DNA from: Streptomyces profundus
GTDB lineage: Bacteria > Actinomycetota > Actinomycetes > Streptomycetales > Streptomycetaceae
Reading direction: 5' to 3'
Length of the DNA stretch: 64,000 nt
Assembly: GCF_020740535.1 (NCBI RefSeq)
Contig: NZ_CP082362.1
Location: 6,941,501-7,005,500, forward strand
The notes under the pieces are model-generated. The model did not search any database and was not told the DNA's origin. It worked only from the letters and a program-made list of their open reading frames with translations. Numbering within the stretch: position 1 is the stretch's first letter; every line of letters starts with the position of its first letter. Shown piece after piece: positions 1-64,000 of this stretch. A program made the translations under genes and the position numbers.

Positions 1-43
1 GGATCGCGACTGGTGGCGGTGGATCGCGGTGGGGCGCGGCTGG

Positions 44-1543
44 TCATGGTGGGCCCGCGTCGGCGCGCTGTCGGGCCGCGAGGGCGTGGGCGGCTTCTCG
101 GGTGGCCGGATAGAGGTCGCGGTAGAGACCATAGAGCTGCGCGTAGCCCGCCGCCGTCGTGGGGTCGGGCTCCACCCGCTGCTCGATCGGGTTCCAGGAG
201 GCGATGGCCGTCGGCGCCGCCCGGCCGGTGCCCACCGCGGCCAGGAAGGCGTCGCCATAGGCCGCGCCGATGGTGTGCCGGGGCATCTCCTGCGGCCGGC
301 CGGTGACGTTCGAGACGATACGGGGCCACAGCTCCCTGGCCCCGCCGCCCACCGCCACCAGCCGTGTGACCTGACCGCCGGCGGCGTCCATCGCCTCCAG
401 ATGGTGACGCACCCCGAAGGCCGTCGCCTCCAGGGCGGCGCGGTACAGATGGCCGCGCCCATGGCGCAGCGTCAACCCCAGCACCAGACCACGCGCGTCG
501 GGATCGAACAGCGGGGTCCTCTCACCGGCGAAGTAGGGCAGCATCAGCAGCCCCTCGGCGCCCGGCGGCAGCGTGCCCGCCTCCGCCGCCAGGGTCTCGT
601 AGTCGGTGCCCGTGAGATCCCGCAGCCAGCCGGTGACCGCACCCGAGGTGGCCATGCCGCCGGCGAGACAGTAGGTGTCGGGGAAGACGCCCCTGGCGCA
701 CCAGAGATCCGGGGTGGGGCGAGGCGCGGTCACGACGTTGACCAGGAACATCGTGGTGCCGTACATCAGCATGAGGTCCCCTGGCTCTGCGACGCCCACG
801 GCGGTGGCCTCGGCCCAGGCGTCGACCGTGCCGGCCACCACGGGGGTGCCGGCGGGGAGGCCCGTCGCGGCCGAGGCCTCCCTGGTGACCTCGCCGACGA
901 CCTCCGCCGGCCACACCAGCCGGGGCCATTCGAGGCCGGGCGCCACCTCCTCGCACCACTCCTCGATCCACCGGCCGCGCCGCAGGTCGTAGAGGGGCAC
1001 GCACTGGCTGGCCGAGTGGTGGTCCAGGACGTAGGCGCCGGTGAGCCGGTACACCAGATGGGAGCTCGCCATGAACCAACGCCGGGCCCTGGCGTACACC
1101 TCGGGCTCCGCGTCTCGCAGCCAGGCGAGCTTGGGCCCGACCGCCTGGCTGGTCAGCGGCGACCCGCAGCGCTCCAGCACCTCGGCGGTGCCGAACCGGT
1201 CGCGCTGCCGCTCGATCTGCTCGCCGGCCCTGGTGTCCACGCCGTAGAGGATGGCCGGGCGCAGCGGGGAACCGTCCGCTTCGGTGGGCAGCAGGCAGGG
1301 GCCGATGCCGCTGACGCCCACGGCGGCGATGGACTCGTCCGGCGGTGCCTGGGCGCGGAGTTGGGCGACGAGCGTTCGGAAGTCGCGCCACCACACCGCC
1401 TCCGCGTCGTGCTCCACCCAGCCGGGACGGGGGGTGGAGGTCCGGTGCTCCGTGACGGCCTGGGCGACGAGGGTGCCGTCGGGGCGCAGCAGCACGCCCT
1501 TGGAGCCTGAGGTGCCGATATCGATTCCGAGCAGCAGGGGCAT
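44..1543 (-). CDS. FGGY-family carbohydrate kinase (xylulokinase-like)
   Basis: A 499-residue cytoplasmic sugar kinase of the FGGY family, which phosphorylates a pentulose or related sugar with ATP. The N-terminal phosphate-binding motif GIDIGTSGSKG spans residues 6-16, the conserved catalytic-base region GTVDAWAEA puts Asp at about 241, and a C-terminal GGGAREL nucleotide-binding loop follows, so both actin-like domains are complete. The start is the ATG at 1543, directly before MPLLLGID; the open frame continues upstream only as GC-rich read-through. It is transcribed away from the Fpg/Nei gene across a 193-base gap and no other gene of its unit is visible because the window ends 43 bases after its stop. 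The substrate cannot be read from sequence; xylulose-type kinases are the nearest in overall pattern. Confidence 0.85.
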   Translation of the reverse strand: MPLLLGIDIGTSGSKGVLLRPDGTLVAQAVTEHRTSTPRPGWVEHDAEAVWWRDFRTLVAQLRAQAPPDESIAAVGVSGIGPCLLPTEADGSPLRPAILYGVDTRAGEQIERQRDRFGTAEVLERCGSPLTSQAVGPKLAWLRDAEPEVYARARRWFMASSHLVYRLTGAYVLDHHSASQCVPLYDLRRGRWIEEWCEEVAPGLEWPRLVWPAEVVGEVTREASAATGLPAGTPVVAGTVDAWAEATAVGVAEPGDLMLMYGTTMFLVNVVTAPRPTPDLWCARGVFPDTYCLAGGMATSGAVTGWLRDLTGTDYETLAAEAGTLPPGAEGLLMLPYFAGERTPLFDPDARGLVLGLTLRHGRGHLYRAALEATAFGVRHHLEAMDAAGGQVTRLVAVGGGARELWPRIVSNVTGRPQEMPRHTIGAAYGDAFLAAVGTGRAAPTAIASWNPIEQRVEPDPTTAAGYAQLYGLYRDLYPATREAAHALAARQRADAGPP

Positions 1544-1736
1544 GGCACGCTCCGAAGGTGTCGAGGGGCGGCTGGGGTGGGCGTGTGCGTCCGGGACATG
1601 GCCGGGAATCCGTCGGTCGAGCACGGATCCTAGGCGCGGATGTCGAGGCGCTGACCGGGTGGGCCGCTGACTGGTGGGTGTTGGCCGGATGGGCGTTGGC
1701 AGTGCCGGGACGGCGGGATCGTCGTAGCCTGGGCCT

Positions 1737-2531
1737 ATGCCCGAACTGTCGGATGTCGAGGCGTATCGCCGCGTCCTGGCCGAATGCGGGCCGGGACATC
1801 GCGTCGAGCGTGTCGAGGTGAGGGACGCCGGAGTGCTGCGCGGCGGCCTCACCGCCGGACGGCTGCGGGACGCCCTCGCCGGGAGCCGCGTCACCGAGCC
1901 GCGACGCCACGGCAAGTGGCTGATCATGCACACCGAGGGGCCCGCGTTGCTCCTCCACTTCGGGATGACCGGGCAACTGGTCTGTGCCCGGGCGGCCGAG
2001 GCCCCGGCGGCGCACGACCGGGTGCTGTTCACCCTGGACGACGACCGGCAACTCCGTTTCCGGGACCAGCGCAAACTGCGCGGTATCTGGCTCGCCCCCA
2101 CTCCTGGCGATGTCGACCACCTGCTCGCCGACCAGGGGCCCGACGCCCTGGGCATCAGCCGGGCGCAGCTGACCGACGCGCTCTCCGGGCGCCCCCGACA
2201 GCTCAAGGCCGCGCTGCTGGACCAGTCGGCCATCGCGGGCCTTGGCAACCTGCTCTCCGACGAGATCCTCTGGCACGCGCGGCTGCACCCGGCCCGGCGC
2301 ACCAACCAACTGAGCGGGGAGCAGCGTGGCCGCCTCGGCCGGTCGTTGCACCAGGTGCTGCGCGTCTCCGTCCGGGCCGGACACGTGCCGGCTCGACGCT
2401 CGTGGCTGACCGGGCACCGCGACAGCGAGCACGGCGGCTGTCCGCGCTGCGGCACGGAGCTGGCCCATGGCAGGTACGCCGGTCGGGGGACCGTCTGGTG
2501 CCCCCACGACCAGCCGGCGCCCGCCGGCTGA
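1737..2531 (+). CDS. Fpg/Nei-family DNA glycosylase/AP lyase with altered zinc finger
   Basis: A 264-residue base-excision repair glycosylase of the Fpg/Nei (MutM/EndoVIII) family. The protein begins MPELSDVE, giving the family's catalytic N-terminal Pro2 and Glu3; HGKWL near residue 58 carries the conserved beta-hairpin Lys, and the helix-two-turn-helix region follows from about residue 150 (SAIAGLGNLLSDEILW). The C-terminal zinc finger reads C-x2-C-x16-C and then P-H-D where the family has C-x2-C, so the fourth Cys is replaced by Asp, with a His beside it. Length and all other landmarks are normal, so this is likely an active enzyme with a non-canonical or weakened metal site. It is transcribed alone and ends 167 bases before the ferritin-like gene. 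Exact substrate (oxidised purines or pyrimidines) is not decidable. Confidence 0.85.
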   Translation: MPELSDVEAYRRVLAECGPGHRVERVEVRDAGVLRGGLTAGRLRDALAGSRVTEPRRHGKWLIMHTEGPALLLHFGMTGQLVCARAAEAPAAHDRVLFTLDDDRQLRFRDQRKLRGIWLAPTPGDVDHLLADQGPDALGISRAQLTDALSGRPRQLKAALLDQSAIAGLGNLLSDEILWHARLHPARRTNQLSGEQRGRLGRSLHQVLRVSVRAGHVPARRSWLTGHRDSEHGGCPRCGTELAHGRYAGRGTVWCPHDQPAPAG

Positions 2532-2698
2532 CCTCCCCGTACGGCGAAGCCTCCCGCTGCGCCATTGGAGTCGGGCTCAATCCCTTCGGCGCGTGCCGAT
2601 CGGTCGGCAACCGGGCGGCTGCCTACTGTCCGGAACCGAGACGCGCGCGCCCACCGGAAGCGCTGTCGCTCAGCCCGCCGCACGAAGGAGACCTCCCC

Positions 2699-3232
2699 AT
2701 GACCGACGACTTCGTCCTCGATGTGACCAGGATTCGCGACGAGGCCAGGGCACGGATGGAGGCCGGACCGGTGACCGACACCTACGGCCTCAACCACGAC
2801 CGGGTTATCGGGGTGCTCAACGACGTGGTCGCCACCGAGGTGGTGTGCTGGCTGCGCTACACCCGGCACGCCATCGCCGCCACCGGGATCGACCGCGCCC
2901 AGGTGTCCGCGGAGTTCACCGAGCACGCGAAGGAGGAGATGGACCACGCGCTGCGCGCGGCCGAGCGTGTCTCCCAGCTCGGCGGCAACCCCGACTTCGA
3001 CCCCGCCACCCTGGCCAAGCGCGCCACCACCGATTACACCGCGCCGCGTGACGGCGATCTGGAGGCGATGCTCAAGGACAACCTGCTGGCCGAGCGCATC
3101 GTGATCTCCACCTACCAGGAGATCATCCGCTGGCTCGGCAACGAGGACCCCACCACCCGGCGGCTGCTGGAGTCCATCCTGGAGGAAGAGGAAGAGCACG
3201 CGGACGACCTGGTGGACTTGTTGGGTATCTGA
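2699..3232 (+). CDS. Bacterioferritin-like ferritin-family protein
   Basis: A 177-residue four-helix-bundle protein of the ferritin/bacterioferritin class, expected to oxidise and store iron in the cytoplasm. Diiron-site features are visible: a Glu followed by Tyr in helix A (TEVVCWLRYTRH, about residues 47-58), an E-x2-H pattern in helix B (EEMDHALRA), a Glu-Arg in helix C (LLAERIVISTYQE) and E-x2-H near the C-terminus (EEEEEHADDL). The ATG at 2699 is preceded by GAAGGAG at a good distance. It sits alone on the plus strand and converges on an ABC transporter gene with a bidirectional terminator between them. It could equally be called a generic ferritin-like protein, since I cannot point to a haem-ligand Met. 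Confidence 0.85.
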   Translation: MTDDFVLDVTRIRDEARARMEAGPVTDTYGLNHDRVIGVLNDVVATEVVCWLRYTRHAIAATGIDRAQVSAEFTEHAKEEMDHALRAAERVSQLGGNPDFDPATLAKRATTDYTAPRDGDLEAMLKDNLLAERIVISTYQEIIRWLGNEDPTTRRLLESILEEEEEHADDLVDLLGI

Positions 3233-3272
3233 GCCGGCGCGCGGAGCACCGCCGCTCGCCCACTCCGTCGCC

Positions 3273-3304
3273 GGCCACCCCGGGCGAGCCCGCCCGGGGT
3301 GGCC
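3273..3304. terminator. Bidirectional hairpin terminator
   Basis: A perfect 14-bp inverted repeat (3273-3286 and 3291-3304) with loop AGCC lies between the convergent ferritin-like gene and ABC transporter gene. There is no U-tract, as is usual for actinobacterial hairpin terminators. Confidence 0.7.
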
Positions 3305-3311
3305 GCCTCGT

Positions 3312-5342
3312 CTAGGCAGTCCCCTCATGCTCCACCGCTTCGGTCAGCCCGCCTCGCGCCATCGACGGCGGCGCGCCGCCGCCCCGAGGCTCGGGCACCG
3401 GACGGAACTGGGCGGCCTGGAGATCGTGCAGCTCGCGGAAGTGCCCGCCCTCCGCGCGGGAGAGCAACTCCTCCGGGGTGCCGGACTCCACCAGCCGGCC
3501 CTCGTGCAGCACATGGACCACGTCGGCCTGGCGTACCGAGGCCATCCGGTGGGTGATCAGCACGATGGTCTCGCCCTGGTCGGCGAGTGACCTGATCTGC
3601 TCGAAGACCCGCTGCTCCGCACGCGCGTCCAGGGCCGCCGTGGGCTCGTCCACCACGAGCAGCGGCGCGTCCCGGTAGTGCGCCCTGGCGATGCCCAACC
3701 GCTGCCACTGCCCGCCAGAGAGCTGATGGCCGCCCTGGAAGGTCCGTGAGAGCAGCGTGTCCCACCCCCTCGGCAGCCCTGCGACCAACTCTCCGATGCC
3801 GGCATGGCTGGCGGACTCCGCCAACCGCCCCTCGTCCAAAGGGACTTCGGTCCTGGAGATCGTGGTGTTCACCCGGGCGGTCATCGGCCAGCGGTAGTGG
3901 TCCTGGTGCACGATGGAGCAGTGCCGGAAGATCGCCTGGCGGTCCAGTTCGGCGATGTCGATGTCGTTCCAGCGGATCGTGCCGCTCTGCGGGAGGTAGA
4001 GCCCGCAGAGCAGCTTGGCCAGGGTGCTCTTGCCCGATCCGTTCTCCCCGACGAGCGCCACCACCGCGCCCCGGTCCATCGGGAGGGTGAGTGACAGATC
4101 CCGCAGCACGGGTTCCCCGTGGCCTCCCGGGTAGTGGAAGGTCACCCGGTCGAAGCTGATCTCCCGTACCTTCCGGGGCAGGGGGCGCCCACCCTGGGGG
4201 ATCCTGCGGTGCTCGGACTCCAGCATCAACCGATCCAGATCGCCCACATAGAGCGACTCCTCGTGCAGGTAGTTGATCTGCCGAACGAGACTGTCCAGGT
4301 TTCCCGTTCCGCTGCGGATGGCCAACACCGCCGTGCCGGCGGCGGCCAGCGCCATCGTGCCCGTCCAGAGCAGCCCGGCCAACAGCAGATAGGTGCCCAG
4401 GGTGGCGAGACCCGTGCAGAGGGCGGCCAGCACCTCGGTGCGCGCCGCCAGCCGGGCGAGCCTGGCCTGCTCGTTCTCCTGACTGACCGACATGCCACGG
4501 AAGTGCCGCAGGAGATAGGGGCCCACGCCGTGCACCCTGATCTCGGGCGCTGCGTCGGTGTCTGTGACCAGCCTGCTCAACATGCCGGCAGCCCTGCCTT
4601 GTTGGACCCAGCGGTGGAAGCTGCGGTAGCGACGCCGCGCCACACTCAGGGTGGCCCAGGCGCGTGGCAGCACGATCAGGGCCAGCATCGGCAGCAGTGC
4701 CGGATGCAGGGTGGTCAGCACGGTGGCGGCGGCCAGCAGGGACAACAGCGCCCCGACGACGGAGACGCTGTGCCTGATCATGTTGCGCGCCGAAGTGGCC
4801 CCGTACTGTGCCGACTCCAGCAGCCGGTGGAAGTCGTCGTCCTCCATGGCCGACATCTCCACCTGGTAGGCGCGCTCCAGATAGCGTTCCCTCGCGAGCC
4901 GCTCGACCTTGGGCTCCAACGGCCCGGTGAGCATGGTCGACAGCGCGCCGCAGAGCGCGCCCACCGCGGCCACGCAGCCCAGGAGCACGGCGACCGGCAG
5001 GGCGTCCCGCAGCCGGTCCGTGATCTCGCCGCCCGCCAGCAGCCTGGTCAACAGCCAGTTGACCCCCAACAGGCCAAGCGCCTGGCAGACACCGGCCGTC
5101 AGCTCGGCCAACGCGACGCGGGTGGTGGCACCCCGGTCGGCTCGCCAGGCGAGACCGACCGCCCGGCCAACCAGGCGCGGCATCTGGCTGACCATGGTGC
5201 GCAGGCCCAACTGGAAGCGCTCGTCCTCGTGTCGCGCCCACGAGGTGTCATAGACGAGCTGGCCGCCGAACAGCTCCCGCTCGGATTCGGACACCTCGAC
5301 CTCGGGACCGAGGTCGTCGGACTTCGTGCGGCGTGGTCTCAT
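3312..5342 (-). CDS. ABC transporter, fused permease and ATP-binding protein
   Basis: A 676-residue exporter half-transporter: an N-terminal transmembrane domain (about residues 70-390, several hydrophobic segments) followed by one nucleotide-binding domain. The NBD shows Walker A GENGSGKST, signature LSGGQWQRLG, Walker B LLVVDEPTAALD and the H-loop ITHR. The chosen ATG at 5342 is preceded by GGAGAGGAG; the frame upstream contains other Met codons but no better ribosome site. The protein has an unusually long, charged N-terminal segment before the first membrane helix. It probably works as a homodimer exporting a hydrophobic or peptide substrate; no substrate gene is adjacent, so drug, lipid or peptide export are all possible. 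Confidence 0.88.
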   Translation of the reverse strand: MRPRRTKSDDLGPEVEVSESERELFGGQLVYDTSWARHEDERFQLGLRTMVSQMPRLVGRAVGLAWRADRGATTRVALAELTAGVCQALGLLGVNWLLTRLLAGGEITDRLRDALPVAVLLGCVAAVGALCGALSTMLTGPLEPKVERLARERYLERAYQVEMSAMEDDDFHRLLESAQYGATSARNMIRHSVSVVGALLSLLAAATVLTTLHPALLPMLALIVLPRAWATLSVARRRYRSFHRWVQQGRAAGMLSRLVTDTDAAPEIRVHGVGPYLLRHFRGMSVSQENEQARLARLAARTEVLAALCTGLATLGTYLLLAGLLWTGTMALAAAGTAVLAIRSGTGNLDSLVRQINYLHEESLYVGDLDRLMLESEHRRIPQGGRPLPRKVREISFDRVTFHYPGGHGEPVLRDLSLTLPMDRGAVVALVGENGSGKSTLAKLLCGLYLPQSGTIRWNDIDIAELDRQAIFRHCSIVHQDHYRWPMTARVNTTISRTEVPLDEGRLAESASHAGIGELVAGLPRGWDTLLSRTFQGGHQLSGGQWQRLGIARAHYRDAPLLVVDEPTAALDARAEQRVFEQIRSLADQGETIVLITHRMASVRQADVVHVLHEGRLVESGTPEELLSRAEGGHFRELHDLQAAQFRPVPEPRGGGAPPSMARGGLTEAVEHEGTA

Positions 5343-5988
5343 CGTGCGCTCCTCTCCTGCGACGGCGCGCGGCTCGGGGCCGGTGTGACGGGGTCGGTGT
5401 GACGGCTGGGCATGGCATCGCCTCTTCCGGGCGGGATGGGAAACGGCAGGGCGAACAGGCGGTGACATCAGCCGACTTGGTCGCCCTGGGTGACGTGTTG
5501 GCTACTTTATGGTTCGGCTCTGACAGTCGTCCGGGGATTTCGCCGCGTCTGTCGCCTCCCGGTGGCCAGTTACCGTGCCTACCGGTATGGCGTCAGGTTC
5601 GGTCCCGCGTGATGTGCGAGAGGGAAGCGAACACCGGCCCTTCCGCTCGCCTACGTGTTCGCCCAGGCTTCGCCGACCGTTGCACCGGCCAACCGGGGTC
5701 CCCGCGACCGCCGCCGGGCAACCCCCGTTTGCGGGCGGTTCTCCCGTCCCAGCTGCGGCGAGGACCCGAGCAGAGCGATGGGAATCGGCCAACTCACAGT
5801 CGGCGCACGGCATCGATCAACGCGCCCCCGGCGCACTTTGACCAGCGCCGCGAGCGCGGCCCGCCCCCTCACCGCGGTGTGCTCCCCTCACGCGGTCCAG
5901 GGCAGGCGTTCTGTCAGAGGTGCCTCGTACGATGCCGGGCAGACGTGGGCGCCAGCCGAGGCGCGTGCGGTGAGAGGAAGTCGTAACG
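5343..5988. other. Intergenic region without a supported gene
   Basis: About 650 bases lie between the divergent ABC transporter gene and the unknown gene at 5989. Several open frames cross it on both strands but none has a ribosome site together with recognisable protein features. It must contain two divergent promoters; I could not identify a convincing -35/-10 pair. Confidence 0.5.
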
Positions 5989-7008
5989 ATGGCGAACCCG
6001 CAAGAGGACCTGAGCCGTTGGGGCCTGTACTGCTTCGCCCCGAGGGCGCGCCGCACTCCCCACACGCTGGTGCGGGAGCAGGGCAACGGCGCCCTTCTGT
6101 ACGCCGCCCGCCGGGGGGTGCGCCCACACGAGTTCGGCGTCGCGCCGCCATCGGAGGAACGACTCGCCGGCCTGGTCGAGTTCGGGCTGCTGGAGCGGCG
6201 TGGGGATCTCTTCACCACCGCGTTCCCCGTGCTGGGCCCGGAGATCATGGCGGAGTTGCGTGCCGGGTTGGCCCCGTTGGCCGAGCGAACGGCCGCCCGG
6301 GCGGCGCCCGCCGCGCGTCGGATCGGGGCGGAGCTGGCTGGCCAGGGCCTGCCGGACAGCGTCTACGCCATCGTCTTCGGCTACGCGCTGGACGGCCTGC
6401 TCTGGCCAGCCCTGGCCCGCCGGGTGCCGCTGCCCGACACCACGCTCACCCCGGAACGCCCCTGGTGGAACGGTGCCTTCTGGGCGGTGTACCCGCCACG
6501 TCCCGGCGCCGCGGGCACCAACTTCGTCCGCTCCGCATCGGGCACCCTCACGATGGTGTGGACGGACGCCACGCAGTCCCACCTCCGGGCCCTGGCCCGC
6601 GCCGAGAGTGGGGCGGTCCTGCGCGAGCCGCTGGCGCCGCGAGGCGAGGGAGAGGTGATCGACGGGGACGGTCGCGTCTGGCGGCTGCGGCGCCCCGACG
6701 GCCGGCTCGCACTGCCGGTGGTCGGCGTGGCGGGCCCGCTGGACGAGCAGGCCGAGGCCATCGCCGAAGAGGTGGTGGACGCGCTGGTCACGCCGGATGC
6801 GCGGCGGATCGGCGCCCTCGTCGACGCCGCACCCGAGGTCGCCACCGTGGTCCTCGCCCACGAGTTCATCTGGAGCGTCGCCCAGGGCCTCGTCGCCTCC
6901 GGCACCTGTCCGCCGCCCCCGTCCCTCGCTCAGCCGCTGAGGCCCGAGTCCACCCCGGTCGATCTGCTCTTCTTCGAGGTGCCCAACGCCCCTGCCGGTG
7001 CGGGCTGA
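5989..7008 (+). CDS. Conserved-looking protein of unknown function
   Basis: A 339-residue soluble protein that I do not recognise. It starts at an ATG preceded by GAGAGGAAG. The N-terminus (residues 1-75) has short segments with the alternation of a winged-helix or small alpha/beta fold, including GLVEFGLLERRGDLF, which reads like the recognition helix and wing of a winged helix. The middle is Ala/Arg-rich with helical periodicity (residues 80-135), and the C-terminal half is mixed, with Trp-rich stretches around residues 160-170. There is no signal peptide or membrane segment. It ends tail to tail with the SNF2 helicase gene, only 11 bases apart. A DNA-binding or helicase-associated role is a guess from position and the possible winged helix. 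Confidence 0.6.
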   Translation: MANPQEDLSRWGLYCFAPRARRTPHTLVREQGNGALLYAARRGVRPHEFGVAPPSEERLAGLVEFGLLERRGDLFTTAFPVLGPEIMAELRAGLAPLAERTAARAAPAARRIGAELAGQGLPDSVYAIVFGYALDGLLWPALARRVPLPDTTLTPERPWWNGAFWAVYPPRPGAAGTNFVRSASGTLTMVWTDATQSHLRALARAESGAVLREPLAPRGEGEVIDGDGRVWRLRRPDGRLALPVVGVAGPLDEQAEAIAEEVVDALVTPDARRIGALVDAAPEVATVVLAHEFIWSVAQGLVASGTCPPPPSLAQPLRPESTPVDLLFFEVPNAPAGAG

Positions 7009-7019
7009 TGACGCGGCAC

Positions 7020-9323
7020 TCACTCATCGGTTCCGGCGGTGGCCCCGTCGTGCTCCTCCTCGCCGTTCTGGCGGCCCTCGCTGTCCTTGCCACCCCGGAC
7101 GTCCTGACCCGCCGCCTCCGACGTGTCCCGGGCTCCGGCGTCCGTCGGGCCGGGGCCGGTCGTGGCCAGCCGGCGCTGCTCATCCTCGACGATCCGACGG
7201 GCCAGAGCGGCGTCCGAGAGGTCCACGGCGTCGTCGGCGGACGCCGCCGTGGCGCTGTGCCGGGCATACGCGTCGAAGAGGCGCTCCTTGCGGGCGAGCA
7301 GCGCCAGCATGCGCTGGTCCACGCTGTCGGTGGCCAGCAGCCGATGCACCTGGACGCGACGCACCTGGCCCATCCGGTGGGCGCGCGCCACGGCCTGGCT
7401 CTCCAGGGTCGGCTTCACCTGCGGCTCACAGATGATCACCACGGACGCCGCCTGTGCGTTGAGCCCCACGCCGCCGGCCTGGATCTGGCACAGCAGCACC
7501 GCGTGCCCCTCGACCGCGGCGAACCGGTCCAGCAGCTCCTGCCGCCTGGCCGCGCCCAGACGCCCGTCGACCAGGCCGATCGGAGCCGGCTCCAGGGCGC
7601 CCCCGACGGTGCGGAGCACCTCCCGGAAGAAGGAGAACACCAGCACCTTCCGTCCGTTGGCCGCCGCCTCGGCGACGATCTCACGCAGCCTCCCCAGCTT
7701 GGCCGAGGTGGTCGGGTCCGCGTAGCCGGCTCGGCGCATGGCCATGAAGTTCCCCTGGGCCACGGCCGCCCGGTAGGCCGCCAGGTCCCCGGGCGAGAAC
7801 TCCTCCCACTCATCCACCCGCACCAGCTCCGGCAGCTCCGTCAGCACGTCCCGCTGGTTCCGGCGCAGATAGACCGGCGCCACGGACCGGCGGAACGCCC
7901 GCGCCCCCGCGACGGCCTTGCGTTGATGGACCTCGTCCACCACCTCGGGCCGCAGGTAGCGCACCAGCTCGCGGAACTCCTCCACACGGTTCTCCATCGG
8001 AGTCCCGGTCAGAAACAGCACCCGATCCACCCGTCGCGTCCAGCCGGCGACCGCCAACGACCGCTGGGCGGCACGGTTCTTGACGAAATGGGCCTCGTCC
8101 ACCACCAGCATGGCCACCTCGGGTCCCGGCGCCTCGGGCCCTGGCAGCGCCCGCAGCCCGTCGAAGGTGGCGACGGCGACCCCGCCGTGCTCGGCCCACT
8201 CCGCGCGGCCCGCCTCACGCTCGGCGCCGTGCAGCCGGAAGGCGGGGAGCGTGCTGCGCTCCTCGATCTCCCGTATCCAGTTGACGAGCACGCTCGCCGG
8301 CGCGACCACCAGGAAGTGCCGCGCCCCCTCGGCGCGCAGATGGGCGAGCGCCGCGATCGCCTGCACCGTCTTGCCCAGGCCCATCTCGTCGCCGAGGATC
8401 GCGCGTCGCTGCGCCAACGCGAACCTGGCACCGAAGCTCTGGTAACCGCGCAGCGCGACCCGCCGATGGGTGTCGTCCAGCGGCTGCCGGCGGACCCGCG
8501 CGACCACATCCGTGGGGAGGAACCCCTCAGCCGCCTCCCACGCGCCCGGCGCGGACGACAACTCCCCGAGCGCGGTGTGGTACTCGGCCGCCCGAGAGGC
8601 GAAGTCCAGCCACGCCGCCGCCTCGGACGGCGGCTGGCGCAGCAGATCGGCCGAGGTTTGGGCGAGCAGGGTCGGCACGTCCCGCTCCTGGAAGTCCCGC
8701 AGAGCCGTGGCCAGCCGGGGGAGCGCCGCACGCGCCGCCGCACGCCCCCGGCGGCCGGCGACCACCATGCGCAACCGGCTGGACGCCGGGCGCGCGTCGG
8801 CCAGCAGCGCGCCCACCTCGCGAGCCACCCGCTCCGCCGTCTCCACCGCGCGAGCCAGCCCCGGCCCGGCGGCGACCAGCCGCCCCAGCGCGACCACCAG
8901 GGCCGTGTGCCCGGGATCGTCCCGCCGCTCGATATCCAGCCGGATGGTCACGGTCTCCTCCGCGGCGAGGGCGATCTGCCGTGCCGCGCCCTTCGCATGC
9001 CGCGCCGACAGCTCGCCCACGCCGGGAATCCGTCGGAGCCGGTACTCGGTGGCGTCGGCGATCCGGCCGACCGTGTCGAACCCCGCGTCCTCGAAGGCGC
9101 CGATCCGCAGCCGACCGGAGGTCACCTCGCGCAGCCGGGACACCGGGATGCGGCCCAACTCCGCCCGCACCGACTCCGCCAGGAGCGGCGCCAACGCCGC
9201 CCGCGCCTCGGCGTCCGCCCCCGTTCGATCCCGCGCCACGGCCTCAGCCGCCGCGACCAACGCGTCGGCCCGGGCGCAGAGTTCCCGCACGGCGCGCCCG
9301 GCCCGCCAGGTGACCTCGACCAT
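7020..9323 (-). CDS. SNF2-family DNA/RNA helicase with N-terminal helix-hairpin-helix
   Basis: A 767-residue SWI2/SNF2 ATPase. The helicase core begins near residue 290; motif I is GDEMGLGKT (about 311-319), motif II is the DEAH box VVDEAHFVKN (about 408-417), motif III is LTGTPMEN, and the second RecA-like domain ends with the motif V/VI stretch LNAQAASVVI and RAHRMGQ. Ahead of it residues 79-117 (AGFDTVGRIAD followed by IPGVGELSARHAKG) form a helix-hairpin-helix of the kind that grips the DNA backbone. Start choice is between GTG 9326 and ATG 9323; the ATG has the better distance from the upstream G-run. The gene follows the exporter gene by 81 bases on the same strand and may be co-transcribed. 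It probably remodels protein-DNA complexes or acts in repair. Confidence 0.85.
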   Translation of the reverse strand: MVEVTWRAGRAVRELCARADALVAAAEAVARDRTGADAEARAALAPLLAESVRAELGRIPVSRLREVTSGRLRIGAFEDAGFDTVGRIADATEYRLRRIPGVGELSARHAKGAARQIALAAEETVTIRLDIERRDDPGHTALVVALGRLVAAGPGLARAVETAERVAREVGALLADARPASSRLRMVVAGRRGRAAARAALPRLATALRDFQERDVPTLLAQTSADLLRQPPSEAAAWLDFASRAAEYHTALGELSSAPGAWEAAEGFLPTDVVARVRRQPLDDTHRRVALRGYQSFGARFALAQRRAILGDEMGLGKTVQAIAALAHLRAEGARHFLVVAPASVLVNWIREIEERSTLPAFRLHGAEREAGRAEWAEHGGVAVATFDGLRALPGPEAPGPEVAMLVVDEAHFVKNRAAQRSLAVAGWTRRVDRVLFLTGTPMENRVEEFRELVRYLRPEVVDEVHQRKAVAGARAFRRSVAPVYLRRNQRDVLTELPELVRVDEWEEFSPGDLAAYRAAVAQGNFMAMRRAGYADPTTSAKLGRLREIVAEAAANGRKVLVFSFFREVLRTVGGALEPAPIGLVDGRLGAARRQELLDRFAAVEGHAVLLCQIQAGGVGLNAQAASVVIICEPQVKPTLESQAVARAHRMGQVRRVQVHRLLATDSVDQRMLALLARKERLFDAYARHSATAASADDAVDLSDAALARRIVEDEQRRLATTGPGPTDAGARDTSEAAGQDVRGGKDSEGRQNGEEEHDGATAGTDE

Positions 9324-9404
9324 CACGCCCCCGTCTCACCCGCCGGCACCCGAGCCCCATCATGGTCCACCCGGCGCCGTGCGGCCTCGCCAGGGCGGGG
9401 CGGC

Positions 9405-10589
9405 TCACCGCTCCAGGAGCGTCGGCCTCCCCGCCCGGCGTCGCCGCGCACCGCCAGCCACCACGCCGGTGGCCAGGGCCCCCGCCACCAACAGCGCGCT
9501 CAGCCAGGCCGGCGCGCGATAGCCAAGACCGGCATCCAGCGCCAGCCCACCGGCCCAAGGGCCAAACGCCGCACCGACGTTGAACGCGGCGGTGGCGAAC
9601 CCACCGGCCAGCCGAGGCGCGTCGGCCGCGGCGTAGAGCACCATCGAGATCAGGGTCGAGCCCACGGCGAAGGACAACGCGCCCTGGACGAACACCAGGA
9701 CAAGCATCGCCGCCGGCTCACCGGCGGTCAGGGCCAGCGTTCCCCAGCCCAGCAGCAGAGCCGGCCCGCCGACCCACAGCAGCGGGCCGGAGGCGGTGTC
9801 CGCCAGTCGCCCGGCGATCGTCACCCCGACGAAGGAGCCGAGGCCGAACAGCGCCAGCACCCCGGGCACCCAGGCGTCGACCAGGCCCCCGATCTCGGTC
9901 GCCAGCGGCGCCAGATAGGTGAAGGCGCAGAACGTGGCGCCGTTCACCAGCGCGCCAAGGGCCAGCACCAGCAGCAGCCTGGGACGCCGCAGGGCGCGCA
10001 ACTCGTCACGCGCGCCGGCGCCGGCCACCGCGGCGGGCTCCGGCGCACCCGCTGGGACAGCACGCGGGATCGCGAGCAACGCGGGCACCGACACCAGCGC
10101 GACGGCCCAGAACGCGGCGCGCCAGCCCCAGAGTTGACCCAGCAGCGCACCACAGGGCACCCCCACCACACAGGCGGACGTCACCCCGCCCAACAGCATG
10201 GCGGTGGCCCTCGCCTTGGCATCGGGAGCCACCATGGCGGTCGCTGCGACCAGCGCCACGGCCAGGAAACCGGCGTTGGCCAGGGCCCCGACGACCCGCG
10301 TCGCCAACAGCAGCGGATAGCTGGTGGTCAACGCCCCCAGCACATGGGTGAGCAGAAAGACCGCGAGAAAGGTCCACAGCGCCCCGCGACGGGACCAGCG
10401 CAGACTCAGCAGCGCCATGGCGGGCGCCCCCACGATCATCCCGACGGCGAACGCCGACGTCAGCGAGCCGGCGGCGGAGACGGACACCCCCAGGTCGGCG
10501 GCGATCTCCGGTACCAGCCCGGCCAACATGAACTCGGAGGTCCCCTGGGCGAAGACCGCGAGGCCCAGCAGGAAGACAGCGAATGGCAC
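9405..10589 (-). CDS. MFS drug exporter of the Cmx/CmlR chloramphenicol type
   Basis: A 394-residue, 12-helix major facilitator protein. The N-terminus PFAVFLLGLAVFAQGTSEFM and the loop RVVGALANAGFLAVALV closely follow the actinobacterial chloramphenicol exporters (CmlR/Cmx), and the D-x-x-G-R-x-type loop between helices 2 and 3 is present as LRWSRRGA. I place the start at GTG 10589, because GGAG lies seven bases upstream and because the family begins at exactly this point; an ATG seven codons earlier is the alternative. The protein is expected to sit in the cytoplasmic membrane and export chloramphenicol-like compounds by proton antiport. The helicase gene follows on the same strand. Drug specificity is inferred from family resemblance only. 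Confidence 0.82.
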   Translation of the reverse strand: MPFAVFLLGLAVFAQGTSEFMLAGLVPEIAADLGVSVSAAGSLTSAFAVGMIVGAPAMALLSLRWSRRGALWTFLAVFLLTHVLGALTTSYPLLLATRVVGALANAGFLAVALVAATAMVAPDAKARATAMLLGGVTSACVVGVPCGALLGQLWGWRAAFWAVALVSVPALLAIPRAVPAGAPEPAAVAGAGARDELRALRRPRLLLVLALGALVNGATFCAFTYLAPLATEIGGLVDAWVPGVLALFGLGSFVGVTIAGRLADTASGPLLWVGGPALLLGWGTLALTAGEPAAMLVLVFVQGALSFAVGSTLISMVLYAAADAPRLAGGFATAAFNVGAAFGPWAGGLALDAGLGYRAPAWLSALLVAGALATGVVAGGARRRRAGRPTLLER

Positions 10590-11070
10590 GACAACACTCC
10601 ACAACCACATCGTGGATCGACAAGGAGAATCGACACGGCGGCGGCGTCCCGGACCGGCCCGCCGCGACATCGGTCACGAAGCGCGGGCGGGCCGGGCGGG
10701 GGAGTGCTCAGGCGAGGACGGAAGGTCGTCGATCCGGAGACGGAACATCACGCGGCCACCGTGCGAGAAAGGCCCAAGGGGCGAGAGATACCCAGGGGTC
10801 CGCGAGCCGGTGGCAACGCCCAGCCCGCGCTGGCCCGCACCCGGCTGACGGGGGCGCGGCGGCGCGAGACGACGAGAAGCCACCGGGGGACCGGTGGCTA
10901 GCGTCTGGAAGACTCCGGGCTGGACACGGCAGGCAGCATAGCCGCACCGCCGGGCCACGTCGATCCGCTCTCCCCGCGTCGGCCCCGGTCCGGCCCGTGA
11001 ACGGGCAGCTTCCCGGCGGCGGTGCGTCGCTAGACTGACGCCGCCTTCGCCCAGCCGCCCAGGGAGTGAC
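10590..11070. other. Divergent intergenic region, exporter gene / B3-B4 gene
   Basis: The 481 bases hold the two divergent promoters. The only clear structure is an 8-bp perfect hairpin with a GGGA loop at 10879-10898, which would lie in a long leader or upstream of the exporter transcript. I see no supported gene here. Confidence 0.45.
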
Positions 11071-11829
11071 GTGTCCGCTACCGCCCTCGACTCCGACGAC
11101 CTCAAGGCCCCCGAGGACCTCGCGGCCTGGCTCGCCACCGCGACGGTGGCTCCCGAGATCGGCGCGCTCCGCCCCGATTACCGGGCGCTGCTGATCGCCG
11201 CCGACGGGCTGCGCCCCGGCCCCAGCGACGAGACCAGTGAGCGCCTGCTCGCCGAGGCGGAGAACGAGGCCAGGGCGCGCTTCGCCGACACCCCCCATGG
11301 CGAGCACCCCCATCTCGTGGCCTGGCACGAGGCGTTCCGGGCCGCCGGCGCGAAGCCCAAGCGCACCCGCCCCAGCGCGGACGCGCTGCTGCGACGGCTG
11401 GCCACGGGGCTGCCCCGCGTCAACCGCCTCACGGACATCTACAACGCCATCTCCATCGCCCATGTGGTGCCCCTCGGCGGGGAGGACCTCGACCACTACC
11501 GTGGCGCGCCCCGGCTGGAGCGCGCCACCGGCGAGGAGACCTTCGACACCACGGCGGGCGGCGCGTCCGTGGTGGAGTCGCCCGACCCCGGCGAGGTGGT
11601 CTGGCGGGACGGCCTCGGCGTCACCTGCCGCCGGTGGAACTGGCGCCAGTGCCGCCGCACCCAGCTCACCGACACCACCGCCCGCGCGCTCTTCGTCCTC
11701 GACGCGCTGGGCCCCATGGACACCCCCGCGCTGGAGCGCGCCGGCGACGCCCTGGTCGACGCCCTGCGCACGGCCAGCCCCGACCTGCGGGCCACCACCC
11801 GCCTCATCCCCGCGCCACCGGCCGACTGA
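11071..11829 (+). CDS. B3/B4 tRNA-editing-domain protein
   Basis: A 252-residue soluble protein with the fold of the B3/B4 editing domain of bacterial phenylalanyl-tRNA synthetase beta subunit, occurring here as a free-standing protein. The region LPRVNRLTDIYNAISIAHVV (about residues 113-132) and the following GGEDLDHYRG are the characteristic conserved part of these stand-alone proteins. Stand-alone B3/B4 proteins are thought to clear mischarged tRNA or a related ester, but this is established for few members. The GTG start at 11071 has AGGGAG five bases upstream. It is a single-gene unit followed by a 556-base gap. Confidence 0.75.
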   Translation: MSATALDSDDLKAPEDLAAWLATATVAPEIGALRPDYRALLIAADGLRPGPSDETSERLLAEAENEARARFADTPHGEHPHLVAWHEAFRAAGAKPKRTRPSADALLRRLATGLPRVNRLTDIYNAISIAHVVPLGGEDLDHYRGAPRLERATGEETFDTTAGGASVVESPDPGEVVWRDGLGVTCRRWNWRQCRRTQLTDTTARALFVLDALGPMDTPALERAGDALVDALRTASPDLRATTRLIPAPPAD

Positions 11830-12385
11830 GCGCAGAACCGAAGCCCCGCACCGCCCATTCCGAGGGATGTGCCACGGGTACGCCCTCTGGTTGACACGCG
11901 CTCGGCTGTGCGAAAGTCCTTGAAGGCCATCCCTGACCCAAGTGGTAAGTCGCCGCACGGGCGAGCGGACCGGCCGCCTGGGGGCGCTGGTGTGGTTTCG
12001 GGTACGAGATCCGCGGGATGCGAGGGCTGGCGGGCGATGGCGCCTCCCGGCCCGGCCGGGTGCACGCCGCCGACGCACATCCTTCTTCCGGGCTATGTCA
12101 GTACTCCGCAACGACGCGGATGCCCGGGCGAACACAGGTTCGCCCACCTCCCCCCTGTGGAGCCGTGCCACGGGTCGGGCCGTGCTCCAAGGGCGCATAC
12201 TGGAGGCCCACATGTGCTGCCACTCAATACCCACTCAGCCTCGATGCTGTGTGGAAGGTCTGGAATGGCAGCATGAACGGGGCCCCGGCCGCTGGACGAG
12301 GAGGGTCCGGGCTATGTGATGTGCCGCGCCGGAGTGGGCGTCGGTGCGCGCGGGGTTGATCACAGGGACACTCTGGGGGGCACGA
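11830..12385. other. Intergenic region with an inverted repeat upstream of the STAND gene
   Basis: No gene is supported. The notable structure is an 11-base imperfect inverted repeat, TGCTGCCACTC at 12215-12225 and GAATGGCAGCA at 12263-12273 (one mismatch), separated by 37 bases and about 110-170 bases ahead of the STAND ATPase start. It could be an operator or a leader hairpin. Confidence 0.4.
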
Positions 12386-14536
12386 GTGCGGGATTCCGAT
12401 GGTCGGACACCTGGGGCGGCGGCAGGCGCCCACAACGACCTTTCTGGCACGAACAGCGGCAACAGCGTTCAGGCGACCGCCATCCATGGTGATGTGTACT
12501 TCGGTGATCGACCGCCTCCCGCCTCCCGAACGCCGCGCCAACTGTCGCCGCGGCCACGACATTTCACCGGGCGTGCAGAGCATCTGGCCAAGTTGGACGC
12601 GGTCTTCGAGCGAGCCGTTGCCGAGGGCGCGCCGGGCCTGGTGATGATCAGCGGCCCGCCCGGCGTCGGGAAGACCTCGCTTGCCCTGGCCTGGCTGCAT
12701 CGCCGCATCGCGCGCTTTCCGGACGGGCAGCTCTATGTCGACCTCCGGGGCCACCGCATCCATCAACCGATCGACGTCAGCACCGTGTTGCCCCGCCTTC
12801 TGCACGCGTTGGGTGTGGCACCCGAGACCATACCCGGCGACCTGGCCGGGCAGACCGTGCTGTTCCGGACGGTCACCGCCGACCGGCGGCTGGCGGTGCT
12901 GTGCGACAACGCGATGTCCGCAGCCCAGGTCCGTCCACTGATACCGGCCTCACCGGGCAGCGTATGCCTGGTGACCAGCCGTTGGCGGCTCACCTCACTG
13001 GCGCTGGACGGCGCCGAGATGCTTCCCCTCGGCCCACTGGACACCGGATCGGCCCTCGAACTGCTCGGCCGCATCGTCGGTCAGGAGCGGGTCGCGGCGC
13101 ACGCCGCCGCCGCACGTGAGTTGGTGACGGCCTATGGACGCTTCCCGTTGGCGGTCTGTGTGGGGGCGGCGCTGCTGGCGAGCCGGCCGGGGTGGAACGT
13201 CGCGACCGCCGCCAGTCTTGTGATCAGCCCGCATACGGCAGCCGCCGACGCGCCCGAGGAGGTCTCCATGGACACCAGTCTCGACCAGTTCTATGCCGCA
13301 CTGCCCGAGGCGGCCAGGCGGCTCTATCGACGGCTGGGATCGCATCCCGGCCCGGAGTTCGAAACCGAACTGGCGCTGGCCGTAGCCGAGTCAGGACCTG
13401 CGGTCGGGGATCCGTCCGGCTCGTTGGCGACGCTGGTCGAGGCGAACCTGCTGACAGCGGTCTCGGCCGGCCGTTACCGGTTCCACGATCTGATCCATCG
13501 GCACGCTCAGACGCGCGGCGAGACGGAGGACGAGCCGGCGCAGCGCGTCGAGACGGAGCGGCGCATGATGGACCACTATCTGGCCACCGCCAACGCGGCG
13601 GACGCCGCGGCTTCCCCACTTCGCCGGCGGCCGGAGCCGCATTACGCGTACCCACCGGAAAGCACGCGGACGTTCCCCGATATCGCCAGGGGAATCGCAT
13701 GGTTCACCCTGGAGCACGCCAATCTCATCGCGACACAGCGCCTCGCCGTGGAAAGGGGGTACGACGAGGTGGTATGGCAACTCGCCGACGCGATGTGGCC
13801 GTTGTTCACTTATCTGCGCCCCCACCATGACTGGATCACCAGTCATGAATGGGGTGCCGTCGCCGCCGCGCGCATCGGAAACCCGCTGGGTGAGGCGCGG
13901 ATGCGCATGGGGCTCGGCATCGCCCTTCGCGAAGGCGGTCGCCACGCGGAGGCGCTGACCGCGCTCGATGAGGCACTGGCACTGCGCCGAGCCCTGGACG
14001 ACCGCAGGGGAGAGGGGAACGTGTTGCACTACGTCGGGCTTACGCACCGCCACCTGGGTGACCTGCGACGGGCCGCCGCGTGCCTCACCGAGGCGGTGGA
14101 GCTCCGAAGTGAGGTGGGCGACAAGCGGGGGGTGGCGCGGGGGCAAGCCGAGTTGGGGGATCTGGCGAGCCTGCGAGGAGACCATCAGCGGGCGTTCGCC
14201 CTGCTCGGTTCCGCGCTGGAGACGCTGATGGAGGCGACAGCCGCTGACCACGGCGTGATCGCCCGGCTCCGGCGGCTGATGGGCGAGGCGTGCCTCAGGG
14301 CCGGGCAGCCGGCGGAGGCGCGCGCCCACCTGGAGAAGGCGCTGGTCCTGCTGAGCGAGGTCGGCCCGGTCTTCGAGGCCGGACGTGTGCATGAGGCGCT
14401 CGCCGAGGTGGCGGAGGAGTTGGAGGAGGACGAAACGGCTCGTCTACACCTCGTTCGGGCCGAGGAGGCGTACACCAAGGTCGGCGCCGTATCCGACGCC
14501 CAGCGGGTGGCTCGCCCCGCCGCTGAGCAGGCGTGA
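12386..14536 (+). CDS. STAND (NB-ARC) NTPase with TPR repeats, AfsR-like without SARP domain
   Basis: A 716-residue signal-transduction ATPase. Residues 90-97 are the P-loop GPPGVGKT; LAVLCDNA near 170 is Walker B and CLVTSRW near 195 is sensor 1, the NB-ARC order. A winged-helix segment follows near residue 300 and C-terminal tetratricopeptide repeats run from about 490 to 700 (repeated patterns such as ALTALDEALALRRALDDRRG). Unlike AfsR it has no N-terminal SARP DNA-binding domain; instead residues 20-39 carry SGTNSGNSVQATAIHGDVYF, a short beta-strand motif that recurs at the N-terminus of actinobacterial STAND proteins. I choose GTG 12386, which has a G-run five bases upstream, over the earlier in-frame GTG at 12344. 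Such proteins switch on ATP binding and oligomerisation; the trigger and output are unknown. Confidence 0.75.
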   Translation: MRDSDGRTPGAAAGAHNDLSGTNSGNSVQATAIHGDVYFGDRPPPASRTPRQLSPRPRHFTGRAEHLAKLDAVFERAVAEGAPGLVMISGPPGVGKTSLALAWLHRRIARFPDGQLYVDLRGHRIHQPIDVSTVLPRLLHALGVAPETIPGDLAGQTVLFRTVTADRRLAVLCDNAMSAAQVRPLIPASPGSVCLVTSRWRLTSLALDGAEMLPLGPLDTGSALELLGRIVGQERVAAHAAAARELVTAYGRFPLAVCVGAALLASRPGWNVATAASLVISPHTAAADAPEEVSMDTSLDQFYAALPEAARRLYRRLGSHPGPEFETELALAVAESGPAVGDPSGSLATLVEANLLTAVSAGRYRFHDLIHRHAQTRGETEDEPAQRVETERRMMDHYLATANAADAAASPLRRRPEPHYAYPPESTRTFPDIARGIAWFTLEHANLIATQRLAVERGYDEVVWQLADAMWPLFTYLRPHHDWITSHEWGAVAAARIGNPLGEARMRMGLGIALREGGRHAEALTALDEALALRRALDDRRGEGNVLHYVGLTHRHLGDLRRAAACLTEAVELRSEVGDKRGVARGQAELGDLASLRGDHQRAFALLGSALETLMEATAADHGVIARLRRLMGEACLRAGQPAEARAHLEKALVLLSEVGPVFEAGRVHEALAEVAEELEEDETARLHLVRAEEAYTKVGAVSDAQRVARPAAEQA

Positions 14537-14541
14537 CGATC

Positions 14542-14571
14542 GGCCGGCGCGCGGGATACCGCGCGCCGGCC
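14542..14571. terminator. Hairpin terminator after the STAND gene
   Basis: A perfect 13-bp inverted repeat (14542-14554 and 14559-14571) with loop GATA starts five bases after the STAND stop codon and also serves the convergent PfkB kinase gene. Confidence 0.7.
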
Positions 14572-14630
14572 CGAGCCGCCGGAGCCGGACCGCCCGGCCG
14601 GTCGACGGCCGGCGGCCCTCGCCCGGCGGC

Positions 14631-15578
14631 TCAGCCGTCGTCGCCGGTCCCGGGCAGCCAGGAGCTGATCCTCGTGCGCAGCGGGTACACCTTCCGCAGT
14701 GCGGTCAACTCCCCGGCGGTCAGAAACCCTTCGGCCGCCGTGTCCGCGCCGATCTTCCAACCGGCGAAGAGCACGGCCGACTCCAGCGCCTCTACCGGTT
14801 CGCCGGCGGTGAGCCATCCGTGTAGGAACGAGGCGAACAGCGCGTCGCCGGCTCCGTCGGTGCTGCGCACGGGGCGTGGGGTGACGGCGTCGATCTCGAC
14901 CAGGCGTCCGTCACGAAGCCCCATGACACAGCCCTGCTCGCCCCGCCCGACGGCGGCCAACTGGCAGCCCGGGTAGCGGTCGAGTACCTCGCCTATCCAC
15001 TCCGCGGGCGGGAGCCGGAGCTGTTCGTGACTGCAGAAGAGCACGTCGGCCGCTTCGAACCAGGGGCGTTGCTCCGGATCGGTCAGGTCCGCGGCCAGAT
15101 GGAGGTCCACGGCGACGGGCAGCTTCAGCAGGTTCTTCGCGGTGTGCAGGAAGGGCTCGCCGAAGGGGTTGCTGGCGACGACCACCAGGTCGGCGTCCAC
15201 GGACTGCTCGATGAATCGCTCCATCGGGTAGTCCAGGGACGCCCCTGAGGTCCAGGCGGCTCTGGCCACGCGCCCGTCCGGCTCGACGAGGATCACTGTC
15301 TTCGCCGACTCCGGCGCGTCGGCCACGCCGCGTCCCTCCAGCCCGTGCCGGCGCAGCGCGGCGCGAATGACCTCGCCTGCCTCGTCGGTTCCGACCAGTG
15401 TGCAGATCCTGGGATCGCTTCCCAGGCTCCGCAGAGCACTTCCGATATTGAAAGCGCCGCCGACCACGGCGCATCGCATCCAGGATGTCCGGTGATGCGC
15501 GTGATACGGCAGTGGAAACGTTTCGACCGGCATCGTCATGGCCAGTCTGGTCATTCCTACGATGGTGATGTCAGGCAT
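14631..15578 (-). CDS. PfkB/ribokinase-family carbohydrate kinase
   Basis: A 315-residue sugar kinase of the ribokinase/PfkB family. The N-terminal signature is present as GGAFNIGSALRSLG (about residues 40-53) and the C-terminal signature as STDGAGDALFASFLHGWL (about 249-266), with Asp of GAGD as catalytic base. It should phosphorylate a sugar or sugar-like substrate with ATP in the cytoplasm. The ATG at 15578 is used. The gene is divergent from the GH95 fucosidase gene over a 344-base region carrying palindromes, suggesting joint control; fuculose, another deoxysugar or an unrelated carbohydrate are possible substrates, none provable here. Confidence 0.82.
   Translation of the reverse strand: MPDITIVGMTRLAMTMPVETFPLPYHAHHRTSWMRCAVVGGAFNIGSALRSLGSDPRICTLVGTDEAGEVIRAALRRHGLEGRGVADAPESAKTVILVEPDGRVARAAWTSGASLDYPMERFIEQSVDADLVVVASNPFGEPFLHTAKNLLKLPVAVDLHLAADLTDPEQRPWFEAADVLFCSHEQLRLPPAEWIGEVLDRYPGCQLAAVGRGEQGCVMGLRDGRLVEIDAVTPRPVRSTDGAGDALFASFLHGWLTAGEPVEALESAVLFAGWKIGADTAAEGFLTAGELTALRKVYPLRTRISSWLPGTGDDG
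15515..15524. promoter_or_regulatory. LacI-type operator-like palindrome GAAACGTTTC
   Basis: A perfect 10-base palindrome inside codons 19-22 of the PfkB gene, with the core of many LacI/GalR-family operators. A related inverted repeat, GAAAC-N6-GTTTC, lies at 15660-15675 in the divergent intergenic region. A repressor bound to both could control the PfkB and GH95 genes, but no LacI-family gene is adjacent. Confidence 0.35.
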
Positions 15579-15659
15579 GTTCCTCTCTCCCCCCGTCTTT
15601 CTCGAATTCCGGGCGGGACAAAGCCCGTCGAGTTTGATTGTGAAGGGGGTGCCCGGACA

Positions 15660-15675
15660 GAAACGTTGCAGTTTC
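15660..15675. promoter_or_regulatory. Inverted repeat GAAAC-N6-GTTTC between PfkB and GH95 genes
   Basis: Perfect 5-base arms around GTTGCA in the divergent promoter region, resembling the palindrome at 15515. It lies upstream of the putative GH95 promoter and could be its operator. Confidence 0.3.
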
Positions 15676-15844
15676 CGTGCGGAGACCGAGCAGTGCGACG
15701 ACTCGGGGCGCTGGCGTGGTACGCCGGGGCCGGTTCGGCGACGCTCCCCCCGGCCCGCGCCGCCTCGAGGTGCCTCCAGGACATCCCATGTACTGCTCGT
15801 CAGATCGGGCTGGTTGGTGGTTTTCTCGGTCTCTGCCGGTTCTC

Positions 15845-15873
15845 TTGCCGAGTTTTCATTGGATGTCTAGCCT
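15845..15873 (+). promoter_or_regulatory. Putative sigma-HrdB-type promoter of the GH95 gene
   Basis: TTGCCG (15845-15850) and TAGCCT (15868-15873) are separated by 17 bases and lie about 50 bases before the GH95 start, in a locally AT-richer stretch. The match to the TTGAC/TAGRRT consensus is partial. Confidence 0.35.
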
Positions 15874-15922
15874 GACTCAGGCCCTGGCAACCGTCATGCA
15901 TGTTGGCCCCAGGAGGCCCACG

Positions 15923-18358
15923 ATGAGGCAAGGGATCACGCGTAGGAACGCCATCAGGACGGCGATGGGAGGTGCGGCGGCTATGGCCGTGGGAGGTGTG
16001 TCCGTGGCGTCGGCTACGGCGACGGGCTCCGCCGGGGGCGGTGCGGCGGTGGCCGCTGAGCTGTCGCCCGAGTTGACGCTCTGGTATGACGAGCCGGCGA
16101 ACGAGTGGGAGAGCGAGACGCTGCCGATCGGGAACGGCGCGCTGGGCGCGGCGATCTACGGGGGCGTGGCCGCCGAGCGCCTCCAGTTCAACGAGAAGAC
16201 GCTGTGGACGGGCGGTCCGGGCTCGCCCGGTTACGACTTCGGCAACTGGCGTGAGCCGAGGCCCGGCGCGATCGCGGACGTCCAGGGGCAGTTGGACGCC
16301 AACGGCGGTGCCACGCCGGAGGAGGTCGCGGCCAGGCTCGGACAGGGGAAGACCGGCTTCGGTGCCTACCAGACCTTCGGCGAACTCACCCTGGACTTTC
16401 CCGACACCCCGGAGAACCCCGAAGGCTACCGCCGGGAGCTGAGCATCGCCGAGGCCGTCTCCTCGGTCGGCTACACCGCGGGCGGCGCCCGGCACACCCG
16501 GGAGTACTTCGCCTCCTACCCGGCCGGGGTGATCGTCGGCCGGATCGCGGCGGACCAGGGCGGACAGGTCTCGTTCACCCTTTCCTACGAGGGCCCGCAC
16601 CAGGGCGCCCAGGTGAGCGCGGCCGACGGCCGGATCACCGTGCGCGGCGCGCTCCAGGACAACGGGCTGGTCTACGAGGCGCAGGTCCAGGTGCTGACCG
16701 AGGGCGGCAGCCGGGGTGAGGACGGGAACAGCGTCACCGTCTCGGGCGCCGACGCGGCGTGGTTCGTGCTGTCCGCCGGTACCGACTACGCCGACAGCTA
16801 CCCCGAGTACCGGGGCGACGATCCGCACTCCGCGGTGACCTCGGCCGTCGACGCCGCCGCGGGGCAGGGCTACCAGCAGCTGCGCGACGCCCATGTCGCC
16901 GACTACACCGCGCTGTTCGACCGGGTGGCGCTCGACATCGGGCAGCGGATGCCCACGGACGTGCCCACGGACGCCGTGCTGGCGGGGTACGGCGGCGGGG
17001 GTTCCGCGCAGGACAGGGCGTTGGAGGCGCTGTTCTTCGCCTACGGCCGCTATCTGCTGATCGCGTCCTCGCGTCCCGGCTCGCTGCCGGCGAACCTGCA
17101 AGGGGTGTGGAACGAGTCGACCGCGCCGCCGTGGTCGGCCGACTACCACGTCAACATCAACCTCCAGATGAACTACTGGCCGGCCCATGTCACCAACCTC
17201 TTCGAGACGACGGGTCCGCTGCACGAGTTCATCGACGCGCTCCGCGCCCCCGGACGCGAGTCCGCCCGGCAGATCTTCGAGTCGCGCGGCTGGGTGGTGG
17301 GCAACGAGACCAATCCGTATGGCTTCACCGGAGTGCACGACTGGGCCACCTCGTTCTGGTTCCCGGAGGCCGGCGCCTGGCTCAGCCGGCATCTGTGGGA
17401 CCACTACCGCTTCACCCAGGACACCGGTTTCCTGGGCGCCACGGCCTATCCGATCCTCAAGGAGGTGTCGGAGTTCTGGCTGGACAACCTGCACACCGAC
17501 CCGAGGGACGGGCTGTTGGTGGTCAGCCCCAGCTACTCGCCCGAGCACGGTGACTTCACGGCGGGCGCCGCGATGTCCCAGCAGATCGTCCGGGAGGCGT
17601 TCACCTCGACGCTGGCCGCGGCCGAGGTCCTGGACGCGGATCCGGAGCTGCGCCAGCAACTGGCGACGGCGCTCGAAGGGTCGGACCCGGGGCTGCGCAT
17701 CGGCTCCTGGGGACAGTTGCAGGAGTGGAAGGAGGATCTGGACGATCCGAACAACGATCACCGCCATGTCTCCCACCTCTACGCGCTGCACCCCGGCAAC
17801 CAGATCACGCCGGGCAGCCCGGAGGCGGCGGCTGCCGAGGTCTCGTTGAACGCCAGGGGCGACGGCGGCACCGGCTGGAGCAAGGCGTGGAAGATCAATT
17901 TCTGGGCCCGTCTTGGCGACGGCGACCACGCGCACACCATGTTGGCCGAGCAGCTGAGGCAGTCCACCCTGCCCAACCTGTGGGACACCCACCCGCCGTT
18001 CCAGATCGACGGGAACTTCGGCGCCACATCGGGTGTGGCGGAGATGCTGCTGCAGAGCCATCACGGCGAGGTCGAGCTGCTGCCCGCGCTCCCGGGGAGC
18101 TGGCCCGACGGATCGGTGACCGGGCTGCGTGCCGTCGGCGACGTCACGGTGGACATCAGCTGGGCGGACGGGCAGCCGACGACGGCCCTGCTCACCGCCG
18201 GCCGGGACGGTGTCCTGCGGGTGCGCGGCGATCTGGTGGCCGGGGGCTGCTCGGTCACGGACCGGACGGACGGCGGGGTGACCACGCTGGCGGCCAGTGA
18301 CGGGGTGGTGGAGCTCCGGGCCCGCGCCGGGCACTCCTACGAGATCACCGCCGGCTGA
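15923..18358 (+). CDS. GH95-family glycoside hydrolase (alpha-L-fucosidase type), Tat-exported
   Basis: An 811-residue secreted enzyme of family GH95, an inverting alpha-L-fucosidase/galactosidase family. The start ATG 15923 follows a full AGGAGG. The N-terminus has a twin-arginine signal (TRRNAIRTAMGG, hydrophobic core to about residue 40). Family landmarks are all present: N-terminal super-sandwich domain with LPIGNGALGAAIYGG, the catalytic-domain motif NINLQMNYWPA (about 410-420, the two Asn that help activate water), MSQQIVREAF (about 550-560, general acid Glu), WSKAWKINFWARLGDG and QIDGNFGATSG (about 693-703, Asp). It would remove terminal fucose or galactose from plant polysaccharide or host-type glycans outside the cell. 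It is divergent from the PfkB kinase. Confidence 0.9.
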   Translation: MRQGITRRNAIRTAMGGAAAMAVGGVSVASATATGSAGGGAAVAAELSPELTLWYDEPANEWESETLPIGNGALGAAIYGGVAAERLQFNEKTLWTGGPGSPGYDFGNWREPRPGAIADVQGQLDANGGATPEEVAARLGQGKTGFGAYQTFGELTLDFPDTPENPEGYRRELSIAEAVSSVGYTAGGARHTREYFASYPAGVIVGRIAADQGGQVSFTLSYEGPHQGAQVSAADGRITVRGALQDNGLVYEAQVQVLTEGGSRGEDGNSVTVSGADAAWFVLSAGTDYADSYPEYRGDDPHSAVTSAVDAAAGQGYQQLRDAHVADYTALFDRVALDIGQRMPTDVPTDAVLAGYGGGGSAQDRALEALFFAYGRYLLIASSRPGSLPANLQGVWNESTAPPWSADYHVNINLQMNYWPAHVTNLFETTGPLHEFIDALRAPGRESARQIFESRGWVVGNETNPYGFTGVHDWATSFWFPEAGAWLSRHLWDHYRFTQDTGFLGATAYPILKEVSEFWLDNLHTDPRDGLLVVSPSYSPEHGDFTAGAAMSQQIVREAFTSTLAAAEVLDADPELRQQLATALEGSDPGLRIGSWGQLQEWKEDLDDPNNDHRHVSHLYALHPGNQITPGSPEAAAAEVSLNARGDGGTGWSKAWKINFWARLGDGDHAHTMLAEQLRQSTLPNLWDTHPPFQIDGNFGATSGVAEMLLQSHHGEVELLPALPGSWPDGSVTGLRAVGDVTVDISWADGQPTTALLTAGRDGVLRVRGDLVAGGCSVTDRTDGGVTTLAASDGVVELRARAGHSYEITAG

Positions 18359-18366
18359 CCCGTGAG

Positions 18367-18402
18367 GTCCGGGGCCCCCGCCGGTGGGTGGGGGCCCCGG
18401 AC
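18367..18402. terminator. Bidirectional terminator, GH95 / lactonase
   Basis: Perfect 13-bp inverted repeat (18367-18379 and 18390-18402) with a 10-base loop, between two convergent genes. Confidence 0.7.
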
Positions 18403-18422
18403 GTCCGTGCCGGTGCGCGCCG

Positions 18423-19574
18423 TTACGCGGTGACGGCCGGTAGGACGCACTCCACGCCGGGGAAGTCCAGCGCCGCGCCGGTGGGGGCCAGCGTGCCGTC
18501 GTCCGGGTCCCGGTCGAGGACCACGACGGCGCCGGTGCTCTGGTTGGCGACGTAGAGGTGGGACTCGTCCGCGTCCAGGGAGATATGACGCGGGGTCGCC
18601 CCGCCGCTGTCGAAGTGCCCCACCAGGCGCGGCTCCGCCTCGTCCTCGCCGTCGACCGCGAAGACGACGATGCTGTCGTGGCCCCGGTTGGAGGCGTAGA
18701 CGAACCGGCCGTCGGAGGTGACCAGCACCTCGGCGGCCGAGTTGCCGTCGGGCGGTGTGCCGTCGGGGAGCAGCGGGACCACGGCGCCAGGGGTGAGCGC
18801 ACCGGTGCCGGAGTCGTAGCCGCAGGCGGTCAGGGTGGAGTCCAACTCGCCCAGCACATAGGCCGTCACCCCGCCGGGATGGAAGGCCATATGCCGTGGC
18901 CCCGAGCCGGGGGGCAGCTTCGCCTCGTGCTCCTGGGCGAGTTGGCCGGCCTCGGCGTCGAAGGCGTAGACGAAGACCGAGTCGGTGCCCAGATCCACGG
19001 CGAAGAGCCGCTCGCCTCCCGGGTCCGGCAGCACCTGGTGCGCGTGCGGCCCCTCCTGGCGGTCCGGGCCGGGGCCGGACCCCTCGTGCCGCACCACCTG
19101 GGTGATCTCCCCCGGGGCGCCGTCCGGCGCCAGCGCGACCACGGTCACCGTGCCGTCGTTGTAGTTCGCCGAGAAGGCGTGGCCGCCCGCCGGATGGACG
19201 CTGACGTGGCAGGGGCCGTCGCCGAGCCCCGAGGTGCTGCCCAACTCGCCCTGGACGGCGCCGTCCGCGTCCAGCGCGAACGCCTCCAGCCGACCGCCGT
19301 CGTCCCCGTTGACGGAGTACAGCGCCTCGGCCGACGGCGAGACGGCGAGGAACGAGGAGCGGGTGCCGGGGACCAGCGCGTCCACGGACAGCGTTCCCGA
19401 GGTGGGGTCGGCGCTGGCCACGCCGATGTCGTATTGCACGGAACCGAGATAGAACCGGGTGGGGTTGGCCCTGGGCGTGGACGCCAGCGCGCCGGAGGCC
19501 ACGAACGGCAGGCTTCCGGCGGCGGTGGCGAGAAGGGCCAGCGCGGTACGTCGGGTAACCGGTGGTGGGGGCAT
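18423..19574 (-). CDS. Lactonase-family seven-bladed beta-propeller protein, exported
   Basis: A 383-residue exported protein of the lactonase (6-phosphogluconolactonase, YbhE-like) beta-propeller family. The ATG at 19574 has a strong AAGGAGG. A Tat-like signal (VTRRTALALLATAAGSLPF) is followed by seven repeats with patterns such as AVSPSAEALYSVN, VHPAGGHAFSANYNDGTV, AFHPGGVTAYVLGELDSTL and SLDADESHLYVANQSTGAV; the HPxG and N-Y-N-x-G-T segments are the lactonase signatures. Export makes a role in intracellular pentose phosphate metabolism unlikely; extracellular sugar-lactone hydrolysis or a binding role is more plausible. It follows the TetR gene on the same strand. Confidence 0.82.
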   Translation of the reverse strand: MPPPPVTRRTALALLATAAGSLPFVASGALASTPRANPTRFYLGSVQYDIGVASADPTSGTLSVDALVPGTRSSFLAVSPSAEALYSVNGDDGGRLEAFALDADGAVQGELGSTSGLGDGPCHVSVHPAGGHAFSANYNDGTVTVVALAPDGAPGEITQVVRHEGSGPGPDRQEGPHAHQVLPDPGGERLFAVDLGTDSVFVYAFDAEAGQLAQEHEAKLPPGSGPRHMAFHPGGVTAYVLGELDSTLTACGYDSGTGALTPGAVVPLLPDGTPPDGNSAAEVLVTSDGRFVYASNRGHDSIVVFAVDGEDEAEPRLVGHFDSGGATPRHISLDADESHLYVANQSTGAVVVLDRDPDDGTLAPTGAALDFPGVECVLPAVTA

Positions 19575-19690
19575 CGGTTTCCTCCTTCGAGTGACGGGTG
19601 GTTCCTGAGTTGCCAGGCTCAGCATCCTGGCAACCCCCGCCATCCGGAAGGGGGTTGGCGCCGAGGCCGAGAACCGGAACCGTGGCCGGC

Positions 19691-20311
19691 CTACGGCTCC
19701 AGCGCCGGGGCGAGCAGCAGCTCCAGAAGGTCGAGCGATTCCTCGATGTCGATGTCCGGGTTGAGCAACCACTGGATCTGTAGGCCGTCGGAGGCCGCGA
19801 TCACCAGCGCGGCGGCGGCCTCCGGCGTGATGTCCCGGCGGATGTCGCCGCGCGACTGGTCGGCCGCCACCTGTTCGGCCAGCCGCAGCCTGAGCCGCTC
19901 GAAGCGGGCGGCGAAGAACTCCTTGGACTCCTCGTGGTCGTCCTCCAACGCGCCGGCCACCAGTGTGGAGTACAGCTGGACCAGCCCCGGGACCCCGCGG
20001 TTGCGGCGGGCCGCGTGGGTCATGACGCCGACCACCGAGCCGCCCGCCGGCTCCGGATCCTCCTCCGACGAGCGCTGTTCGGCGAACTTGTAGACCTCAA
20101 GCAGCAGTTGCTCCCGGGAGGCGAAGTAGTGCCGCAGCGCCGCATGGGAGACCCCGATGGCGTCACCGATCGCGCGCAGTGACGTCCGCTCCGCGCCGCG
20201 CTCGGTGAAGACCTCGATCGCCCGGGCCAGGATCTCCCGGCGACGTTCGATGCCCTTGGCGTAAGGGCCACGGCGAGGCGATCCGTTCGAGGTCCCTGGC
20301 GGCTCATCCAT
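19691..20311 (-). CDS. TetR-family transcriptional regulator
   Basis: A 206-residue TetR repressor. The N-terminal helix-turn-helix spans about residues 20-66 (RREILARAIEVFTERGAERTS then IGVSHAALRHYFASREQLL), and the rest is the all-helical ligand-binding and dimerisation domain. The ATG at 20311 is chosen because the helix-turn-helix begins shortly after it; an earlier frame extension is basic and non-conserved in look. It is divergent from the GH3 beta-glucosidase gene, and a near-perfect palindrome at 20338-20359 lies just upstream of its own start, so autoregulation and control of the glucosidase are likely. The ligand is probably a sugar or its derivative, by context only. Confidence 0.87.
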   Translation of the reverse strand: MDEPPGTSNGSPRRGPYAKGIERRREILARAIEVFTERGAERTSLRAIGDAIGVSHAALRHYFASREQLLLEVYKFAEQRSSEEDPEPAGGSVVGVMTHAARRNRGVPGLVQLYSTLVAGALEDDHEESKEFFAARFERLRLRLAEQVAADQSRGDIRRDITPEAAAALVIAASDGLQIQWLLNPDIDIEESLDLLELLLAPALEP

Positions 20312-20337
20312 GGGGGCAGAGTAGTCCCGGAACCGGC

Positions 20338-20359
20338 AAAACCTCCATACGGAAGTTTT
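20338..20359. promoter_or_regulatory. Probable TetR operator
   Basis: AAAACCTCC (20338-20346), ATAC spacer, GGAAGTTTT (20351-20359): 9-base arms with one mismatch, 26 bases upstream of the TetR start and in the shared region with the GH3 gene. Size and placement fit a TetR-family operator. Confidence 0.6.
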
Positions 20360-20375
20360 CAGTGCTAGCGTTCTT

Positions 20376-20389
20376 TGGGAGCGCTTCAC
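20376..20389 (+). promoter_or_regulatory. CebR-box-like site upstream of the GH3 gene
   Basis: TGGGAGCGCTTCAC matches 11 of 14 positions of the CebR operator TGGGAGCGCTCCCA, which represses cellulose and cello-oligosaccharide genes in Streptomyces. The first ten bases are identical. No cebR gene is in the window, so any repressor acts from elsewhere. Confidence 0.5.
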
Positions 20390-20635
20390 CAGCCAGATTG
20401 CCTCACCAGCGAACCGGAGTCACCGTGCATCCTGCCCGACACACAACGCGAGGCGCTCGCCCGACGGGGCGTGGCCGAGGGCCGAAGCCGCTCGTGGCGA
20501 GGACGTGCCGTCCTCGCGGGGGCTGGCGGGGCGGATGCGGGGCGGGCGCTCCGCCCGGTGGCTGTATCCACCCGTCCGCGCGGTGAACCCGCGCGCCTGA
20601 GTGCCCCGTCTGCTTCGCCTTGGGAAAGGAATCTC

Positions 20636-22930
20636 GTGAACTCCCCTCTGCCCTACCTCGACCCCGCGCTGCCTGTCGCCGAGCGCGTCGCCGACCTCCT
20701 CGGCCGGATGACCCTGCCGGAGAAGGTCGGGCAGATGCTGCAGCTCAACGGCAAGGAGGGGGTGCGGGAGCATGTCGAGGAGATGCACGTCGGTTCGATC
20801 CTGCATGTCTCCCCCGAACGGGTGCTGGAAGCCGCCGATCTGGTGGGGCGCACCCGGCTGCGCATCCCGCTGCTGGTCGCCGAGGACTGCATTCACGGGC
20901 ACTCCTTCTGGGAGGGCGCGACGATCTTCCCCACCCAGCTGGGGATGGCCGCCACCTGGGACCCGGCGCTGATCGAGCGGGCCGCCCGGGTCACCGCCGT
21001 GGAGGTCGCCGCGACCGGCATCCACTGGACGTTCTCGCCGGTGCTGTGCATCACCCGCGACCTGCGTTGGGGCCGGGTCAGCGAGACCTTCGGCGAGGAC
21101 CCGTTCCTGATCGGCGAGTTCGCCTCCGCGATGGTCCGCGGCTACCAGGGCGAGGGGCTGACCGACCCCACCGCGATCCTGGCCTGCGCCAAGCACTTCG
21201 CCGGCTACTCCGAGACCCAGGGCGGGCGGGACGCCAGCGAGGCCGACCTCAGCCAGCGCAAGCTCCGCTCCTGGTTCCTGCCGCCCTTCGAGCGCGTCGC
21301 GCGCGAGGGCTGCCGCACCTTCATGCTCGGCTACCAGTCCATCGACGGGGTGCCGATCACCGTGAACGACTGGCTCCTCAACGACGTGCTGCGCGGCGAG
21401 TGGGACTACACGGGCACGCTGGTCACCGACTGGGACAACGTCGGCCGGATGGTCTGGGAGCAGCATGTCTACGCCGACCACACCCAGGCCGCCGCGGCGG
21501 CGGTGCGCGCCGGCAACGACATGGTGATGACCACGCCGCAGTTCTTCGACGGCGCCCAGCGTGCGGTGGCCGAGGGGCTCCTGGACGAGGCCGATCTCGA
21601 CGCCGCCGTGGCCCGCATCCTCACCCTCAAGTTCGAGCTCGGCCTCTTCGAGAACCCGCGCCACCCCGAGCCGGGCCGCCAGGCCGAGGTCATCGGCATC
21701 GACGAGCACGCCGCCGTCAACCTCGACGTGGCCCGCCGTTCCCTGGTGCTGCTCCGCAACGACGGGGTCCTCCCGCTGGCCGGTGGGCTCACCGCGGACG
21801 AGACGGGCCGCGCGGCCACCCCGCCGGACGGCCGGCCGCGCACCGTGGCCGTGATCGGCCCCAACGCCGACGACCCGCACGCCCAACTCGGCGACTGGGC
21901 CGGCGCCTCGGGGCAGACCGACTGGCTGCCCGACGGCCACCCGCGCGGGATGATCCAGACCGTGCTGGACGGCTTCCGCGACCAGGCCCCGGCCGACTGG
22001 ACCATCACCCACGCGCCAGGCGCCGAGATCCTCGACGTCGGCGCCGACCCGGAGGGCGCGTTCTTCCCCGACGGGCAGCCCCGCCCCGACGTGGTGATCC
22101 CGGCCGAGCCGGACGAGCGGCTGATCGCCGGGGCCGTCGCCGCCGCCGAGGCCGCCGACCACGTGGTGGCCGTCGTCGGCGACCGGATCGAGCTGATCGG
22201 CGAGGGCCGCTCCACGGCCACGCTGGAACTCGTCGGCGGCCAGGTCGCGTTGCTCGACGCCCTGGCCGCGACGGGCAAGCCGCTGGTCGTCGTGGTGATC
22301 AGTTCCAAGCCGCTGGTGCTGCCCGCCTCGGCGTTGGAGGCATCGGCGCTGATCTACGCCGCCAACCCCGGGATGCGCGGCGGTCGCGCGGTCGCCGAGC
22401 TGGCGCTCGGCCTGATCGAGCCCAGCGGCCGGCTGCCCGTCTCGTTCGCCCGGCACGTGGGCCAGCAGCCCACCTACTACAACCAGGTGCGCGGGCAGCA
22501 CGGCACCCGCTACGCCGATCTGACGCAGAGCCCGGCGTTCGCGTTCGGTGAGGGCCTCAGCTACACCACCGTCGAGTACGACGATCTGGAGGTGCTGACG
22601 CCGGTTCTGGAGAGCGACGAAACGGTGCGCGCGCGGGTCACCGTCCGCAACGCCGGCGCCCGGCCGGTTCGGGAGACGGTCCAGCTCTATGTGAGCGACA
22701 CCGTCACGTCGGTGACCTGGGCCGAGAAGGAGCTGAAGGGGTACCGCCAGGTGTCGCTCGCGCCCGGCGAGTCCACCGTGGTCCCCCTCGAACTCCCCGT
22801 CGCCGACTGCAGCCTGGTGGACGCGAGGGGCCGCCGCACCGTGGAGCCCGGAGCCTTCGAGCTGCTCGTCGGCCCGTCCTCCAGGGACGACGTCCTCCTC
22901 CGCGCCGGCTTCACCGTCAAGGACGCCTGA
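20636..22930 (+). CDS. GH3-family beta-glucosidase (or beta-xylosidase)
   Basis: A 764-residue glycoside hydrolase family 3 enzyme. The GTG at 20636 is preceded by GGGAAAGGA. The N-terminal TIM barrel carries the substrate-binding KHFAGYSE region and the nucleophile in GTLVTDWDNVG (Asp265); the alpha/beta sandwich domain starts near residue 355 with VARRSLVLLRNDGVLPL, and a fibronectin-III-like C-terminal domain begins near 640 (VRARVTVRNAGARPVRETVQLYV). No signal peptide is visible, so it is probably cytoplasmic and cleaves imported oligosaccharides. An upstream TetR palindrome and CebR-like box suggest dual carbohydrate control. Beta-glucosidase versus beta-xylosidase cannot be settled from sequence alone. 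Confidence 0.88.
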   Translation: MNSPLPYLDPALPVAERVADLLGRMTLPEKVGQMLQLNGKEGVREHVEEMHVGSILHVSPERVLEAADLVGRTRLRIPLLVAEDCIHGHSFWEGATIFPTQLGMAATWDPALIERAARVTAVEVAATGIHWTFSPVLCITRDLRWGRVSETFGEDPFLIGEFASAMVRGYQGEGLTDPTAILACAKHFAGYSETQGGRDASEADLSQRKLRSWFLPPFERVAREGCRTFMLGYQSIDGVPITVNDWLLNDVLRGEWDYTGTLVTDWDNVGRMVWEQHVYADHTQAAAAAVRAGNDMVMTTPQFFDGAQRAVAEGLLDEADLDAAVARILTLKFELGLFENPRHPEPGRQAEVIGIDEHAAVNLDVARRSLVLLRNDGVLPLAGGLTADETGRAATPPDGRPRTVAVIGPNADDPHAQLGDWAGASGQTDWLPDGHPRGMIQTVLDGFRDQAPADWTITHAPGAEILDVGADPEGAFFPDGQPRPDVVIPAEPDERLIAGAVAAAEAADHVVAVVGDRIELIGEGRSTATLELVGGQVALLDALAATGKPLVVVVISSKPLVLPASALEASALIYAANPGMRGGRAVAELALGLIEPSGRLPVSFARHVGQQPTYYNQVRGQHGTRYADLTQSPAFAFGEGLSYTTVEYDDLEVLTPVLESDETVRARVTVRNAGARPVRETVQLYVSDTVTSVTWAEKELKGYRQVSLAPGESTVVPLELPVADCSLVDARGRRTVEPGAFELLVGPSSRDDVLLRAGFTVKDA

Positions 22931-22943
22931 CCGCCCGCGCCAG

Positions 22944-22993
22944 CCTGAGGGCCCCGTCCCCGGACCAACCCGCCCCGGGGACGGGGCCTCAGG
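22944..22993. terminator. Terminator between GH3 and MDR genes
   Basis: A long hairpin (outer arms CCTGAGG and CCTCAGG, inner CCCCGTCCCCGG with its complement, one bulge) between convergent genes; its right arm overlaps the MDR stop codon at 22989. Confidence 0.6.
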
Positions 22994-23933
22994 CCGCCGT
23001 GCTGAGGGCGAGTTTGCCCAGATGGGTGCGGGTGGCCAGGGCACTGTGCGCCGCCGCGGCCTCGGCCAGCGGGTAGAGGCCGCCGGTCACCGGGCGGAGC
23101 GCGCCGGTGCGGACCGCGTGGAACAGCGCCTCGACGCCGGCGGACAACGCGGCGCGGTCCCCGTACAGATGGGGCAGCCAGAAGCCGGAGACGGTGATCG
23201 ACTTCTCCATCAGCAGCCGGGTCGGCAGATCCGCCAGCTGCCCGCCGACATAGCCGTAGACCGCGACCCGACCCCGTGGCGCCAGCGCGCCCAGCGTCTG
23301 ACGCAGCACCCGTCCGCCGGTCATCTCCAGGGCGACCCGGACCGGCCCGCCCGCCACCTCGACGACCCGCTCCGCGAGGTCGTCAGCTGTGGAGTCCACC
23401 GCGGCCTCCGCGCCCAGATCCAGGGCGAGTTGGCGCTTCTCCTCGGTGCTGGCGAGGGCCACCACGCGGGCCCCGGCCGCCCGCGCCAACTGCACCGCCA
23501 TTGAACCGACCCCGCCGGCCGCCGCCGGGATCAGCACGCTCTCGCCGGGCTGCAACCTGGCCACGGTGAAGAGGAGGTGCCAGGCCGCCTGCCCCTGAAG
23601 CGCCAGCGGCAGCGCCTGGTCGTCGCTGATGTCGTCGGGGATCTCCCAGGACACCCGCCGGTGCGCGTGCGCCTGCTCCGCGTACCCGCCGCCCCGGGTG
23701 AGCGCGAGCAACCTGCGGCCGTCGGGTGCCCTGCCCACCACCTCGTTGCCGGGAACGCACGGCAGCGTCATCGGGGCGAGATAGGAGTCCGTTCTGGTGT
23801 GCACATCGGCCCAGTTGACGCCGGCCCTGGTCACCCTGAGCACCTCGTGCGCGACCCGTGGCTCCAGATCCGGCACCTCGGCCAGGCGCAAGACCTCCGG
23901 GCCACCGAACTTCTCCATCACGACGGCGCGCAT
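22989..23933 (-). CDS. Zinc-free MDR oxidoreductase (NADPH:quinone reductase-like)
   Basis: A 314-residue medium-chain dehydrogenase/reductase of the quinone oxidoreductase branch. It has the N-terminal GroES-like domain (MRAVVMEKFGGPEVLRL) and a Rossmann NADPH site with AAAGGVGSMAVQLARAAGA (about residues 138-156), but none of the zinc-ligand cysteines of alcohol dehydrogenases. The ATG at 23933 is preceded by GGGAAGG. It should reduce quinones or activated enones in the cytoplasm. It is a single-gene unit convergent with the GH3 gene; no regulator is adjacent on its own strand. Confidence 0.82.
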   Translation of the reverse strand: MRAVVMEKFGGPEVLRLAEVPDLEPRVAHEVLRVTRAGVNWADVHTRTDSYLAPMTLPCVPGNEVVGRAPDGRRLLALTRGGGYAEQAHAHRRVSWEIPDDISDDQALPLALQGQAAWHLLFTVARLQPGESVLIPAAAGGVGSMAVQLARAAGARVVALASTEEKRQLALDLGAEAAVDSTADDLAERVVEVAGGPVRVALEMTGGRVLRQTLGALAPRGRVAVYGYVGGQLADLPTRLLMEKSITVSGFWLPHLYGDRAALSAGVEALFHAVRTGALRPVTGGLYPLAEAAAAHSALATRTHLGKLALSTAA

Positions 23934-24133
23934 CGCGCTCACCTTCCCAACGTTGCTTCTCGCCTGTTTCCTGGGGCCTTTCGGGGCAGCACGATAGGGC
24001 ACCGTTGTCACGGTGGGTGGTCGGATGATTACGGAGAATGGGTTTCGGGGGTGCGGGGCGGCGGGGGAGCGCACGCCTCCGAGCGTGCGAATCGCACATA
24101 GAGCCGGGAGCGAGCGCCGGCGTCACCCCCTCG

Positions 24134-24805
24134 TCAACCGGCCGAGTCTGAGCGGTCGTCGACCAGCCCCGAGCGGTTGGCGATCACCGCCAGCTGGGTG
24201 CGGTCCCTGGCCTGTAGCTTCGCGATGATCCGGCTCACGTAGGTGCGGGCGGTGGCCGGGCTGATGTGCAGCGCGCGGCCGATCTCCGCGTTGGTCTCGC
24301 CGTGGCCGAGGCGGACGAGGACAGCGCGTTCGCGCGCGGTGAGCGAGGCGAGCGCCGGGGGCGGCTCGGGCGGCGGGGGGAGCCGGGCCAGCCGTTCCAT
24401 GACCCGGCGGGTCACGGCGGGGGCGAGCAGGTTGTCGCCGGCCGCCACGATCCGCACGGCGCGGCGCAGGTCGGCCGCCGCGATGTCCTTCAGCAGATAG
24501 CCGGCCGCGCCGGCGGCCACCGCCGCCAGGATCTCCTCGTCCTCGTCGAACGTGGTCAACACCAGGACACGGCTGCGCTCCAGCAGGCCGGCGTCGCGCA
24601 GCGCGGCCGTCGCTGACGCCCCGTCGAGCACCGGCATCCGCAGGTCCATCAGCACCACGTCCGGGCGGAGCGCGCCCACCCGCGCCAGCGCGGCGCGGCC
24701 CTCGCCCGCCTCGCCCACCACCTGGATGTCCGCCTCGTGCTCCAGGAGGGCCCGCAGCCCGGCCCGCACCAGATCCTGGTCGTCCACGACCACCACCCGG
24801 ATCAT
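24134..24805 (-). CDS. NarL/LuxR-family response regulator
   Basis: A 223-residue response regulator: receiver domain with acidic pocket Asp8/Asp9, phosphoacceptor Asp54 in VLMDLRMP and Lys in YLLKD, then a LuxR-type helix-turn-helix (about residues 155-210, LTARERAVLVRLGHGETNAEIG). Its ATG overlaps the histidine kinase stop by four bases (ATGA), so the pair is translationally coupled. Kinase and regulator are divergent from a small membrane-protein gene, the usual position of a target gene. Confidence 0.92.
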   Translation of the reverse strand: MIRVVVVDDQDLVRAGLRALLEHEADIQVVGEAGEGRAALARVGALRPDVVLMDLRMPVLDGASATAALRDAGLLERSRVLVLTTFDEDEEILAAVAAGAAGYLLKDIAAADLRRAVRIVAAGDNLLAPAVTRRVMERLARLPPPPEPPPALASLTARERAVLVRLGHGETNAEIGRALHISPATARTYVSRIIAKLQARDRTQLAVIANRSGLVDDRSDSAG

Positions 24806-25968
24806 CGGGGCAGCCCCAGCGGAAGCAGCGCGAACACCACGAACCCCTCCGGCTCGGCGCGCGCCCGCAGCCAGCCGCCCAGCGCGCGCGCCCGCTCGGA
24901 CATCCCGACGATCCCGTGCCCGTGCCCGGCCGGCGCCGCCCCGGCCGCCGCCCCGCCGTCGTCGGCGACGCGCAACGTCAGCCCCGCCTCCGTGATTCTG
25001 GCCGTCAACGTCAACATGCTCGCCGTGGCGGCGTGGCGCACCACATTGGTGACGGCCTCCTGGGCTATTCGATAGGCGGCCTCGTCGACCGCCGCCGGCA
25101 GCGGCCCGTCCACCGCGATGTCCAGCACCACGTCAAGACCCGCCGCCTCCGCCCCCGAGGTGAGCACCGCGACCCGGGAGAACGAGGGCGGCGCGGGCGC
25201 GGGCGCGCCGTGCGCGCGCAACAGCGCGACGGTGCGGCGCAGTTCGCGCAGGGTGCCCCCGGTGGTCTCCCGTATCGTGCCGAGCGCCGACACCGCCGCG
25301 CCCCGGTCCCGGTCCAGCGCCTCAAGGGCCACATCGCTGTGCAGCGATATCACCGCGACGCTGTGGCCCAGCGAGTCGTGCAGATCCCTGGCGATGGCCA
25401 GCCGGTCGGCGTGCGCCCGGTGCTCCGCCTCCTCGACCTGCCGCTGCGCCGTCAACTCCGCGATCCTGGCCTGCTGTTCCTGCGCGGCGCGCCGGCTGTG
25501 CACGCTGTCGCCGCAGGCGATGGCCGCCACCATCAGCGCCACATGCCCCACCAGGTCGTAGCCGACGACGAACGACGGATCCTGCCCCTCCAACAGCCGG
25601 AAGAACAACGAGATCGCGCTCATCGCGACCCCGGTGACCAGGGCGGCGCCCAACCGCCCAACGGCCGTCGCCGAGAACAGCGCCCCGGCCAGCGGAACCG
25701 CGAGGCCGATCGCCGGATAGCCCGCCGCGTAGTAGGCGCACATGCCGAGCGAGGTGGCCGCCAGCACGACCCGGGGATGGCTGCGGCGGGCCAGCATCAG
25801 CGCGCCGAGGCCGACCGCCCACACATAGGCGGTGGCGTCCGCCTGTTGACGCCCGCCCTGCTCCGCCGAGATCACCAACGACACCACGGCGGCGACCCCC
25901 ACGCCCCAGAGCAGGTCGGCTCCCCAGGGCGGCGGCGCGGCCCACGGGCGGTTTCGGCGGTACGGCAT
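24802..25968 (-). CDS. Sensor histidine kinase, HisKA_3 type
   Basis: A 388-residue membrane sensor kinase. Residues 18-155 hold about five or six hydrophobic segments with short loops and no large extracellular domain, so the signal is probably sensed in or near the membrane. The dimerisation/phosphoacceptor motif is ARDLHDSLGHSVAVIS with His197, and the C-terminal HATPase_c domain shows the N-box and G-box (VTNVVRHA, VADDGG, GHGIVGM). It is the partner of the overlapping LuxR-type regulator. The ligand is unknown. Confidence 0.9.
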   Translation of the reverse strand: MPYRRNRPWAAPPPWGADLLWGVGVAAVVSLVISAEQGGRQQADATAYVWAVGLGALMLARRSHPRVVLAATSLGMCAYYAAGYPAIGLAVPLAGALFSATAVGRLGAALVTGVAMSAISLFFRLLEGQDPSFVVGYDLVGHVALMVAAIACGDSVHSRRAAQEQQARIAELTAQRQVEEAEHRAHADRLAIARDLHDSLGHSVAVISLHSDVALEALDRDRGAAVSALGTIRETTGGTLRELRRTVALLRAHGAPAPAPPSFSRVAVLTSGAEAAGLDVVLDIAVDGPLPAAVDEAAYRIAQEAVTNVVRHAATASMLTLTARITEAGLTLRVADDGGAAAGAAPAGHGHGIVGMSERARALGGWLRARAEPEGFVVFALLPLGLPR

Positions 25969-26098
25969 GGCGGCATGCTAGAACGCGGCACTGACAACGG
26001 GGATCGACACCCGGCGACCGGAGATGTCGCCGCTCGACGTAGCGGCCGACGCCCGGCGGCGGACGCGCCCCTCCGGCGGCCCCGCCTAGCGTGCGACC

Positions 26099-26572
26099 AT
26101 GTTCAACCAGTTCACCCAATCCTCCCCCGGGGCGCGCCGGACGATCGGCCTCTCCCCGCTGGCCGTGCTCGCCCTGGCGCTGCTGGCCACCCCGCGCGTG
26201 GTCCTGCACGACCTCGACATCCTGGACGAGGGCACCGCGCTCAACGCGCTGTTGGTCTTCCTCCCGCCGGCCGTCTGGATCGCGGTGGTGCTGATCGCCC
26301 GGGTGCGCGCCCCGCTGATGACCCTGCTCGCCGTCGGCGCCACCTACGGGGTGTTGCTGGCGCTGGGGCACCAACTGCTCTGGAACAGCGCCTTCGACGA
26401 CGGACCGCCACGCCTGGGCGGCAATCTGAGCGACCTCGACCCCGGGCTCCAGACCGTGATCCTGCGGGTGTTCGCCGTCATCAGCGGTGTGTTCACCGGG
26501 GTGGTCGTCGGGGCCATCAGCGGCGCCGTCGCGACCGCGCTCGCCCGGCTCACCGGCCGGGACCGCGACTGA
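26099..26572 (+). CDS. Small multi-pass membrane protein of unknown function
   Basis: A 157-residue protein with three to four hydrophobic segments (about residues 17-35, 47-67, 72-92 and 120-145) and a polar, Asp/Pro-rich loop near residue 100. I do not recognise a family. It begins at ATG 26099, 130 bases from the divergent histidine kinase start, which makes it a likely target or accessory sensor of that two-component system. The next gene, DeoR, follows in the same direction after 65 bases. Confidence 0.65.
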   Translation: MFNQFTQSSPGARRTIGLSPLAVLALALLATPRVVLHDLDILDEGTALNALLVFLPPAVWIAVVLIARVRAPLMTLLAVGATYGVLLALGHQLLWNSAFDDGPPRLGGNLSDLDPGLQTVILRVFAVISGVFTGVVVGAISGAVATALARLTGRDRD

Positions 26573-26637
26573 ACGGGGCGGCGCCAGCGCGCGCCGCGGC
26601 CCGCCGGCCGCCCGCGGCGGCGTGCGATGCTGGGGGC

Positions 26638-27444
26638 GTGGTCAGTGATCCCCTCACCGCCGACGGCGCGCGGCGCAATCCCGAGTTGCGCCGGGTGGCC
26701 ATGCGGCGGCAGGTCGCCGAGGCGGGGTTCGTGCGGGTGGACGTGCTGGCCAGGGAGTACGGCGTCAGCATCATGACGGTCCACCGGGATCTGGACGAGC
26801 TGGAGAAGCGCGGCTTCCTGCACAAGGTGCGCGGCGGCGCGACCAGCGCGCCGACCACCACCTTCCACGGCGATCTGGAACACCGGATGCAGGCGCAGGT
26901 GGAGGCCAAGTCGGCCATCGCGCGCGAGGTGCTCGCCACCGAGGTGGAGCCCGGGCAGGTGGTCGCGCTGGACGACAGCACCACCTCGCTGATGCTGGCG
27001 CGGCTGTTGCCGCAGCGCGCCCCGCTGACGGTGGTCACCCACTTCCTGCCGGTGATCCGGGCGTTGGCCGCCCAGCCGGGCATCGAGCTGATCGGCCTGG
27101 GCGGTCGCTATGACGCCTCCTACGACTCGTTCCTCGGCCGGGCCACCGCCGAGGCCGCCGCCGAGCTGCGGCCCGACGTGCTGTTCCTCTCCACGACGGC
27201 GGTGGCCGACGGGTTCTGCTACCTCCAGTCGCTTGGCACGATGATCACCCGGCGCGCGCTGATCGCCTCGGCCGCGCGGACCGTCGCGCTGATCGACCAC
27301 ACCAAGTTCGACCGCAGGGCGCAGCACCGCCTGGTGGGCATAGCCGACCTCGACCGGGTGGTGGTGGACGAGCGCACACCCGACCTGACGGTCCGTGGGC
27401 TGCGGGCGCGCGGCGCCCGGGTCGATGTGGTGCGCGGCACCTGA
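26638..27444 (+). CDS. DeoR/GlpR-family transcriptional regulator
   Basis: A 268-residue sugar-metabolism repressor. The DeoR helix-turn-helix is at about residues 20-75 (LAREYGVSIMTVHRDLDELEKRGFL, then HKVRGGA), followed by the DeoRC sugar-phosphate-binding domain with DDSTTSLMLARLL and IDHTKFDRRA motifs. The GTG at 26638 is the first plausible start and keeps the whole helix-turn-helix; ribosome site is weak. It precedes the kinase-transporter operon by 190 bases in the same direction and most likely represses it, with a phosphorylated product of one of the two FGGY kinases as inducer (inference from family). Confidence 0.87.
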   Translation: MVSDPLTADGARRNPELRRVAMRRQVAEAGFVRVDVLAREYGVSIMTVHRDLDELEKRGFLHKVRGGATSAPTTTFHGDLEHRMQAQVEAKSAIAREVLATEVEPGQVVALDDSTTSLMLARLLPQRAPLTVVTHFLPVIRALAAQPGIELIGLGGRYDASYDSFLGRATAEAAAELRPDVLFLSTTAVADGFCYLQSLGTMITRRALIASAARTVALIDHTKFDRRAQHRLVGIADLDRVVVDERTPDLTVRGLRARGARVDVVRGT

Positions 27445-27472
27445 GACTGCGAAGTCATGTGAAGTTAATCCG

Positions 27473-27491
27473 GTTGGCCGATCGGACCAAC
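27473..27491. promoter_or_regulatory. Candidate DeoR operator
   Basis: GTTGG and CCAAC arms flank a CCGATCGG palindrome in the leader between the DeoR gene and the first FGGY kinase. The element is nearly symmetric, off by one base at one arm. The region down to 27600 is locally AT-rich and likely contains the operon promoter. Confidence 0.4.
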
Positions 27492-27633
27492 GTGGTCAAC
27501 ACCCGTACCCACCTGCGGATTCGCGGATCTCGTCGCGCCACGCGATCAAGATCAATGTTAAAAGTTGCGAAATTCTGGAGCCCCTGCCTGTAATACGCCT
27601 CACTTCGGGCGAGGCCAGGAAGGGGCGCGGCAG

Positions 27634-29130
27634 GTGACTGTGGACGGACCGATCGCGGTGTGCGTGGACGCCGGCACCACCGTGATCAAGGCGGTGGTGT
27701 TCGACGCCGACGGACGGGAACTCGCGGTGACCAGAAGGGACACCGCGGTGCACCATCCCCGGCGGACCCTGGCCGAGCAGGACATGGACGAGGTCTGGCG
27801 GGCGGTCGTCGGGACCGTGCGCGACGCGGTCCGTCAGGTGGCACGGCCGGTGCGGTTTCTGGCCCTCACCGCCCAGGGCGACGGAGCCTGGCTGGTCGAC
27901 GACGCCCACCGCCCGGTGCGCCCCGCCGTCCTCTGGAACGACGGCCGCGCCGCCGACGTGGTGCGCGACTGGGGCGCGGACGGCACCCTGGAGTCGGCCT
28001 TCCGGATCAACGCCTCGCTCACCAACGCCGGCCTCCCCAACGCGATCCTGCGGGCGCTCGACGCCGAGGAGCCGGCGGCGCTCGACCGCGCGCACGCCGT
28101 GTTGACCTGCGGCGGCTGGCTGTTCCTGCGGCTCACCGGGGTGCTGGGCATCGAGGCGTCCGAGGCGTCGGCGCCCTGGCTGGACCTCCGCACCCGCGCC
28201 TACTCGGACGAGCTGCTCGACCAGTACGGGCTGACCCACCGCCGGGGCCTGCTCCCGCCGTTGCTCACCGGCGACGAGCGCACCGCCGCGGTCACGGCCG
28301 AGGCCGCCGAGCTGCTCGGCGTCCCCGCCGGCACCCCCGTGGTGCTCGCCCCCTACGACATCGTCTCCACGGCGCTGGGCACCGGCACCACCACGCCCGG
28401 GCAGGCCACCTGCGTGCTGGGCACCACGCTCTGCACCGAGACGATGATCGACGCTCCCGACCCGGACGGCGAACCCTCGGGCCTCACCCTGGACTTCGGG
28501 ATGCCCGGGCTGCTGATGCGCGCCTACCCGACCCTGGCCGGCACCGGCGTACTGGACTGGCTGGTCGAGTTGCTGGGCCTGGCCGACCACACCGAACTGT
28601 CCGCGCTGGCCTCGCGGGTCGCACCCGGCGCGGAGGGGCTGCGGGTGCTGCCCTATCTCTCCCCGGCGGGCGAGCGAGCACCGTTTCTGGACCCGGCGGC
28701 CAGTGGACTGGTCACCGGCATGGCCTTCGCGCATGGCAGGGAACATCTGGCCCGCGCCGTGCTGGAGGGCCTTGCCCATGTGATCAGGGACTGTCTTGAG
28801 GCCGCGCCGCACCGGCCCCTCGAACTGGGCCTGTGCGGGGGCGGGGCCGCCAGTGAGCTGTGGTGCCAACTGATCGCCGACGTCACGGGAGTTCCCACGG
28901 TGCGCACCGAGGACACCCAGGTCGGGGCGAAGGGCGCGCTGCTCTTCGCGCTGACGCTGCTCGGCGACCACCCCGACCTCACCACGGCGGCCGACGCGCT
29001 GGTCCGCACCCGAAGGCGCTTCGAACCCGATCCGGCGACCCGCGCCCTGCACGACCGCGAGCACGCCGAGTTCCTGGCCACCAGGGAACTGGCCGCCACC
29101 CGCTGGAGCGATTGGCGCACCCATGGCTGA
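27634..29130 (+). CDS. FGGY-family carbohydrate kinase, first of two
   Basis: A 498-residue FGGY kinase. The N-terminal phosphate loop is CVDAGTTVIKAVVFD, the catalytic region APYDIVSTALGTG has Asp near residue 240, and the C-terminal nucleotide loop is LCGGGAASELW. The GTG at 27634 follows AGGAAGGGG. The downstream kinase start overlaps this stop by eight bases, giving a coupled pair of paralogues that are clearly divergent from each other. It probably phosphorylates the imported sugar or polyol of this operon; L-ribulose, xylulose, erythritol-like polyols and related substrates are all compatible. Confidence 0.87.
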   Translation: MTVDGPIAVCVDAGTTVIKAVVFDADGRELAVTRRDTAVHHPRRTLAEQDMDEVWRAVVGTVRDAVRQVARPVRFLALTAQGDGAWLVDDAHRPVRPAVLWNDGRAADVVRDWGADGTLESAFRINASLTNAGLPNAILRALDAEEPAALDRAHAVLTCGGWLFLRLTGVLGIEASEASAPWLDLRTRAYSDELLDQYGLTHRRGLLPPLLTGDERTAAVTAEAAELLGVPAGTPVVLAPYDIVSTALGTGTTTPGQATCVLGTTLCTETMIDAPDPDGEPSGLTLDFGMPGLLMRAYPTLAGTGVLDWLVELLGLADHTELSALASRVAPGAEGLRVLPYLSPAGERAPFLDPAASGLVTGMAFAHGREHLARAVLEGLAHVIRDCLEAAPHRPLELGLCGGGAASELWCQLIADVTGVPTVRTEDTQVGAKGALLFALTLLGDHPDLTTAADALVRTRRRFEPDPATRALHDREHAEFLATRELAATRWSDWRTHG

Positions 29131-30589
29131 GCCCCTGTGGATCGGCGTCGACCTGGGCACGCAGAGCGTGCGGGCGCTGGCCGTCGACGGCGAGGGACGC
29201 CAGGTCGCCGCCGCCTCCCGGCCGTTGACCGGACGGCGCGACGGGCCGCGCCACGAGCAGGACCCCGCCGCCTGGTGGCGGCTGACCGCCGAGGCACTGG
29301 CCGAGCTGACCGCCGCCCTGGCGGGCCGGCCCGTCGGCGCGCTCGCCGTCTGCGCCACCTCGGGCACCGTGCTGCTCACCGACGCCGACGGCACCCCCCG
29401 CACCCCGGGGATGATGTACGACGACACCCGCGCCGGGGCGCTGGCCGCCGAGGCCCAGGAGGCCGGCGCCGTCCTGTGGTCGCGCCTCGGCTATCGGATG
29501 CAGCCGGCGTGGGCGCTGCCCAAGCTGCTCTGGTGGCGCGAGACGGGCCAGCTGACCGGGGGCGCGCGGCTGGCGCACCAGCCGGACGTGATCGCCGCCC
29601 GGCTCGTCGGCCATCCCGTCGCCAGCGACTCCAGCCACGCGCTGAAGACCGGCTACGACCTGATCGCCGGCGGCTGGCCGGCGGCGATCCTGGACGCGCT
29701 GCGCCTCGATCCGGCGACGCTGCCGGCGGTGGTCCGTCCCGGGAGCACGCTCGGCACCGTCGCCGCCGAGGCCGCCGAGATCACCGGGCTCCCGGTCGGC
29801 ACCCCCGTGATCGCCGGCATGACGGACGGCTGCGCGGCCCAACTCGCCGCCGGCGCACTGGACATCGGGCAGTGGAACGCGGTCCTCGGCACCACCCTGG
29901 CGTTCAAGGGCGTCAGCGCGGCGCTGCCCCACGACCCGACGGGCGCCGTCTACTCGCACCGGGCGCCGCACGGCGATCTGTGGCTGCCAGGCGGCGCCTC
30001 CAGCACCGGCGCCGGCGCGGTGCGCGCGCTCTTCCCCGACGCCGACCTGGCCGCGCTGACCAGCGAGGCCGCCCGCGTGACGAAGGTGCCCGTCTGCTAC
30101 CCGCTGGTCGGCGAGGGCGAACGCTTCCCCTTCGTGTTGCCGACCGCGCGCGGCTTCCTGGGGGACGGGCCGCTGGCGGCCGACGGGGACGCCGCCACCG
30201 TGTTCGCCGCCGTCTGCACCGGGGTCGCCCATGTCGAGCGGCTCTCGTTCGCGCTGCTCGCGCAGGCGGGGGCCGACGTGGGCGGACCGGTCGCCTTCAC
30301 CGGCGGGGGGGCCCGCAACGACTGGTGGAACCAGCTGCGGTGCGACATGCTCGGCGTCCCCGTCTGGCTCCCGGACAACCCCGAGCCGGCGCTCGGCATG
30401 GCGGTGCTCGCCGCCGGTGCCGTCTCCGGCGACATCCCGCTCGCCGCCCGACGCCTGGTGCGGGTGCGCCGCACCCTGCAACCCGACCCCGATCGCACCG
30501 CCGCGCTGCTGCCGGGCTACCACGCCTTCGTGGACGCCCTCGCCGCCCGAGGTTGGCTCGATCCGCGACTCGCCGAGCACCCGGGCTGA
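29123..30589 (+). CDS. FGGY-family carbohydrate kinase, second of two
   Basis: A 488-residue FGGY kinase with phosphate loop GVDLGTQSVRALAVD, catalytic region AGMTDGCAAQLAAG and C-terminal FTGGGARNDWWNQ. The ATG at 29123 lies inside the end of the preceding kinase. Two tandem kinases of one superfamily suggest either two related substrates or kinases acting on two epimers or two positions along one pathway. It is followed after 76 bases by the 2-hydroxyacid dehydrogenase gene. Confidence 0.87.
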   Translation: MAEPLWIGVDLGTQSVRALAVDGEGRQVAAASRPLTGRRDGPRHEQDPAAWWRLTAEALAELTAALAGRPVGALAVCATSGTVLLTDADGTPRTPGMMYDDTRAGALAAEAQEAGAVLWSRLGYRMQPAWALPKLLWWRETGQLTGGARLAHQPDVIAARLVGHPVASDSSHALKTGYDLIAGGWPAAILDALRLDPATLPAVVRPGSTLGTVAAEAAEITGLPVGTPVIAGMTDGCAAQLAAGALDIGQWNAVLGTTLAFKGVSAALPHDPTGAVYSHRAPHGDLWLPGGASSTGAGAVRALFPDADLAALTSEAARVTKVPVCYPLVGEGERFPFVLPTARGFLGDGPLAADGDAATVFAAVCTGVAHVERLSFALLAQAGADVGGPVAFTGGGARNDWWNQLRCDMLGVPVWLPDNPEPALGMAVLAAGAVSGDIPLAARRLVRVRRTLQPDPDRTAALLPGYHAFVDALAARGWLDPRLAEHPG

Positions 30590-30665
30590 CCCTCGGGGCA
30601 GAGGCAGAGCACCGGAGCCCCCGGAGAAGCAGACAGCCGTCCGCAGGAAAGGAAACAGACCGACC

Positions 30666-31715
30666 GTGAACCAACCGATCCCCGCACTCGTCGCCGGCGA
30701 CGACTTCGTGCTCAACCGGCTGCTGGTCGAGGCGCTGCACGCGGAGGGCGGCGCCTCGGCCTGGCGGGTGCGCGAGCTGGAACTCCCGTGGCCGCACGTG
30801 CCGTTCGGCCCGGTGGCCGAGGTCAACGAGGCGTCGGGCTCCGAGGAGGAGATGATCGAGGCGCTCGCCGGGGCACGGGTCTGCCTGACCCAGATGGGGC
30901 CGCTCACCGAGCGGGTCCTCGCCGCCAGCCCCGATCTCGAACTGTTCGCCGTCTCCAGGGGCGGCCCCGTGAACGCCGATCTGGCCGCCGCCACCCGGCA
31001 CGGCGTGCGGGTCACCTACGCCCCCGGGCGGAACGCCGAGTCGACCGCCGAGCACACCCTGGCGCTGATGCTGGCCGCGATGCGCCGCGTCCCCGAGGCG
31101 CACGACAGCATGCGCGCCGGCCGTTGGGACAGCGGGCTCTACGCCTACCAGGCCACCGGGTTGGAGATCTCCGGGAGCACCGTCGGCCTGGTCGGGGGCG
31201 GTGCCATCGGCGCCCGGGTCGCCAGGGCGCTGGTCGCGCTCGGCGCCGAGGTGCTGATCGCCGACCCCTACGCCGACCCGGCGACCCTGCCCGACGGCAC
31301 CAGGGCGGTGCCCCTGGACGAGCTCCTCGCCGCCTCGCACGTGGTGTCGCTGCACGCCCGACTCACCGAGGAGACCAGGGGGTTGATCGGCGCCGCCGAA
31401 CTGGCCGCGATGCCGAGGGGCTCGGTGCTGGTCAACTGCGCCAGGGGCGCGCTGCTCGACTACACCGCGCTGGCCGAAGCACTCGCCGAGGGGCAGCTCT
31501 TCGCCGCCGGGCTCGACGTCTACGACGACGAACCCCTCGCCGCCGACCACCCGTTGCGCCGCGCCTCGAACGTGGTGCTCACCCCGCATCTGGCCGGCGC
31601 CAGCCGGGCGGTCGCCCGGCGCGCCGCGCGCCTGGTCGCGGCCGAGGCCGGGCGCTGGCTGCGCGGCGAGCCGCCGCTGAACTGCGCCAACCCGGCCGTG
31701 CTGGCGGCGTCATGA
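30666..31715 (+). CDS. D-isomer-specific 2-hydroxyacid dehydrogenase family protein
   Basis: A 349-residue NAD-dependent dehydrogenase of the phosphoglycerate/2-hydroxyacid dehydrogenase family. The Rossmann motif GLVGGGAIGARVARAL lies near residue 176, the catalytic Arg is in VNCARGALLDY and the catalytic His in LTPHLAGAS; DVYDDEPL supplies the conserved acidic partner region. The GTG at 30666 is preceded by GGAAAGGAAA at a slightly long distance. In this operon it would oxidise a sugar acid or phosphorylated hydroxyacid to the keto acid, or reduce one; the exact reaction is unknown. Its stop overlaps the phosphatase start (ATGA). Confidence 0.83.
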   Translation: MNQPIPALVAGDDFVLNRLLVEALHAEGGASAWRVRELELPWPHVPFGPVAEVNEASGSEEEMIEALAGARVCLTQMGPLTERVLAASPDLELFAVSRGGPVNADLAAATRHGVRVTYAPGRNAESTAEHTLALMLAAMRRVPEAHDSMRAGRWDSGLYAYQATGLEISGSTVGLVGGGAIGARVARALVALGAEVLIADPYADPATLPDGTRAVPLDELLAASHVVSLHARLTEETRGLIGAAELAAMPRGSVLVNCARGALLDYTALAEALAEGQLFAAGLDVYDDEPLAADHPLRRASNVVLTPHLAGASRAVARRAARLVAAEAGRWLRGEPPLNCANPAVLAAS

Positions 31716-32326
31716 GGGGCCGGCTGCTGCTCGCCCGCCACGCCGAGACGGTCTGGCACCACGAGAACCGCTACGCCGGCTCGCGCAGCGACCCCGACCT
31801 CACCGAACGCGGGCTGCGGCAGGTCGAGACGCTGGCCTCGGGGGCGAAGGCCGCCGGTGTGGACGCCGTGGTGAGCTCGGCGTTGCGCCGCGCGGTCCGC
31901 ACCGCCGAGCCGGCCGCCCTGGCGGTCGGCGTCGAGCTCCAGCGGGTACCAGAACTGCGGGAGGTGGACTTCGGCGAACTGGAGGGACGTACCAGGGCCG
32001 AGGCCGATCCCGAACGCGTGCGCCGGTTCCTCGACGATCCGGCCGCGCATCCGTTCCCCGGGGCCGAACCGCCGGCCGAGGCCGCGGCGCGGGTCAGTGC
32101 CGCGCTGCGCTCGATCGCCGAACGGCACCCGGAGAGCACCGTGTTGGTCGTGGCGCACAGCACCGGGCTCCGCCTGGCGCTCTGCGCCCTGCTGGGCCTG
32201 CCGGTCGCCGAGTACCGGCGGATCTTCCCCCGCCTCGACAACGTCGCGGTCACCGAACTCCGGCTGCCCGACGACGCGTCCAGGCCCGCCTCCCTGCTGT
32301 CGCTCAACCGCATACTGCTGGCCTGA
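31712..32326 (+). CDS. Histidine phosphatase family protein
   Basis: A 204-residue phosphatase or mutase of the histidine phosphatase (phosphoglycerate-mutase-like) superfamily. The phosphohistidine motif is ARHAETVWH with the usual RHG altered to RHA, the Arg pocket is SSALRRAVRTAE, Glu is in VDFGELEG, and the second His is in VVAHSTGLRL. Its ATG overlaps the dehydrogenase stop by four bases. Presence inside a kinase operon suggests dephosphorylation of a pathway intermediate or a dead-end phosphorylated sugar. Confidence 0.85.
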   Translation: MRGRLLLARHAETVWHHENRYAGSRSDPDLTERGLRQVETLASGAKAAGVDAVVSSALRRAVRTAEPAALAVGVELQRVPELREVDFGELEGRTRAEADPERVRRFLDDPAAHPFPGAEPPAEAAARVSAALRSIAERHPESTVLVVAHSTGLRLALCALLGLPVAEYRRIFPRLDNVAVTELRLPDDASRPASLLSLNRILLA

Positions 32327-32338
32327 AAGGAAAGCACC

Positions 32339-33415
32339 GTGAGCCGACGATTCCTCGCCCTCTCCCTCACCGCCGTCTTCGCCGTGACCACGGCGACCGC
32401 CTGCTCGTCCGAGTCGGAGGAGGGCGGTGGCGGTGGTGGCGGCGACAACGCCAAGATCGCGTTCCTGATGCCCGACATCGCCTCGCCCCGCTACGAGATG
32501 TACGACGCCCCGCTGTTCGAGGCGAAGATCCAGGAACTCTGCGCGGGCTGCGACGTCATCTACCAGAACGCCAACGCCGACGCCTCCCGTCAGCAGGAAC
32601 AGGCCAACTCGGCGCTGGCGCAGGGCGCCGACGTGATCGTGATCGACCCGGTCGACTCCGACGCGGCGGCCAGCGTCGTCAACGCCTCCCGTTCCCAGGG
32701 CGTGCCGGTGATCGCCTACGACCGGCCGATCTCCAGCACCCCGGCGGACTACTACATATCCTTCGACAACGAGGCGATCGGCGAGTCCATCGGCCAGTCG
32801 CTGGTCGACCACCTCGACGAGACGGGCGCCGATGGCGGCCTGCTCCAGGTCAACGGCTCCCCGACGGACGCCGCCGCCGGCCTGATCAAGCAGGGCATCC
32901 ACAACGCGATCGACGCCAGCGGCTACGAACTCCTCGCCGAGTTCGACACCCCCGGCTGGCAGCCGGCGGACGCGCAGGACTGGGTGGCCGGCCAGATCAA
33001 CAGGTTCGACGACGCGATAGCCGGCGTGGTCGCGGCCAATGACGGCACGGGGGGCGCGTCCATCGCCGCCTTCCAGGCCGCCGGCGCGACGATCCCGCCG
33101 GTCACGGGCAACGACTTCGAGGTCGCCGCCGCCCAACGCATCGTCGCCGGCTACCAGTACAACACCATCTCCAAGCCCATCAAGATCGTCGCCGAGGCGG
33201 CGGCCGAGGTGGCCTGGCAGTTCGTCCAGGGCGAGACCCCCGAGGGGGAGGTCGAGCTGTTCGACACCCCCTCCCAGCTCTTCGAACCCACCGTGGTCAC
33301 TCTGGAGAACCTGCCCGAGGTGCTCGCCGAGTCCGACCAGATGGACGCCTCCGAGGTGTGCACCCCCGAGTACGCGGATGCCTGCACCGAGGCCGGCATC
33401 GTCTGGGAGGAGTGA
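32339..33415 (+). CDS. Sugar ABC transporter substrate-binding lipoprotein
   Basis: A 358-residue lipoprotein. The signal peptide ends in a lipobox with TATAC and Cys22, followed by an acidic/Gly-rich linker and a type I periplasmic-binding fold of the ribose/xylose/autoinducer-2 class (IAFLMPDIASPRYEM, then NADASRQQEQANSALAQGAD and VIAYDRPI). The GTG at 32339 is preceded by AAAGGAAAG. It is anchored on the outer face of the membrane and passes ligand to the permease encoded two genes downstream. Substrate: a pentose, hexose or polyol, not identifiable by reading. Confidence 0.9.
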   Translation: MSRRFLALSLTAVFAVTTATACSSESEEGGGGGGGDNAKIAFLMPDIASPRYEMYDAPLFEAKIQELCAGCDVIYQNANADASRQQEQANSALAQGADVIVIDPVDSDAAASVVNASRSQGVPVIAYDRPISSTPADYYISFDNEAIGESIGQSLVDHLDETGADGGLLQVNGSPTDAAAGLIKQGIHNAIDASGYELLAEFDTPGWQPADAQDWVAGQINRFDDAIAGVVAANDGTGGASIAAFQAAGATIPPVTGNDFEVAAAQRIVAGYQYNTISKPIKIVAEAAAEVAWQFVQGETPEGEVELFDTPSQLFEPTVVTLENLPEVLAESDQMDASEVCTPEYADACTEAGIVWEE

Positions 33416-34227
33416 TGACGGCCCAGGCCACAGACGAAGCGGCGGCGACGGCCACCCGGCCGATCCTGGCGCTACGCGGCATCGCCAAGAACTTCGGCGC
33501 GGTCGCCGCGCTCACCGAGGTGGATCTCGAGGTCTCCGCCGGCGAGGTCGTCGCCGTGGTCGGCGACAACGGCGCGGGCAAGTCCACCCTGGTCAAGGTG
33601 CTCGCCGGCGTACACCGCGCGGACAGCGGGTCGATCGCCTTCGGCGAGCGCCAGGTGACCATCACCAGCCCGGCCGACGCACACGACCTCGGCATCGCGA
33701 CCGTCTTCCAGGACCTCGCGCTCTGCGAGAACCTCAACGTCGTCCAGAACCTCTTCCTCGGCCGGGAGTTGCGCCGGGGCCGGCTGGACGAGGTCACCAT
33801 GGAGATCAGGTCCTGGGAGCTGCTGCGGCAGCTGTCCGCCAAGATCCCCACGGTCCGCGTCCCGGTCGCCTCGCTCTCCGGCGGGCAGCGGCAGACCGTG
33901 GCCATCGCCCGCTCGCTGCTCGGCGACCCCAAGGTGATCGTCCTTGACGAGCCGACCGCCGCGCTGGGCGTGGCCCAGACCGCCGAGGTGCTCAACCTGA
34001 TCGAACGCCTCCGCGAGCGCGGCCTCGGCGTGATCATGATCAGCCACAACATGGAGGACGTCCGCGCCGTCGCCGACCGGGTCGCCGTGCTGCGCCTCGG
34101 CCGCAACAACGGGGTCTTCGACGCCGCGACCGCCTCGTCCGAGGAGATCGTCGCGGCCATGATCGGGGCGAGCGACAACGTGGTGTCCCGCCGCAGAAAC
34201 CGAAAGGAGCGACCGGGCGATGAGTGA
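33415..34227 (+). CDS. Sugar ABC transporter ATP-binding protein (single NBD)
   Basis: A 270-residue ATPase with Walker A GDNGAGKST, signature SLSGGQRQTVA, Walker B VIVLDEPTAAL and H-loop ISHN. The start ATG at 33415 overlaps the lipoprotein TGA by one base. It has one nucleotide-binding domain, like FrcA-type importers, rather than the two fused domains of RbsA, so the transporter should contain an NBD homodimer. Confidence 0.92.
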   Translation: MTAQATDEAAATATRPILALRGIAKNFGAVAALTEVDLEVSAGEVVAVVGDNGAGKSTLVKVLAGVHRADSGSIAFGERQVTITSPADAHDLGIATVFQDLALCENLNVVQNLFLGRELRRGRLDEVTMEIRSWELLRQLSAKIPTVRVPVASLSGGQRQTVAIARSLLGDPKVIVLDEPTAALGVAQTAEVLNLIERLRERGLGVIMISHNMEDVRAVADRVAVLRLGRNNGVFDAATASSEEIVAAMIGASDNVVSRRRNRKERPGDE

Positions 34228-35476
34228 CGTCAAGGCCGCCCAGGCGGCGGCGCCGCTCGACCTGTTGGACGAACGGCTGCGCAAGGGCGAGGGCATCAAG
34301 CCGGTGCTGAGGGGCGTCTGGGACCGGATACGCTCCGGCGATCTCGGCGCGCTGCCGATCGTCCTGGGCCTGGTGGTGATCGCCGTCGTCTTCCAGTCCC
34401 TGAACTCCGTCTTCCTCTCCAGCGCCAACCTGGTGAACCTGCTGATGGAGAGCGCCTCGGTCGGCATCATCGCGCTGGGCGTGGTGTGTGTGCTGCTGGT
34501 GGGGCAGATCGACCTCTCGGTCGGCTCGGTCAGCGGGCTGGCCGCCGCGCTCACCGCCGTCACCTTCGTCCGGGAGGGCTGGCCGCTGCCGCTCTCGATG
34601 GCGGCGGCGATCGGCGCCGGCGCGGTGATCGGCTGGCTCTACGCGCAGATGGTCACCCGGCTCGGTGTGCCCAGCTTCGTCGCCACCCTGGCGGGGCTGC
34701 TCAGCTTCCTCGGGCTCCAGCTCTGGCTGCTCGGCGACACCGGGGCGATCAACCTGCCGTTCGACTCCGATCTGGTGCACTTCGCGCAACTCGCCTTCGT
34801 ACCCGAGTGGTTGTCCTACGCGCTGGTGGTGCTGGCCGCCGGCTGGCTCTTCGCCACCGGCCACGGCCTGGCCAGGACCCGCCGCGCCGCCGGCCTCTCC
34901 GCCCGCTCCACCACGCTGCTGGTGGCGCGCAGTGCGAGCGTGCTGGTCGGGCTCGGCTTCGCCGTCTGGTATCTCAACCGGGCGCGCGGCGTCGGCTGGC
35001 TCTTCGTCAGCTTTGTCGTCCTCGTGCTGGTGCTCAACTACGCGCTCACCCGCACCTCCTGGGGCCGTTCCGTGTTCGCGGTCGGCGGCAACGCGGAGGC
35101 CGCCCGCCGGGCCGGCATCAACGTGCGGCGCGTCTACACCTCGGTGTTCGTGCTCTGCTCCTCGTTGGCCGCGCTCGGCGGCATGGTGGCCGCCGCCCGC
35201 CTGGCGGCGGCCAACCAGTCAAGTGGCGGCGGCGATATCAACCTCAACGCGATCGCCGCGGCGGTGATCGGCGGCACCAGCCTCTTCGGCGGCCGGGGCA
35301 GCGCCTTCGCCGCGCTGCTGGGCATCCTGGTGATCCAGTCGATCTCCAACGGGCTGACCCTGCTGGATCTGGACTCGTCCTTCCGCTTCATCATCACCGG
35401 CCTGGTCCTGGCGGTGGCGGTGATGCTCGACTCGGTGGCCCGCCGCTCCCGCGTCGCCCACGGCCGCGCCGCGTAG
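34220..35476 (+). CDS. Sugar ABC transporter permease
   Basis: A 418-residue integral membrane protein of the branched-chain-permease/XylH-RbsC family, with about ten hydrophobic segments and the conserved VLLVGQIDLSVGSVSGLAAAL near residue 92 and GGTSLFGGRGSAFAALLGIL near the C-terminus. The ATG at 34220 overlaps the ATPase gene by eight bases. It is longer than RbsC-type permeases owing to the region around residues 215-260. It completes the importer and ends the operon, before a strong hairpin terminator. Confidence 0.92.
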   Translation: MSDVKAAQAAAPLDLLDERLRKGEGIKPVLRGVWDRIRSGDLGALPIVLGLVVIAVVFQSLNSVFLSSANLVNLLMESASVGIIALGVVCVLLVGQIDLSVGSVSGLAAALTAVTFVREGWPLPLSMAAAIGAGAVIGWLYAQMVTRLGVPSFVATLAGLLSFLGLQLWLLGDTGAINLPFDSDLVHFAQLAFVPEWLSYALVVLAAGWLFATGHGLARTRRAAGLSARSTTLLVARSASVLVGLGFAVWYLNRARGVGWLFVSFVVLVLVLNYALTRTSWGRSVFAVGGNAEAARRAGINVRRVYTSVFVLCSSLAALGGMVAAARLAAANQSSGGGDINLNAIAAAVIGGTSLFGGRGSAFAALLGILVIQSISNGLTLLDLDSSFRFIITGLVLAVAVMLDSVARRSRVAHGRAA

Positions 35477-35502
35477 CCGCGCCGCTGGGGCCACGCCGCC
35501 CA

Positions 35503-35536
35503 TCGCCGCCGACGCCCGTCCGGGCGTCGGCGGCGA
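35503..35536. terminator. Terminator after the sugar operon
   Basis: Perfect 15-bp inverted repeat (35503-35517 and 35522-35536) with loop GTCC, between the convergent permease and deaminase genes. Confidence 0.75.
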
Positions 35537-35573
35537 AGAGGCGTGCGGCAGCACGGCGTCGGCCGGCTGTGGC

Positions 35574-35984
35574 TCAGTCGAGCGGCGCGGGCCAGGCGTG
35601 GGCGGGCAGCAGCTCCCGCAGCGGGGCCGACTCCCGGCGGCCGAGCACGACCTCGGTGTCCAGGTTGCCCGGGTCGATCTGGCGCAGGAACTCCCGGCAG
35701 CGCCCGCAGGGCGGTAGGACATGGAGCGGCCCCCCTTCGTCGCGCCACACCGCCACCACCTTGGCGATCCGGTACTCGCGCGCGGTGACCATCGCGGCGA
35801 TGGCGGCCAGTTCGGCACAGAAGCCCGTGCCCGAACCGGTGTCGACGCAGACCCCGGTGTACACACTCCCCGCCTCGGTCACCAGCGCGGCGCCGACGTC
35901 GCCGAAGAGCCTCCCCTCGACCGTATGGCGGGACAGGACCGCCTCGGCGGCGGCGATCAGTTCATCGTGCGATGTGCTGGGCAT
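35574..35984 (-). CDS. Cytidine/blasticidin-S-type deaminase
   Basis: A 136-residue zinc deaminase. The zinc site is complete: Cys56-Ala-Glu58 (FCAELAAI) and PPCGRC with Cys93 and Cys96. The C-terminal stretch PCGRCREFL...RELLPAHAW resembles blasticidin S deaminase at least as well as housekeeping cytidine deaminase. It should deaminate a cytosine nucleoside, either in pyrimidine salvage or to inactivate a nucleoside antibiotic. It stands alone, convergent with the sugar operon. Confidence 0.8.
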   Translation of the reverse strand: MPSTSHDELIAAAEAVLSRHTVEGRLFGDVGAALVTEAGSVYTGVCVDTGSGTGFCAELAAIAAMVTAREYRIAKVVAVWRDEGGPLHVLPPCGRCREFLRQIDPGNLDTEVVLGRRESAPLRELLPAHAWPAPLD

Positions 35985-36082
35985 CCCGCGAGGGTAGGGC
36001 CGGCCGGCGGCCGAGGGCCAGCCAATTGTCGAGGGCCGTAATTCGGCTGCCCGCGCCGCCGGGCGGCTGGCAGGCTGCCGCC

Positions 36083-36922
36083 ATGGACGACCCGACCTGG
36101 CTGGGCCCGCCCATCGACGCCCGCCCCCTGCTGGCGCCCGAACTGGCCGAGCTCTGCCGCATGTTGCGCGCGCTGCCGGCTACCGCGTGGCGGGCACCCG
36201 CGGTGCCGGGGTGGACGGTGCGGGACCTCGCCGCGCATCTGCTCGGCGATCTCCATGGCCGCCTGGGGCACGGCCTTCGGGGGCAGCCGCTGGACCGTGT
36301 CCGGGCACCGGGCGAGACGCTGGAAGCCTGGATCCACCGGGGCAACCAGGAGTGGATCGACGCGCACGCCGACCTCACCCCACCCGCGCTGGTCGACGCC
36401 CTGGAGCGGGCCGCGCCCCAGGTCGTCGCCCGGTTCCGGCGGGCGGACCCGCACGCGCCGGCCGTCGCCGTCTCCTGGGCGGGCGCCGATCCGGCGCCCG
36501 CCTGGCTGGACTGCGCCAGGGAGCTCACCGAGTACTGGATCCACCGGCAGCAGATCCGGCACGCCGTCGGACAGCGGACCGATCCGGAACCGACCGTCGC
36601 CGCCGTCGTGTTGGACACCCTGCTGCGCGCGCTGCCGCACACCCTCCGCACCCACCGGCCGGGCGCCGGCCGCACCCAGCTGAGCGTGCGGGTCCCCGGC
36701 CCCGCCGGCGGGGTGTGGACCGTGACCGCCACCGACCGGGGCTGGTCCCTCGCGCTCCCACCCGCCGGCCCGCCGACGGCCACGGTGGAGTGGGAGGCGG
36801 AGATCGCCTGGCGGCTCTGCGCCCGGTCCATCGACCCGGCCACGGCCCTCGCCCACGCCCGCGTCACGGGCGAGCGCGGGCTCGCCGAGGCAGCGGCCCT
36901 GATCGTCTCCATCGTCCACTGA
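36083..36922 (+). CDS. Maleylpyruvate-isomerase/MDMPI-fold protein
   Basis: A 279-residue protein with an N-terminal DinB-like four-helix domain of the mycothiol-dependent maleylpyruvate isomerase family (W-x-V-R-D-L-A-A-H-L-L at about residues 49-59, then ARELTEYWIHRQQIRHAVG around 151-169). The His residues in these helices are the usual divalent-metal ligands. These proteins use or sense mycothiol in actinobacteria, but most have unknown substrates. It precedes the PHP metallohydrolase gene by 44 bases on the same strand and may share its promoter. Confidence 0.77.
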   Translation: MDDPTWLGPPIDARPLLAPELAELCRMLRALPATAWRAPAVPGWTVRDLAAHLLGDLHGRLGHGLRGQPLDRVRAPGETLEAWIHRGNQEWIDAHADLTPPALVDALERAAPQVVARFRRADPHAPAVAVSWAGADPAPAWLDCARELTEYWIHRQQIRHAVGQRTDPEPTVAAVVLDTLLRALPHTLRTHRPGAGRTQLSVRVPGPAGGVWTVTATDRGWSLALPPAGPPTATVEWEAEIAWRLCARSIDPATALAHARVTGERGLAEAAALIVSIVH

Positions 36923-36966
36923 GCCCACCCGGGGAACGCGCGGCGGACCGGGCCCGTTTCCCCGAC

Positions 36967-37944
36967 ATGACGGAGACGAGCGCGGGGCCCGGCTGGTATC
37001 GCGGCGACTGCCACGTCCACTCGGTGTACTCGGACGGCGCGTTGACGCCCGAGCGGCTCGCCGCCGACGCCCGCGCCCTGGGGCTCGACTTCCTCGCGAC
37101 CACCGAGCACAACACCGCCGAGGCGCACGCCCCCTGGGCCCGGCTCGCCGCCGAGGACCTGCTGGTGGTCCTCGGCGAGGAGGTCACCACGGACGACGGC
37201 CACTGGCTGGCGCTCGGCCTCCCGCAGGGCCGGCTGATCGACTGGCGGCACGGCGTCGCGGACGGGACGCTCGCCCGCCGGCTGCGGGAGGTCACCGACG
37301 CCGGCGGGCTGGCCGTGGCCGCCCACCCGCACGCGCCCTACCCCACCGGCACCCTGCGCTTCCCGCTCCAGGCGTTCGACGCGGTCGAGGTGTGGAACGG
37401 GCTGTGGTCATCCGACCGCCCGTGGAACGCCGACAACGAGGCGGCGCTCGCCGACTGGACGCGCGCCCTCGCCGAGGAGGTGCCCAGGGGGCGGTGGCGG
37501 CCGGCGATCGGCAGCAGCGACACGCACCTGGTGGACCAGCTCGGCATCCCCCACACCGTGGTGCGGGCCGGGGAGCTGACCGTCGAGGCGATCCTCGCCG
37601 GCCTGCGGGCGGGCCACAGCTGGATCGCCGGATCCACCTCGGTCGAGCTGACGTTCACGGCCGGCGCCGCCGGTCGCCGCGCCGACATCGGCGAACGGCT
37701 GGTCGTCGGGGCGGGTCATGTCACCGCGCGCGCCGAGGTGCGCGGCGTGCCCGCCGGCACGGTCGGCTTCCACACCGCGCTCGGCGAGGCGCACCGCGCG
37801 GCGCTGCCGGCGACGGGCGCCGGCGCGGTGACGGCCCGGATCCCGCCGGACGGCGCGGAGTTCGTCCGCGTCGAGGTGCGCCATCCCTCGGGGGCGATGG
37901 CCGCGCTCGGCAACCCGATCGCGCTGGCGCCGACGGCCGGGTGA
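36967..37944 (+). CDS. PHP-domain (CehA/McbA-type) metallohydrolase
   Basis: A 325-residue polymerase-and-histidinol-phosphatase-domain hydrolase. Metal-binding motifs are visible in order: DCHVHSVYSDG (His16, His18, Asp23), TTEHN, GEEV, AAHPHAPYP and GSSDTHLV. Members of the CehA/McbA group hydrolyse phosphoesters or carbamate-like esters. The start ATG at 36967 follows the preceding gene by 44 bases. A C-terminal beta-rich segment (about residues 225-325) lies beyond the catalytic barrel. Confidence 0.8.
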   Translation: MTETSAGPGWYRGDCHVHSVYSDGALTPERLAADARALGLDFLATTEHNTAEAHAPWARLAAEDLLVVLGEEVTTDDGHWLALGLPQGRLIDWRHGVADGTLARRLREVTDAGGLAVAAHPHAPYPTGTLRFPLQAFDAVEVWNGLWSSDRPWNADNEAALADWTRALAEEVPRGRWRPAIGSSDTHLVDQLGIPHTVVRAGELTVEAILAGLRAGHSWIAGSTSVELTFTAGAAGRRADIGERLVVGAGHVTARAEVRGVPAGTVGFHTALGEAHRAALPATGAGAVTARIPPDGAEFVRVEVRHPSGAMAALGNPIALAPTAG

Positions 37945-37956
37945 GAGGGGGTGCGT

Positions 37957-39054
37957 TCAGCGGGTGAGGGCGATGACGGTGGCCTGGTCGGTGCCCGCGT
38001 AGAGGGTGTCGTCCGAGGCCGCGAGGTGCAGCACGTGCTCGCCCGGGGCGTCGGCCGTGCCGATCTCGTACTCCCAGCGCACCGCCCCGGTGGCCAGCTC
38101 GGCCGCCACCAGCAGGCGGGGCTCGGCCGGATAGTAGACGGTGTCCCCGTGCACTGCGAGGGGCAGCAGGTCGCCGGTCACCGTCGCCTGCCAGCGCTCC
38201 TCGCCGCTCGCGCCGTCCAGGGCGTACAGGCGGCGGCCGGCGGCGCAGGGCACCAGCAACAGCCCTTCGGCGGCGACCGGACCGATCACCTGCCCGGAGA
38301 CATCGGCCGTCCACCGCCGCTCGCCGGAGCGCGCCTCCACCGCGTGCACCCGGCCGGCCGCCGTGCCCGCGCACACCAGATCGCCGACGAACGCGACCGT
38401 CGAGACCACGCCCTCGCCGGTGTCCAACGCCCAGCGTTCCGTCCCGTCGGCGGTGTCCCAGGCCGACAACAGGCCGTCGCCGCCGCCCAGATGGACCGCG
38501 CCGTCCCTGAGCCGGGGGTCGGCGAAGAACTGCCCGTCCGTGGCCACCGTCCACACCTCGGCGCCGCCCGCCACCTCCACGGCGCGTACCACCCCGTCCA
38601 GGCCGCCGACGTAGGCGACGCCATCGGCCACGGCCGGCGCCGAGAAGACGCCCATCCCCGACGTCGGCACCCGCCAGCGCTCCGCCCCGTCGGCGGCGTC
38701 AAGCGCCACCAGATCGCCCCCGCCGAGCCCCGTCACCAGCAGGTCGTCGGCCAACGCGGGGCGGCTGGCGCTCGTTCCGGTGGCCGACTCCCAGCGGGCG
38801 GAGCCGTCCCGCGTGTCGAGCGCGTACACGGCGGCCCCGGCGCGCGCCACATAGACGGTGTCGCCGGCCGGGGCGGCGGGCGCGGCCGACGCCGCCCCGT
38901 GCGGCGCGAAGGTCCACAGCGGGCTGCCGGGGGCGGTGGGCCGCTCGTCCGGGGTGTCGGAGCCGCCGCCGCAAGCCGTGGCGACCAGCGCCAGACCGGC
39001 CAGGCCGAACAGGCCCCGACGGGACGTCGCAACGGACAGCGGGGATCGTCTCAT
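37957..39054 (-). CDS. PQQ-like beta-propeller lipoprotein
   Basis: A 365-residue surface lipoprotein with signal TSRRGLFGLAGLALVATAC (Cys in the lipobox near residue 28) and a propeller of repeated PQQ-like blades with A-L-D-x-x-x-G-x-x-R-W, for example VYALDTRDGSARWE, LVALDAADGAERWR and LYALDGASGEERWQ. No catalytic residues of true quinoprotein dehydrogenases are evident, so a scaffold or ligand-binding role is likely. The start at 39054 places the Arg pair correctly. It lies downstream of and in line with the receptor kinase gene, 47 bases away, suggesting a shared transcript. Confidence 0.83.
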   Translation of the reverse strand: MRRSPLSVATSRRGLFGLAGLALVATACGGGSDTPDERPTAPGSPLWTFAPHGAASAAPAAPAGDTVYVARAGAAVYALDTRDGSARWESATGTSASRPALADDLLVTGLGGGDLVALDAADGAERWRVPTSGMGVFSAPAVADGVAYVGGLDGVVRAVEVAGGAEVWTVATDGQFFADPRLRDGAVHLGGGDGLLSAWDTADGTERWALDTGEGVVSTVAFVGDLVCAGTAAGRVHAVEARSGERRWTADVSGQVIGPVAAEGLLLVPCAAGRRLYALDGASGEERWQATVTGDLLPLAVHGDTVYYPAEPRLLVAAELATGAVRWEYEIGTADAPGEHVLHLAASDDTLYAGTDQATVIALTR

Positions 39055-39101
39055 GATGTAACGCCACTCCCAACTGGCGCTCCCCGAAGGGGAGTTCGCG
39101 G

Positions 39102-41294
39102 TCAGATGTCGTCGGGGACCTCGGTGCCGAGGAAGCGGAACGCGCCGTCCGCCACCTGGTAGAAGAAGACGCCGTCGCCGACGAACAGGCCGTTCTCCTC
39201 CTCGAACGCGTACTGCTTGGCCGCTCCCTGATGGACCGTCAGCCGCAGCACCTCCACCACGTCCCGGTGGTCCACCGACTCCGTGCCCAACTCCTCGACG
39301 CAACGCGCCAGAACGTCGATCACGTCATAGCCCTCGGCCGCGAAGGGCGGCGGCGGCTCGCCGTGGTGCTCCTGGAACGCCTCGCTGAACTCCCGGGCGG
39401 ACGGCGCGGCCAGCGCGTCCGTCACGGTGGAGACCACCAGCCAGCCATCGGCCGACCGGCCCGCGGACTCGGCGAACCGGGGATCGTGCATCGCCTGGGT
39501 GCCGAGGCACAGGCCCCCGTACCCGGCCTCGGCGAGCAGGCCGGCGAACACGGCGGCCGACTCCCAGCCGCCCCCGAAGAGCACGGCGCCCGGCGCGTGG
39601 CCGGCGATCCGCCGCGCGGCGTCCCGCAGTTCGGCGTCCCCGCCCCGCGCCCGCTCCGGGATCACCTCGGGGCCGCCGCCCAGCAGCCCCGTCCTGGCGC
39701 TGCGGGTGATCTCCCAGCTGTAGTCGCTGCCGTCGTCCACCAGCACCACGGGGCCGTCCACCGCGCCCGAGGTCAACAGCGCCACGATCGGCCGCAGTTG
39801 CAGCGCGTCGATCGGACGGGCCATCGTGTAGACGGAGTTGAGGTTCCCGCCCGAGCCGTCCGTCACGGTGACCACCGACTTGCGCGCCCGCGTGTAGGGG
39901 TCCATCAGCGCCCTGGTGGCCGCGGGGGAGGTCGCCGCGACGACGGCGACCACCGCGTCGTCCGAGGCGAGGCGTTCCGCGACCCGCGCCGCCTCGTCGG
40001 CTGAGCCGCCGTCGTCGACGGCGCGCAGCACCAGGTCGAAGGAGCGCTGCTCGTCCGCGTTGTGCCGGGCCACCGCCACCTCGGCGCCGCGCAGTTGGCC
40101 GTCGGCCACCTCGGCGAGCGGGCCGCCCAGGTCCGCCTGGAAGGCGACCGTCAAGGCGGCCAGCTCCGGCGGGTCGGCGCCGTCAGCGGTGCCGGACGCG
40201 CTCCTGCCGTTCCACCACAGCACCCCGCCGCCGACCCCGGCCAGCCCCAGGCCCCCGCCGAGCAGCGCCAGCAGCGCGCGGCGCCTGGTCCGTCCTGGCC
40301 CCTGGTGGGGCGGCCCGAACGTGCCCGACGGCGGGTACGGCGTGCCGCCCCTGGCGGCCGTCGTGGTCTCCTCGCTCCCCACCGCGCCGTGCGGCACCTG
40401 CGTCGGCTCGATCGGCGGCAGGGACAGCATGCCGGCGGAGCGCTCGGCTATCAGATGGGTGACCGGCCCCGGCAGCCAGCCGCCGGCCGCCGCGCCCGCG
40501 TCGTGCCAGGCGTTCCGAAGCTCCCCGGTCGTCGGCCGGGCCGAGGCGTCCTTGGCCAGGCAACGCGAGAGCAACTCCCGCAGCGGGCCGGCCAGCTCGC
40601 CGAGATCGGGCTCGTTGTGCACGGTGCGGTAGAGCACCGAGGCCACCGGGCCGCCGCCGAACGGGCGCCGCCCGCTGGCCGCGAAGGCCAGCACACACCC
40701 CAGCGAGAACACGTCGCTCGGCGGCCCGACCGGCCGCCCGGCGGCCTGTTCGGGGGAGAGGAAGCCGGGTGAGCCGATCACCGCGTCCGTCGCGGTGAGC
40801 ACCGTGTCGTCCAGGGCCCTGGCGATGCCGAAGTCGATCAGCCGGGGCCCGTCGGGCGCGAGCAGCACATTGCCCGGTTTGACATCGCGGTGCACAAGAC
40901 CCGCGGTGTGCACCGCGTCCAGCGCCTCGGCCAGCCGCAGGCCCAGCGTCCGCACGCTCGGCTCGGGCAGCGCGCCGGTGGCGGCGACCGTCTCGTCGAG
41001 CGCGGGCCCCGGTACGAACTCCGTGGCGAGCCAGGGCGCTTCGGCCTCCGTGTCGGCCGCGACCACCGGCACGGCCCAGCGGTTGGTGACCTGACGGGCC
41101 GCCGCCACCTCGCGGCGGAACCGCCGCCGGAACGACGGCTCGTCGGCGAACTCCGGACGGATCAGCTTGATGGCGACCAGCGTGCCGTCCGTGCCGCGCG
41201 CCAGCAGCACGGTGCCCATCCCGCCGGCCCCCAGCCGGCCGAGGCACCGGTAGCGGCCGACCCACGCGGGATCGGCGGGACGGAGGGGACGCAT
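39102..41294 (-). CDS. Receptor Ser/Thr protein kinase with periplasmic-binding-protein ectodomain
   Basis: A 730-residue type I membrane receptor kinase. Residues 14-265 are a complete Hanks-type kinase: Gly-rich loop GAGGMG, Lys43 (AIKL), HRDVKPGN with Asp137, DFG with Asp154 and the GSPGFLSPEQ activation region. A Pro-rich juxtamembrane linker follows, one transmembrane helix at about 341-362, then an extracellular region of about 365 residues resembling the leucine/amide-binding (type I, Peripla_BP_6) fold: VAVARHNADEQRSFDLVL, AVVAATSPAATRALMDPY and AVLFGGGWESAAVFAGLL. This replaces the PASTA repeats of PknB. It should phosphorylate cytoplasmic targets in response to a small extracellular ligand. 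The upstream and downstream genes both encode lipoproteins. Confidence 0.87.
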   Translation of the reverse strand: MRPLRPADPAWVGRYRCLGRLGAGGMGTVLLARGTDGTLVAIKLIRPEFADEPSFRRRFRREVAAARQVTNRWAVPVVAADTEAEAPWLATEFVPGPALDETVAATGALPEPSVRTLGLRLAEALDAVHTAGLVHRDVKPGNVLLAPDGPRLIDFGIARALDDTVLTATDAVIGSPGFLSPEQAAGRPVGPPSDVFSLGCVLAFAASGRRPFGGGPVASVLYRTVHNEPDLGELAGPLRELLSRCLAKDASARPTTGELRNAWHDAGAAAGGWLPGPVTHLIAERSAGMLSLPPIEPTQVPHGAVGSEETTTAARGGTPYPPSGTFGPPHQGPGRTRRRALLALLGGGLGLAGVGGGVLWWNGRSASGTADGADPPELAALTVAFQADLGGPLAEVADGQLRGAEVAVARHNADEQRSFDLVLRAVDDGGSADEAARVAERLASDDAVVAVVAATSPAATRALMDPYTRARKSVVTVTDGSGGNLNSVYTMARPIDALQLRPIVALLTSGAVDGPVVLVDDGSDYSWEITRSARTGLLGGGPEVIPERARGGDAELRDAARRIAGHAPGAVLFGGGWESAAVFAGLLAEAGYGGLCLGTQAMHDPRFAESAGRSADGWLVVSTVTDALAAPSAREFSEAFQEHHGEPPPPFAAEGYDVIDVLARCVEELGTESVDHRDVVEVLRLTVHQGAAKQYAFEEENGLFVGDGVFFYQVADGAFRFLGTEVPDDI

Positions 41295-41343
41295 CAGGCG
41301 CCGCCCCCCGACGCCGCGCCCGAGGGGCCCGTGCCGTTCCCCG

Positions 41344-42189
41344 TCACGTCAGCTCCAGCTCGATCTGGTACAGCACCCGGGCCAGGCCCTCGGCCGCCAT
41401 CCGCATCAGCTCCATGTCCTCGTGCCCCGGGCCGCCCTTGACGGCGACGGACGCGGTGACCGGGCCGATCCGGGACTTCACCCACAGATAGGAGTAGGGC
41501 ACCGGGCTGTCGGGCCCGGTCCACTGCCCCATCTCGAAGAGCGAGGCGTCCGCGTTGAGCACCTCCTCCTCCGGGTACTCAAGCGACATCAGCCCCGACA
41601 GCCGCTGCCCGTCGCCGAGTTCCTGGTCGGGGCAGCGGTAGCTCTCGTCCAACGTGGCGGCCATCTCGGCGTCGGCACCCGCGTCGTCGCGGTGCGCCGA
41701 GACGGTGACGGTCGCCAGCGCCTGCCCCAGGTCGTCGGTGGCCGGCAGCTGGTAGCGGCGGGTGAGCGAGTCGAGCACCCCGTCCGGCAGCTCGGCACGC
41801 GACCAGTCGCAGTCGTCGCCCAACACCGTCCAGGTGCCGGCGACCTCGTGAGGGTCGTCGGGGGCGAGCCCGGGCCACCAGATGTCCGGCTCCACATGCG
41901 CGCCCTCCATGAGGGCCCTGGCCTCCGCCGCCGTGGTCGGCAGCAGGTCGGGGTCGGGCGTGAAGTCGTACGCGTCCGGCAGCGCGCCGACGCCGCCCGT
42001 CTCGTCGTCGTCTTCCTCGGGCTCGTCGCCGTCTTCCTCCGGGTCCTCCGCGGTGTCACCCCGGGGCGACTCCCCGGCCTTGCGCGGCTCCTCCTCGGCG
42101 TCCGACGTCCCACAGCCGGCGAGCGCGACCGCCAGCAGGCCGGCGGCCAGTGCCGTCGCGCGTCTCGGCCCCCTCCGAACCCGACGCAT
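41344..42189 (-). CDS. Acidic lipoprotein of unknown function
   Basis: A 281-residue exported protein with basic N-terminus, hydrophobic core and lipobox VALAGC, followed by a long Asp/Glu-rich tether (about residues 30-65) and a folded domain with three or four Cys residues that I do not recognise. ATG 42189 is favoured over the ATG two codons earlier because the GGGG run is six bases from it. The receptor kinase gene begins 49 bases downstream on the same strand, so the two are probably co-transcribed and the lipoprotein may present a ligand to the receptor. Confidence 0.7.
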   Translation of the reverse strand: MRRVRRGPRRATALAAGLLAVALAGCGTSDAEEEPRKAGESPRGDTAEDPEEDGDEPEEDDDETGGVGALPDAYDFTPDPDLLPTTAAEARALMEGAHVEPDIWWPGLAPDDPHEVAGTWTVLGDDCDWSRAELPDGVLDSLTRRYQLPATDDLGQALATVTVSAHRDDAGADAEMAATLDESYRCPDQELGDGQRLSGLMSLEYPEEEVLNADASLFEMGQWTGPDSPVPYSYLWVKSRIGPVTASVAVKGGPGHEDMELMRMAAEGLARVLYQIELELT

Positions 42190-42555
42190 GAGCATCCCCC
42201 GTCTTTCGTTGTGTCCCACCCCTACGGCTGGTGATTCTATGGTCGCGGAACCTTCACATCGGCGCGCCCATGTCACGGGTGCGTACCGGTCCCGTTCTCG
42301 TTCGGATCGCCGTCGCCCGGGTTGGACCGCCCACATCCCAGGCGCGGCCGGGGCCCTGGGCGGGGGCCGGGGAGGGGCGGGGCGAACGGGGATTGTCAGT
42401 GGGGTGCACCATGCTGTCTCTCGGATCACCGAACGAGGCCCACGGTCTCGCTTCGAGGCGGTCAACCCTGTGTTCCCCCACGTCAGTCGGGGTGTCAGGC
42501 ATGCCGTTTCCCGGGTGGTCCTCCCGTTGAGGCGTCAGGTGCGAGCTGGAGGTCG
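42190..42555. other. Divergent promoter region of the receptor-kinase group and the MoxR-VWA cluster
   Basis: About 366 bases separating a minus-strand surface-sensing group from the plus-strand five-gene cluster. No gene is supported in it. Both operons must start here; no operator-like palindrome stood out. Confidence 0.5.
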
Positions 42556-43056
42556 ATGATCGTGAACGCGGACACAACCGCGTGGGAGGAACGCGGCACG
42601 GTGCGGGTGGTACCGCCCGTGCGCTCCCGCAAGTTGGCGAAGGTGCCCTTCGTCGAGCTGGCCGAGGGGCGGTTGCAGGGCGTGGTGTCGAGCGGCTCGG
42701 ACATCGCCCGGGTCTATGTCTCGGCGATCGCCGCGCACAGCCACGGCCTCAGCTGCGGCACCAACAACAACCGGCCGTGCGGCGGGCTTTCCCGTTACCC
42801 CTGCAAGCACCTCCAGGCGCTGGTCAAGGAGGCCGAGATCCAGTACGGCGTGGAGCGCGTGGCCCGCTATCTCGGCGTCGAGGTCGGCGAGAACGACGGC
42901 GTGCTCGGGGGGCTGCGGGCCGGGCCGACGGGCGTCCCGGCCGGCGCCGTCTTCAGCCGGTTCCTGCGCCATCTCGCCTATCTGGAACGGCCGGACAGCA
43001 CGGCGCCGGTGCCGGAGATGGCGTGGTTCCCGGCGGCGGGGGCGGTGGCCGGCTGA
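42556..43056 (+). CDS. SWIM-like zinc-finger protein, first gene of the MoxR-VWA cluster
   Basis: A 166-residue protein with a metal-binding segment at about residues 67-87, C-x7-C-x7-C-x-H (SCGTNNNRPC, then SRYPCKHLQAL), ending in the C-x-H of SWIM fingers but without their CxC start. The rest is mixed alpha/beta, with a putative binding region QYGVERVARYLGVEVGEND. GGAGG is only three bases from ATG 42556 and nine from GTG 42562, so either may be used. Its stop overlaps the next start by one base. In related clusters a SWIM protein is thought to recognise substrate or nucleic acid for a MoxR/VWA machine; here that is inference from context. Confidence 0.7.
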   Translation: MIVNADTTAWEERGTVRVVPPVRSRKLAKVPFVELAEGRLQGVVSSGSDIARVYVSAIAAHSHGLSCGTNNNRPCGGLSRYPCKHLQALVKEAEIQYGVERVARYLGVEVGENDGVLGGLRAGPTGVPAGAVFSRFLRHLAYLERPDSTAPVPEMAWFPAAGAVAG

Positions 43057-44447
43057 TGTTCGGTATCCAACTCGCCGAGCTGCTGGGCCAGGAGCCCGAC
43101 GGCGTCGACGCGGCCATGGCCGTGGTGACCGGCTGCGACGAGGCCCTGGTGGAGGGCTTCGCCCGGCTGGGCGCCGACCGCGCCGCGGCGCTGACCGCGC
43201 TGGCGGGCGCCGTGGCCGCCTCGCCGCTCGGCCCGGCCGTCGCCGAGGCGGTGGAGAAGACCGCTGCCGGCTCGGCCACGGACGAGCATCTCGCCGCCGT
43301 AGCCGGGGCCAGGACCGCCCTGCTCGGCGCCGTGCACGACGCCCGACTCGCCTCCCTGGACGCGGCGTTGGGCCGCGCCAGGGAGCCCTGGCCCGAGGCG
43401 GCGGACGGCGCTCGGCTGGCCGAGCCGAGGCTGGCCGGAGCGCGCTCCTGGCTGCGGGAGCTGGCCCTGGTCGGCTGGCGCGGCGTCGGGGACGATCTGG
43501 TCTCGTCGGTCGACCCGCTGGTCGAGGCCCTGTGGGACGAGCCGGCGACGCGCCGGCTGGCCGTTCTGGTGGACGGCCTCGCCGCCGAGCTGCACGCCCT
43601 CGGCCCGCTGGCCACGGCCGAACGCCTCCCCGTCCGCCGCTGGTCCGATCTGTGGTCCCGCGCCCTGCTGCTCTCCCAGCCGGGCCCGTGGGCGCCCGAC
43701 GACGCGGAGGCGGCGCCGGTCACGGGCCGCCTGCTGCCGCTGGGCACGGAGATCCACGAGCACGGCACCAGCGTGCAGGTCGTGGTGCACGCCCTGCTGG
43801 AGCAGGGCGGCGAGGCGCCGACGCGGCTGGTGCGGGTCGGGGTCGGCGCGGCCAAGGTCGACACCATCGTCGGCCCCGCCGTCTGGCGGGTGCTGCACCG
43901 GCATCCGGTGCTGCTGGGGGCGCTCGCCGAGCGCCGCGCGCTGGAGATCGCCGAGATGCCGCTGCACGCCGGCGGCGACCTGCGCTGGCACGACGACCGC
44001 GCGCGTCCCGGCGAGCCCGCCGACCCGTTCGTCACCGCCAGGGCCGGACTCCCGGACGCGCTCGCCGCGCCCGTGCCGCCGCTGGACCGCCATCCGGTGC
44101 GGCTGGCCGAGCCGGTGCTGCTGGAGGGGTACACCGTCAAGGGCGACACCCTTCACCTCGACGGGCACGCTCTCCCGCTCGCCCTCGACCAGCTGCCGAG
44201 CAGCGGCCCGTTGACCCGCCAACTCGTGGGCGCCTCATCGGAGGTGATCGGCCTGCTGGGCTGGGACCGCGGCTGGACGCTGCGCCCGCTCGCGGTGCGC
44301 GCCACCGTGAAACGCCAGCGGGTCGAGGCGCACAACGGCGACTGGGCGCTCGGCCCAACCGACCCCAAGATCGCCAAGGCCGAGGCCAGGACGGGCGACG
44401 CGGTCGCCGTGCTGCGCGAGCGGGCGGGACGGTTGCTGCGCTCATGA
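43056..44447 (+). CDS. Unknown protein, second gene of the MoxR-VWA cluster
   Basis: A 463-residue soluble protein I do not recognise. Its first 240 residues are Ala/Leu/Glu-rich and helical, probably a repeat or HEAT-like scaffold; the C-terminal half is mixed, with beta-rich stretches (TRLVRVGVGAAKVDTIVG, LLEGYTVKGDTLHLDG) ending in a basic tail. No signal, membrane segment or known catalytic motif was found. Its start overlaps the SWIM gene stop by one base and its stop overlaps the VWA gene by four bases, so its product is needed in stoichiometry with its neighbours. It may be the adaptor or target-binding subunit. Confidence 0.7.
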   Translation: MFGIQLAELLGQEPDGVDAAMAVVTGCDEALVEGFARLGADRAAALTALAGAVAASPLGPAVAEAVEKTAAGSATDEHLAAVAGARTALLGAVHDARLASLDAALGRAREPWPEAADGARLAEPRLAGARSWLRELALVGWRGVGDDLVSSVDPLVEALWDEPATRRLAVLVDGLAAELHALGPLATAERLPVRRWSDLWSRALLLSQPGPWAPDDAEAAPVTGRLLPLGTEIHEHGTSVQVVVHALLEQGGEAPTRLVRVGVGAAKVDTIVGPAVWRVLHRHPVLLGALAERRALEIAEMPLHAGGDLRWHDDRARPGEPADPFVTARAGLPDALAAPVPPLDRHPVRLAEPVLLEGYTVKGDTLHLDGHALPLALDQLPSSGPLTRQLVGASSEVIGLLGWDRGWTLRPLAVRATVKRQRVEAHNGDWALGPTDPKIAKAEARTGDAVAVLRERAGRLLRS

Positions 44448-45811
44448 CCCAGGCAGAGAACCACCCGACCGAGGGCCCCGAAGCCCCGCCCACGGCCTCC
44501 GCCGCGTCCGATGCCCCGGCCGCCTCGGCAGCCTCGGCCGCCGAGAACCGCCGGCAGGTCCTCTACTGGCGGATGCTGGCCCGTCTCTTCGACGCCGGCG
44601 AACAGCCGAGCCTGGAGCAGTCAAGCGTGGCCGTCGTCGACGACCTCGGGCTGCCGCCCGCACTGCTCGACCCGGGTACGTCCGTGGACAACCTGGTGCA
44701 GCGCTTCCCCGAGCTGGGGGACGCCTTCCGCCAGGTGCTCCCCGAGCACGCCGACGCGCCGGAGGGTCCGGAGGACCCGGAGCTCTCGGTGCGCCGCGCG
44801 GCCCTGGTCTCCAAGCTGCTGCTCAACGCCTTCGCCACCGGCTCGGGTTCGGTGACGGCGGGTCAGCTGGCGAGCTGGCAGCAGGACGCGGCCTGGTGCC
44901 GGGGCGCCCTCGGCGGCGCCGACCCGGCCGAGCTGTCCGGCATCCTCTCCGGTCTTGAGGCCGACCTCGTCAAGCGGATGCGCCTGCGCGAGGTGCTGGC
45001 CGACTCGGCGCGGGCGGCGATGCTCACCCCGAGCATGTCGCTGATCGAGCAGCTGCTGCACGACAAGGACAACCTCTCGGGTGTCGCGCTGGCCAACGCC
45101 AAGGCGCTGATCCGCCGATTCGTCGACGAGGTGGCCGAGGTGCTGCGCACCCAGGTCGAGCGGACCACCGTCGGCAGCATCGACCGCTCCGTCCCGCCCA
45201 AGCGCGTCTTCCGCAACCTGGACATCCAGCGCACCATCTGGAAGAACCTCACCAACTGGAGCCCGGAGGACGAACGGCTCTATGTGGACCAGCTGTTCTA
45301 CCGGCACAGCGCGCGGCGGACCACCCCCTCCCGGCTGATCGTGGTGGTGGACCAGTCCGGGTCCATGGTCGACGCGATGGTCAACTGCACCATCCTGGCC
45401 TCGATCTTCGCCGGGCTGCCCAAGGTCGATGTGCATCTCGTCGCCTACGACACCCGCGCGCTGGATCTGACGCCCTGGGTGCACGACCCGTTCGAGGTGC
45501 TGCTCCGCACCCGGCTGGGCGGCGGCACCAACGGCACCGTCGCGATGGAGCTGGCCCGGCCGAAGATCGCCGAGCCAGGCAACACGGTGCTGGTGTGGAT
45601 CTCCGACTTCTACGACAACCCGGCCCTGCTCACCGACTTCCAGTCGGTCCACCGCTCCGGCGTGCGGCTGATCCCGGTCGGCTCCGTCAACAGCTCCGGT
45701 CGCGCCAGTGTCAACCCGACGTTCCGTCAGCGCCTCAAGGAGCAGGGCACCCCGGTGATCTCCGGGCATATCCGCAAGCTCGTGTTCGAACTCAAGAACT
45801 TTCTCGCCTAG
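44444..45811 (+). CDS. VWA-domain protein, MoxR partner
   Basis: A 455-residue protein whose C-terminal third is a von Willebrand factor A domain with a full MIDAS: DQSGSM (Asp303 to Met308), the Thr of GGGTNGT and Asp in WISDFYDN. Residues 1-30 are low-complexity Ala/Pro, and the middle is helical and basic. The start ATG overlaps the preceding stop. It is immediately followed, after 10 bases, by the MoxR ATPase gene. In MoxR systems the VWA subunit binds the AAA+ ring and delivers mechanical remodelling to a client, often for metal insertion; which client applies here is unknown. Confidence 0.87.
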   Translation: MTQAENHPTEGPEAPPTASAASDAPAASAASAAENRRQVLYWRMLARLFDAGEQPSLEQSSVAVVDDLGLPPALLDPGTSVDNLVQRFPELGDAFRQVLPEHADAPEGPEDPELSVRRAALVSKLLLNAFATGSGSVTAGQLASWQQDAAWCRGALGGADPAELSGILSGLEADLVKRMRLREVLADSARAAMLTPSMSLIEQLLHDKDNLSGVALANAKALIRRFVDEVAEVLRTQVERTTVGSIDRSVPPKRVFRNLDIQRTIWKNLTNWSPEDERLYVDQLFYRHSARRTTPSRLIVVVDQSGSMVDAMVNCTILASIFAGLPKVDVHLVAYDTRALDLTPWVHDPFEVLLRTRLGGGTNGTVAMELARPKIAEPGNTVLVWISDFYDNPALLTDFQSVHRSGVRLIPVGSVNSSGRASVNPTFRQRLKEQGTPVISGHIRKLVFELKNFLA

Positions 45812-45821
45812 GAGACGACAG

Positions 45822-46958
45822 ATGACCGACAACATGCTCCGCGCCCCGGCCGAGGCCAAGTACGCCGACGAGCTCGACTGGCTGGAGTCCGTCGACGACG
45901 GGCCCAAGCCGTTCTCCTGGCGGCTCAGCCCGCGCATGGTGCGCCTGTTCATCCTCGGCTCCGAGCGCGCCGACGGGCTGGAGCGGGAGATCCCGCAGAA
46001 GTGGTTCGGCGACCGGGCGTTCGTCGAACGCGCCATCGTCACCCTGGCATCGGACCGCGGGCTGCTGTTGATCGGCGATCCGGGGACGGGCAAGAGCTGG
46101 CTGGCCGAGCTCCTCTCGGCGGCCATCTCCCGCAACTCCACCCTCGTCGTCCAGGGCACCGCCGGCACCACCGAGGACCACATCAAGTACGCCTGGAACG
46201 TGTCGATGGTGATCGCCAAGGGCCAGTCCCGGCAGTCGATGATCCCCTCACCGATCATGACGGCGATGGAACGTGGCGTGATCGGCCGCTTCGAGGAGCT
46301 GACGAGGGCCACCAGCGACGTCCAGGACGCGCTGATCTCGATCCTCTCCGAGAAGTACGTCTCCATCCCCGAGCTGGGAGACGGAGACGGGGAGACCCCT
46401 GAGAACATCGTCTTCGCCGAGCCGGGATTCTCCATCATCGCCACCGCGAACAGCCGCGACCGGGGGGTCAACGACCTGTCGTCCGCGCTCAAGCGGCGGT
46501 TCAACTTCGTCCGCATCCCGGTGGTCACCAACAAGCGCAGCGAGGCGGAGATCGTGCGCTTCCGCACCAGGGAGCTGCTGCGCCGACACCAGATCGACCT
46601 TGAGGTGCCGCCCTCGCTGCTCGACATCCTGTTGCAGAGCTTCGCCGATCTGCGCGCCGCCTCGGCCTCGGCCGCCAGCGACGACGAGAAGCTGGAGTCG
46701 GCCCTCTCCACCGCCGAGCAGATCGGCGTCCTTGAGGACGCCATCCTGCACAGCCAGTTCTTCGGCGACCGGGTCCTCGGCGCCGGCACCCTGGCCGGCT
46801 CGCTGGTCAGCTCGCTGGCCCGCCGCAGCCCCGAGGACCTGGCCATTCTCAACAAGTTCTGGCACGGCGTAGTGGAGCCGCGCGGCGAGAAGGACCAGGG
46901 CGGCCCCTGGGAGGACTTCCTCAACGGTGGCCGCGAGGCGATAGCGACCCTGTCGTGA
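45822..46958 (+). CDS. MoxR-family AAA+ ATPase
   Basis: A 378-residue AAA+ ATPase. Walker A is GDPGTGKSW (about residues 85-93), the presensor/helix region includes GRFEELTRATSDVQDALIS, sensor 1 is IIATANSRD and the arginine-finger region is LKRRFNFVR. It belongs to the MoxR branch, which forms hexameric chaperone-like rings with VWA partners. The start is ATG 45822, preceded by GGAGACGAC. Its stop overlaps the DUF5682 start (GTGA), so all five cluster genes are coupled. Insert and linker regions around residues 225-300 could dock the VWA subunit. Confidence 0.9.
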   Translation: MTDNMLRAPAEAKYADELDWLESVDDGPKPFSWRLSPRMVRLFILGSERADGLEREIPQKWFGDRAFVERAIVTLASDRGLLLIGDPGTGKSWLAELLSAAISRNSTLVVQGTAGTTEDHIKYAWNVSMVIAKGQSRQSMIPSPIMTAMERGVIGRFEELTRATSDVQDALISILSEKYVSIPELGDGDGETPENIVFAEPGFSIIATANSRDRGVNDLSSALKRRFNFVRIPVVTNKRSEAEIVRFRTRELLRRHQIDLEVPPSLLDILLQSFADLRAASASAASDDEKLESALSTAEQIGVLEDAILHSQFFGDRVLGAGTLAGSLVSSLARRSPEDLAILNKFWHGVVEPRGEKDQGGPWEDFLNGGREAIATLS

Positions 46959-49819
46959 GCGAGATCGTCCAGGAACGCACAGGCGGAAGCGAGGACGGCG
47001 TGGACGCCGAGGCCACCGGCCCGTTCGCCGCGTTGAGCGAACGGCTGCGCGAGGCGGCCGTGGAGTTCGCCGGCCACGGGGACGCGGTGCCCGACATCCT
47101 CGCCGGCATGGTCGAGGACGTGGACCGGGCGCTGCGCGAGGAGTTGGAGATCTTCCCGGTCTGCCACCACTCGCCCGCCTCGGCGCTCGCCATGGTCCGC
47201 CGGCTGCGGGAGAAGCGGCCCCAGGTCGTCTACCTGGAGCTGTGCGAGGACCTGCGCCCGCTCGTCGACGAGCTGCACAACTGCCAACTCCCCGTCGCGC
47301 TCCAGGCGTTCGCCACCGAGATCGACGGTTTCCCCGCCCAGTGGGCGCCGCTGAGCGTGGTGGCGCCCCTCACCGAGGCGTCGGCCGAGTACCAGGCGAT
47401 CGCCTACGCCCTGGAGACCCCGGGCGTGGAGCTGGTGTTGGTCGACCGCTCGACGGACCATGTCTTCCAGTGGAGCCGCCCGCCGCAGGACGTCAAGGCC
47501 CCGGAGCCGGCCCCGGGCGCCGAGGAACCCTCGGATCCGGAGGAGGGGGCGCTGCACGGCGACGCCGTCGGCATCGAGATCGGCGATCTGCGGCCCGGGT
47601 TCGCCGAGCTGGAGGAGTACCTGCTCCACCACGGCAAGGTCAGGCACTGGTCCGAGTGGTGGGACCAGTACGTCGAACAGCCGCTGGCCGGCGCCGACTA
47701 CACCACCTACCGCCAGGTGATGGTGATGATCGGCAGCCTCTTCAGGCGGCTGCGCCCCGAGCGGCACGCCCGGTTGGCGGTCGACGAGGACCGCGAGCGC
47801 TACATGTGGACGCGGATGCGGGAGCACCTCGCCGCCTCGGGCGCCGACCCCGAGCGCTGCCTCTACGTCTGCGGCGCCTTCCACGCGGCCAGCCGGGTCG
47901 AACAGTTCGGCCTGGCGTCCGAGGCCGAGCCGTTCCCGATCTCCCCCCGCACGGGCACCTCCTGGCGGTACGGGCTGATCCCGTCCAGCCACTCCGCGAT
48001 CGAGGCCCAGTTCGGTCTCGCCCCGGGGGCGGTGTCCATCGCGGCGGCGAGCTGGCGGCGGACGCTCGGTCGAAGCCGCCTCAAGCCGTTCCGGCTCGAC
48101 GGCCGCAAGACCGCGAAGAAACGCGCCGCCAAGGGCGCGGGCGCCGCGAAGGCCGCGCCGGCCGCCGGACGGGAGTCCGTCACCGACCGGCTGTCGGGCT
48201 TCCTCCAGTCCGCACCCGAGCCCCATGTCCTCGACGAGGACGAACTGCTCGGCTGGTGTGTGGACATCGTCCGGCTGGCCCGCCGCAACCGCTACCTCGC
48301 CAGCACCGCTGACGCGATCGCCATCTTCGAGACGTCCATCCTGCTGGCCGGGATGCGCGGGCGGGCCAGGCCTACCCCGTACGACTTCGAGGACGCGGCG
48401 GTCACCTGCATCGAGAAGGACCGCGTGCCCGGCCGCCGCGATGTGCGTCGGCTCTGCGAGATCCTGCTCGGCGGCGACCGGGTGGGTTCCGTCGGCTATG
48501 ACGCGCTGCCGCCGCTGGCCAGGGACGTGCTGGACCGGCTGGCGCCGCTGGGGCTCAATCTCACCGCGCGCACCCAGCAGCGGGCGCTGCTCGACCTCCG
48601 GCAGAACCCGGAGTTGGCGCCCTGTTCCGATCTGCTGTGGATGCTGCGCCGCCTGCTCGGCGATGTGGTCCGCCCGATCATGGGCGCCCGGGCGCTGGGG
48701 GAGCGGTCCATCCAGGAGAGCTGGGATCTCACCCTCGGCCGCGACCAGCGGGCCCTGGTGCAGCTCGGCTACGAGGGCGTCACCATCGAGCAGGTCCTGG
48801 AACGTCGGCTGCGGGACGCCGTGCGGGCCCCCGACGCCACGGCGGCCACCGCGCTGGACGCGGTCGAGGAGGCCCTCCTCTATCTGGACAGCCCCCGGCT
48901 CGGGAACGACCTCGGCACCCGGGCGGTGGAGCTGCTGGCCGCCGAACGCACCGTGGACGGGGCGCCCCGGGTGCTGCGCGGCATCAGGCGGCTGCTGACG
49001 CACTACCGCGCCACCGACGAGGGGCCGCCCCCGTGGGCGGAGGCCTTCGTCACCGGCGGCTACGCGCACTACTGCACCCTGCTGCCGACCGCGTTCGCCG
49101 ACGACGAGGCCGGGCCACGGCAGGTGGGCGCCATGTTGGGCTTCCTCTTCGGGATGGAGAGCTTCGCGCTCTCGCTCGGCTGCGAACGCACCCAACTGGA
49201 GCTGGCGGTACGGCAGTCACATCCGAGCGCACCGGACAAGGTGGCCCTGCTCTGGGCGGCGATGGCCCGTCTCGATCTGATCTCGACGGCCGAGCTGCGC
49301 GCCCGGTGCGACGAACTCCTCGCCAACCCGCTGGTGGTGCCGGCGTTCCCGCGCTATCTGAGCGGGTTCATCCAGGCCCTTGAGGCGGTCCCCACCCTGG
49401 CTCCGTTCGTGGTGGAGCTGCTCTCCAAGGCGTTCGCCCGGCTGCCGGACGCGACGCTGCTGCCCTGGCTGCCCCAGCTGATCAGCACGCTGCGCAAGGA
49501 GGCGGGCGAGCTGGTGCCGGTGCTGGTGCGGGAGGCGGGCCGCACCTTCCCCGGCACGCTCGCCGGGGTGGACGCCTGGATACCGCCGTGGGACGCCCCG
49601 GCGGCGGAGTCGGCCGTTGAGGCGCCGGCGGCCCCGGTGAACCGCGCGGTCGCCGAGCTGCTGGCGGCGCACCCCGAGTCCTGCTCGTCGGTGGCCGCCC
49701 TCGTCGGGGCGTCGGGGGAGTGGCAGCCGCTGCCGGGAGCCGACCCAGCCGGCGAGCTGTTGGCCCGCCATCCGGAACCGGCCCGAGCGGTCGCGGCGCT
49801 GCTGGCGCCGGCGGTCTGA
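46955..49819 (+). CDS. Large DUF5682-type protein, last gene of the MoxR-VWA cluster
   Basis: A 954-residue protein. The N-terminal 320 residues carry a motif set resembling the TraB/TIKI/EreA-type hydrolase superfamily: CHHSPASALAMV (His71, His72), VVYLELCEDLRPLV (Glu95 region) and VCGAFHAASRV (His310). The remainder is long, helical and repeat-like, with a conserved-looking GARALGERSIQESWD segment near residue 580. The N-terminal pattern matches families called DUF5682, found next to MoxR-VWA genes. It lacks signal and membrane segments. The GTG at 46955 overlaps the MoxR stop. A metal-dependent hydrolase coupled to a remodelling AAA+ machine is the best reading, but catalytic activity is unproven. 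Confidence 0.82.
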   Translation: MSEIVQERTGGSEDGVDAEATGPFAALSERLREAAVEFAGHGDAVPDILAGMVEDVDRALREELEIFPVCHHSPASALAMVRRLREKRPQVVYLELCEDLRPLVDELHNCQLPVALQAFATEIDGFPAQWAPLSVVAPLTEASAEYQAIAYALETPGVELVLVDRSTDHVFQWSRPPQDVKAPEPAPGAEEPSDPEEGALHGDAVGIEIGDLRPGFAELEEYLLHHGKVRHWSEWWDQYVEQPLAGADYTTYRQVMVMIGSLFRRLRPERHARLAVDEDRERYMWTRMREHLAASGADPERCLYVCGAFHAASRVEQFGLASEAEPFPISPRTGTSWRYGLIPSSHSAIEAQFGLAPGAVSIAAASWRRTLGRSRLKPFRLDGRKTAKKRAAKGAGAAKAAPAAGRESVTDRLSGFLQSAPEPHVLDEDELLGWCVDIVRLARRNRYLASTADAIAIFETSILLAGMRGRARPTPYDFEDAAVTCIEKDRVPGRRDVRRLCEILLGGDRVGSVGYDALPPLARDVLDRLAPLGLNLTARTQQRALLDLRQNPELAPCSDLLWMLRRLLGDVVRPIMGARALGERSIQESWDLTLGRDQRALVQLGYEGVTIEQVLERRLRDAVRAPDATAATALDAVEEALLYLDSPRLGNDLGTRAVELLAAERTVDGAPRVLRGIRRLLTHYRATDEGPPPWAEAFVTGGYAHYCTLLPTAFADDEAGPRQVGAMLGFLFGMESFALSLGCERTQLELAVRQSHPSAPDKVALLWAAMARLDLISTAELRARCDELLANPLVVPAFPRYLSGFIQALEAVPTLAPFVVELLSKAFARLPDATLLPWLPQLISTLRKEAGELVPVLVREAGRTFPGTLAGVDAWIPPWDAPAAESAVEAPAAPVNRAVAELLAAHPESCSSVAALVGASGEWQPLPGADPAGELLARHPEPARAVAALLAPAV

Positions 49820-49833
49820 ACGGCCCCTTCCTG

Positions 49834-49871
49834 CGCCGCGTCCCGCCGTCCTGTGACGGCGGGACGCGGCG
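49834..49871. terminator. Terminator of the MoxR-VWA cluster
   Basis: A perfect 17-bp inverted repeat (49834-49850 and 49855-49871) with loop CTGT, 15 bases after the last cluster stop codon. It is one of the strongest hairpins in the window. Confidence 0.8.
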
Positions 49872-49916
49872 TCTGTCATGACCGAGAGCCGTTTCCGAAA
49901 AGCTTCCAGAGGTGTT

Positions 49917-49930
49917 CCGAAATATTTCGG
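49917..49930. promoter_or_regulatory. Palindromic operator-like site upstream of the xylanase gene
   Basis: CCGAAATATTTCGG is a perfect 14-base palindrome. It fits the CGAAA-N-TTTCG type of inverted repeat described upstream of Streptomyces xylanase genes (spacing here is two bases rather than one). A second related element is at 50007-50020. Confidence 0.5.
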
Positions 49931-50005
49931 CTGCTTTCCCGCCCTCGGGTGACGGTGACCAGTGGATCTTCGCCGGTCAACTGGGTACGGAGTCCGGCAA
50001 GTTGA

Positions 50006-51586
<1,581 letters not shown>

Positions 51587-51613
51587 CCGACACCCCCGGC
51601 CACTGAACCGGCC

Positions 51614-51649
51614 GCGCGGAGCGGTGCCCCCACCGGCGCCGCTCCGCGC
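51614..51649. terminator. Terminator after the xylanase gene
   Basis: Arms GCGCGGAGCGG (51614-51624) and CCGCTCCGCGC (51639-51649) form a perfect 11-bp stem, extendable past one mismatch, 28 bases after the stop. Confidence 0.65.
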
Positions 51650-51667
51650 TCCGCGCCCACCCGCCCG

Positions 51668-52233
51668 TCAGCGCGGCGCCGAGGCGCACACCTCCCGGTG
51701 CGCCAGCTGAACGCCAGCGCCCGCCGGGACCAGTCGACCAGTGCGGCCCGCCGCTCCGCCGGCACCGGAACGACTCCGGGCCCACCCCGCTTCACCAGCC
51801 AGAAGCGGACATCGCGGGCCTGCCGCTCCACGATCACGTCCACCAGGGCGCCCCGCGCCCGCAGCAGTCGGCCAACGCCCGCACCCCGGCCACCTGTTCG
51901 GCGACCGGCGGCGCCGTCTCCCCGACGCGGTCGCACCAGAGCCAGGCCATAGGGCCCGGAGCCAGCAGCGGACTGCCCGGCGCCGCCATGTCGAAGTCGA
52001 TGCAGGCGACCGGCCTGCCCCGACGGAGAACGGTGTCGGCGGGCCCCAGGGACGCACCCCGGCCACCACCCGATTCCGGAGGGCACCCGGCCCGGGAGAC
52101 GGCTGAGGATGTCCCGGCCGAGACGGCGCGGTGCCTTACTGAACCCCCGCTCCGCCAGCAGGCCGAACAGCGCGGCGACAAACGGCGAGGCCGGGCCGGC
52201 CGGGCGCCGCACCGTCTCCCGGCCGCACCCCAT
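51668..52233 (-). pseudogene. Decayed aminoglycoside-phosphotransferase/choline-kinase family gene
   Basis: Read on the minus strand, pieces of an APH-family protein appear in different frames. From 52233: ETVRRPAGPASPFVAALFGLL, the family's typical N-lobe start. In another frame: RRGRPVACIDFDMAAPGSPLL, the metal-binding IDFD. Then, back in the first frame: ALVDVIVERQARDVRFWLV, the C-terminal helix. The catalytic HGD motif that should precede IDFD is lost (GASLGPADTV stands in its place), a large central part is missing, and at least two frame changes are needed, leaving about 190 of the usual 250-300 residues. No single open frame covers it, so it is a pseudogene rather than a sequencing artefact of one frameshift. 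Confidence 0.7.
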
Positions 52234-52288
52234 GCCCGCCGTAGTCCGCCCCGCCAGCCAGCGGGATCGCGTTCGCCACGCCGCCGGG

Positions 52289-52951
52289 TCAGCCGGCCGG
52301 GACCGTCAGGCGCGCGCAGCGGCGGCAGGCGCGGGCCGAGCCCGCCACCGTCGCGTGGGAGAGCGCGGTGAGGCCGCCGGCGAGCGCGAGCAGCGGCCAG
52401 TTCGCCGCCACCAGCGCGGCCAGCGCCAGCGTCAGCGTGGCGACCGCCATGGCCACGCTCACCGTGGTGCCCGCCCACGCGACCGTCCCCGGCAGCCGGC
52501 GGGGAGTGGGCAGCCAGCGGGAGAGCGCACCGGTCGCGGCCAACGTCCCCCCGGCGAGCAGCGCCACGACCCCGGCGGCGCCCGCCAACGAGATGGCCCC
52601 CAGCCGCGCCACGCCCCCGCCGGTGGCCGCGCCGCCGACCAGGTACCAGCAGGCCAGCAGGAAGGGCGCGACCAGCAGCAGCGCCCGCGCGGTGTGCCGC
52701 GCCTGGGCGACGGTCAACTCCCGCTGGTAGGCGGGCGCCAACTCGGCCGGACTCCCGAACTCCGCCACCGCCCGCCGGGCGGCCCGCTCAAGGGGGAGCC
52801 CCGCCGCCCTGTGGGCCGCCAGCGTCTCGCTGAGCCCCTCGCGCGCCTCGCGCAGCAGCCGGGACTTGACGCGCGCCGGCCCGTCCAGGGCGTCCGCCAG
52901 CTCCGCGACCTGTCGCTCGACGAACTCCTCGGCGCCCCGCGTGCCGCTCAT
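52289..52951 (-). CDS. Membrane protein with N-terminal permease-prefix-like domain
   Basis: A 220-residue protein. Residues 5-75 are a helical soluble domain with EFVERQVAELADALDGPAR and EFGSPAELAPAYQRELT, the pattern found in PadR-associated membrane proteins (DUF1700-like). Four hydrophobic segments follow (about 88-108, 120-140, 155-178 and 182-200), and the C-terminus has a Cys pair, ACRRCARL. Its ATG overlaps the PadR stop by four bases, so the two form an operon. The function of this family is unknown; it is likely a regulated membrane or anti-sigma-like partner. Confidence 0.75.
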   Translation of the reverse strand: MSGTRGAEEFVERQVAELADALDGPARVKSRLLREAREGLSETLAAHRAAGLPLERAARRAVAEFGSPAELAPAYQRELTVAQARHTARALLLVAPFLLACWYLVGGAATGGGVARLGAISLAGAAGVVALLAGGTLAATGALSRWLPTPRRLPGTVAWAGTTVSVAMAVATLTLALAALVAANWPLLALAGGLTALSHATVAGSARACRRCARLTVPAG

Positions 52952-53289
52952 CCGCCTGTCCCGAGCGGACGTGTCGGGTTGAGCACCGCGTCGATGGCCG
53001 AGGTGAAGGCGTGCCAGCTGTCCCGTTCCCCGGCCAGCGCGCGCCGCCCCGCGTCCGTCAGCGCGTACCGACGGCGCCGGCGTCCGCCCGCCGTCTCCCA
53101 GTCGCTGCTGAGCAGGCCGAGCCGCTCCAGCCGTTGGAGCGCCGGATAGATCGTGCCGGTGCGCAGGTCGAGCACGCCCCCGCTGCGCTGTTGGACGGCG
53201 GTGATGATCGCGTACCCGTGCAGGGGCCCCGGCTCCAGCACGGCGAGCAGCAGCCCGTCCAGATGTCCTCGTACCGCGTCTGACTTCAT
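52948..53289 (-). CDS. PadR-family transcriptional regulator
   Basis: A 113-residue winged-helix repressor. LLLAVLEPGPLHGYAII, GTIYPALQRLERLGLLSSDW and RRYALTDAGRRAL are the PadR landmarks, covering helix-turn-helix and wing. ATG 53289 directly abuts a palindrome in the divergent intergenic region. It is coupled to the membrane-protein gene downstream and probably represses both that operon and the divergent gene at 53375. Confidence 0.9.
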   Translation of the reverse strand: MKSDAVRGHLDGLLLAVLEPGPLHGYAIITAVQQRSGGVLDLRTGTIYPALQRLERLGLLSSDWETAGGRRRRRYALTDAGRRALAGERDSWHAFTSAIDAVLNPTRPLGTGG

Positions 53290-53291
53290 GA

Positions 53292-53304
53292 GTAGGCAGC
53301 CTAC
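53292..53304. promoter_or_regulatory. PadR operator candidate 1
   Basis: GTAGGC-A-GCCTAC is a perfect 13-base palindrome three bases from the PadR start codon. It shares the core GGCAGCC with the second palindrome at 53330-53344. Confidence 0.6.
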
Positions 53305-53329
53305 CTATAGAAAGCGTAGGCGTGCTATC

Positions 53330-53344
53330 TATTGGCAGCCAATA
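53330..53344. promoter_or_regulatory. PadR operator candidate 2
   Basis: TATTGG-CAG-CCAATA, a perfect 15-base palindrome with the same GGCAGCC core, centred 39 bases from the first and 31 bases before the divergent gene. Two related palindromes in an 85-base promoter region are strong evidence of cooperative PadR control. Confidence 0.6.
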
Positions 53345-53374
53345 TATTCAACTCCGGCTGTGGAAAGGCTCACG

Positions 53375-53869
53375 GTGACCAAGCTTCTGCTGTCCCTGCA
53401 CGTCCTGGCGGCGATCCTCGCGATCGGCCCGATCGCCGTCGCCGCCTCGATGTTCCCCCGCTTCGTGCGCGTCCCGGCGTCCGTCGGCGCCGCACCGGGC
53501 GCACCGGAAGCCTCGGACGCCTCCGGCGGTGCGGGGCGCGGCGGCGCCGTGCTGTTGCATCGGATATGCCGCGCCTACACCGTCGTCGGCGTCACCGTCC
53601 CGGTCTTCGGCATCGCGACGGGCGCGCAGCTCGGGGTGCTCACCGACGCCTGGCTGATCGCCTCGCTGATCCTGACGACCGTCGCGGCCGTGCTCCTCGC
53701 CGGCGTCATCCTGCCCGCGCAGGAACGACTCCTGGAGTCGGCGTCCCGCCCCGAGGGGGCGGCGCGCGCCGCGCGTCGGCTGGCCATGCTGACCGGGATC
53801 TTCAACCTGCTCTGGGCGGTTGTCGTCGTCCTGATGATCGTGCGCCCCGGCTCCACCACCTCGGCCTGA
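53375..53869 (+). CDS. Small four-helix membrane protein
   Basis: A 164-residue protein with four hydrophobic segments (about residues 3-25, 68-90, 93-113 and 138-158) and a soluble loop rich in Ala/Gly/Pro (about 38-58). It resembles small integral membrane proteins of the DUF2269 kind (start LLLSLHVLAAILAIGPIAV), which are of unknown function. The GTG at 53375 follows GGAAAGG. It is divergent from the PadR operon and shares its palindromic promoter region, so it is probably a PadR target. Confidence 0.72.
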   Translation: MTKLLLSLHVLAAILAIGPIAVAASMFPRFVRVPASVGAAPGAPEASDASGGAGRGGAVLLHRICRAYTVVGVTVPVFGIATGAQLGVLTDAWLIASLILTTVAAVLLAGVILPAQERLLESASRPEGAARAARRLAMLTGIFNLLWAVVVVLMIVRPGSTTSA

Positions 53870-53885
53870 CGCCCCGGCGGCGCAC

Positions 53886-53904
53886 TTAGGCTAGGCTTGC
53901 CTAA
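53886..53904. promoter_or_regulatory. Iron box (DmdR/IdeR operator)
   Basis: TTAGGCTAGGCTTGCCTAA matches the 19-base DmdR/IdeR consensus TTAGGTTAGGCTAACCTAA at 16 of 19 positions. It lies 79 bases upstream of the siderophore-interacting protein start, so that gene should be repressed by Fe(II)-loaded DmdR. Confidence 0.8.
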
Positions 53905-53983
53905 CCTCAACGGCGGTTGGGGTCGTCGGACCGGCCAACCGCCGTTGTCCCAGGAGGATTTACCCGAGCAGAGAGGACCGCGG

Positions 53984-54709
53984 ATGGCCCACGGTTGGGA
54001 AGGCGCCGTACTCAAGCTGATGCGCGGCAAGGACTTCACGTTCACCGTGACCCATGTCGAACGCGTCACCGACCGCTACCACCGGCTGCGGGTGACCGAC
54101 GGGGGGCTGCTCGCCCAGGTGCCGCCGCACCCGACGATGTGGGTCCGGCTGTGGTTCGAGCACGGTGGCAGGCCGCACCAGCGCGCCTTCACCCTCGTCG
54201 ACCCGGACCCCGAGGCGGGCACCTTCGCGCTGGAGTTCGCCCTGCACCAGGGCGCCGCCAGCGCGTGGGCCCGGGGCGCCGTCCCCGGGGACACCATCGA
54301 CGCCACCCTCCAGGGCACCGGCTTCCCGCGCCCCGACCCCGCGCCCGACCGGCTGCTGCTGGTCGGCGACCCGGCATCGCTCCCCGCGATCAACTCCCTC
54401 CTCGACGCCTACCCCGACACCCGGGCAACCGTCTGGTTCGAGGTGCCGCACCCGGCCGACGAGGACCTCCCCCTCCGCGTCGACCCCGACCGCCACGACC
54501 TCCGCCGGGTCCCGAGAGCCGACGGCGACGCCGGCCTCGTCGCCCGGGTCGAGGCGGAGCTGCCCGAACTCCTCGGCGACGACCCGACCACCGCCTACGC
54601 GTGGATCGCCTGTGACACCGCCACCACCCGCACCCTGGCCGCCTTCCTGAAGAAGGAGGCCGCCCTCCCCAAACGCCGCCTCCACGCCCTGGGCTACTGG
54701 CGGACCTGA
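53984..54709 (+). CDS. Siderophore-interacting protein (FAD/NADPH ferric-siderophore reductase)
   Basis: A 241-residue siderophore-interacting protein. The N-terminal FAD-binding beta-barrel includes RAFTLVDPDPEAGTFALEFALH (R-x-Y/F-T-like flavin site) and the C-terminal NAD(P)-binding half carries LLLVGDPASLPAINSLL near residue 126 and AWIACDTATTRTL. It reduces ferric siderophores in the cytoplasm to release iron. The ATG at 53984 has AGAGGA upstream; an earlier TTG frame extension would run into the iron box, so it is rejected. Confidence 0.9.
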   Translation: MAHGWEGAVLKLMRGKDFTFTVTHVERVTDRYHRLRVTDGGLLAQVPPHPTMWVRLWFEHGGRPHQRAFTLVDPDPEAGTFALEFALHQGAASAWARGAVPGDTIDATLQGTGFPRPDPAPDRLLLVGDPASLPAINSLLDAYPDTRATVWFEVPHPADEDLPLRVDPDRHDLRRVPRADGDAGLVARVEAELPELLGDDPTTAYAWIACDTATTRTLAAFLKKEAALPKRRLHALGYWRT

Positions 54710-54789
54710 CCCACCGACGGTCACGTGCTCGACGGCGGCGCGCTGGAACGGGGTCGGTGCCGCGCCCCGGCGTCAGGGCGCCGTAAGCG

Positions 54790-55749
54790 CTACCGCGCTA
54801 TCGCGTCGAGGCGGGACGCCTCCGCGTCGGACAGGCGCACCGCGCCGGCGGCGACGTTCTCCTCCAGATGGGCCGGGTCGCCCGTTCCCGGTATCGCCAG
54901 CACGTGTGGCCCCCGGCGCAGGGTCCAGGCCAGGCGTATCTGTGCCGGCGTCGCCCCGTGGGCGCGGGCCACCTCGTGTACCGCCTCGTGTTCGGCGGCG
55001 ACCGCGCCCCGCTCCCGTCCGGTGCCGGCGATGGCGAAGTAGGGGACGAAGGCGATGCCCGCCGCGCCGCAGGCGCGCAGCACCTCCTCCTGTTCGGCCG
55101 AGGCCCCCACGCCGTACGGGTTCTGCACGCAGACCACGGGCGCGATCGTCCGCGCCTCGGCCAACTGCGCGGGCCGGACGTGGGAGACGCCGAGGTGGCG
55201 CACGAGGCCGGCCTCGCGGAGCTCGGCCAGGGCGCCGAAGTGCTCGGCGATCGAGCCGTCCCGGACGCTCGACGGCACCCGCAGGTTGACCACGTCCAGA
55301 TGGTCACGTCCCAACTGGCGCAGGTTCTCCTCCACCTGCCCGCGCAGCTGCTCGGGCCTCGCCCAGAACCACTCGCCCGACGGGTCCCGGCCGGGCCAGA
55401 CCTTGGTGACCACCACCAGGTCCTCGGGGTAGGGCGCCAGCGCGCTGTTGATCAGCTCGTTGGCGGACCGGCGCTCGGAGAAGTAGAAGCTGGCGGTGTC
55501 GATGTGGTTGACGCCCAACTCGATCGCCCGCCGCAGCACCGCGATCGACCGCCCGCGGTCGCTGGCGGCGCCGGGGGTGAACGCGGCCCGGCCGGTCAGG
55601 CGCATGGCGCCGAAGCCGATCCGGTGGACGGTCAGGTCGCCCAACCGCCAGCTGCCGCCCGCGGCGGCCGTCACGGTCTTCGTCGCCTGGTCCGGGATCG
55701 TCCGCCGCGTGCGGCTCTCGGGCGAGGTGTCGGGCAGGGCATCGGACAT
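54790..55749 (-). CDS. Aldo/keto reductase
   Basis: A 319-residue NADPH-dependent AKR barrel. IGFGAMRLTG, NHIDTASFYFSE (catalytic Asp and Tyr) and LVVVTKV (catalytic Lys) are present; the fourth residue, usually His in LYQLH, is Arg here (DVVNLRV), as in a subgroup of bacterial AKRs of the YdbC type. The ATG at 55749 has AAGGAG seven bases upstream. A hairpin leader lies immediately 5' of it. It should reduce aldehydes or ketones; substrate unknown. Confidence 0.85.
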   Translation of the reverse strand: MSDALPDTSPESRTRRTIPDQATKTVTAAAGGSWRLGDLTVHRIGFGAMRLTGRAAFTPGAASDRGRSIAVLRRAIELGVNHIDTASFYFSERRSANELINSALAPYPEDLVVVTKVWPGRDPSGEWFWARPEQLRGQVEENLRQLGRDHLDVVNLRVPSSVRDGSIAEHFGALAELREAGLVRHLGVSHVRPAQLAEARTIAPVVCVQNPYGVGASAEQEEVLRACGAAGIAFVPYFAIAGTGRERGAVAAEHEAVHEVARAHGATPAQIRLAWTLRRGPHVLAIPGTGDPAHLEENVAAGAVRLSDAEASRLDAIAR

Positions 55750-55772
55750 GGCAACTCCTTGATAACGACAAA

Positions 55773-55810
55773 GAGCCTCCCGGCGGGATGGGATCCCGGT
55801 CGAGAGGCTC
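55773..55810 (-). other. Structured 5' leader hairpin of the AKR gene
   Basis: On the minus strand, GAGCCTC (55804-55810) pairs with GAGGCTC (55773-55779), and an inner CGGGAT/ATCCCG stem is possible, followed by TTTGTC and then the ribosome site. It resembles a terminator or attenuator in the 5' leader, 24 bases upstream of the start codon. The remaining 240 bases up to the divergent DUF3068 gene hold no gene that I can support. Confidence 0.4.
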
Positions 55811-56050
55811 GCGTTCGTCGCACACCCTAGCAGGGGCGAGCGCCGCTCCCGGGCCTGTGACCAGGTGGTCACCCGCGCCGGAGGCGTCCCCAGGGTTACC
55901 GGCGAGTCACTCACGGGTTACCCGCGAGTTGGAATGGCGGCCTTCTCGCCCGTGAACAGGGGTCATATGCCCATTGACGGGGTACCTCGCGGATCCATAG
56001 GTTGTCTCAGCCGTCGCACAAAGCCGTGTGCGCGTAGTCGGGAGATGCCC

Positions 56051-57097
56051 ATGCGAAGAAGCACTTGGATTCTGTCTGGATCGGCCGCCGTCCTGGTGGC
56101 CGCCTCGGTGGTGACGCGAGTCGTGGTCTACCCGAGCGTGCACCAGCTTCCGGACGATACCGACAGCGTCTTCGAGTACACCGGCACGGCGTCGATGCTC
56201 AACGCGCAGGCGCTGGAGGCCGGCGATCTGGCCAACGCCTTCCTCAACGACATACCGGTGACCCTGGATCGGCACGTCCAGGTGGTCGACACCGACGGGG
56301 GCACCGCCGTCGTCACCGACGACGTCGTCATCAAGGGGCCCGACGACTCGGAGCTGTCCACCACCAGCCACCGCTGGGCCGTCGACCGCAAGGACCTGGA
56401 CGAGGTTCCCGCGCCCGAGGGCTCCGAGGCCGAGGAGCACCAGGGCCTGGTGATCTCCTGGCCGCTGGACCCGAAGGAGCAGGACTACACCTTCTGGGAC
56501 CCCACGACCGGCAGCGAGGCACCGGCGGTCTATGACCGCACCGAGGATGTCGAGGGGCGCGACGCCTATGTCTTCGTGATGAACCACGAGGGCCCGGTGG
56601 CGGACCCGGCCATCCAGGCGCGGTTCCCCGAGGCGCTGCCGAGGGACGTCCTGGCGGGCATCGCCCAGACCCTGCCGCCGGAGCAGCAGCAGTTCGACCC
56701 GGCGATGCTGGAGATGCTGCCGGAGCTGGTGCCGCTGACCTACGCGGCCACCACCGAGCGCGTCGCCTGGGTCGACTCCGAGACGGGCGCCGTCCTCAAC
56801 GGCACGCTGGAACAGACCATCGTGGCGCAGACGGAGGGCCCCGAGGGGCCGGTGACGCTCGCGCCGGTCAACGCCATGTCCGTCGAGGGCACCGAGGAGG
56901 GCACGAAGGAGCGGGCCGACGACGCGGACTCGGCCGCGAACCTGCTCTGGCTGGTCCGCACGGTGATCCCGCTGGGTCTCGGCGGCGTCGCGGTGATCCT
57001 GCTCGCGCTGGCGGTCTGGCTGGAGCTGAAGTCCAGGAGGGGCGCGGCGGGCTCGGAGGACGGCCCGTCGGCGACGCCGGCCGCCGCCACCGACTGA
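56051..57097 (+). CDS. DUF3068-type membrane-anchored protein
   Basis: A 348-residue protein with an N-terminal hydrophobic helix (about 7-26), a large extracellular, acidic domain of about 280 residues with beta-strand alternation (VTLDRHVQVVDTDGGTAVVTDD, YTFWDPTTGSEAPAVYDRT) and a C-terminal transmembrane helix (about 308-330). This two-anchor layout and the 'DVEGRDAYVF' type motif fit DUF3068/porin PorA-like actinobacterial proteins of unknown function. The ATG at 56051 is preferred over the one two codons earlier because GGGAG is six bases from it. The gene is divergent from the AKR gene. Confidence 0.75.
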   Translation: MRRSTWILSGSAAVLVAASVVTRVVVYPSVHQLPDDTDSVFEYTGTASMLNAQALEAGDLANAFLNDIPVTLDRHVQVVDTDGGTAVVTDDVVIKGPDDSELSTTSHRWAVDRKDLDEVPAPEGSEAEEHQGLVISWPLDPKEQDYTFWDPTTGSEAPAVYDRTEDVEGRDAYVFVMNHEGPVADPAIQARFPEALPRDVLAGIAQTLPPEQQQFDPAMLEMLPELVPLTYAATTERVAWVDSETGAVLNGTLEQTIVAQTEGPEGPVTLAPVNAMSVEGTEEGTKERADDADSAANLLWLVRTVIPLGLGGVAVILLALAVWLELKSRRGAAGSEDGPSATPAAATD

Positions 57098-57148
57098 CCG
57101 GCCCGGAGATCCCGGAACCTCCGGAACTCCCGGCAACGAAAGACCGCG

Positions 57149-57189
57149 CGCAGGGGCGCTCGGCGGGTCTCCCGCCGAGCGCCCCTGCG
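57149..57189. terminator. Terminator after the DUF3068 gene
   Basis: A perfect 18-bp stem (57149-57166 and 57172-57189) with loop GTCTC, 51 bases after the stop codon. It is the longest perfect stem seen in this window. Confidence 0.8.
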
Positions 57190-57201
57190 GCGTCTCCTGG
57201 C

Positions 57202-57233
57202 GGTGTGGACGGCCGGTGTGGACGGCCGGTGTG
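57202..57233. repeat. Short tandem repeat
   Basis: GGTGTGGACGGCC is repeated head to tail at 57202-57214 and 57215-57227, with a third partial copy, GGTGTG, at 57228-57233. Two and a half units of 13 bases lie in the intergenic region upstream of the sugar dehydrogenase. It may be a slippage product. Confidence 0.6.
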
Positions 57234-57238
57234 AATGG

Positions 57239-57279
57239 GCGCTCCATGGGAGCGCGGGCGGGTTATGGGATCGCTCCAG
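57239..57279 (+). promoter_or_regulatory. CebR-like boxes upstream of the sugar dehydrogenase gene
   Basis: An inverted repeat GCGCTCC-ATG-GGAGCGC (57239-57255) contains TGGGAGCGC, the first nine bases of the CebR box. A second element TGGGATCGCTCCAG (57266-57279) matches TGGGAGCGCTCCCA at 11 of 14 positions. Together they suggest cello-oligosaccharide control of the downstream CBM2 dehydrogenase. The remaining intergenic sequence to 57518 shows no gene. Confidence 0.45.
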
Positions 57280-57518
57280 GGAACGAAGGTCGGGTACGCG
57301 ATCTGGCGTGGCGGGGGAGGGAGCGGATACCGTCGCGCCAGCCGCATCCGGTATGTGGCCGCTGGCAGAAGCTGGGCGCAACTCACCCCAAACTATGAGA
57401 AGTTGACCGGCTGTGGTCGGAGTTGTGTCCAGTTCGCTCTCCCCTGTTCGAGGATTCACGGCACTTCGAGACCCCCACGAAACCAGGGGAACCACCCCCC
57501 TCACCTCTGGAGCCGCAA

Positions 57519-59099
57519 ATGAAGAGACATCGCTTGTTGGGGCCGCTGATGGTAGCGCTCCCACTCGCTCTGCTCGCCCCCCTGACCGCCTCGGCATCGA
57601 TGCCGGCCGACGCCGCCGCCCGCCTGGCGGCGCCGGCGGAGTCGGCGGCGGAGGCGCCGGTCGAGACGGCCGCCGTCCCGTTGGAGGACCTCACCGCGCT
57701 CAGCACCCAGGTCGCCTCGGGGCTGCGCCGTCCCACCAGCCTGGTCGCGCCGGACGACGGCACCGACCGGCTGCTGATCACCGAGAAGCTCGGCACCGTC
57801 CGCGAGTACCACCCCGACACCGGGCTGGAGACCGCTCCGATCCTCGACATCTCGGATGTGGTGGATCCCTCCGGCAACGAGAGCGGGCTGCTCGGCATCG
57901 CGCCGGCGCCGGACTTCACCGACAGCCAGGAGCTGTATCTCGCCTACACCGCGCTGCCGGAGGGCGCGGTGACCCTGGCCCGCTACGGGCTCGACGACTC
58001 CTCCCTCGAAGTGCTGCTGACCCAGGAGCACGCCGAGTTCGACAACCACAACGGTGGCCAGATCGTCTTCGGCCCCGACGGCTACCTGTACTGGGCCATC
58101 GGTGACGGCGGCGGCTCGGGCGACCCGTTCTCCGCCGGGCAGCGCCTGGACACGTTGCTGGGCAAGATCCTGCGCCTCGACGTGAGCGCGAGCTGTGGGG
58201 ATCTCGCCTACTGCGTTCCGTCGGACAATCCGTTCGTCGGCGTCGAGGGCGCCCGCGAGGAGATCTGGACCTACGGGGTGCGCAACCCCTGGAAGTTCTC
58301 CTTCGACAGCGCCGACGGCTCGCTCTGGATCGCCGATGTCGGTCAGGGCGGCTACGAGGAGATCAACCACCTGGCTCCCGGGCAGGGCGGTGCCAACCTC
58401 GGTTGGTCCTGCCGCGAGGGGCTTGAGGAGTTCGACCCCGAGCAGTGCCCCGACCCGTCCGAACTCACCGACCCGATCTACACCTACCCGCTGACCGGCG
58501 GCAACTGCGCCGTCATCGGCGGCCATGTCTACCGGGGCGCCGAGTTCGCCGACCTGGCGGGCGGCACCTATGTCGCCGTCGACTACTGCTCGTCCAAGGT
58601 GTTCGGCGTCCGTGCCGACGGCAGCGGCGGCTACGAGGGCGCCGAGATCGGCAACATCGGCGAGACCTCCACCCTGGTGTCGTCGATCGCCACCACCGTC
58701 GACGGTGAGCTGTACGCCGTCAACGACCTGCCCGGCGGGCTGCACCGCATCACGTTCGAGGGCCCGGCGGCGGCGAGCACCTGCGCGGTCAGCCTCACCG
58801 CCGAGACCTGGGGCACCGGGCTGACCGCGGACATCACCGTCACCAACACCGGCGACGAGCCGCTCACCGGCTGGTCGCTCTCCTTCGCGCTCGCCGAGGG
58901 CCAGCGGCTGGTCTCCGGCTGGGGCGCCGCGTTCACCACCTCGGGCACCACCGTGACGGCCAGCGGTGAGCCGCACAACGAGACGATCGCCCCCGGGGCC
59001 AGCGCCACCCTCGGGTTCCTCGCCAGTCACGGCGGGGACAGCTCGACGCCGAGCGTCTTCACCCTCAACGAGGGAGCCTGCGTCCTCGCCGACGCCTGA
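57519..59099 (+). CDS. Secreted PQQ-dependent sugar dehydrogenase with C-terminal CBM2
   Basis: A 526-residue secreted protein: signal peptide to about residue 27, a glucose/sorbosone-dehydrogenase-type beta-propeller (residues about 60-420, with EFDNHNGGQIVFGPDG, catalytic His in HNGG; WTYGVRNPWKFSFD; and DVGQGGYEEIN) and a C-terminal CBM2-like module (about 425-526, Cys near each end, TAETWGTGLTADITVTNTG, LTGWSLSFAL). This arrangement corresponds to carbohydrate-anchored PQQ dehydrogenases (AA12-like). It should oxidise a sugar next to cellulose and could feed electrons to lytic monooxygenases. The ATG at 57519 is used; the ribosome site is weak. Confidence 0.85.
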   Translation: MKRHRLLGPLMVALPLALLAPLTASASMPADAAARLAAPAESAAEAPVETAAVPLEDLTALSTQVASGLRRPTSLVAPDDGTDRLLITEKLGTVREYHPDTGLETAPILDISDVVDPSGNESGLLGIAPAPDFTDSQELYLAYTALPEGAVTLARYGLDDSSLEVLLTQEHAEFDNHNGGQIVFGPDGYLYWAIGDGGGSGDPFSAGQRLDTLLGKILRLDVSASCGDLAYCVPSDNPFVGVEGAREEIWTYGVRNPWKFSFDSADGSLWIADVGQGGYEEINHLAPGQGGANLGWSCREGLEEFDPEQCPDPSELTDPIYTYPLTGGNCAVIGGHVYRGAEFADLAGGTYVAVDYCSSKVFGVRADGSGGYEGAEIGNIGETSTLVSSIATTVDGELYAVNDLPGGLHRITFEGPAAASTCAVSLTAETWGTGLTADITVTNTGDEPLTGWSLSFALAEGQRLVSGWGAAFTTSGTTVTASGEPHNETIAPGASATLGFLASHGGDSSTPSVFTLNEGACVLADA

Positions 59100-59127
59100 C
59101 GGCGCGTCGGTGGCCACCGACCGGCCC

Positions 59128-59157
59128 GGGCCCGCCGCACCACGGTGCGGCGGGCCC
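59128..59157. terminator. Bidirectional terminator
   Basis: Perfect 14-bp stem (59128-59141 and 59144-59157) with a two-base AC gap between arms, between convergent dehydrogenase and aminotransferase genes. Confidence 0.7.
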
Positions 59158-59183
59158 CGCCGTCCCTCCGGGCGCGCGCCCCG

Positions 59184-60485
59184 TCAGTCGGGGACCACGT
59201 CCGCCGCGCGTGCGACGGCGTCCCGCGGTTGCGCGCCGGGCCTGGCGGTGACGGCGGCGAGCGCGTCGCCGAGATGGCGCAGCGCCGCGTCGATCCACGG
59301 CAGCCCCTCCGGCTCGGGCGACGCCAACGCCGCGAGCCGGTCCCGCTCCGTCTCCCCGTAGAGCAGCCCGGTCGCGATCCGCAGAGTCAGCGTGGAGGCG
59401 GGATCCCCGAACGCGCTGCCGGGCAGCGCGGCGACGCCGTGCCGCTCCAACAGGGTGGTGGCCAACGCCGCGCTGGTCGTGACGCCGCGCGCCCGGAGCG
59501 GCCGGCCGACGGGGGCGAAGTCGGGGTAGAGATAGAAGCCGCCCCGCGGCGGACGGCAGCGCGCGCCGGCGGCCACCAGCCGGGTGTGCGCCGCTTCGGC
59601 GACCCGCGCGTGCAGCTGCCGCGCCCGTGTCACATACGCCGTGATCTCGGGTGGTTCACGCAGCGCGTGGACGGCCACGGCCTGCATGGGCGCGGCCAGG
59701 CTGGACCAGATCTCGCTGGCGATCCCGGTCAGCCGCTCGCCGAGGCGCCGCCCCCACGGGCCGGCCGGCAGCCGCGCGAAGCCGACGCGCCAGCCGCCCA
59801 CCGCGAGGGACTTGCTCAACCCGCTGGTGACCACGGTCTGTTCCCAGCCGAGCGTGGCCGGGCTCGGCACCGGCCCTCGATGGCCCAGCTCGGCGTAGAT
59901 CTCGTCGCTGATCACCGTCAGGCCCCGGCGGGCCGCCACGGCCAGCACCGAGGCGATCCGCTGCTCGTCGGCGACGGTGCCGGTGGGGTTGTCCGGCACG
60001 GTCAGGACCAGCACCCCGGGGCGCGCGCCCGCCGCCTCGGCCCGGCGCAGCGACAGTTCCAGCAGCTCGGGCGCGGGGATGCCGCCGGCGTCCGCGGGGA
60101 TGGGCACCTCGATCACTCGGCGGCCCAGCAGGGCGGCCTGCGCCGTGTAGGAGACCCAGGAGGGGCGGGGCAGCACCACATCCCCCTCCAACGCGGCCAG
60201 CAGGGCGAAGAGCAGGGGCTTGCTGCCCGGTGCGAAGAGCACCTGCTCGGGCTCGGTGGCCAGCCCACGGCGGCCGAACCAGCCGGCCGCCGCCTCTCTG
60301 GCCTCCGGCGAACCGACCACCGGCCCATAGCCGCTGCGGCCCGCGGAGGCGGCGAGCACCTCGGTGAGCCCGGGGGCGACGGGCAGCCCGGCCTCGCCGA
60401 AGCCCAGGTGGAGCGTCGCCAGCCCGGCCGCCCGTCGCGCCCGCACGGCCTCGTCGATCGCCAGCGTCGCGGAGTGCGCTGTCAA
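59184..60485 (-). CDS. PLP-dependent class I/II aminotransferase
   Basis: A 433-residue fold-type I aminotransferase. Landmarks are YGPVVGSPEAREAAAGWF near residue 50, PDNPTGTVADE (the family's N-P-T-G), SDEIYAEL (the Asp that pairs with PLP nitrogen) and TSGLSKSLAVGGWRVGF (the Lys that binds PLP), and the C-terminal Arg in LRIATG. The TTG at 60485 is chosen because AGGAG lies nine bases upstream and the family start fits there. It is divergent from the riboswitch-controlled citramalate-synthase-like gene and probably transaminates a branched or unusual keto acid. Confidence 0.8.
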   Translation of the reverse strand: MTAHSATLAIDEAVRARRAAGLATLHLGFGEAGLPVAPGLTEVLAASAGRSGYGPVVGSPEAREAAAGWFGRRGLATEPEQVLFAPGSKPLLFALLAALEGDVVLPRPSWVSYTAQAALLGRRVIEVPIPADAGGIPAPELLELSLRRAEAAGARPGVLVLTVPDNPTGTVADEQRIASVLAVAARRGLTVISDEIYAELGHRGPVPSPATLGWEQTVVTSGLSKSLAVGGWRVGFARLPAGPWGRRLGERLTGIASEIWSSLAAPMQAVAVHALREPPEITAYVTRARQLHARVAEAAHTRLVAAGARCRPPRGGFYLYPDFAPVGRPLRARGVTTSAALATTLLERHGVAALPGSAFGDPASTLTLRIATGLLYGETERDRLAALASPEPEGLPWIDAALRHLGDALAAVTARPGAQPRDAVARAADVVPD

Positions 60486-60730
60486 GGGGAACCACTCCTG
60501 TCCTGTGGTGGGTCGGCCGCCGGGAGCGAGGGGGCCGCCCCGGCACGGCCAGACGCGTCCGCCCATCCTTCCAGCCACCCACCCCCCGTCGGGGGCACCG
60601 ACGCGCCCTCGTACGGGGTGAGTCGAAAGCCGCGTATCGCTCCCAAGCGCGTTGGTTACGGACAAACGGCGGTACCTGACAGGGGGGTAGGAAAACCCAA
60701 CAGGGGTCCGCCGGGCGGGGATTCCCTGCT

Positions 60731-60840
60731 AATCTGTGGGGAAAGCGCCTGCGAAGTGGGGAAGCCGGTGAGAATCCGGCGCGGTCCCGCCACTGTGACC
60801 CGACGAAAGTCGGGAAGCCAGATTGCCGCTCGCAGGTATC
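60731..60840 (+). ncRNA. Cobalamin (B12/adenosylcobalamin) riboswitch
   Basis: The aptamer consensus is present in order: GGGGAAGCCGGTGAGAATCC (60758-60777), then the B12-box core GCGGTCCCGCCACTGTGACC (60781-60800) and GGGAAGCCAGATT (60812-60824). AATCT at 60731 can pair with AGATT at 60820 to close P1. It reads on the plus strand and lies about 290 bases before the citramalate-synthase-like gene. The usual response is that AdoCbl binding turns expression off. Confidence 0.93.
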
Positions 60841-60965
60841 ACGCGAAGCCCACGAGGATGGAGCTGAAACGTCATGGGTTCCCTGCTGCCCTCACGACAT
60901 CGTGCCCCGCGCCGCGCGCGGTGTCTCCCCCTATGCTCCCGCTCGTCCCCATCGGGCAGGATCCC

Positions 60966-60994
60966 GAGGTGAGGGCGCTGTAGCGCCGCACCTC
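60966..60994 (+). terminator. Terminator-like hairpin downstream of the riboswitch
   Basis: GAGGTG (60966-60971) pairs with CACCTC (60989-60994) around an inner GGCGC-TGTA-GCGCC stem. It is downstream of the aptamer on the same strand and about 136 bases before the cimA-like start, so it is the likely expression platform, although it has no clear U-tract. The rest of 60841-61130 has no gene that I can support. Confidence 0.55.
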
Positions 60995-61130
60995 CGTGCT
61001 TCCTCCCCCGGGCCGTGACAACCGGCCCTGGTGTGTTCCCGATTCACCTCATCCGGCGTTCCAGCATGCCGGAATTCAATCCGTGGCTCGATTCTTCGTC
61101 GAAGTCGAGTGGGCGAGACTGGGAAATTCA

Positions 61131-62741
61131 ATGCGTACACAACCGGCGGGGGCTCCCCTGCTCGATTCCTTTCACATCTATGACACCACGCTGCGCGACG
61201 GTGCCCAACAGGAGGGAATATCCTATTCGGTCACCGAGAAACTCGCGGTGGCCAGGCTCCTGGACTCCCTGGGGGTCGGCTTCATCGAGGGCGGCTGGCC
61301 AGGCGCGTTGCCCAGGGACACCGAGTTCTTCCGGCGCGCGGCGGCCGGTGAACTCACCCTGCGGCACGCGGCGCTCGCGGCGTTCGGCAGCACCAGGAAG
61401 GCGGGCACCAGGGCCGATCGGGATCCGCAGGTGCGCGCGCTGCTCGACTCCGAGGCGCCCGTCGTCACGCTCGTCGCCAAGGCGGACCGGCGGCATATCG
61501 AACGGGCGCTGCGCACCGACCCGGCGGAGAACCGCGCGATGATCGCGGACACCGTGCGCCTGCTGGTCGCCGAGGGACGTCGCGTCTTCCTGGACGCCGA
61601 GCACTTCTTCGACGGCTACCAGCACGATCCGGACACCGCGCTCGGGGTGCTGGACGCGGCGGCCGAGGCGGGCGCGGACGTGCTGGTGCTCTGCGACACC
61701 AACGGCGGGAACCTGCCGCTGCGGCTGGCCGAGACGGTCGAGACGGTGCGGGCGCGGACCGGCCTGCGGCTCGGCATCCACTGCCAGGACGACACCGGAT
61801 GCGCCGTGGCCAACACCGTCGCCGCCGTGGCGGCCGGCGTCACCCATGTGCAGTGCACCGCCAACGGCTACGGCGAACGCGCGGGCAACGCCGACCTCTT
61901 CGCCGTGATCGGGAACCTGGTGACCAAGCTGGATCTGCCGGTGCTGCCGGAGGGGCGGCTCGGCGCGCTGGTCGGCGCGGCGGAGGCGATCGCCGCACTG
62001 GCGGACATCGCCGACGACCCGCACCAGCCGTATGTGGGCGCCTCGGCGTTCACCCACAAGGCGGGGCTGCACGCCAGCGGTGTCAAGGCCGATCCGGAGC
62101 TCTACAACCACATCGACCCCCTGGTGGTCGGGAACGGGATGCGCGTCCTGGTCACCGAGATGGCGGGCCGGGCGAGCCTGGAGCTGAAGGGGGCCGAGCT
62201 GGGCCTGGATCTCCGGGCGGATCCCGACGCCCTGACCCGGTCCATCGCGCGGGTGAAGGAACTGGAGGCGGCCGGCTGGTCGTTCGAGGCGGCCGACGCC
62301 TCGTTGGAGCTGCTGCTCCGCGCCGAACTCGCCGTCGGCACGCCCAGGGAGCGGCCCGCGGACTTCCGTCCGGTGTGGCACCGGGTGGTGTCGGAGCACC
62401 GCGCGGACGGCACGGTCGTCTCCGAGGCCACCGTCGGTCTGCGGGTCGGCACCGAACGCGCTGAGGCCACGGCGTCGGGGGAGGGGCCGGTGCGCGCGCT
62501 GGAGGCCGCGCTGCGGCGGGCGCTCGCGCCCCAGCTGCCGTGGCTGGACACCTGGACGCTGTCCTCCTATCAGATCAGGGTCCTGGACGAGGGCTCCCGG
62601 GCGCGGGTCCTGGCCGTCTCCCACGACGGGGAGCGGGAGTGGACCACGGTCGGCGCGAACGCCAGCGTGATCGAGGCCGCGGTGCTGGCGCTCGCCGACG
62701 CCGTCGCCTTCCAGGCGACCCGCCTCGCGCGCGGCGGCTGA
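61131..62741 (+). CDS. cimA: Citramalate-synthase-like enzyme (HMGL/LeuA family)
   Basis: A 536-residue enzyme of the isopropylmalate/citramalate synthase family. The N-terminal HMGL TIM barrel has DTTLRDGAQQEG (Asp18, Arg22, Asp23), a Gln/Asn-rich acyl pocket, and LCDTNGGNLP; the C-terminal 140 residues form the LeuA-type regulatory domain (TWTLSSYQIRVLDEGSR). Citramalate synthases condense pyruvate with acetyl-CoA for isoleucine synthesis. The metal motif expected as H-x-H-D-D-T reads His217-Cys-Gln219-Asp-Asp, so the second metal-binding His is Gln. That departure may mean altered metal use, altered substrate or loss of activity. The ATG at 61131 has GGGAA upstream. The gene is controlled by the cobalamin riboswitch and precedes an Lrp gene. 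Confidence 0.8.
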   Translation: MRTQPAGAPLLDSFHIYDTTLRDGAQQEGISYSVTEKLAVARLLDSLGVGFIEGGWPGALPRDTEFFRRAAAGELTLRHAALAAFGSTRKAGTRADRDPQVRALLDSEAPVVTLVAKADRRHIERALRTDPAENRAMIADTVRLLVAEGRRVFLDAEHFFDGYQHDPDTALGVLDAAAEAGADVLVLCDTNGGNLPLRLAETVETVRARTGLRLGIHCQDDTGCAVANTVAAVAAGVTHVQCTANGYGERAGNADLFAVIGNLVTKLDLPVLPEGRLGALVGAAEAIAALADIADDPHQPYVGASAFTHKAGLHASGVKADPELYNHIDPLVVGNGMRVLVTEMAGRASLELKGAELGLDLRADPDALTRSIARVKELEAAGWSFEAADASLELLLRAELAVGTPRERPADFRPVWHRVVSEHRADGTVVSEATVGLRVGTERAEATASGEGPVRALEAALRRALAPQLPWLDTWTLSSYQIRVLDEGSRARVLAVSHDGEREWTTVGANASVIEAAVLALADAVAFQATRLARGG

Positions 62742-62866
62742 GCCGGGGATCGCGGGGGCCCTCGCCCCGCCGTCCGGCGCGGGCGCCGAGCGCGGCGGCC
62801 GGCCCCGCCCGTCACCATGGGCCGGCCCCGCACCTGCCCGAGGAACAGGCCAGGGAGAGACGTCTG

Positions 62867-63355
62867 TTGAGCACTGTGAGAACCGGGGCGCGCGTCGACG
62901 CGACGGACGCGCGCGTGCTGGCGGCGCTGGCCGAGGAGCCGCGCGCCACGGTCCTGGCGCTGGCGCAGCGCCTCGGCCTGTCCCGCAACACCGTCCAGGC
63001 GCGGCTCGCCAAGCTGGAGCGCGCCGGGGTGCTGCGGTCCTTCGAGCGCCGGATCGATCCGGCCGCCCTGGGGCGGCCGTTGACCGCCTTTGTCACGGCC
63101 GAGGTGGAGCAGCGCCGGCTCGCCGAGGTCGCCGGGGCGCTCGCCGGGATCGACGAGGTGGTCGAGGTGATCGGCGTCAGCGGCGACATGGACCTGCTGA
63201 TCCGGGTGATCGCCACCGACGCCGAGGACCTCTACCGGGTCGCCGGCAGCGTCCTGGCCTGCCCCGGAGTGGTGCGCACGAGCACCGCGTTGGCGATGCG
63301 CGAGCTGATTCCGTTCCGGCTGACAGGTCTGCTCGCCCGGCTCGCCGAACGCTGA
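62867..63355 (+). CDS. Lrp/AsnC-family regulator
   Basis: A 162-residue feast/famine regulator. Helix-turn-helix at about residues 10-60 (VLAALAEEPRATVLALAQRLG, LSRNTVQARLAKLERAG) and a RAM ligand-binding domain (VSGDMDLLIRVIATDAEDLYR). The TTG at 62867 has GGGAG nine bases upstream; a GTG three codons later is the alternative. It follows the citramalate-synthase-like gene by 125 bases and probably senses an amino acid such as isoleucine, leucine or another branched-chain residue (inference). Confidence 0.87.
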   Translation: MSTVRTGARVDATDARVLAALAEEPRATVLALAQRLGLSRNTVQARLAKLERAGVLRSFERRIDPAALGRPLTAFVTAEVEQRRLAEVAGALAGIDEVVEVIGVSGDMDLLIRVIATDAEDLYRVAGSVLACPGVVRTSTALAMRELIPFRLTGLLARLAER

Positions 63356-63392
63356 GCGCCGCCGGGCCCGCCCGCTGGCCCGGCGCCTCGGT

Positions 63393-64000
63393 TCAGTGGC
63401 CGGGGAGGACGGTGCCGGGGCCCCGGCCGACGACGCGCTCCTCCCAGACGGTCTTGGCCCGGCGCCGCAGATGGCTGGGCGGTAGGCCGTAGGCGGCGCG
63501 GAAGGCCCGGCTGAAGTGGGCGCTGTCGGTGAAACCCCAGCGGCCGGCGATGGCCTGGATGGGGTGGGCGAACATCGCCGCGTCGGTCAGGTCCCGCCAA
63601 CAGCCCTCAAGGCGCTGCTGGCGTATCCAGGCGGCGACGGTGAGGCCGTGCTGGTGGAAGAGCCGATGCAGATAGCGGAGCGAGATGTGATGGGCGCGCG
63701 CCACGCTGCGCGGGGTCAGCTCCGAGTCGCCCAGATGTTCCCGTATGTAGCTCTGCACACAGAGGAACAAACTCTGTTGCGGTGGTGCGCCGGAAAAGGA
63801 CAAAGCATTGTCCGGCTGCCCCGTCAAGAGGGCGGTCAGACCGTCAAGTGGCGCGCCCAGCGCGCCCTCCGGAGTTAATCGATGCGTGGTCACCGGGGGA
63901 GTGGGACCACCGCTCGGCGGCGGCAGCGAGACGGCGGTATCCGCATGGACGAGTTCCATCAGCGCTGCCCATCTGTGCCCCGGGCATTGACAGCTGGACA
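63393..64000 (-). CDS. AraC-family regulator, partial at window edge
   Basis: The visible part is the C-terminal AraC/XylS DNA-binding domain: LTPRSVARAHHISLRYLHRLF (first helix-turn-helix) and PIQAIAGRWGFTDSAHFSRAFRAAYGLPPSHLRRR (second), the latter ending in the family's conserved stretch. The frame remains open upstream of the ATG at 63959 to the window edge with no stop, and AraC proteins of this type usually have another 130 residues or more at the N-terminus, so the true start most likely lies outside the window. Ligand and target are unknown; its regulation of the neighbouring module is possible but untested. Confidence 0.8.
   Translation of the reverse strand, partial: SSCQCPGHRWAALMELVHADTAVSLPPPSGGPTPPVTTHRLTPEGALGAPLDGLTALLTGQPDNALSFSGAPPQQSLFLCVQSYIREHLGDSELTPRSVARAHHISLRYLHRLFHQHGLTVAAWIRQQRLEGCWRDLTDAAMFAHPIQAIAGRWGFTDSAHFSRAFRAAYGLPPSHLRRRAKTVWEERVVGRGPGTVLPGH

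Follow-up and report, generated by a model that had tools for sequence, protein, structure and literature searches.

A five-gene SWIM, VWA, MoxR and DUF5682 cluster of Streptomyces profundus, by sequence a divergent form of a widespread bacterial module

The 64,000-nucleotide stretch of the Streptomyces profundus contig NZ_CP082362.1 that we analyzed (hereafter the window) contains a tightly packed run of five genes on one strand (42556..49819, + strand). The run begins with a gene for a SWIM-like zinc-binding protein of 166 aa (42556..43056), followed by genes for a 463-aa protein (43056..44447), a 455-aa VWA protein of the CoxE/YehP type (44444..45811), a 378-aa MoxR-type AAA+ ATPase related to YehL (45822..46958), and a 954-aa DUF5682 (YehM-type) protein (46955..49819). 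A gene caller reproduced the same five genes, with a codon model that had been trained on them and hence is not independent. Three of the four junctions are overlaps, of 1 base at 43056 between the SWIM and 463-aa genes and of 4 bases in the other two cases, and a 10-base gap separates the VWA and MoxR genes. The original prediction was right about the overlaps as such, but it had counted four among five junctions, although five genes have only four, and it had placed the gap at the last junction. The 17-bp hairpin that it saw closing the cluster is present 3' of the last stop codon (49833..49872, + strand), with 17 Watson-Crick pairs (18 pairs counting one G-U) and a 4-nt loop, and it folds with -45.3 kcal/mol, against an average of -26.1 for shuffled sequences (z -6.1). 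The hairpin lacks a downstream T tract and is absent from the list of the terminator scan, and a promoter scan was uninformative.

The VWA and MoxR assignments were confirmed by Pfam, which matched VWA_CoxE (E 4.5e-28) and AAA_5 (E 1.8e-37), respectively. The VWA protein is 33% identical to E. coli YehP over 261 columns, and the ATPase shares 39% identity with YehL in an alignment of 365 columns (E 5e-81). The alignments show the ATPase and MIDAS motifs to be intact: in the VWA protein, the MIDAS Asp and the D and two S residues of DxSxS are present in 97 of 97 sequences, with the MIDAS Thr in 90 and an Asn in 7, and the Walker A Lys, the second Walker B Glu, and the last Arg of the arginine finger of MoxR are likewise found in 97/97. 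All 97 MoxR sequences carry E-E in Walker B, with an E in place of the usual D. In the window VWA protein, Pfam finds VWA-type domains only and no further domain; the lengths in the 11 window-type loci range from 455 to 560 aa, the domain scan referring to the window protein alone.

The SWIM label holds at the level of the motif only, as C-x7-C-x7or8-C-x-H is preserved in 11/11 SWIM sequences, including the window one (C-x7-C-x7-C-x-H), and no Pfam model matches the protein at E 0.1. The 463-aa protein also has no Pfam match at E 0.1; its N-terminal half is helical, and its middle part is beta-rich and may be OB-like. Of the 50 VIA rows listed for this protein, 36 fall within residues 210-343, and judged by their titles, these are mostly OB-type nucleic-acid binders, which we treat as a weaker lead to a nucleic-acid-binding OB-like part. 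The combined 166 + 463 aa resemble the 614 aa of YehQ, from which the guess arose that the 463-aa protein corresponds to the C-terminal half of YehQ; profile comparison gave no support for this, nor for an identity with DUF5691 (P 0.42).

A hmmscan with the complete window protein did not detect DUF5682, but PF18934 reached 108 bits in a six-frame search (cut-off 26) and E 4.3e-18 with the N-terminal piece alone. The structure model (mean pLDDT 80) predicts an alpha/beta N-terminal domain and a large helical-repeat body. Invariant residues are H71, H72, E95, E145, D164, R280, E281, and H310, and among these, H71/H72, E95, and H310, which show no exception in sets of 55 and 37 sequences, adjoin the predicted strands 1, 2, and 6. 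The resulting pattern, with H past strand 1, E95 inside strand 2, and GAxH past the sixth strand, is reminiscent of the TIKI/TraB/ChaN superfamily in the order of the H, E, and GxxH residues and in the predicted alpha/beta topology; the helical-repeat body and the lack of a significant family match set DUF5682 apart. The TIKI fold has a 2His/2Glu set, according to an excerpt of PMC6254334. For the second Glu, DUF5682 offers E145, E241, and E281 as candidates.

In profile comparisons, the best match of DUF5682 was ChaN, whose Pfam family carries the name Cofac_haem_bdg. The two align over 36 columns with R..M..I..vvcGawH as the anchor (P 0.0021). In the same round, TraB gave P 0.083, the reversed controls 0.04-0.22, and the TraB-ChaN pair 0.0007. 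This round used 112 DUF5682 sequences after the P proteins had been thinned to a quarter, 8 ChaN sequences (kept from 9 pieces obtained from 10 loci), and 6 TraB sequences (17 loci, of which 10 gave a piece and 5 of more than 200 aa were kept, plus YbaP). An earlier round with a shallow TraB set did not separate DUF5682 (P 0.26) from its reversed control (0.17), and a second round, which included wrongly extracted frames, likewise gave no separation, with 0.051 and 0.014 for real pairs and 0.019-0.038 for reversed controls. Pfam found no TIKI, TraB, or ChaN family in the N-terminal piece of DUF5682, TraB matches were absent from the own genome and amounted to 2 of 246 in the phylum, and structure searches with whole models gave no match at E 1e-3, the rows for DUF5682 being filled by helical-repeat matches. 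Residue pattern and predicted topology suggest that the N-terminal domain may be a TIKI/ChaN-like hydrolase, an assignment that is not statistically secure.

The cluster behaves as one unit of inheritance. Among 61 genomes (the own genome and 60 relatives, with gene calls in the relatives made by our own scripts), 13 contain a full-length DUF5682 protein of the window type, exactly the same 13 contain the SWIM gene, and 12 of these contain the 463-aa gene, the remaining one being a fragmented assembly. The gene order was identical in 10/10 relatives whose surroundings were fetched and thus exceeds chance, and in two of these ten, the SWIM and 463-aa proteins form a single reading frame. The 463-aa protein diverges fastest, with a mean identity of 52% to the window protein, and MoxR slowest (86%), as expected for a client-facing part and a motor, respectively. 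A recurrent sixth gene was not found, since any other neighbor family is limited to at most 3 of the 11 window-type loci.

By sequence comparison, the cluster is one divergent subtype ('W') of a module with a wide distribution in bacteria. Of 65 informative loci, which come from several phyla, 63 combine SWIM, DUF5691, MoxR, DUF5682, and VWA genes, the informative loci being those with room among the best 80 of at least 509 confirmed candidates; as the search query began with a subtype-A protein, subtype A is over-represented. The loci lie in actinobacteria, cyanobacteria, planctomycetes, and Bacteroidota, phylum names that were in part assigned from the record titles. Subtype A (SWIM-DUF5691-MoxR-DUF5682-VWA) has five genes of matching kinds, but it contains DUF5691 in place of the 463-aa protein, without a detectable sequence relation, and in the window the VWA gene precedes the MoxR gene and DUF5682 comes last. 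Fused proteins were found as well: DUF5682-VWA in four loci (subtype B; confirmed by Pfam in L062) and, in ten loci, SWIM-DUF5691 as a single frame, for which Pfam gave confirmation in L082. These fusions, like that of the SWIM protein with its neighbor in the relatives, argue for one physical complex. No other neighbor family exceeds 10 of the best 80 loci, the largest neighbor cluster spanning 10; many of the 25 such clusters listed, which were built from stop-to-stop frames including antisense frames, are limited to one group of related genera.

A relation that the original prediction had overlooked is the one to the E. coli genes yehL-yehM-yehP-yehQ. The alignments and profile matches show MoxR, VWA, and DUF5682 to be homologous to YehL, YehP, and YehM (YehM matches PF18934 with E 2.4e-98), and the E. 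coli set also ends in a SWIM protein, but the gene order differs. YehQ matches the Pfam SWIM family, whereas the window protein has the SWIM-type motif only, and sequence and profile comparison detected no homology of YehQ to either the SWIM or the 463-aa protein of the window. More generally, profile comparisons detected no relation among the proteins on the SWIM side, whether from the three subtypes or from E. coli, with the exception of a weak in-register match between the W and A SWIM proteins. In the MoxR tree, the window protein falls into a window-type clade separate from YehL, which is nearest to subtype B. The gene yehM is present in 5284/5426 E. coli genomes. The five-gene set is a variant of a module that is already known through the E. 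coli yeh relatives and yet unstudied. A search of 5.39 million papers for DUF5682 or DUF5691 found none, and the earlier statement that this combination has no defined function still stands.

CbbQ and CbbO are a partnership of a MoxR-type and a VWA protein, and the genes of NorQD and CbbQO adjoin those of their clients. NorQ-NorD, RavA-ViaA, CbbQ-CbbO, and CoxD-CoxE all pair, like the window cluster, a VWA protein with a MoxR-type AAA+ ATPase, and the excerpts and listings of this literature mention DUF5682 or SWIM partners for none of them (PMC7159879, PMC3893208, PMC13036017). The explanation to which we lean, with slightly less than an even chance, is that the cluster encodes one ATP-driven remodelling and processing machine. 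The SWIM and 463-aa proteins, which form one polypeptide in two relatives and for this reason are regarded as one adaptor, would select and bind a client, which may be a nucleic acid or nucleoprotein. By analogy to NorQ-NorD, a MoxR hexamer would power the pulling or twisting of this client by the VWA subunit. DUF5682, which we consider tied to VWA because the two are fused in subtype B, would bring its putative TIKI/ChaN-like hydrolase domain, mounted on the helical-repeat body, to the client once this has been remodelled, and would cleave or modify it. The part of the original prediction that envisaged a single complex is supported by co-occurrence, gene order, and fusions. A broader proposal, which we regard as rather improbable, is an unrecognised AAA+ class in which a MoxR-VWA motor and a TIKI-type hydrolase would be constant throughout bacteria and a zinc-finger/OB adaptor for nucleic-acid-bound clients would be exchanged (YehQ, SWIM-DUF5691, or SWIM with the 463-aa protein).

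The main competitor, unlikely but deserving serious weight, is a chaperone for cofactor or metal insertion, in which MoxR-VWA would open a metalloenzyme like NorQ-NorD and CoxD-CoxE, and DUF5682 would be a scaffold or a ChaN-like metal or haem handler instead of a hydrolase. The VWA_CoxE membership of the window protein and the haem-related name of the ChaN family are in line with this idea, as are excerpts of published work, in which iron insertion by NorQD is proposed to involve twisting (PMC13036017), RavA-ViaA is proposed to aid complex I maturation (PMC3893208), and yehM is among the mutated genes of one copper-evolution study, where it is named within a long list (PMC12409786). Against it speaks that no metalloenzyme or cofactor gene is prominent beside the cluster, as would be expected from the NorQD and CbbQO examples; in fact, no client gene of any kind recurs in the 11 and 80 loci, so that the concern that no linked client would be found was partly justified.

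Compared with phage defence, a standing role in the cell is the better fit. That the adaptor would be tripped by an invader and MoxR-VWA would then free DUF5682 as a toxic effector is very improbable in our opinion, and this branch of the original prediction was not upheld. MoxR-vWA pairs do form the core of published ternary conflict systems (with VMAP, iSTAND, FtsH, or beta-propeller components; excerpts of PMC7159879), the W subtype is patchy in the 61 genomes, and TIKI-fold enzymes include a cytotoxic protease (PMC6254334, excerpt). However, the third component in the window is DUF5682, which is conserved rather than variable, and Pfam found no variable effector domain on the window VWA protein. 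Among the Pfam hits at E 0.1, bpMoxR gave E 0.042, under the cut-off, and VMAP, iSTAND, FtsH, and beta-propeller were absent as far as Pfam has models for them. The main text of PMC7159879 does not contain 'SWIM', 'TIKI', or 'Yeh'. PADLOC matched the five genes weakly (best mad8, E 1e-4; TerY, 2.8e-4). When 108 neighboring proteins of 90-1200 aa were compared, taken from ten relatives and from both sides of the cluster in the window, 36 families reached E 1e-10; those listed, 25 in number, match 1-3 proteins each, mostly PD-T4-6 models with one each and mad3 with three, and do not amount to a recognisable defence neighborhood. We take the PD-T4-6 and mads matches as generic kinase or ATPase resemblance. 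Phage records contained no match, no relative was among the 86 and 18 stretches of viral contigs that fitted the patterns, and yehM is near-constant in E. coli.

Mere co-transcription of a MoxR-VWA-DUF5682 unit with SWIM and 463-aa proteins of separate role would be in agreement with the lack of a detectable general relation among the SWIM-side proteins, but it hardly accounts for the exact co-occurrence of SWIM with the window-type DUF5682 and for subtype A SWIM genes that adjoin MoxR, DUF5682, and VWA across phyla, and we consider it very improbable as well. The set is kept from actinobacteria to cyanobacteria, planctomycetes, and Bacteroidota, and yehM in most E. coli, with no assigned function found. 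The proposed fold and catalytic residues of DUF5682, the intact motor, and the replaceable adaptor make the question amenable to experiment in E. coli K-12 and Streptomyces. As a side aspect, the window-type DUF5682 is also present in five plasmid-collection records of 0.9 to 11.9 Mb, the largest of which are thus chromosome-sized.

The five genes at 42556–49819 on the forward strand, which encode in order a SWIM-like protein (166 aa), a 463-aa protein, a VWA protein (455 aa), a MoxR ATPase (378 aa), and a DUF5682 protein (954 aa), are a real, co-inherited machine. We examined their presence in 61 genomes, namely the own genome and 60 relatives. Window-type DUF5682 was found at full length in 13 of these genomes, with one additional weak partial match in the relative G048, and the SWIM protein was present in the same 13 genomes and in none of the others searched. 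The 463-aa protein was detected in 12 of the 13, the exception being G050, an assembly of 980 contigs; a weak match in a further relative, G053, was interrupted by stop codons and is likely spurious. Fisher tests of co-occurrence, which ignore the relatedness among the genomes, gave P values of 1.5e-13 and 9.5e-11. The gene order was identical in all 10 relatives for which the 20-kb surroundings were retrieved, and in two of these the SWIM and 463-aa proteins formed a single frame. No further neighbor family was found in more than three of the 11 window-type loci (10 relatives and the window).

The original prediction had described the cluster as coupled through overlapping stop and start codons, which was borne out, and had counted five junctions with four overlaps and a gap, which has to be corrected: from 5' to 3', the spacings are −1, −4, +10, and −4 bases, so that three junctions overlap and the fourth is a short gap. 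The cluster is followed, 13 bases 3' of its final stop codon, by a hairpin at 49833–49872, which has a 4-nt loop and a stem of 17 Watson-Crick pairs (18 including one G-U pair).

The VWA and MoxR proteins gave clear Pfam matches. For the DUF5682 protein, hmmscan at full length did not report the domain. This looks like a filter effect, because the six-frame search gave the protein 108 bits, well over the cut-off of 26, and its N-terminal piece alone matched with an E-value of 4.3e-18. The SWIM label of the 166-aa protein is based on the motif C-x7-C-x7-C-x-H, which was retained in 11 of 11 sequences, with a spacing of 8 occurring once. The homologue of the 463-aa protein in the relative G046 (G046:C5:224813-226315) aligned as two pieces with a break near residue 213–216, and this alignment pattern suggests a variable insertion.

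The window cluster is a divergent subtype of a widespread, unstudied module. From a scan of named genomes, we took the best 80 of 509 candidates, 65 of which had enough flank. SWIM, DUF5691, MoxR, DUF5682, and VWA genes were grouped in 63 of these 65 loci, with examples checked by Pfam; in the two exceptions, none was found (L081) or SWIM was missing (L096). Judging from record titles and general taxonomy, the wider loci include members of the actinobacteria, cyanobacteria, Chloroflexi, Planctomycetota, Proteobacteria, Bacteroidota, and Chthonomonas. Three paralogous clusters can coexist in one Streptomyces genome, as in G013.

A midpoint-rooted MoxR tree split three subtypes: the window type W (n = 11, support 1.0), subtype B (n = 4, 0.998), and subtype A (n = 81, 0.725), the last being over-represented since the query began with a subtype-A protein. 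In subtype B, DUF5682 and VWA are parts of a single protein, with PF18934 at residues 34–987 and VWA_CoxE at 1016–1237 in the L062 protein, and a DUF4132 gene is present as well. In the four subtype B loci L062, L063, L064, and L065, this fusion of 1169–1340 aa adjoins DUF4132 and a protein of 1584–1779 aa, the one tested example of which had no Pfam match. Walker B read E-E in 97 of 97 YehL-type MoxR sequences (window, E. coli, and the fetched loci L046–L065 and L066–L145); this motif is usually D-E.

In E. coli K-12, yehL, yehM, yehP, and yehQ are consecutive. YehL is closest to subtype B in the MoxR tree and shares 39% identity with the window MoxR, and YehP shares 33% with the window VWA protein. 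YehM is a DUF5682 protein by Pfam (E 2.4e-98), and its match to the window DUF5682 protein spans 98 columns. Among 5426 genomes of E. coli, 5284 contained yehM sequence, and in 5166 at least 80% of it was covered. In the E. coli record NZ_CP137737.1, an IS5 family transposase is annotated inside the yehM match, which bears two DUF5682 annotations. Close to the yeh cluster lies yehF (1475–2299 of the fetched E. coli locus L015), annotated as a PF05406 family protein; we take PF05406 to be the WGR domain, with a possible link to nucleic acids.

Our literature search found no paper that names DUF5682 or DUF5691, and the terms SWIM, TIKI, and Yeh are absent from the main text of the work on MoxR-vWA conflict systems (PMC7159879). 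According to the respective sources, the MoxR family comprises seven subfamilies, YehL being one of them (PMC3893208), yehM is listed among the mutated genes in copper evolution (PMC12409786), yehQ was cloned and deleted in a study of butanol tolerance (PMC6442406), and a mechanism for a MoxR-VWA type pair was proposed for NorQD (PMC13036017).

The mechanism of the five-gene machine, for which a single SWIM/MoxR-VWA/DUF5682 complex had been proposed, is one that we infer. A standing cellular role is favored by the prevalence of yehM in E. coli, by the lack of any match in phage records and of any relative in viral contigs, and by the lack of a recognizable defense neighborhood among the matches listed. 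An accessory role in Streptomyces is favored by the patchy presence of window-type DUF5682, found in 9 of 37 same-genus genomes including the own genome, and by the plasmid collection, in which five records had this DUF5682 subtype, two of them below 1 Mb. No client gene recurred beside the cluster in the 11 window-type loci or in the 80 wider loci.

In the window, a gene at 39102–41294 on the reverse strand encodes a fusion of a serine/threonine kinase (Pfam Pkinase) with a sensor domain that resembles periplasmic binding proteins (Peripla_BP_6), and a PQQ-type beta-propeller protein (37957–39054) adjoins it. Immediately 3' of the five-gene cluster, a GH10 xylanase with a CBM2 module is encoded at 50201–51586 on the forward strand.
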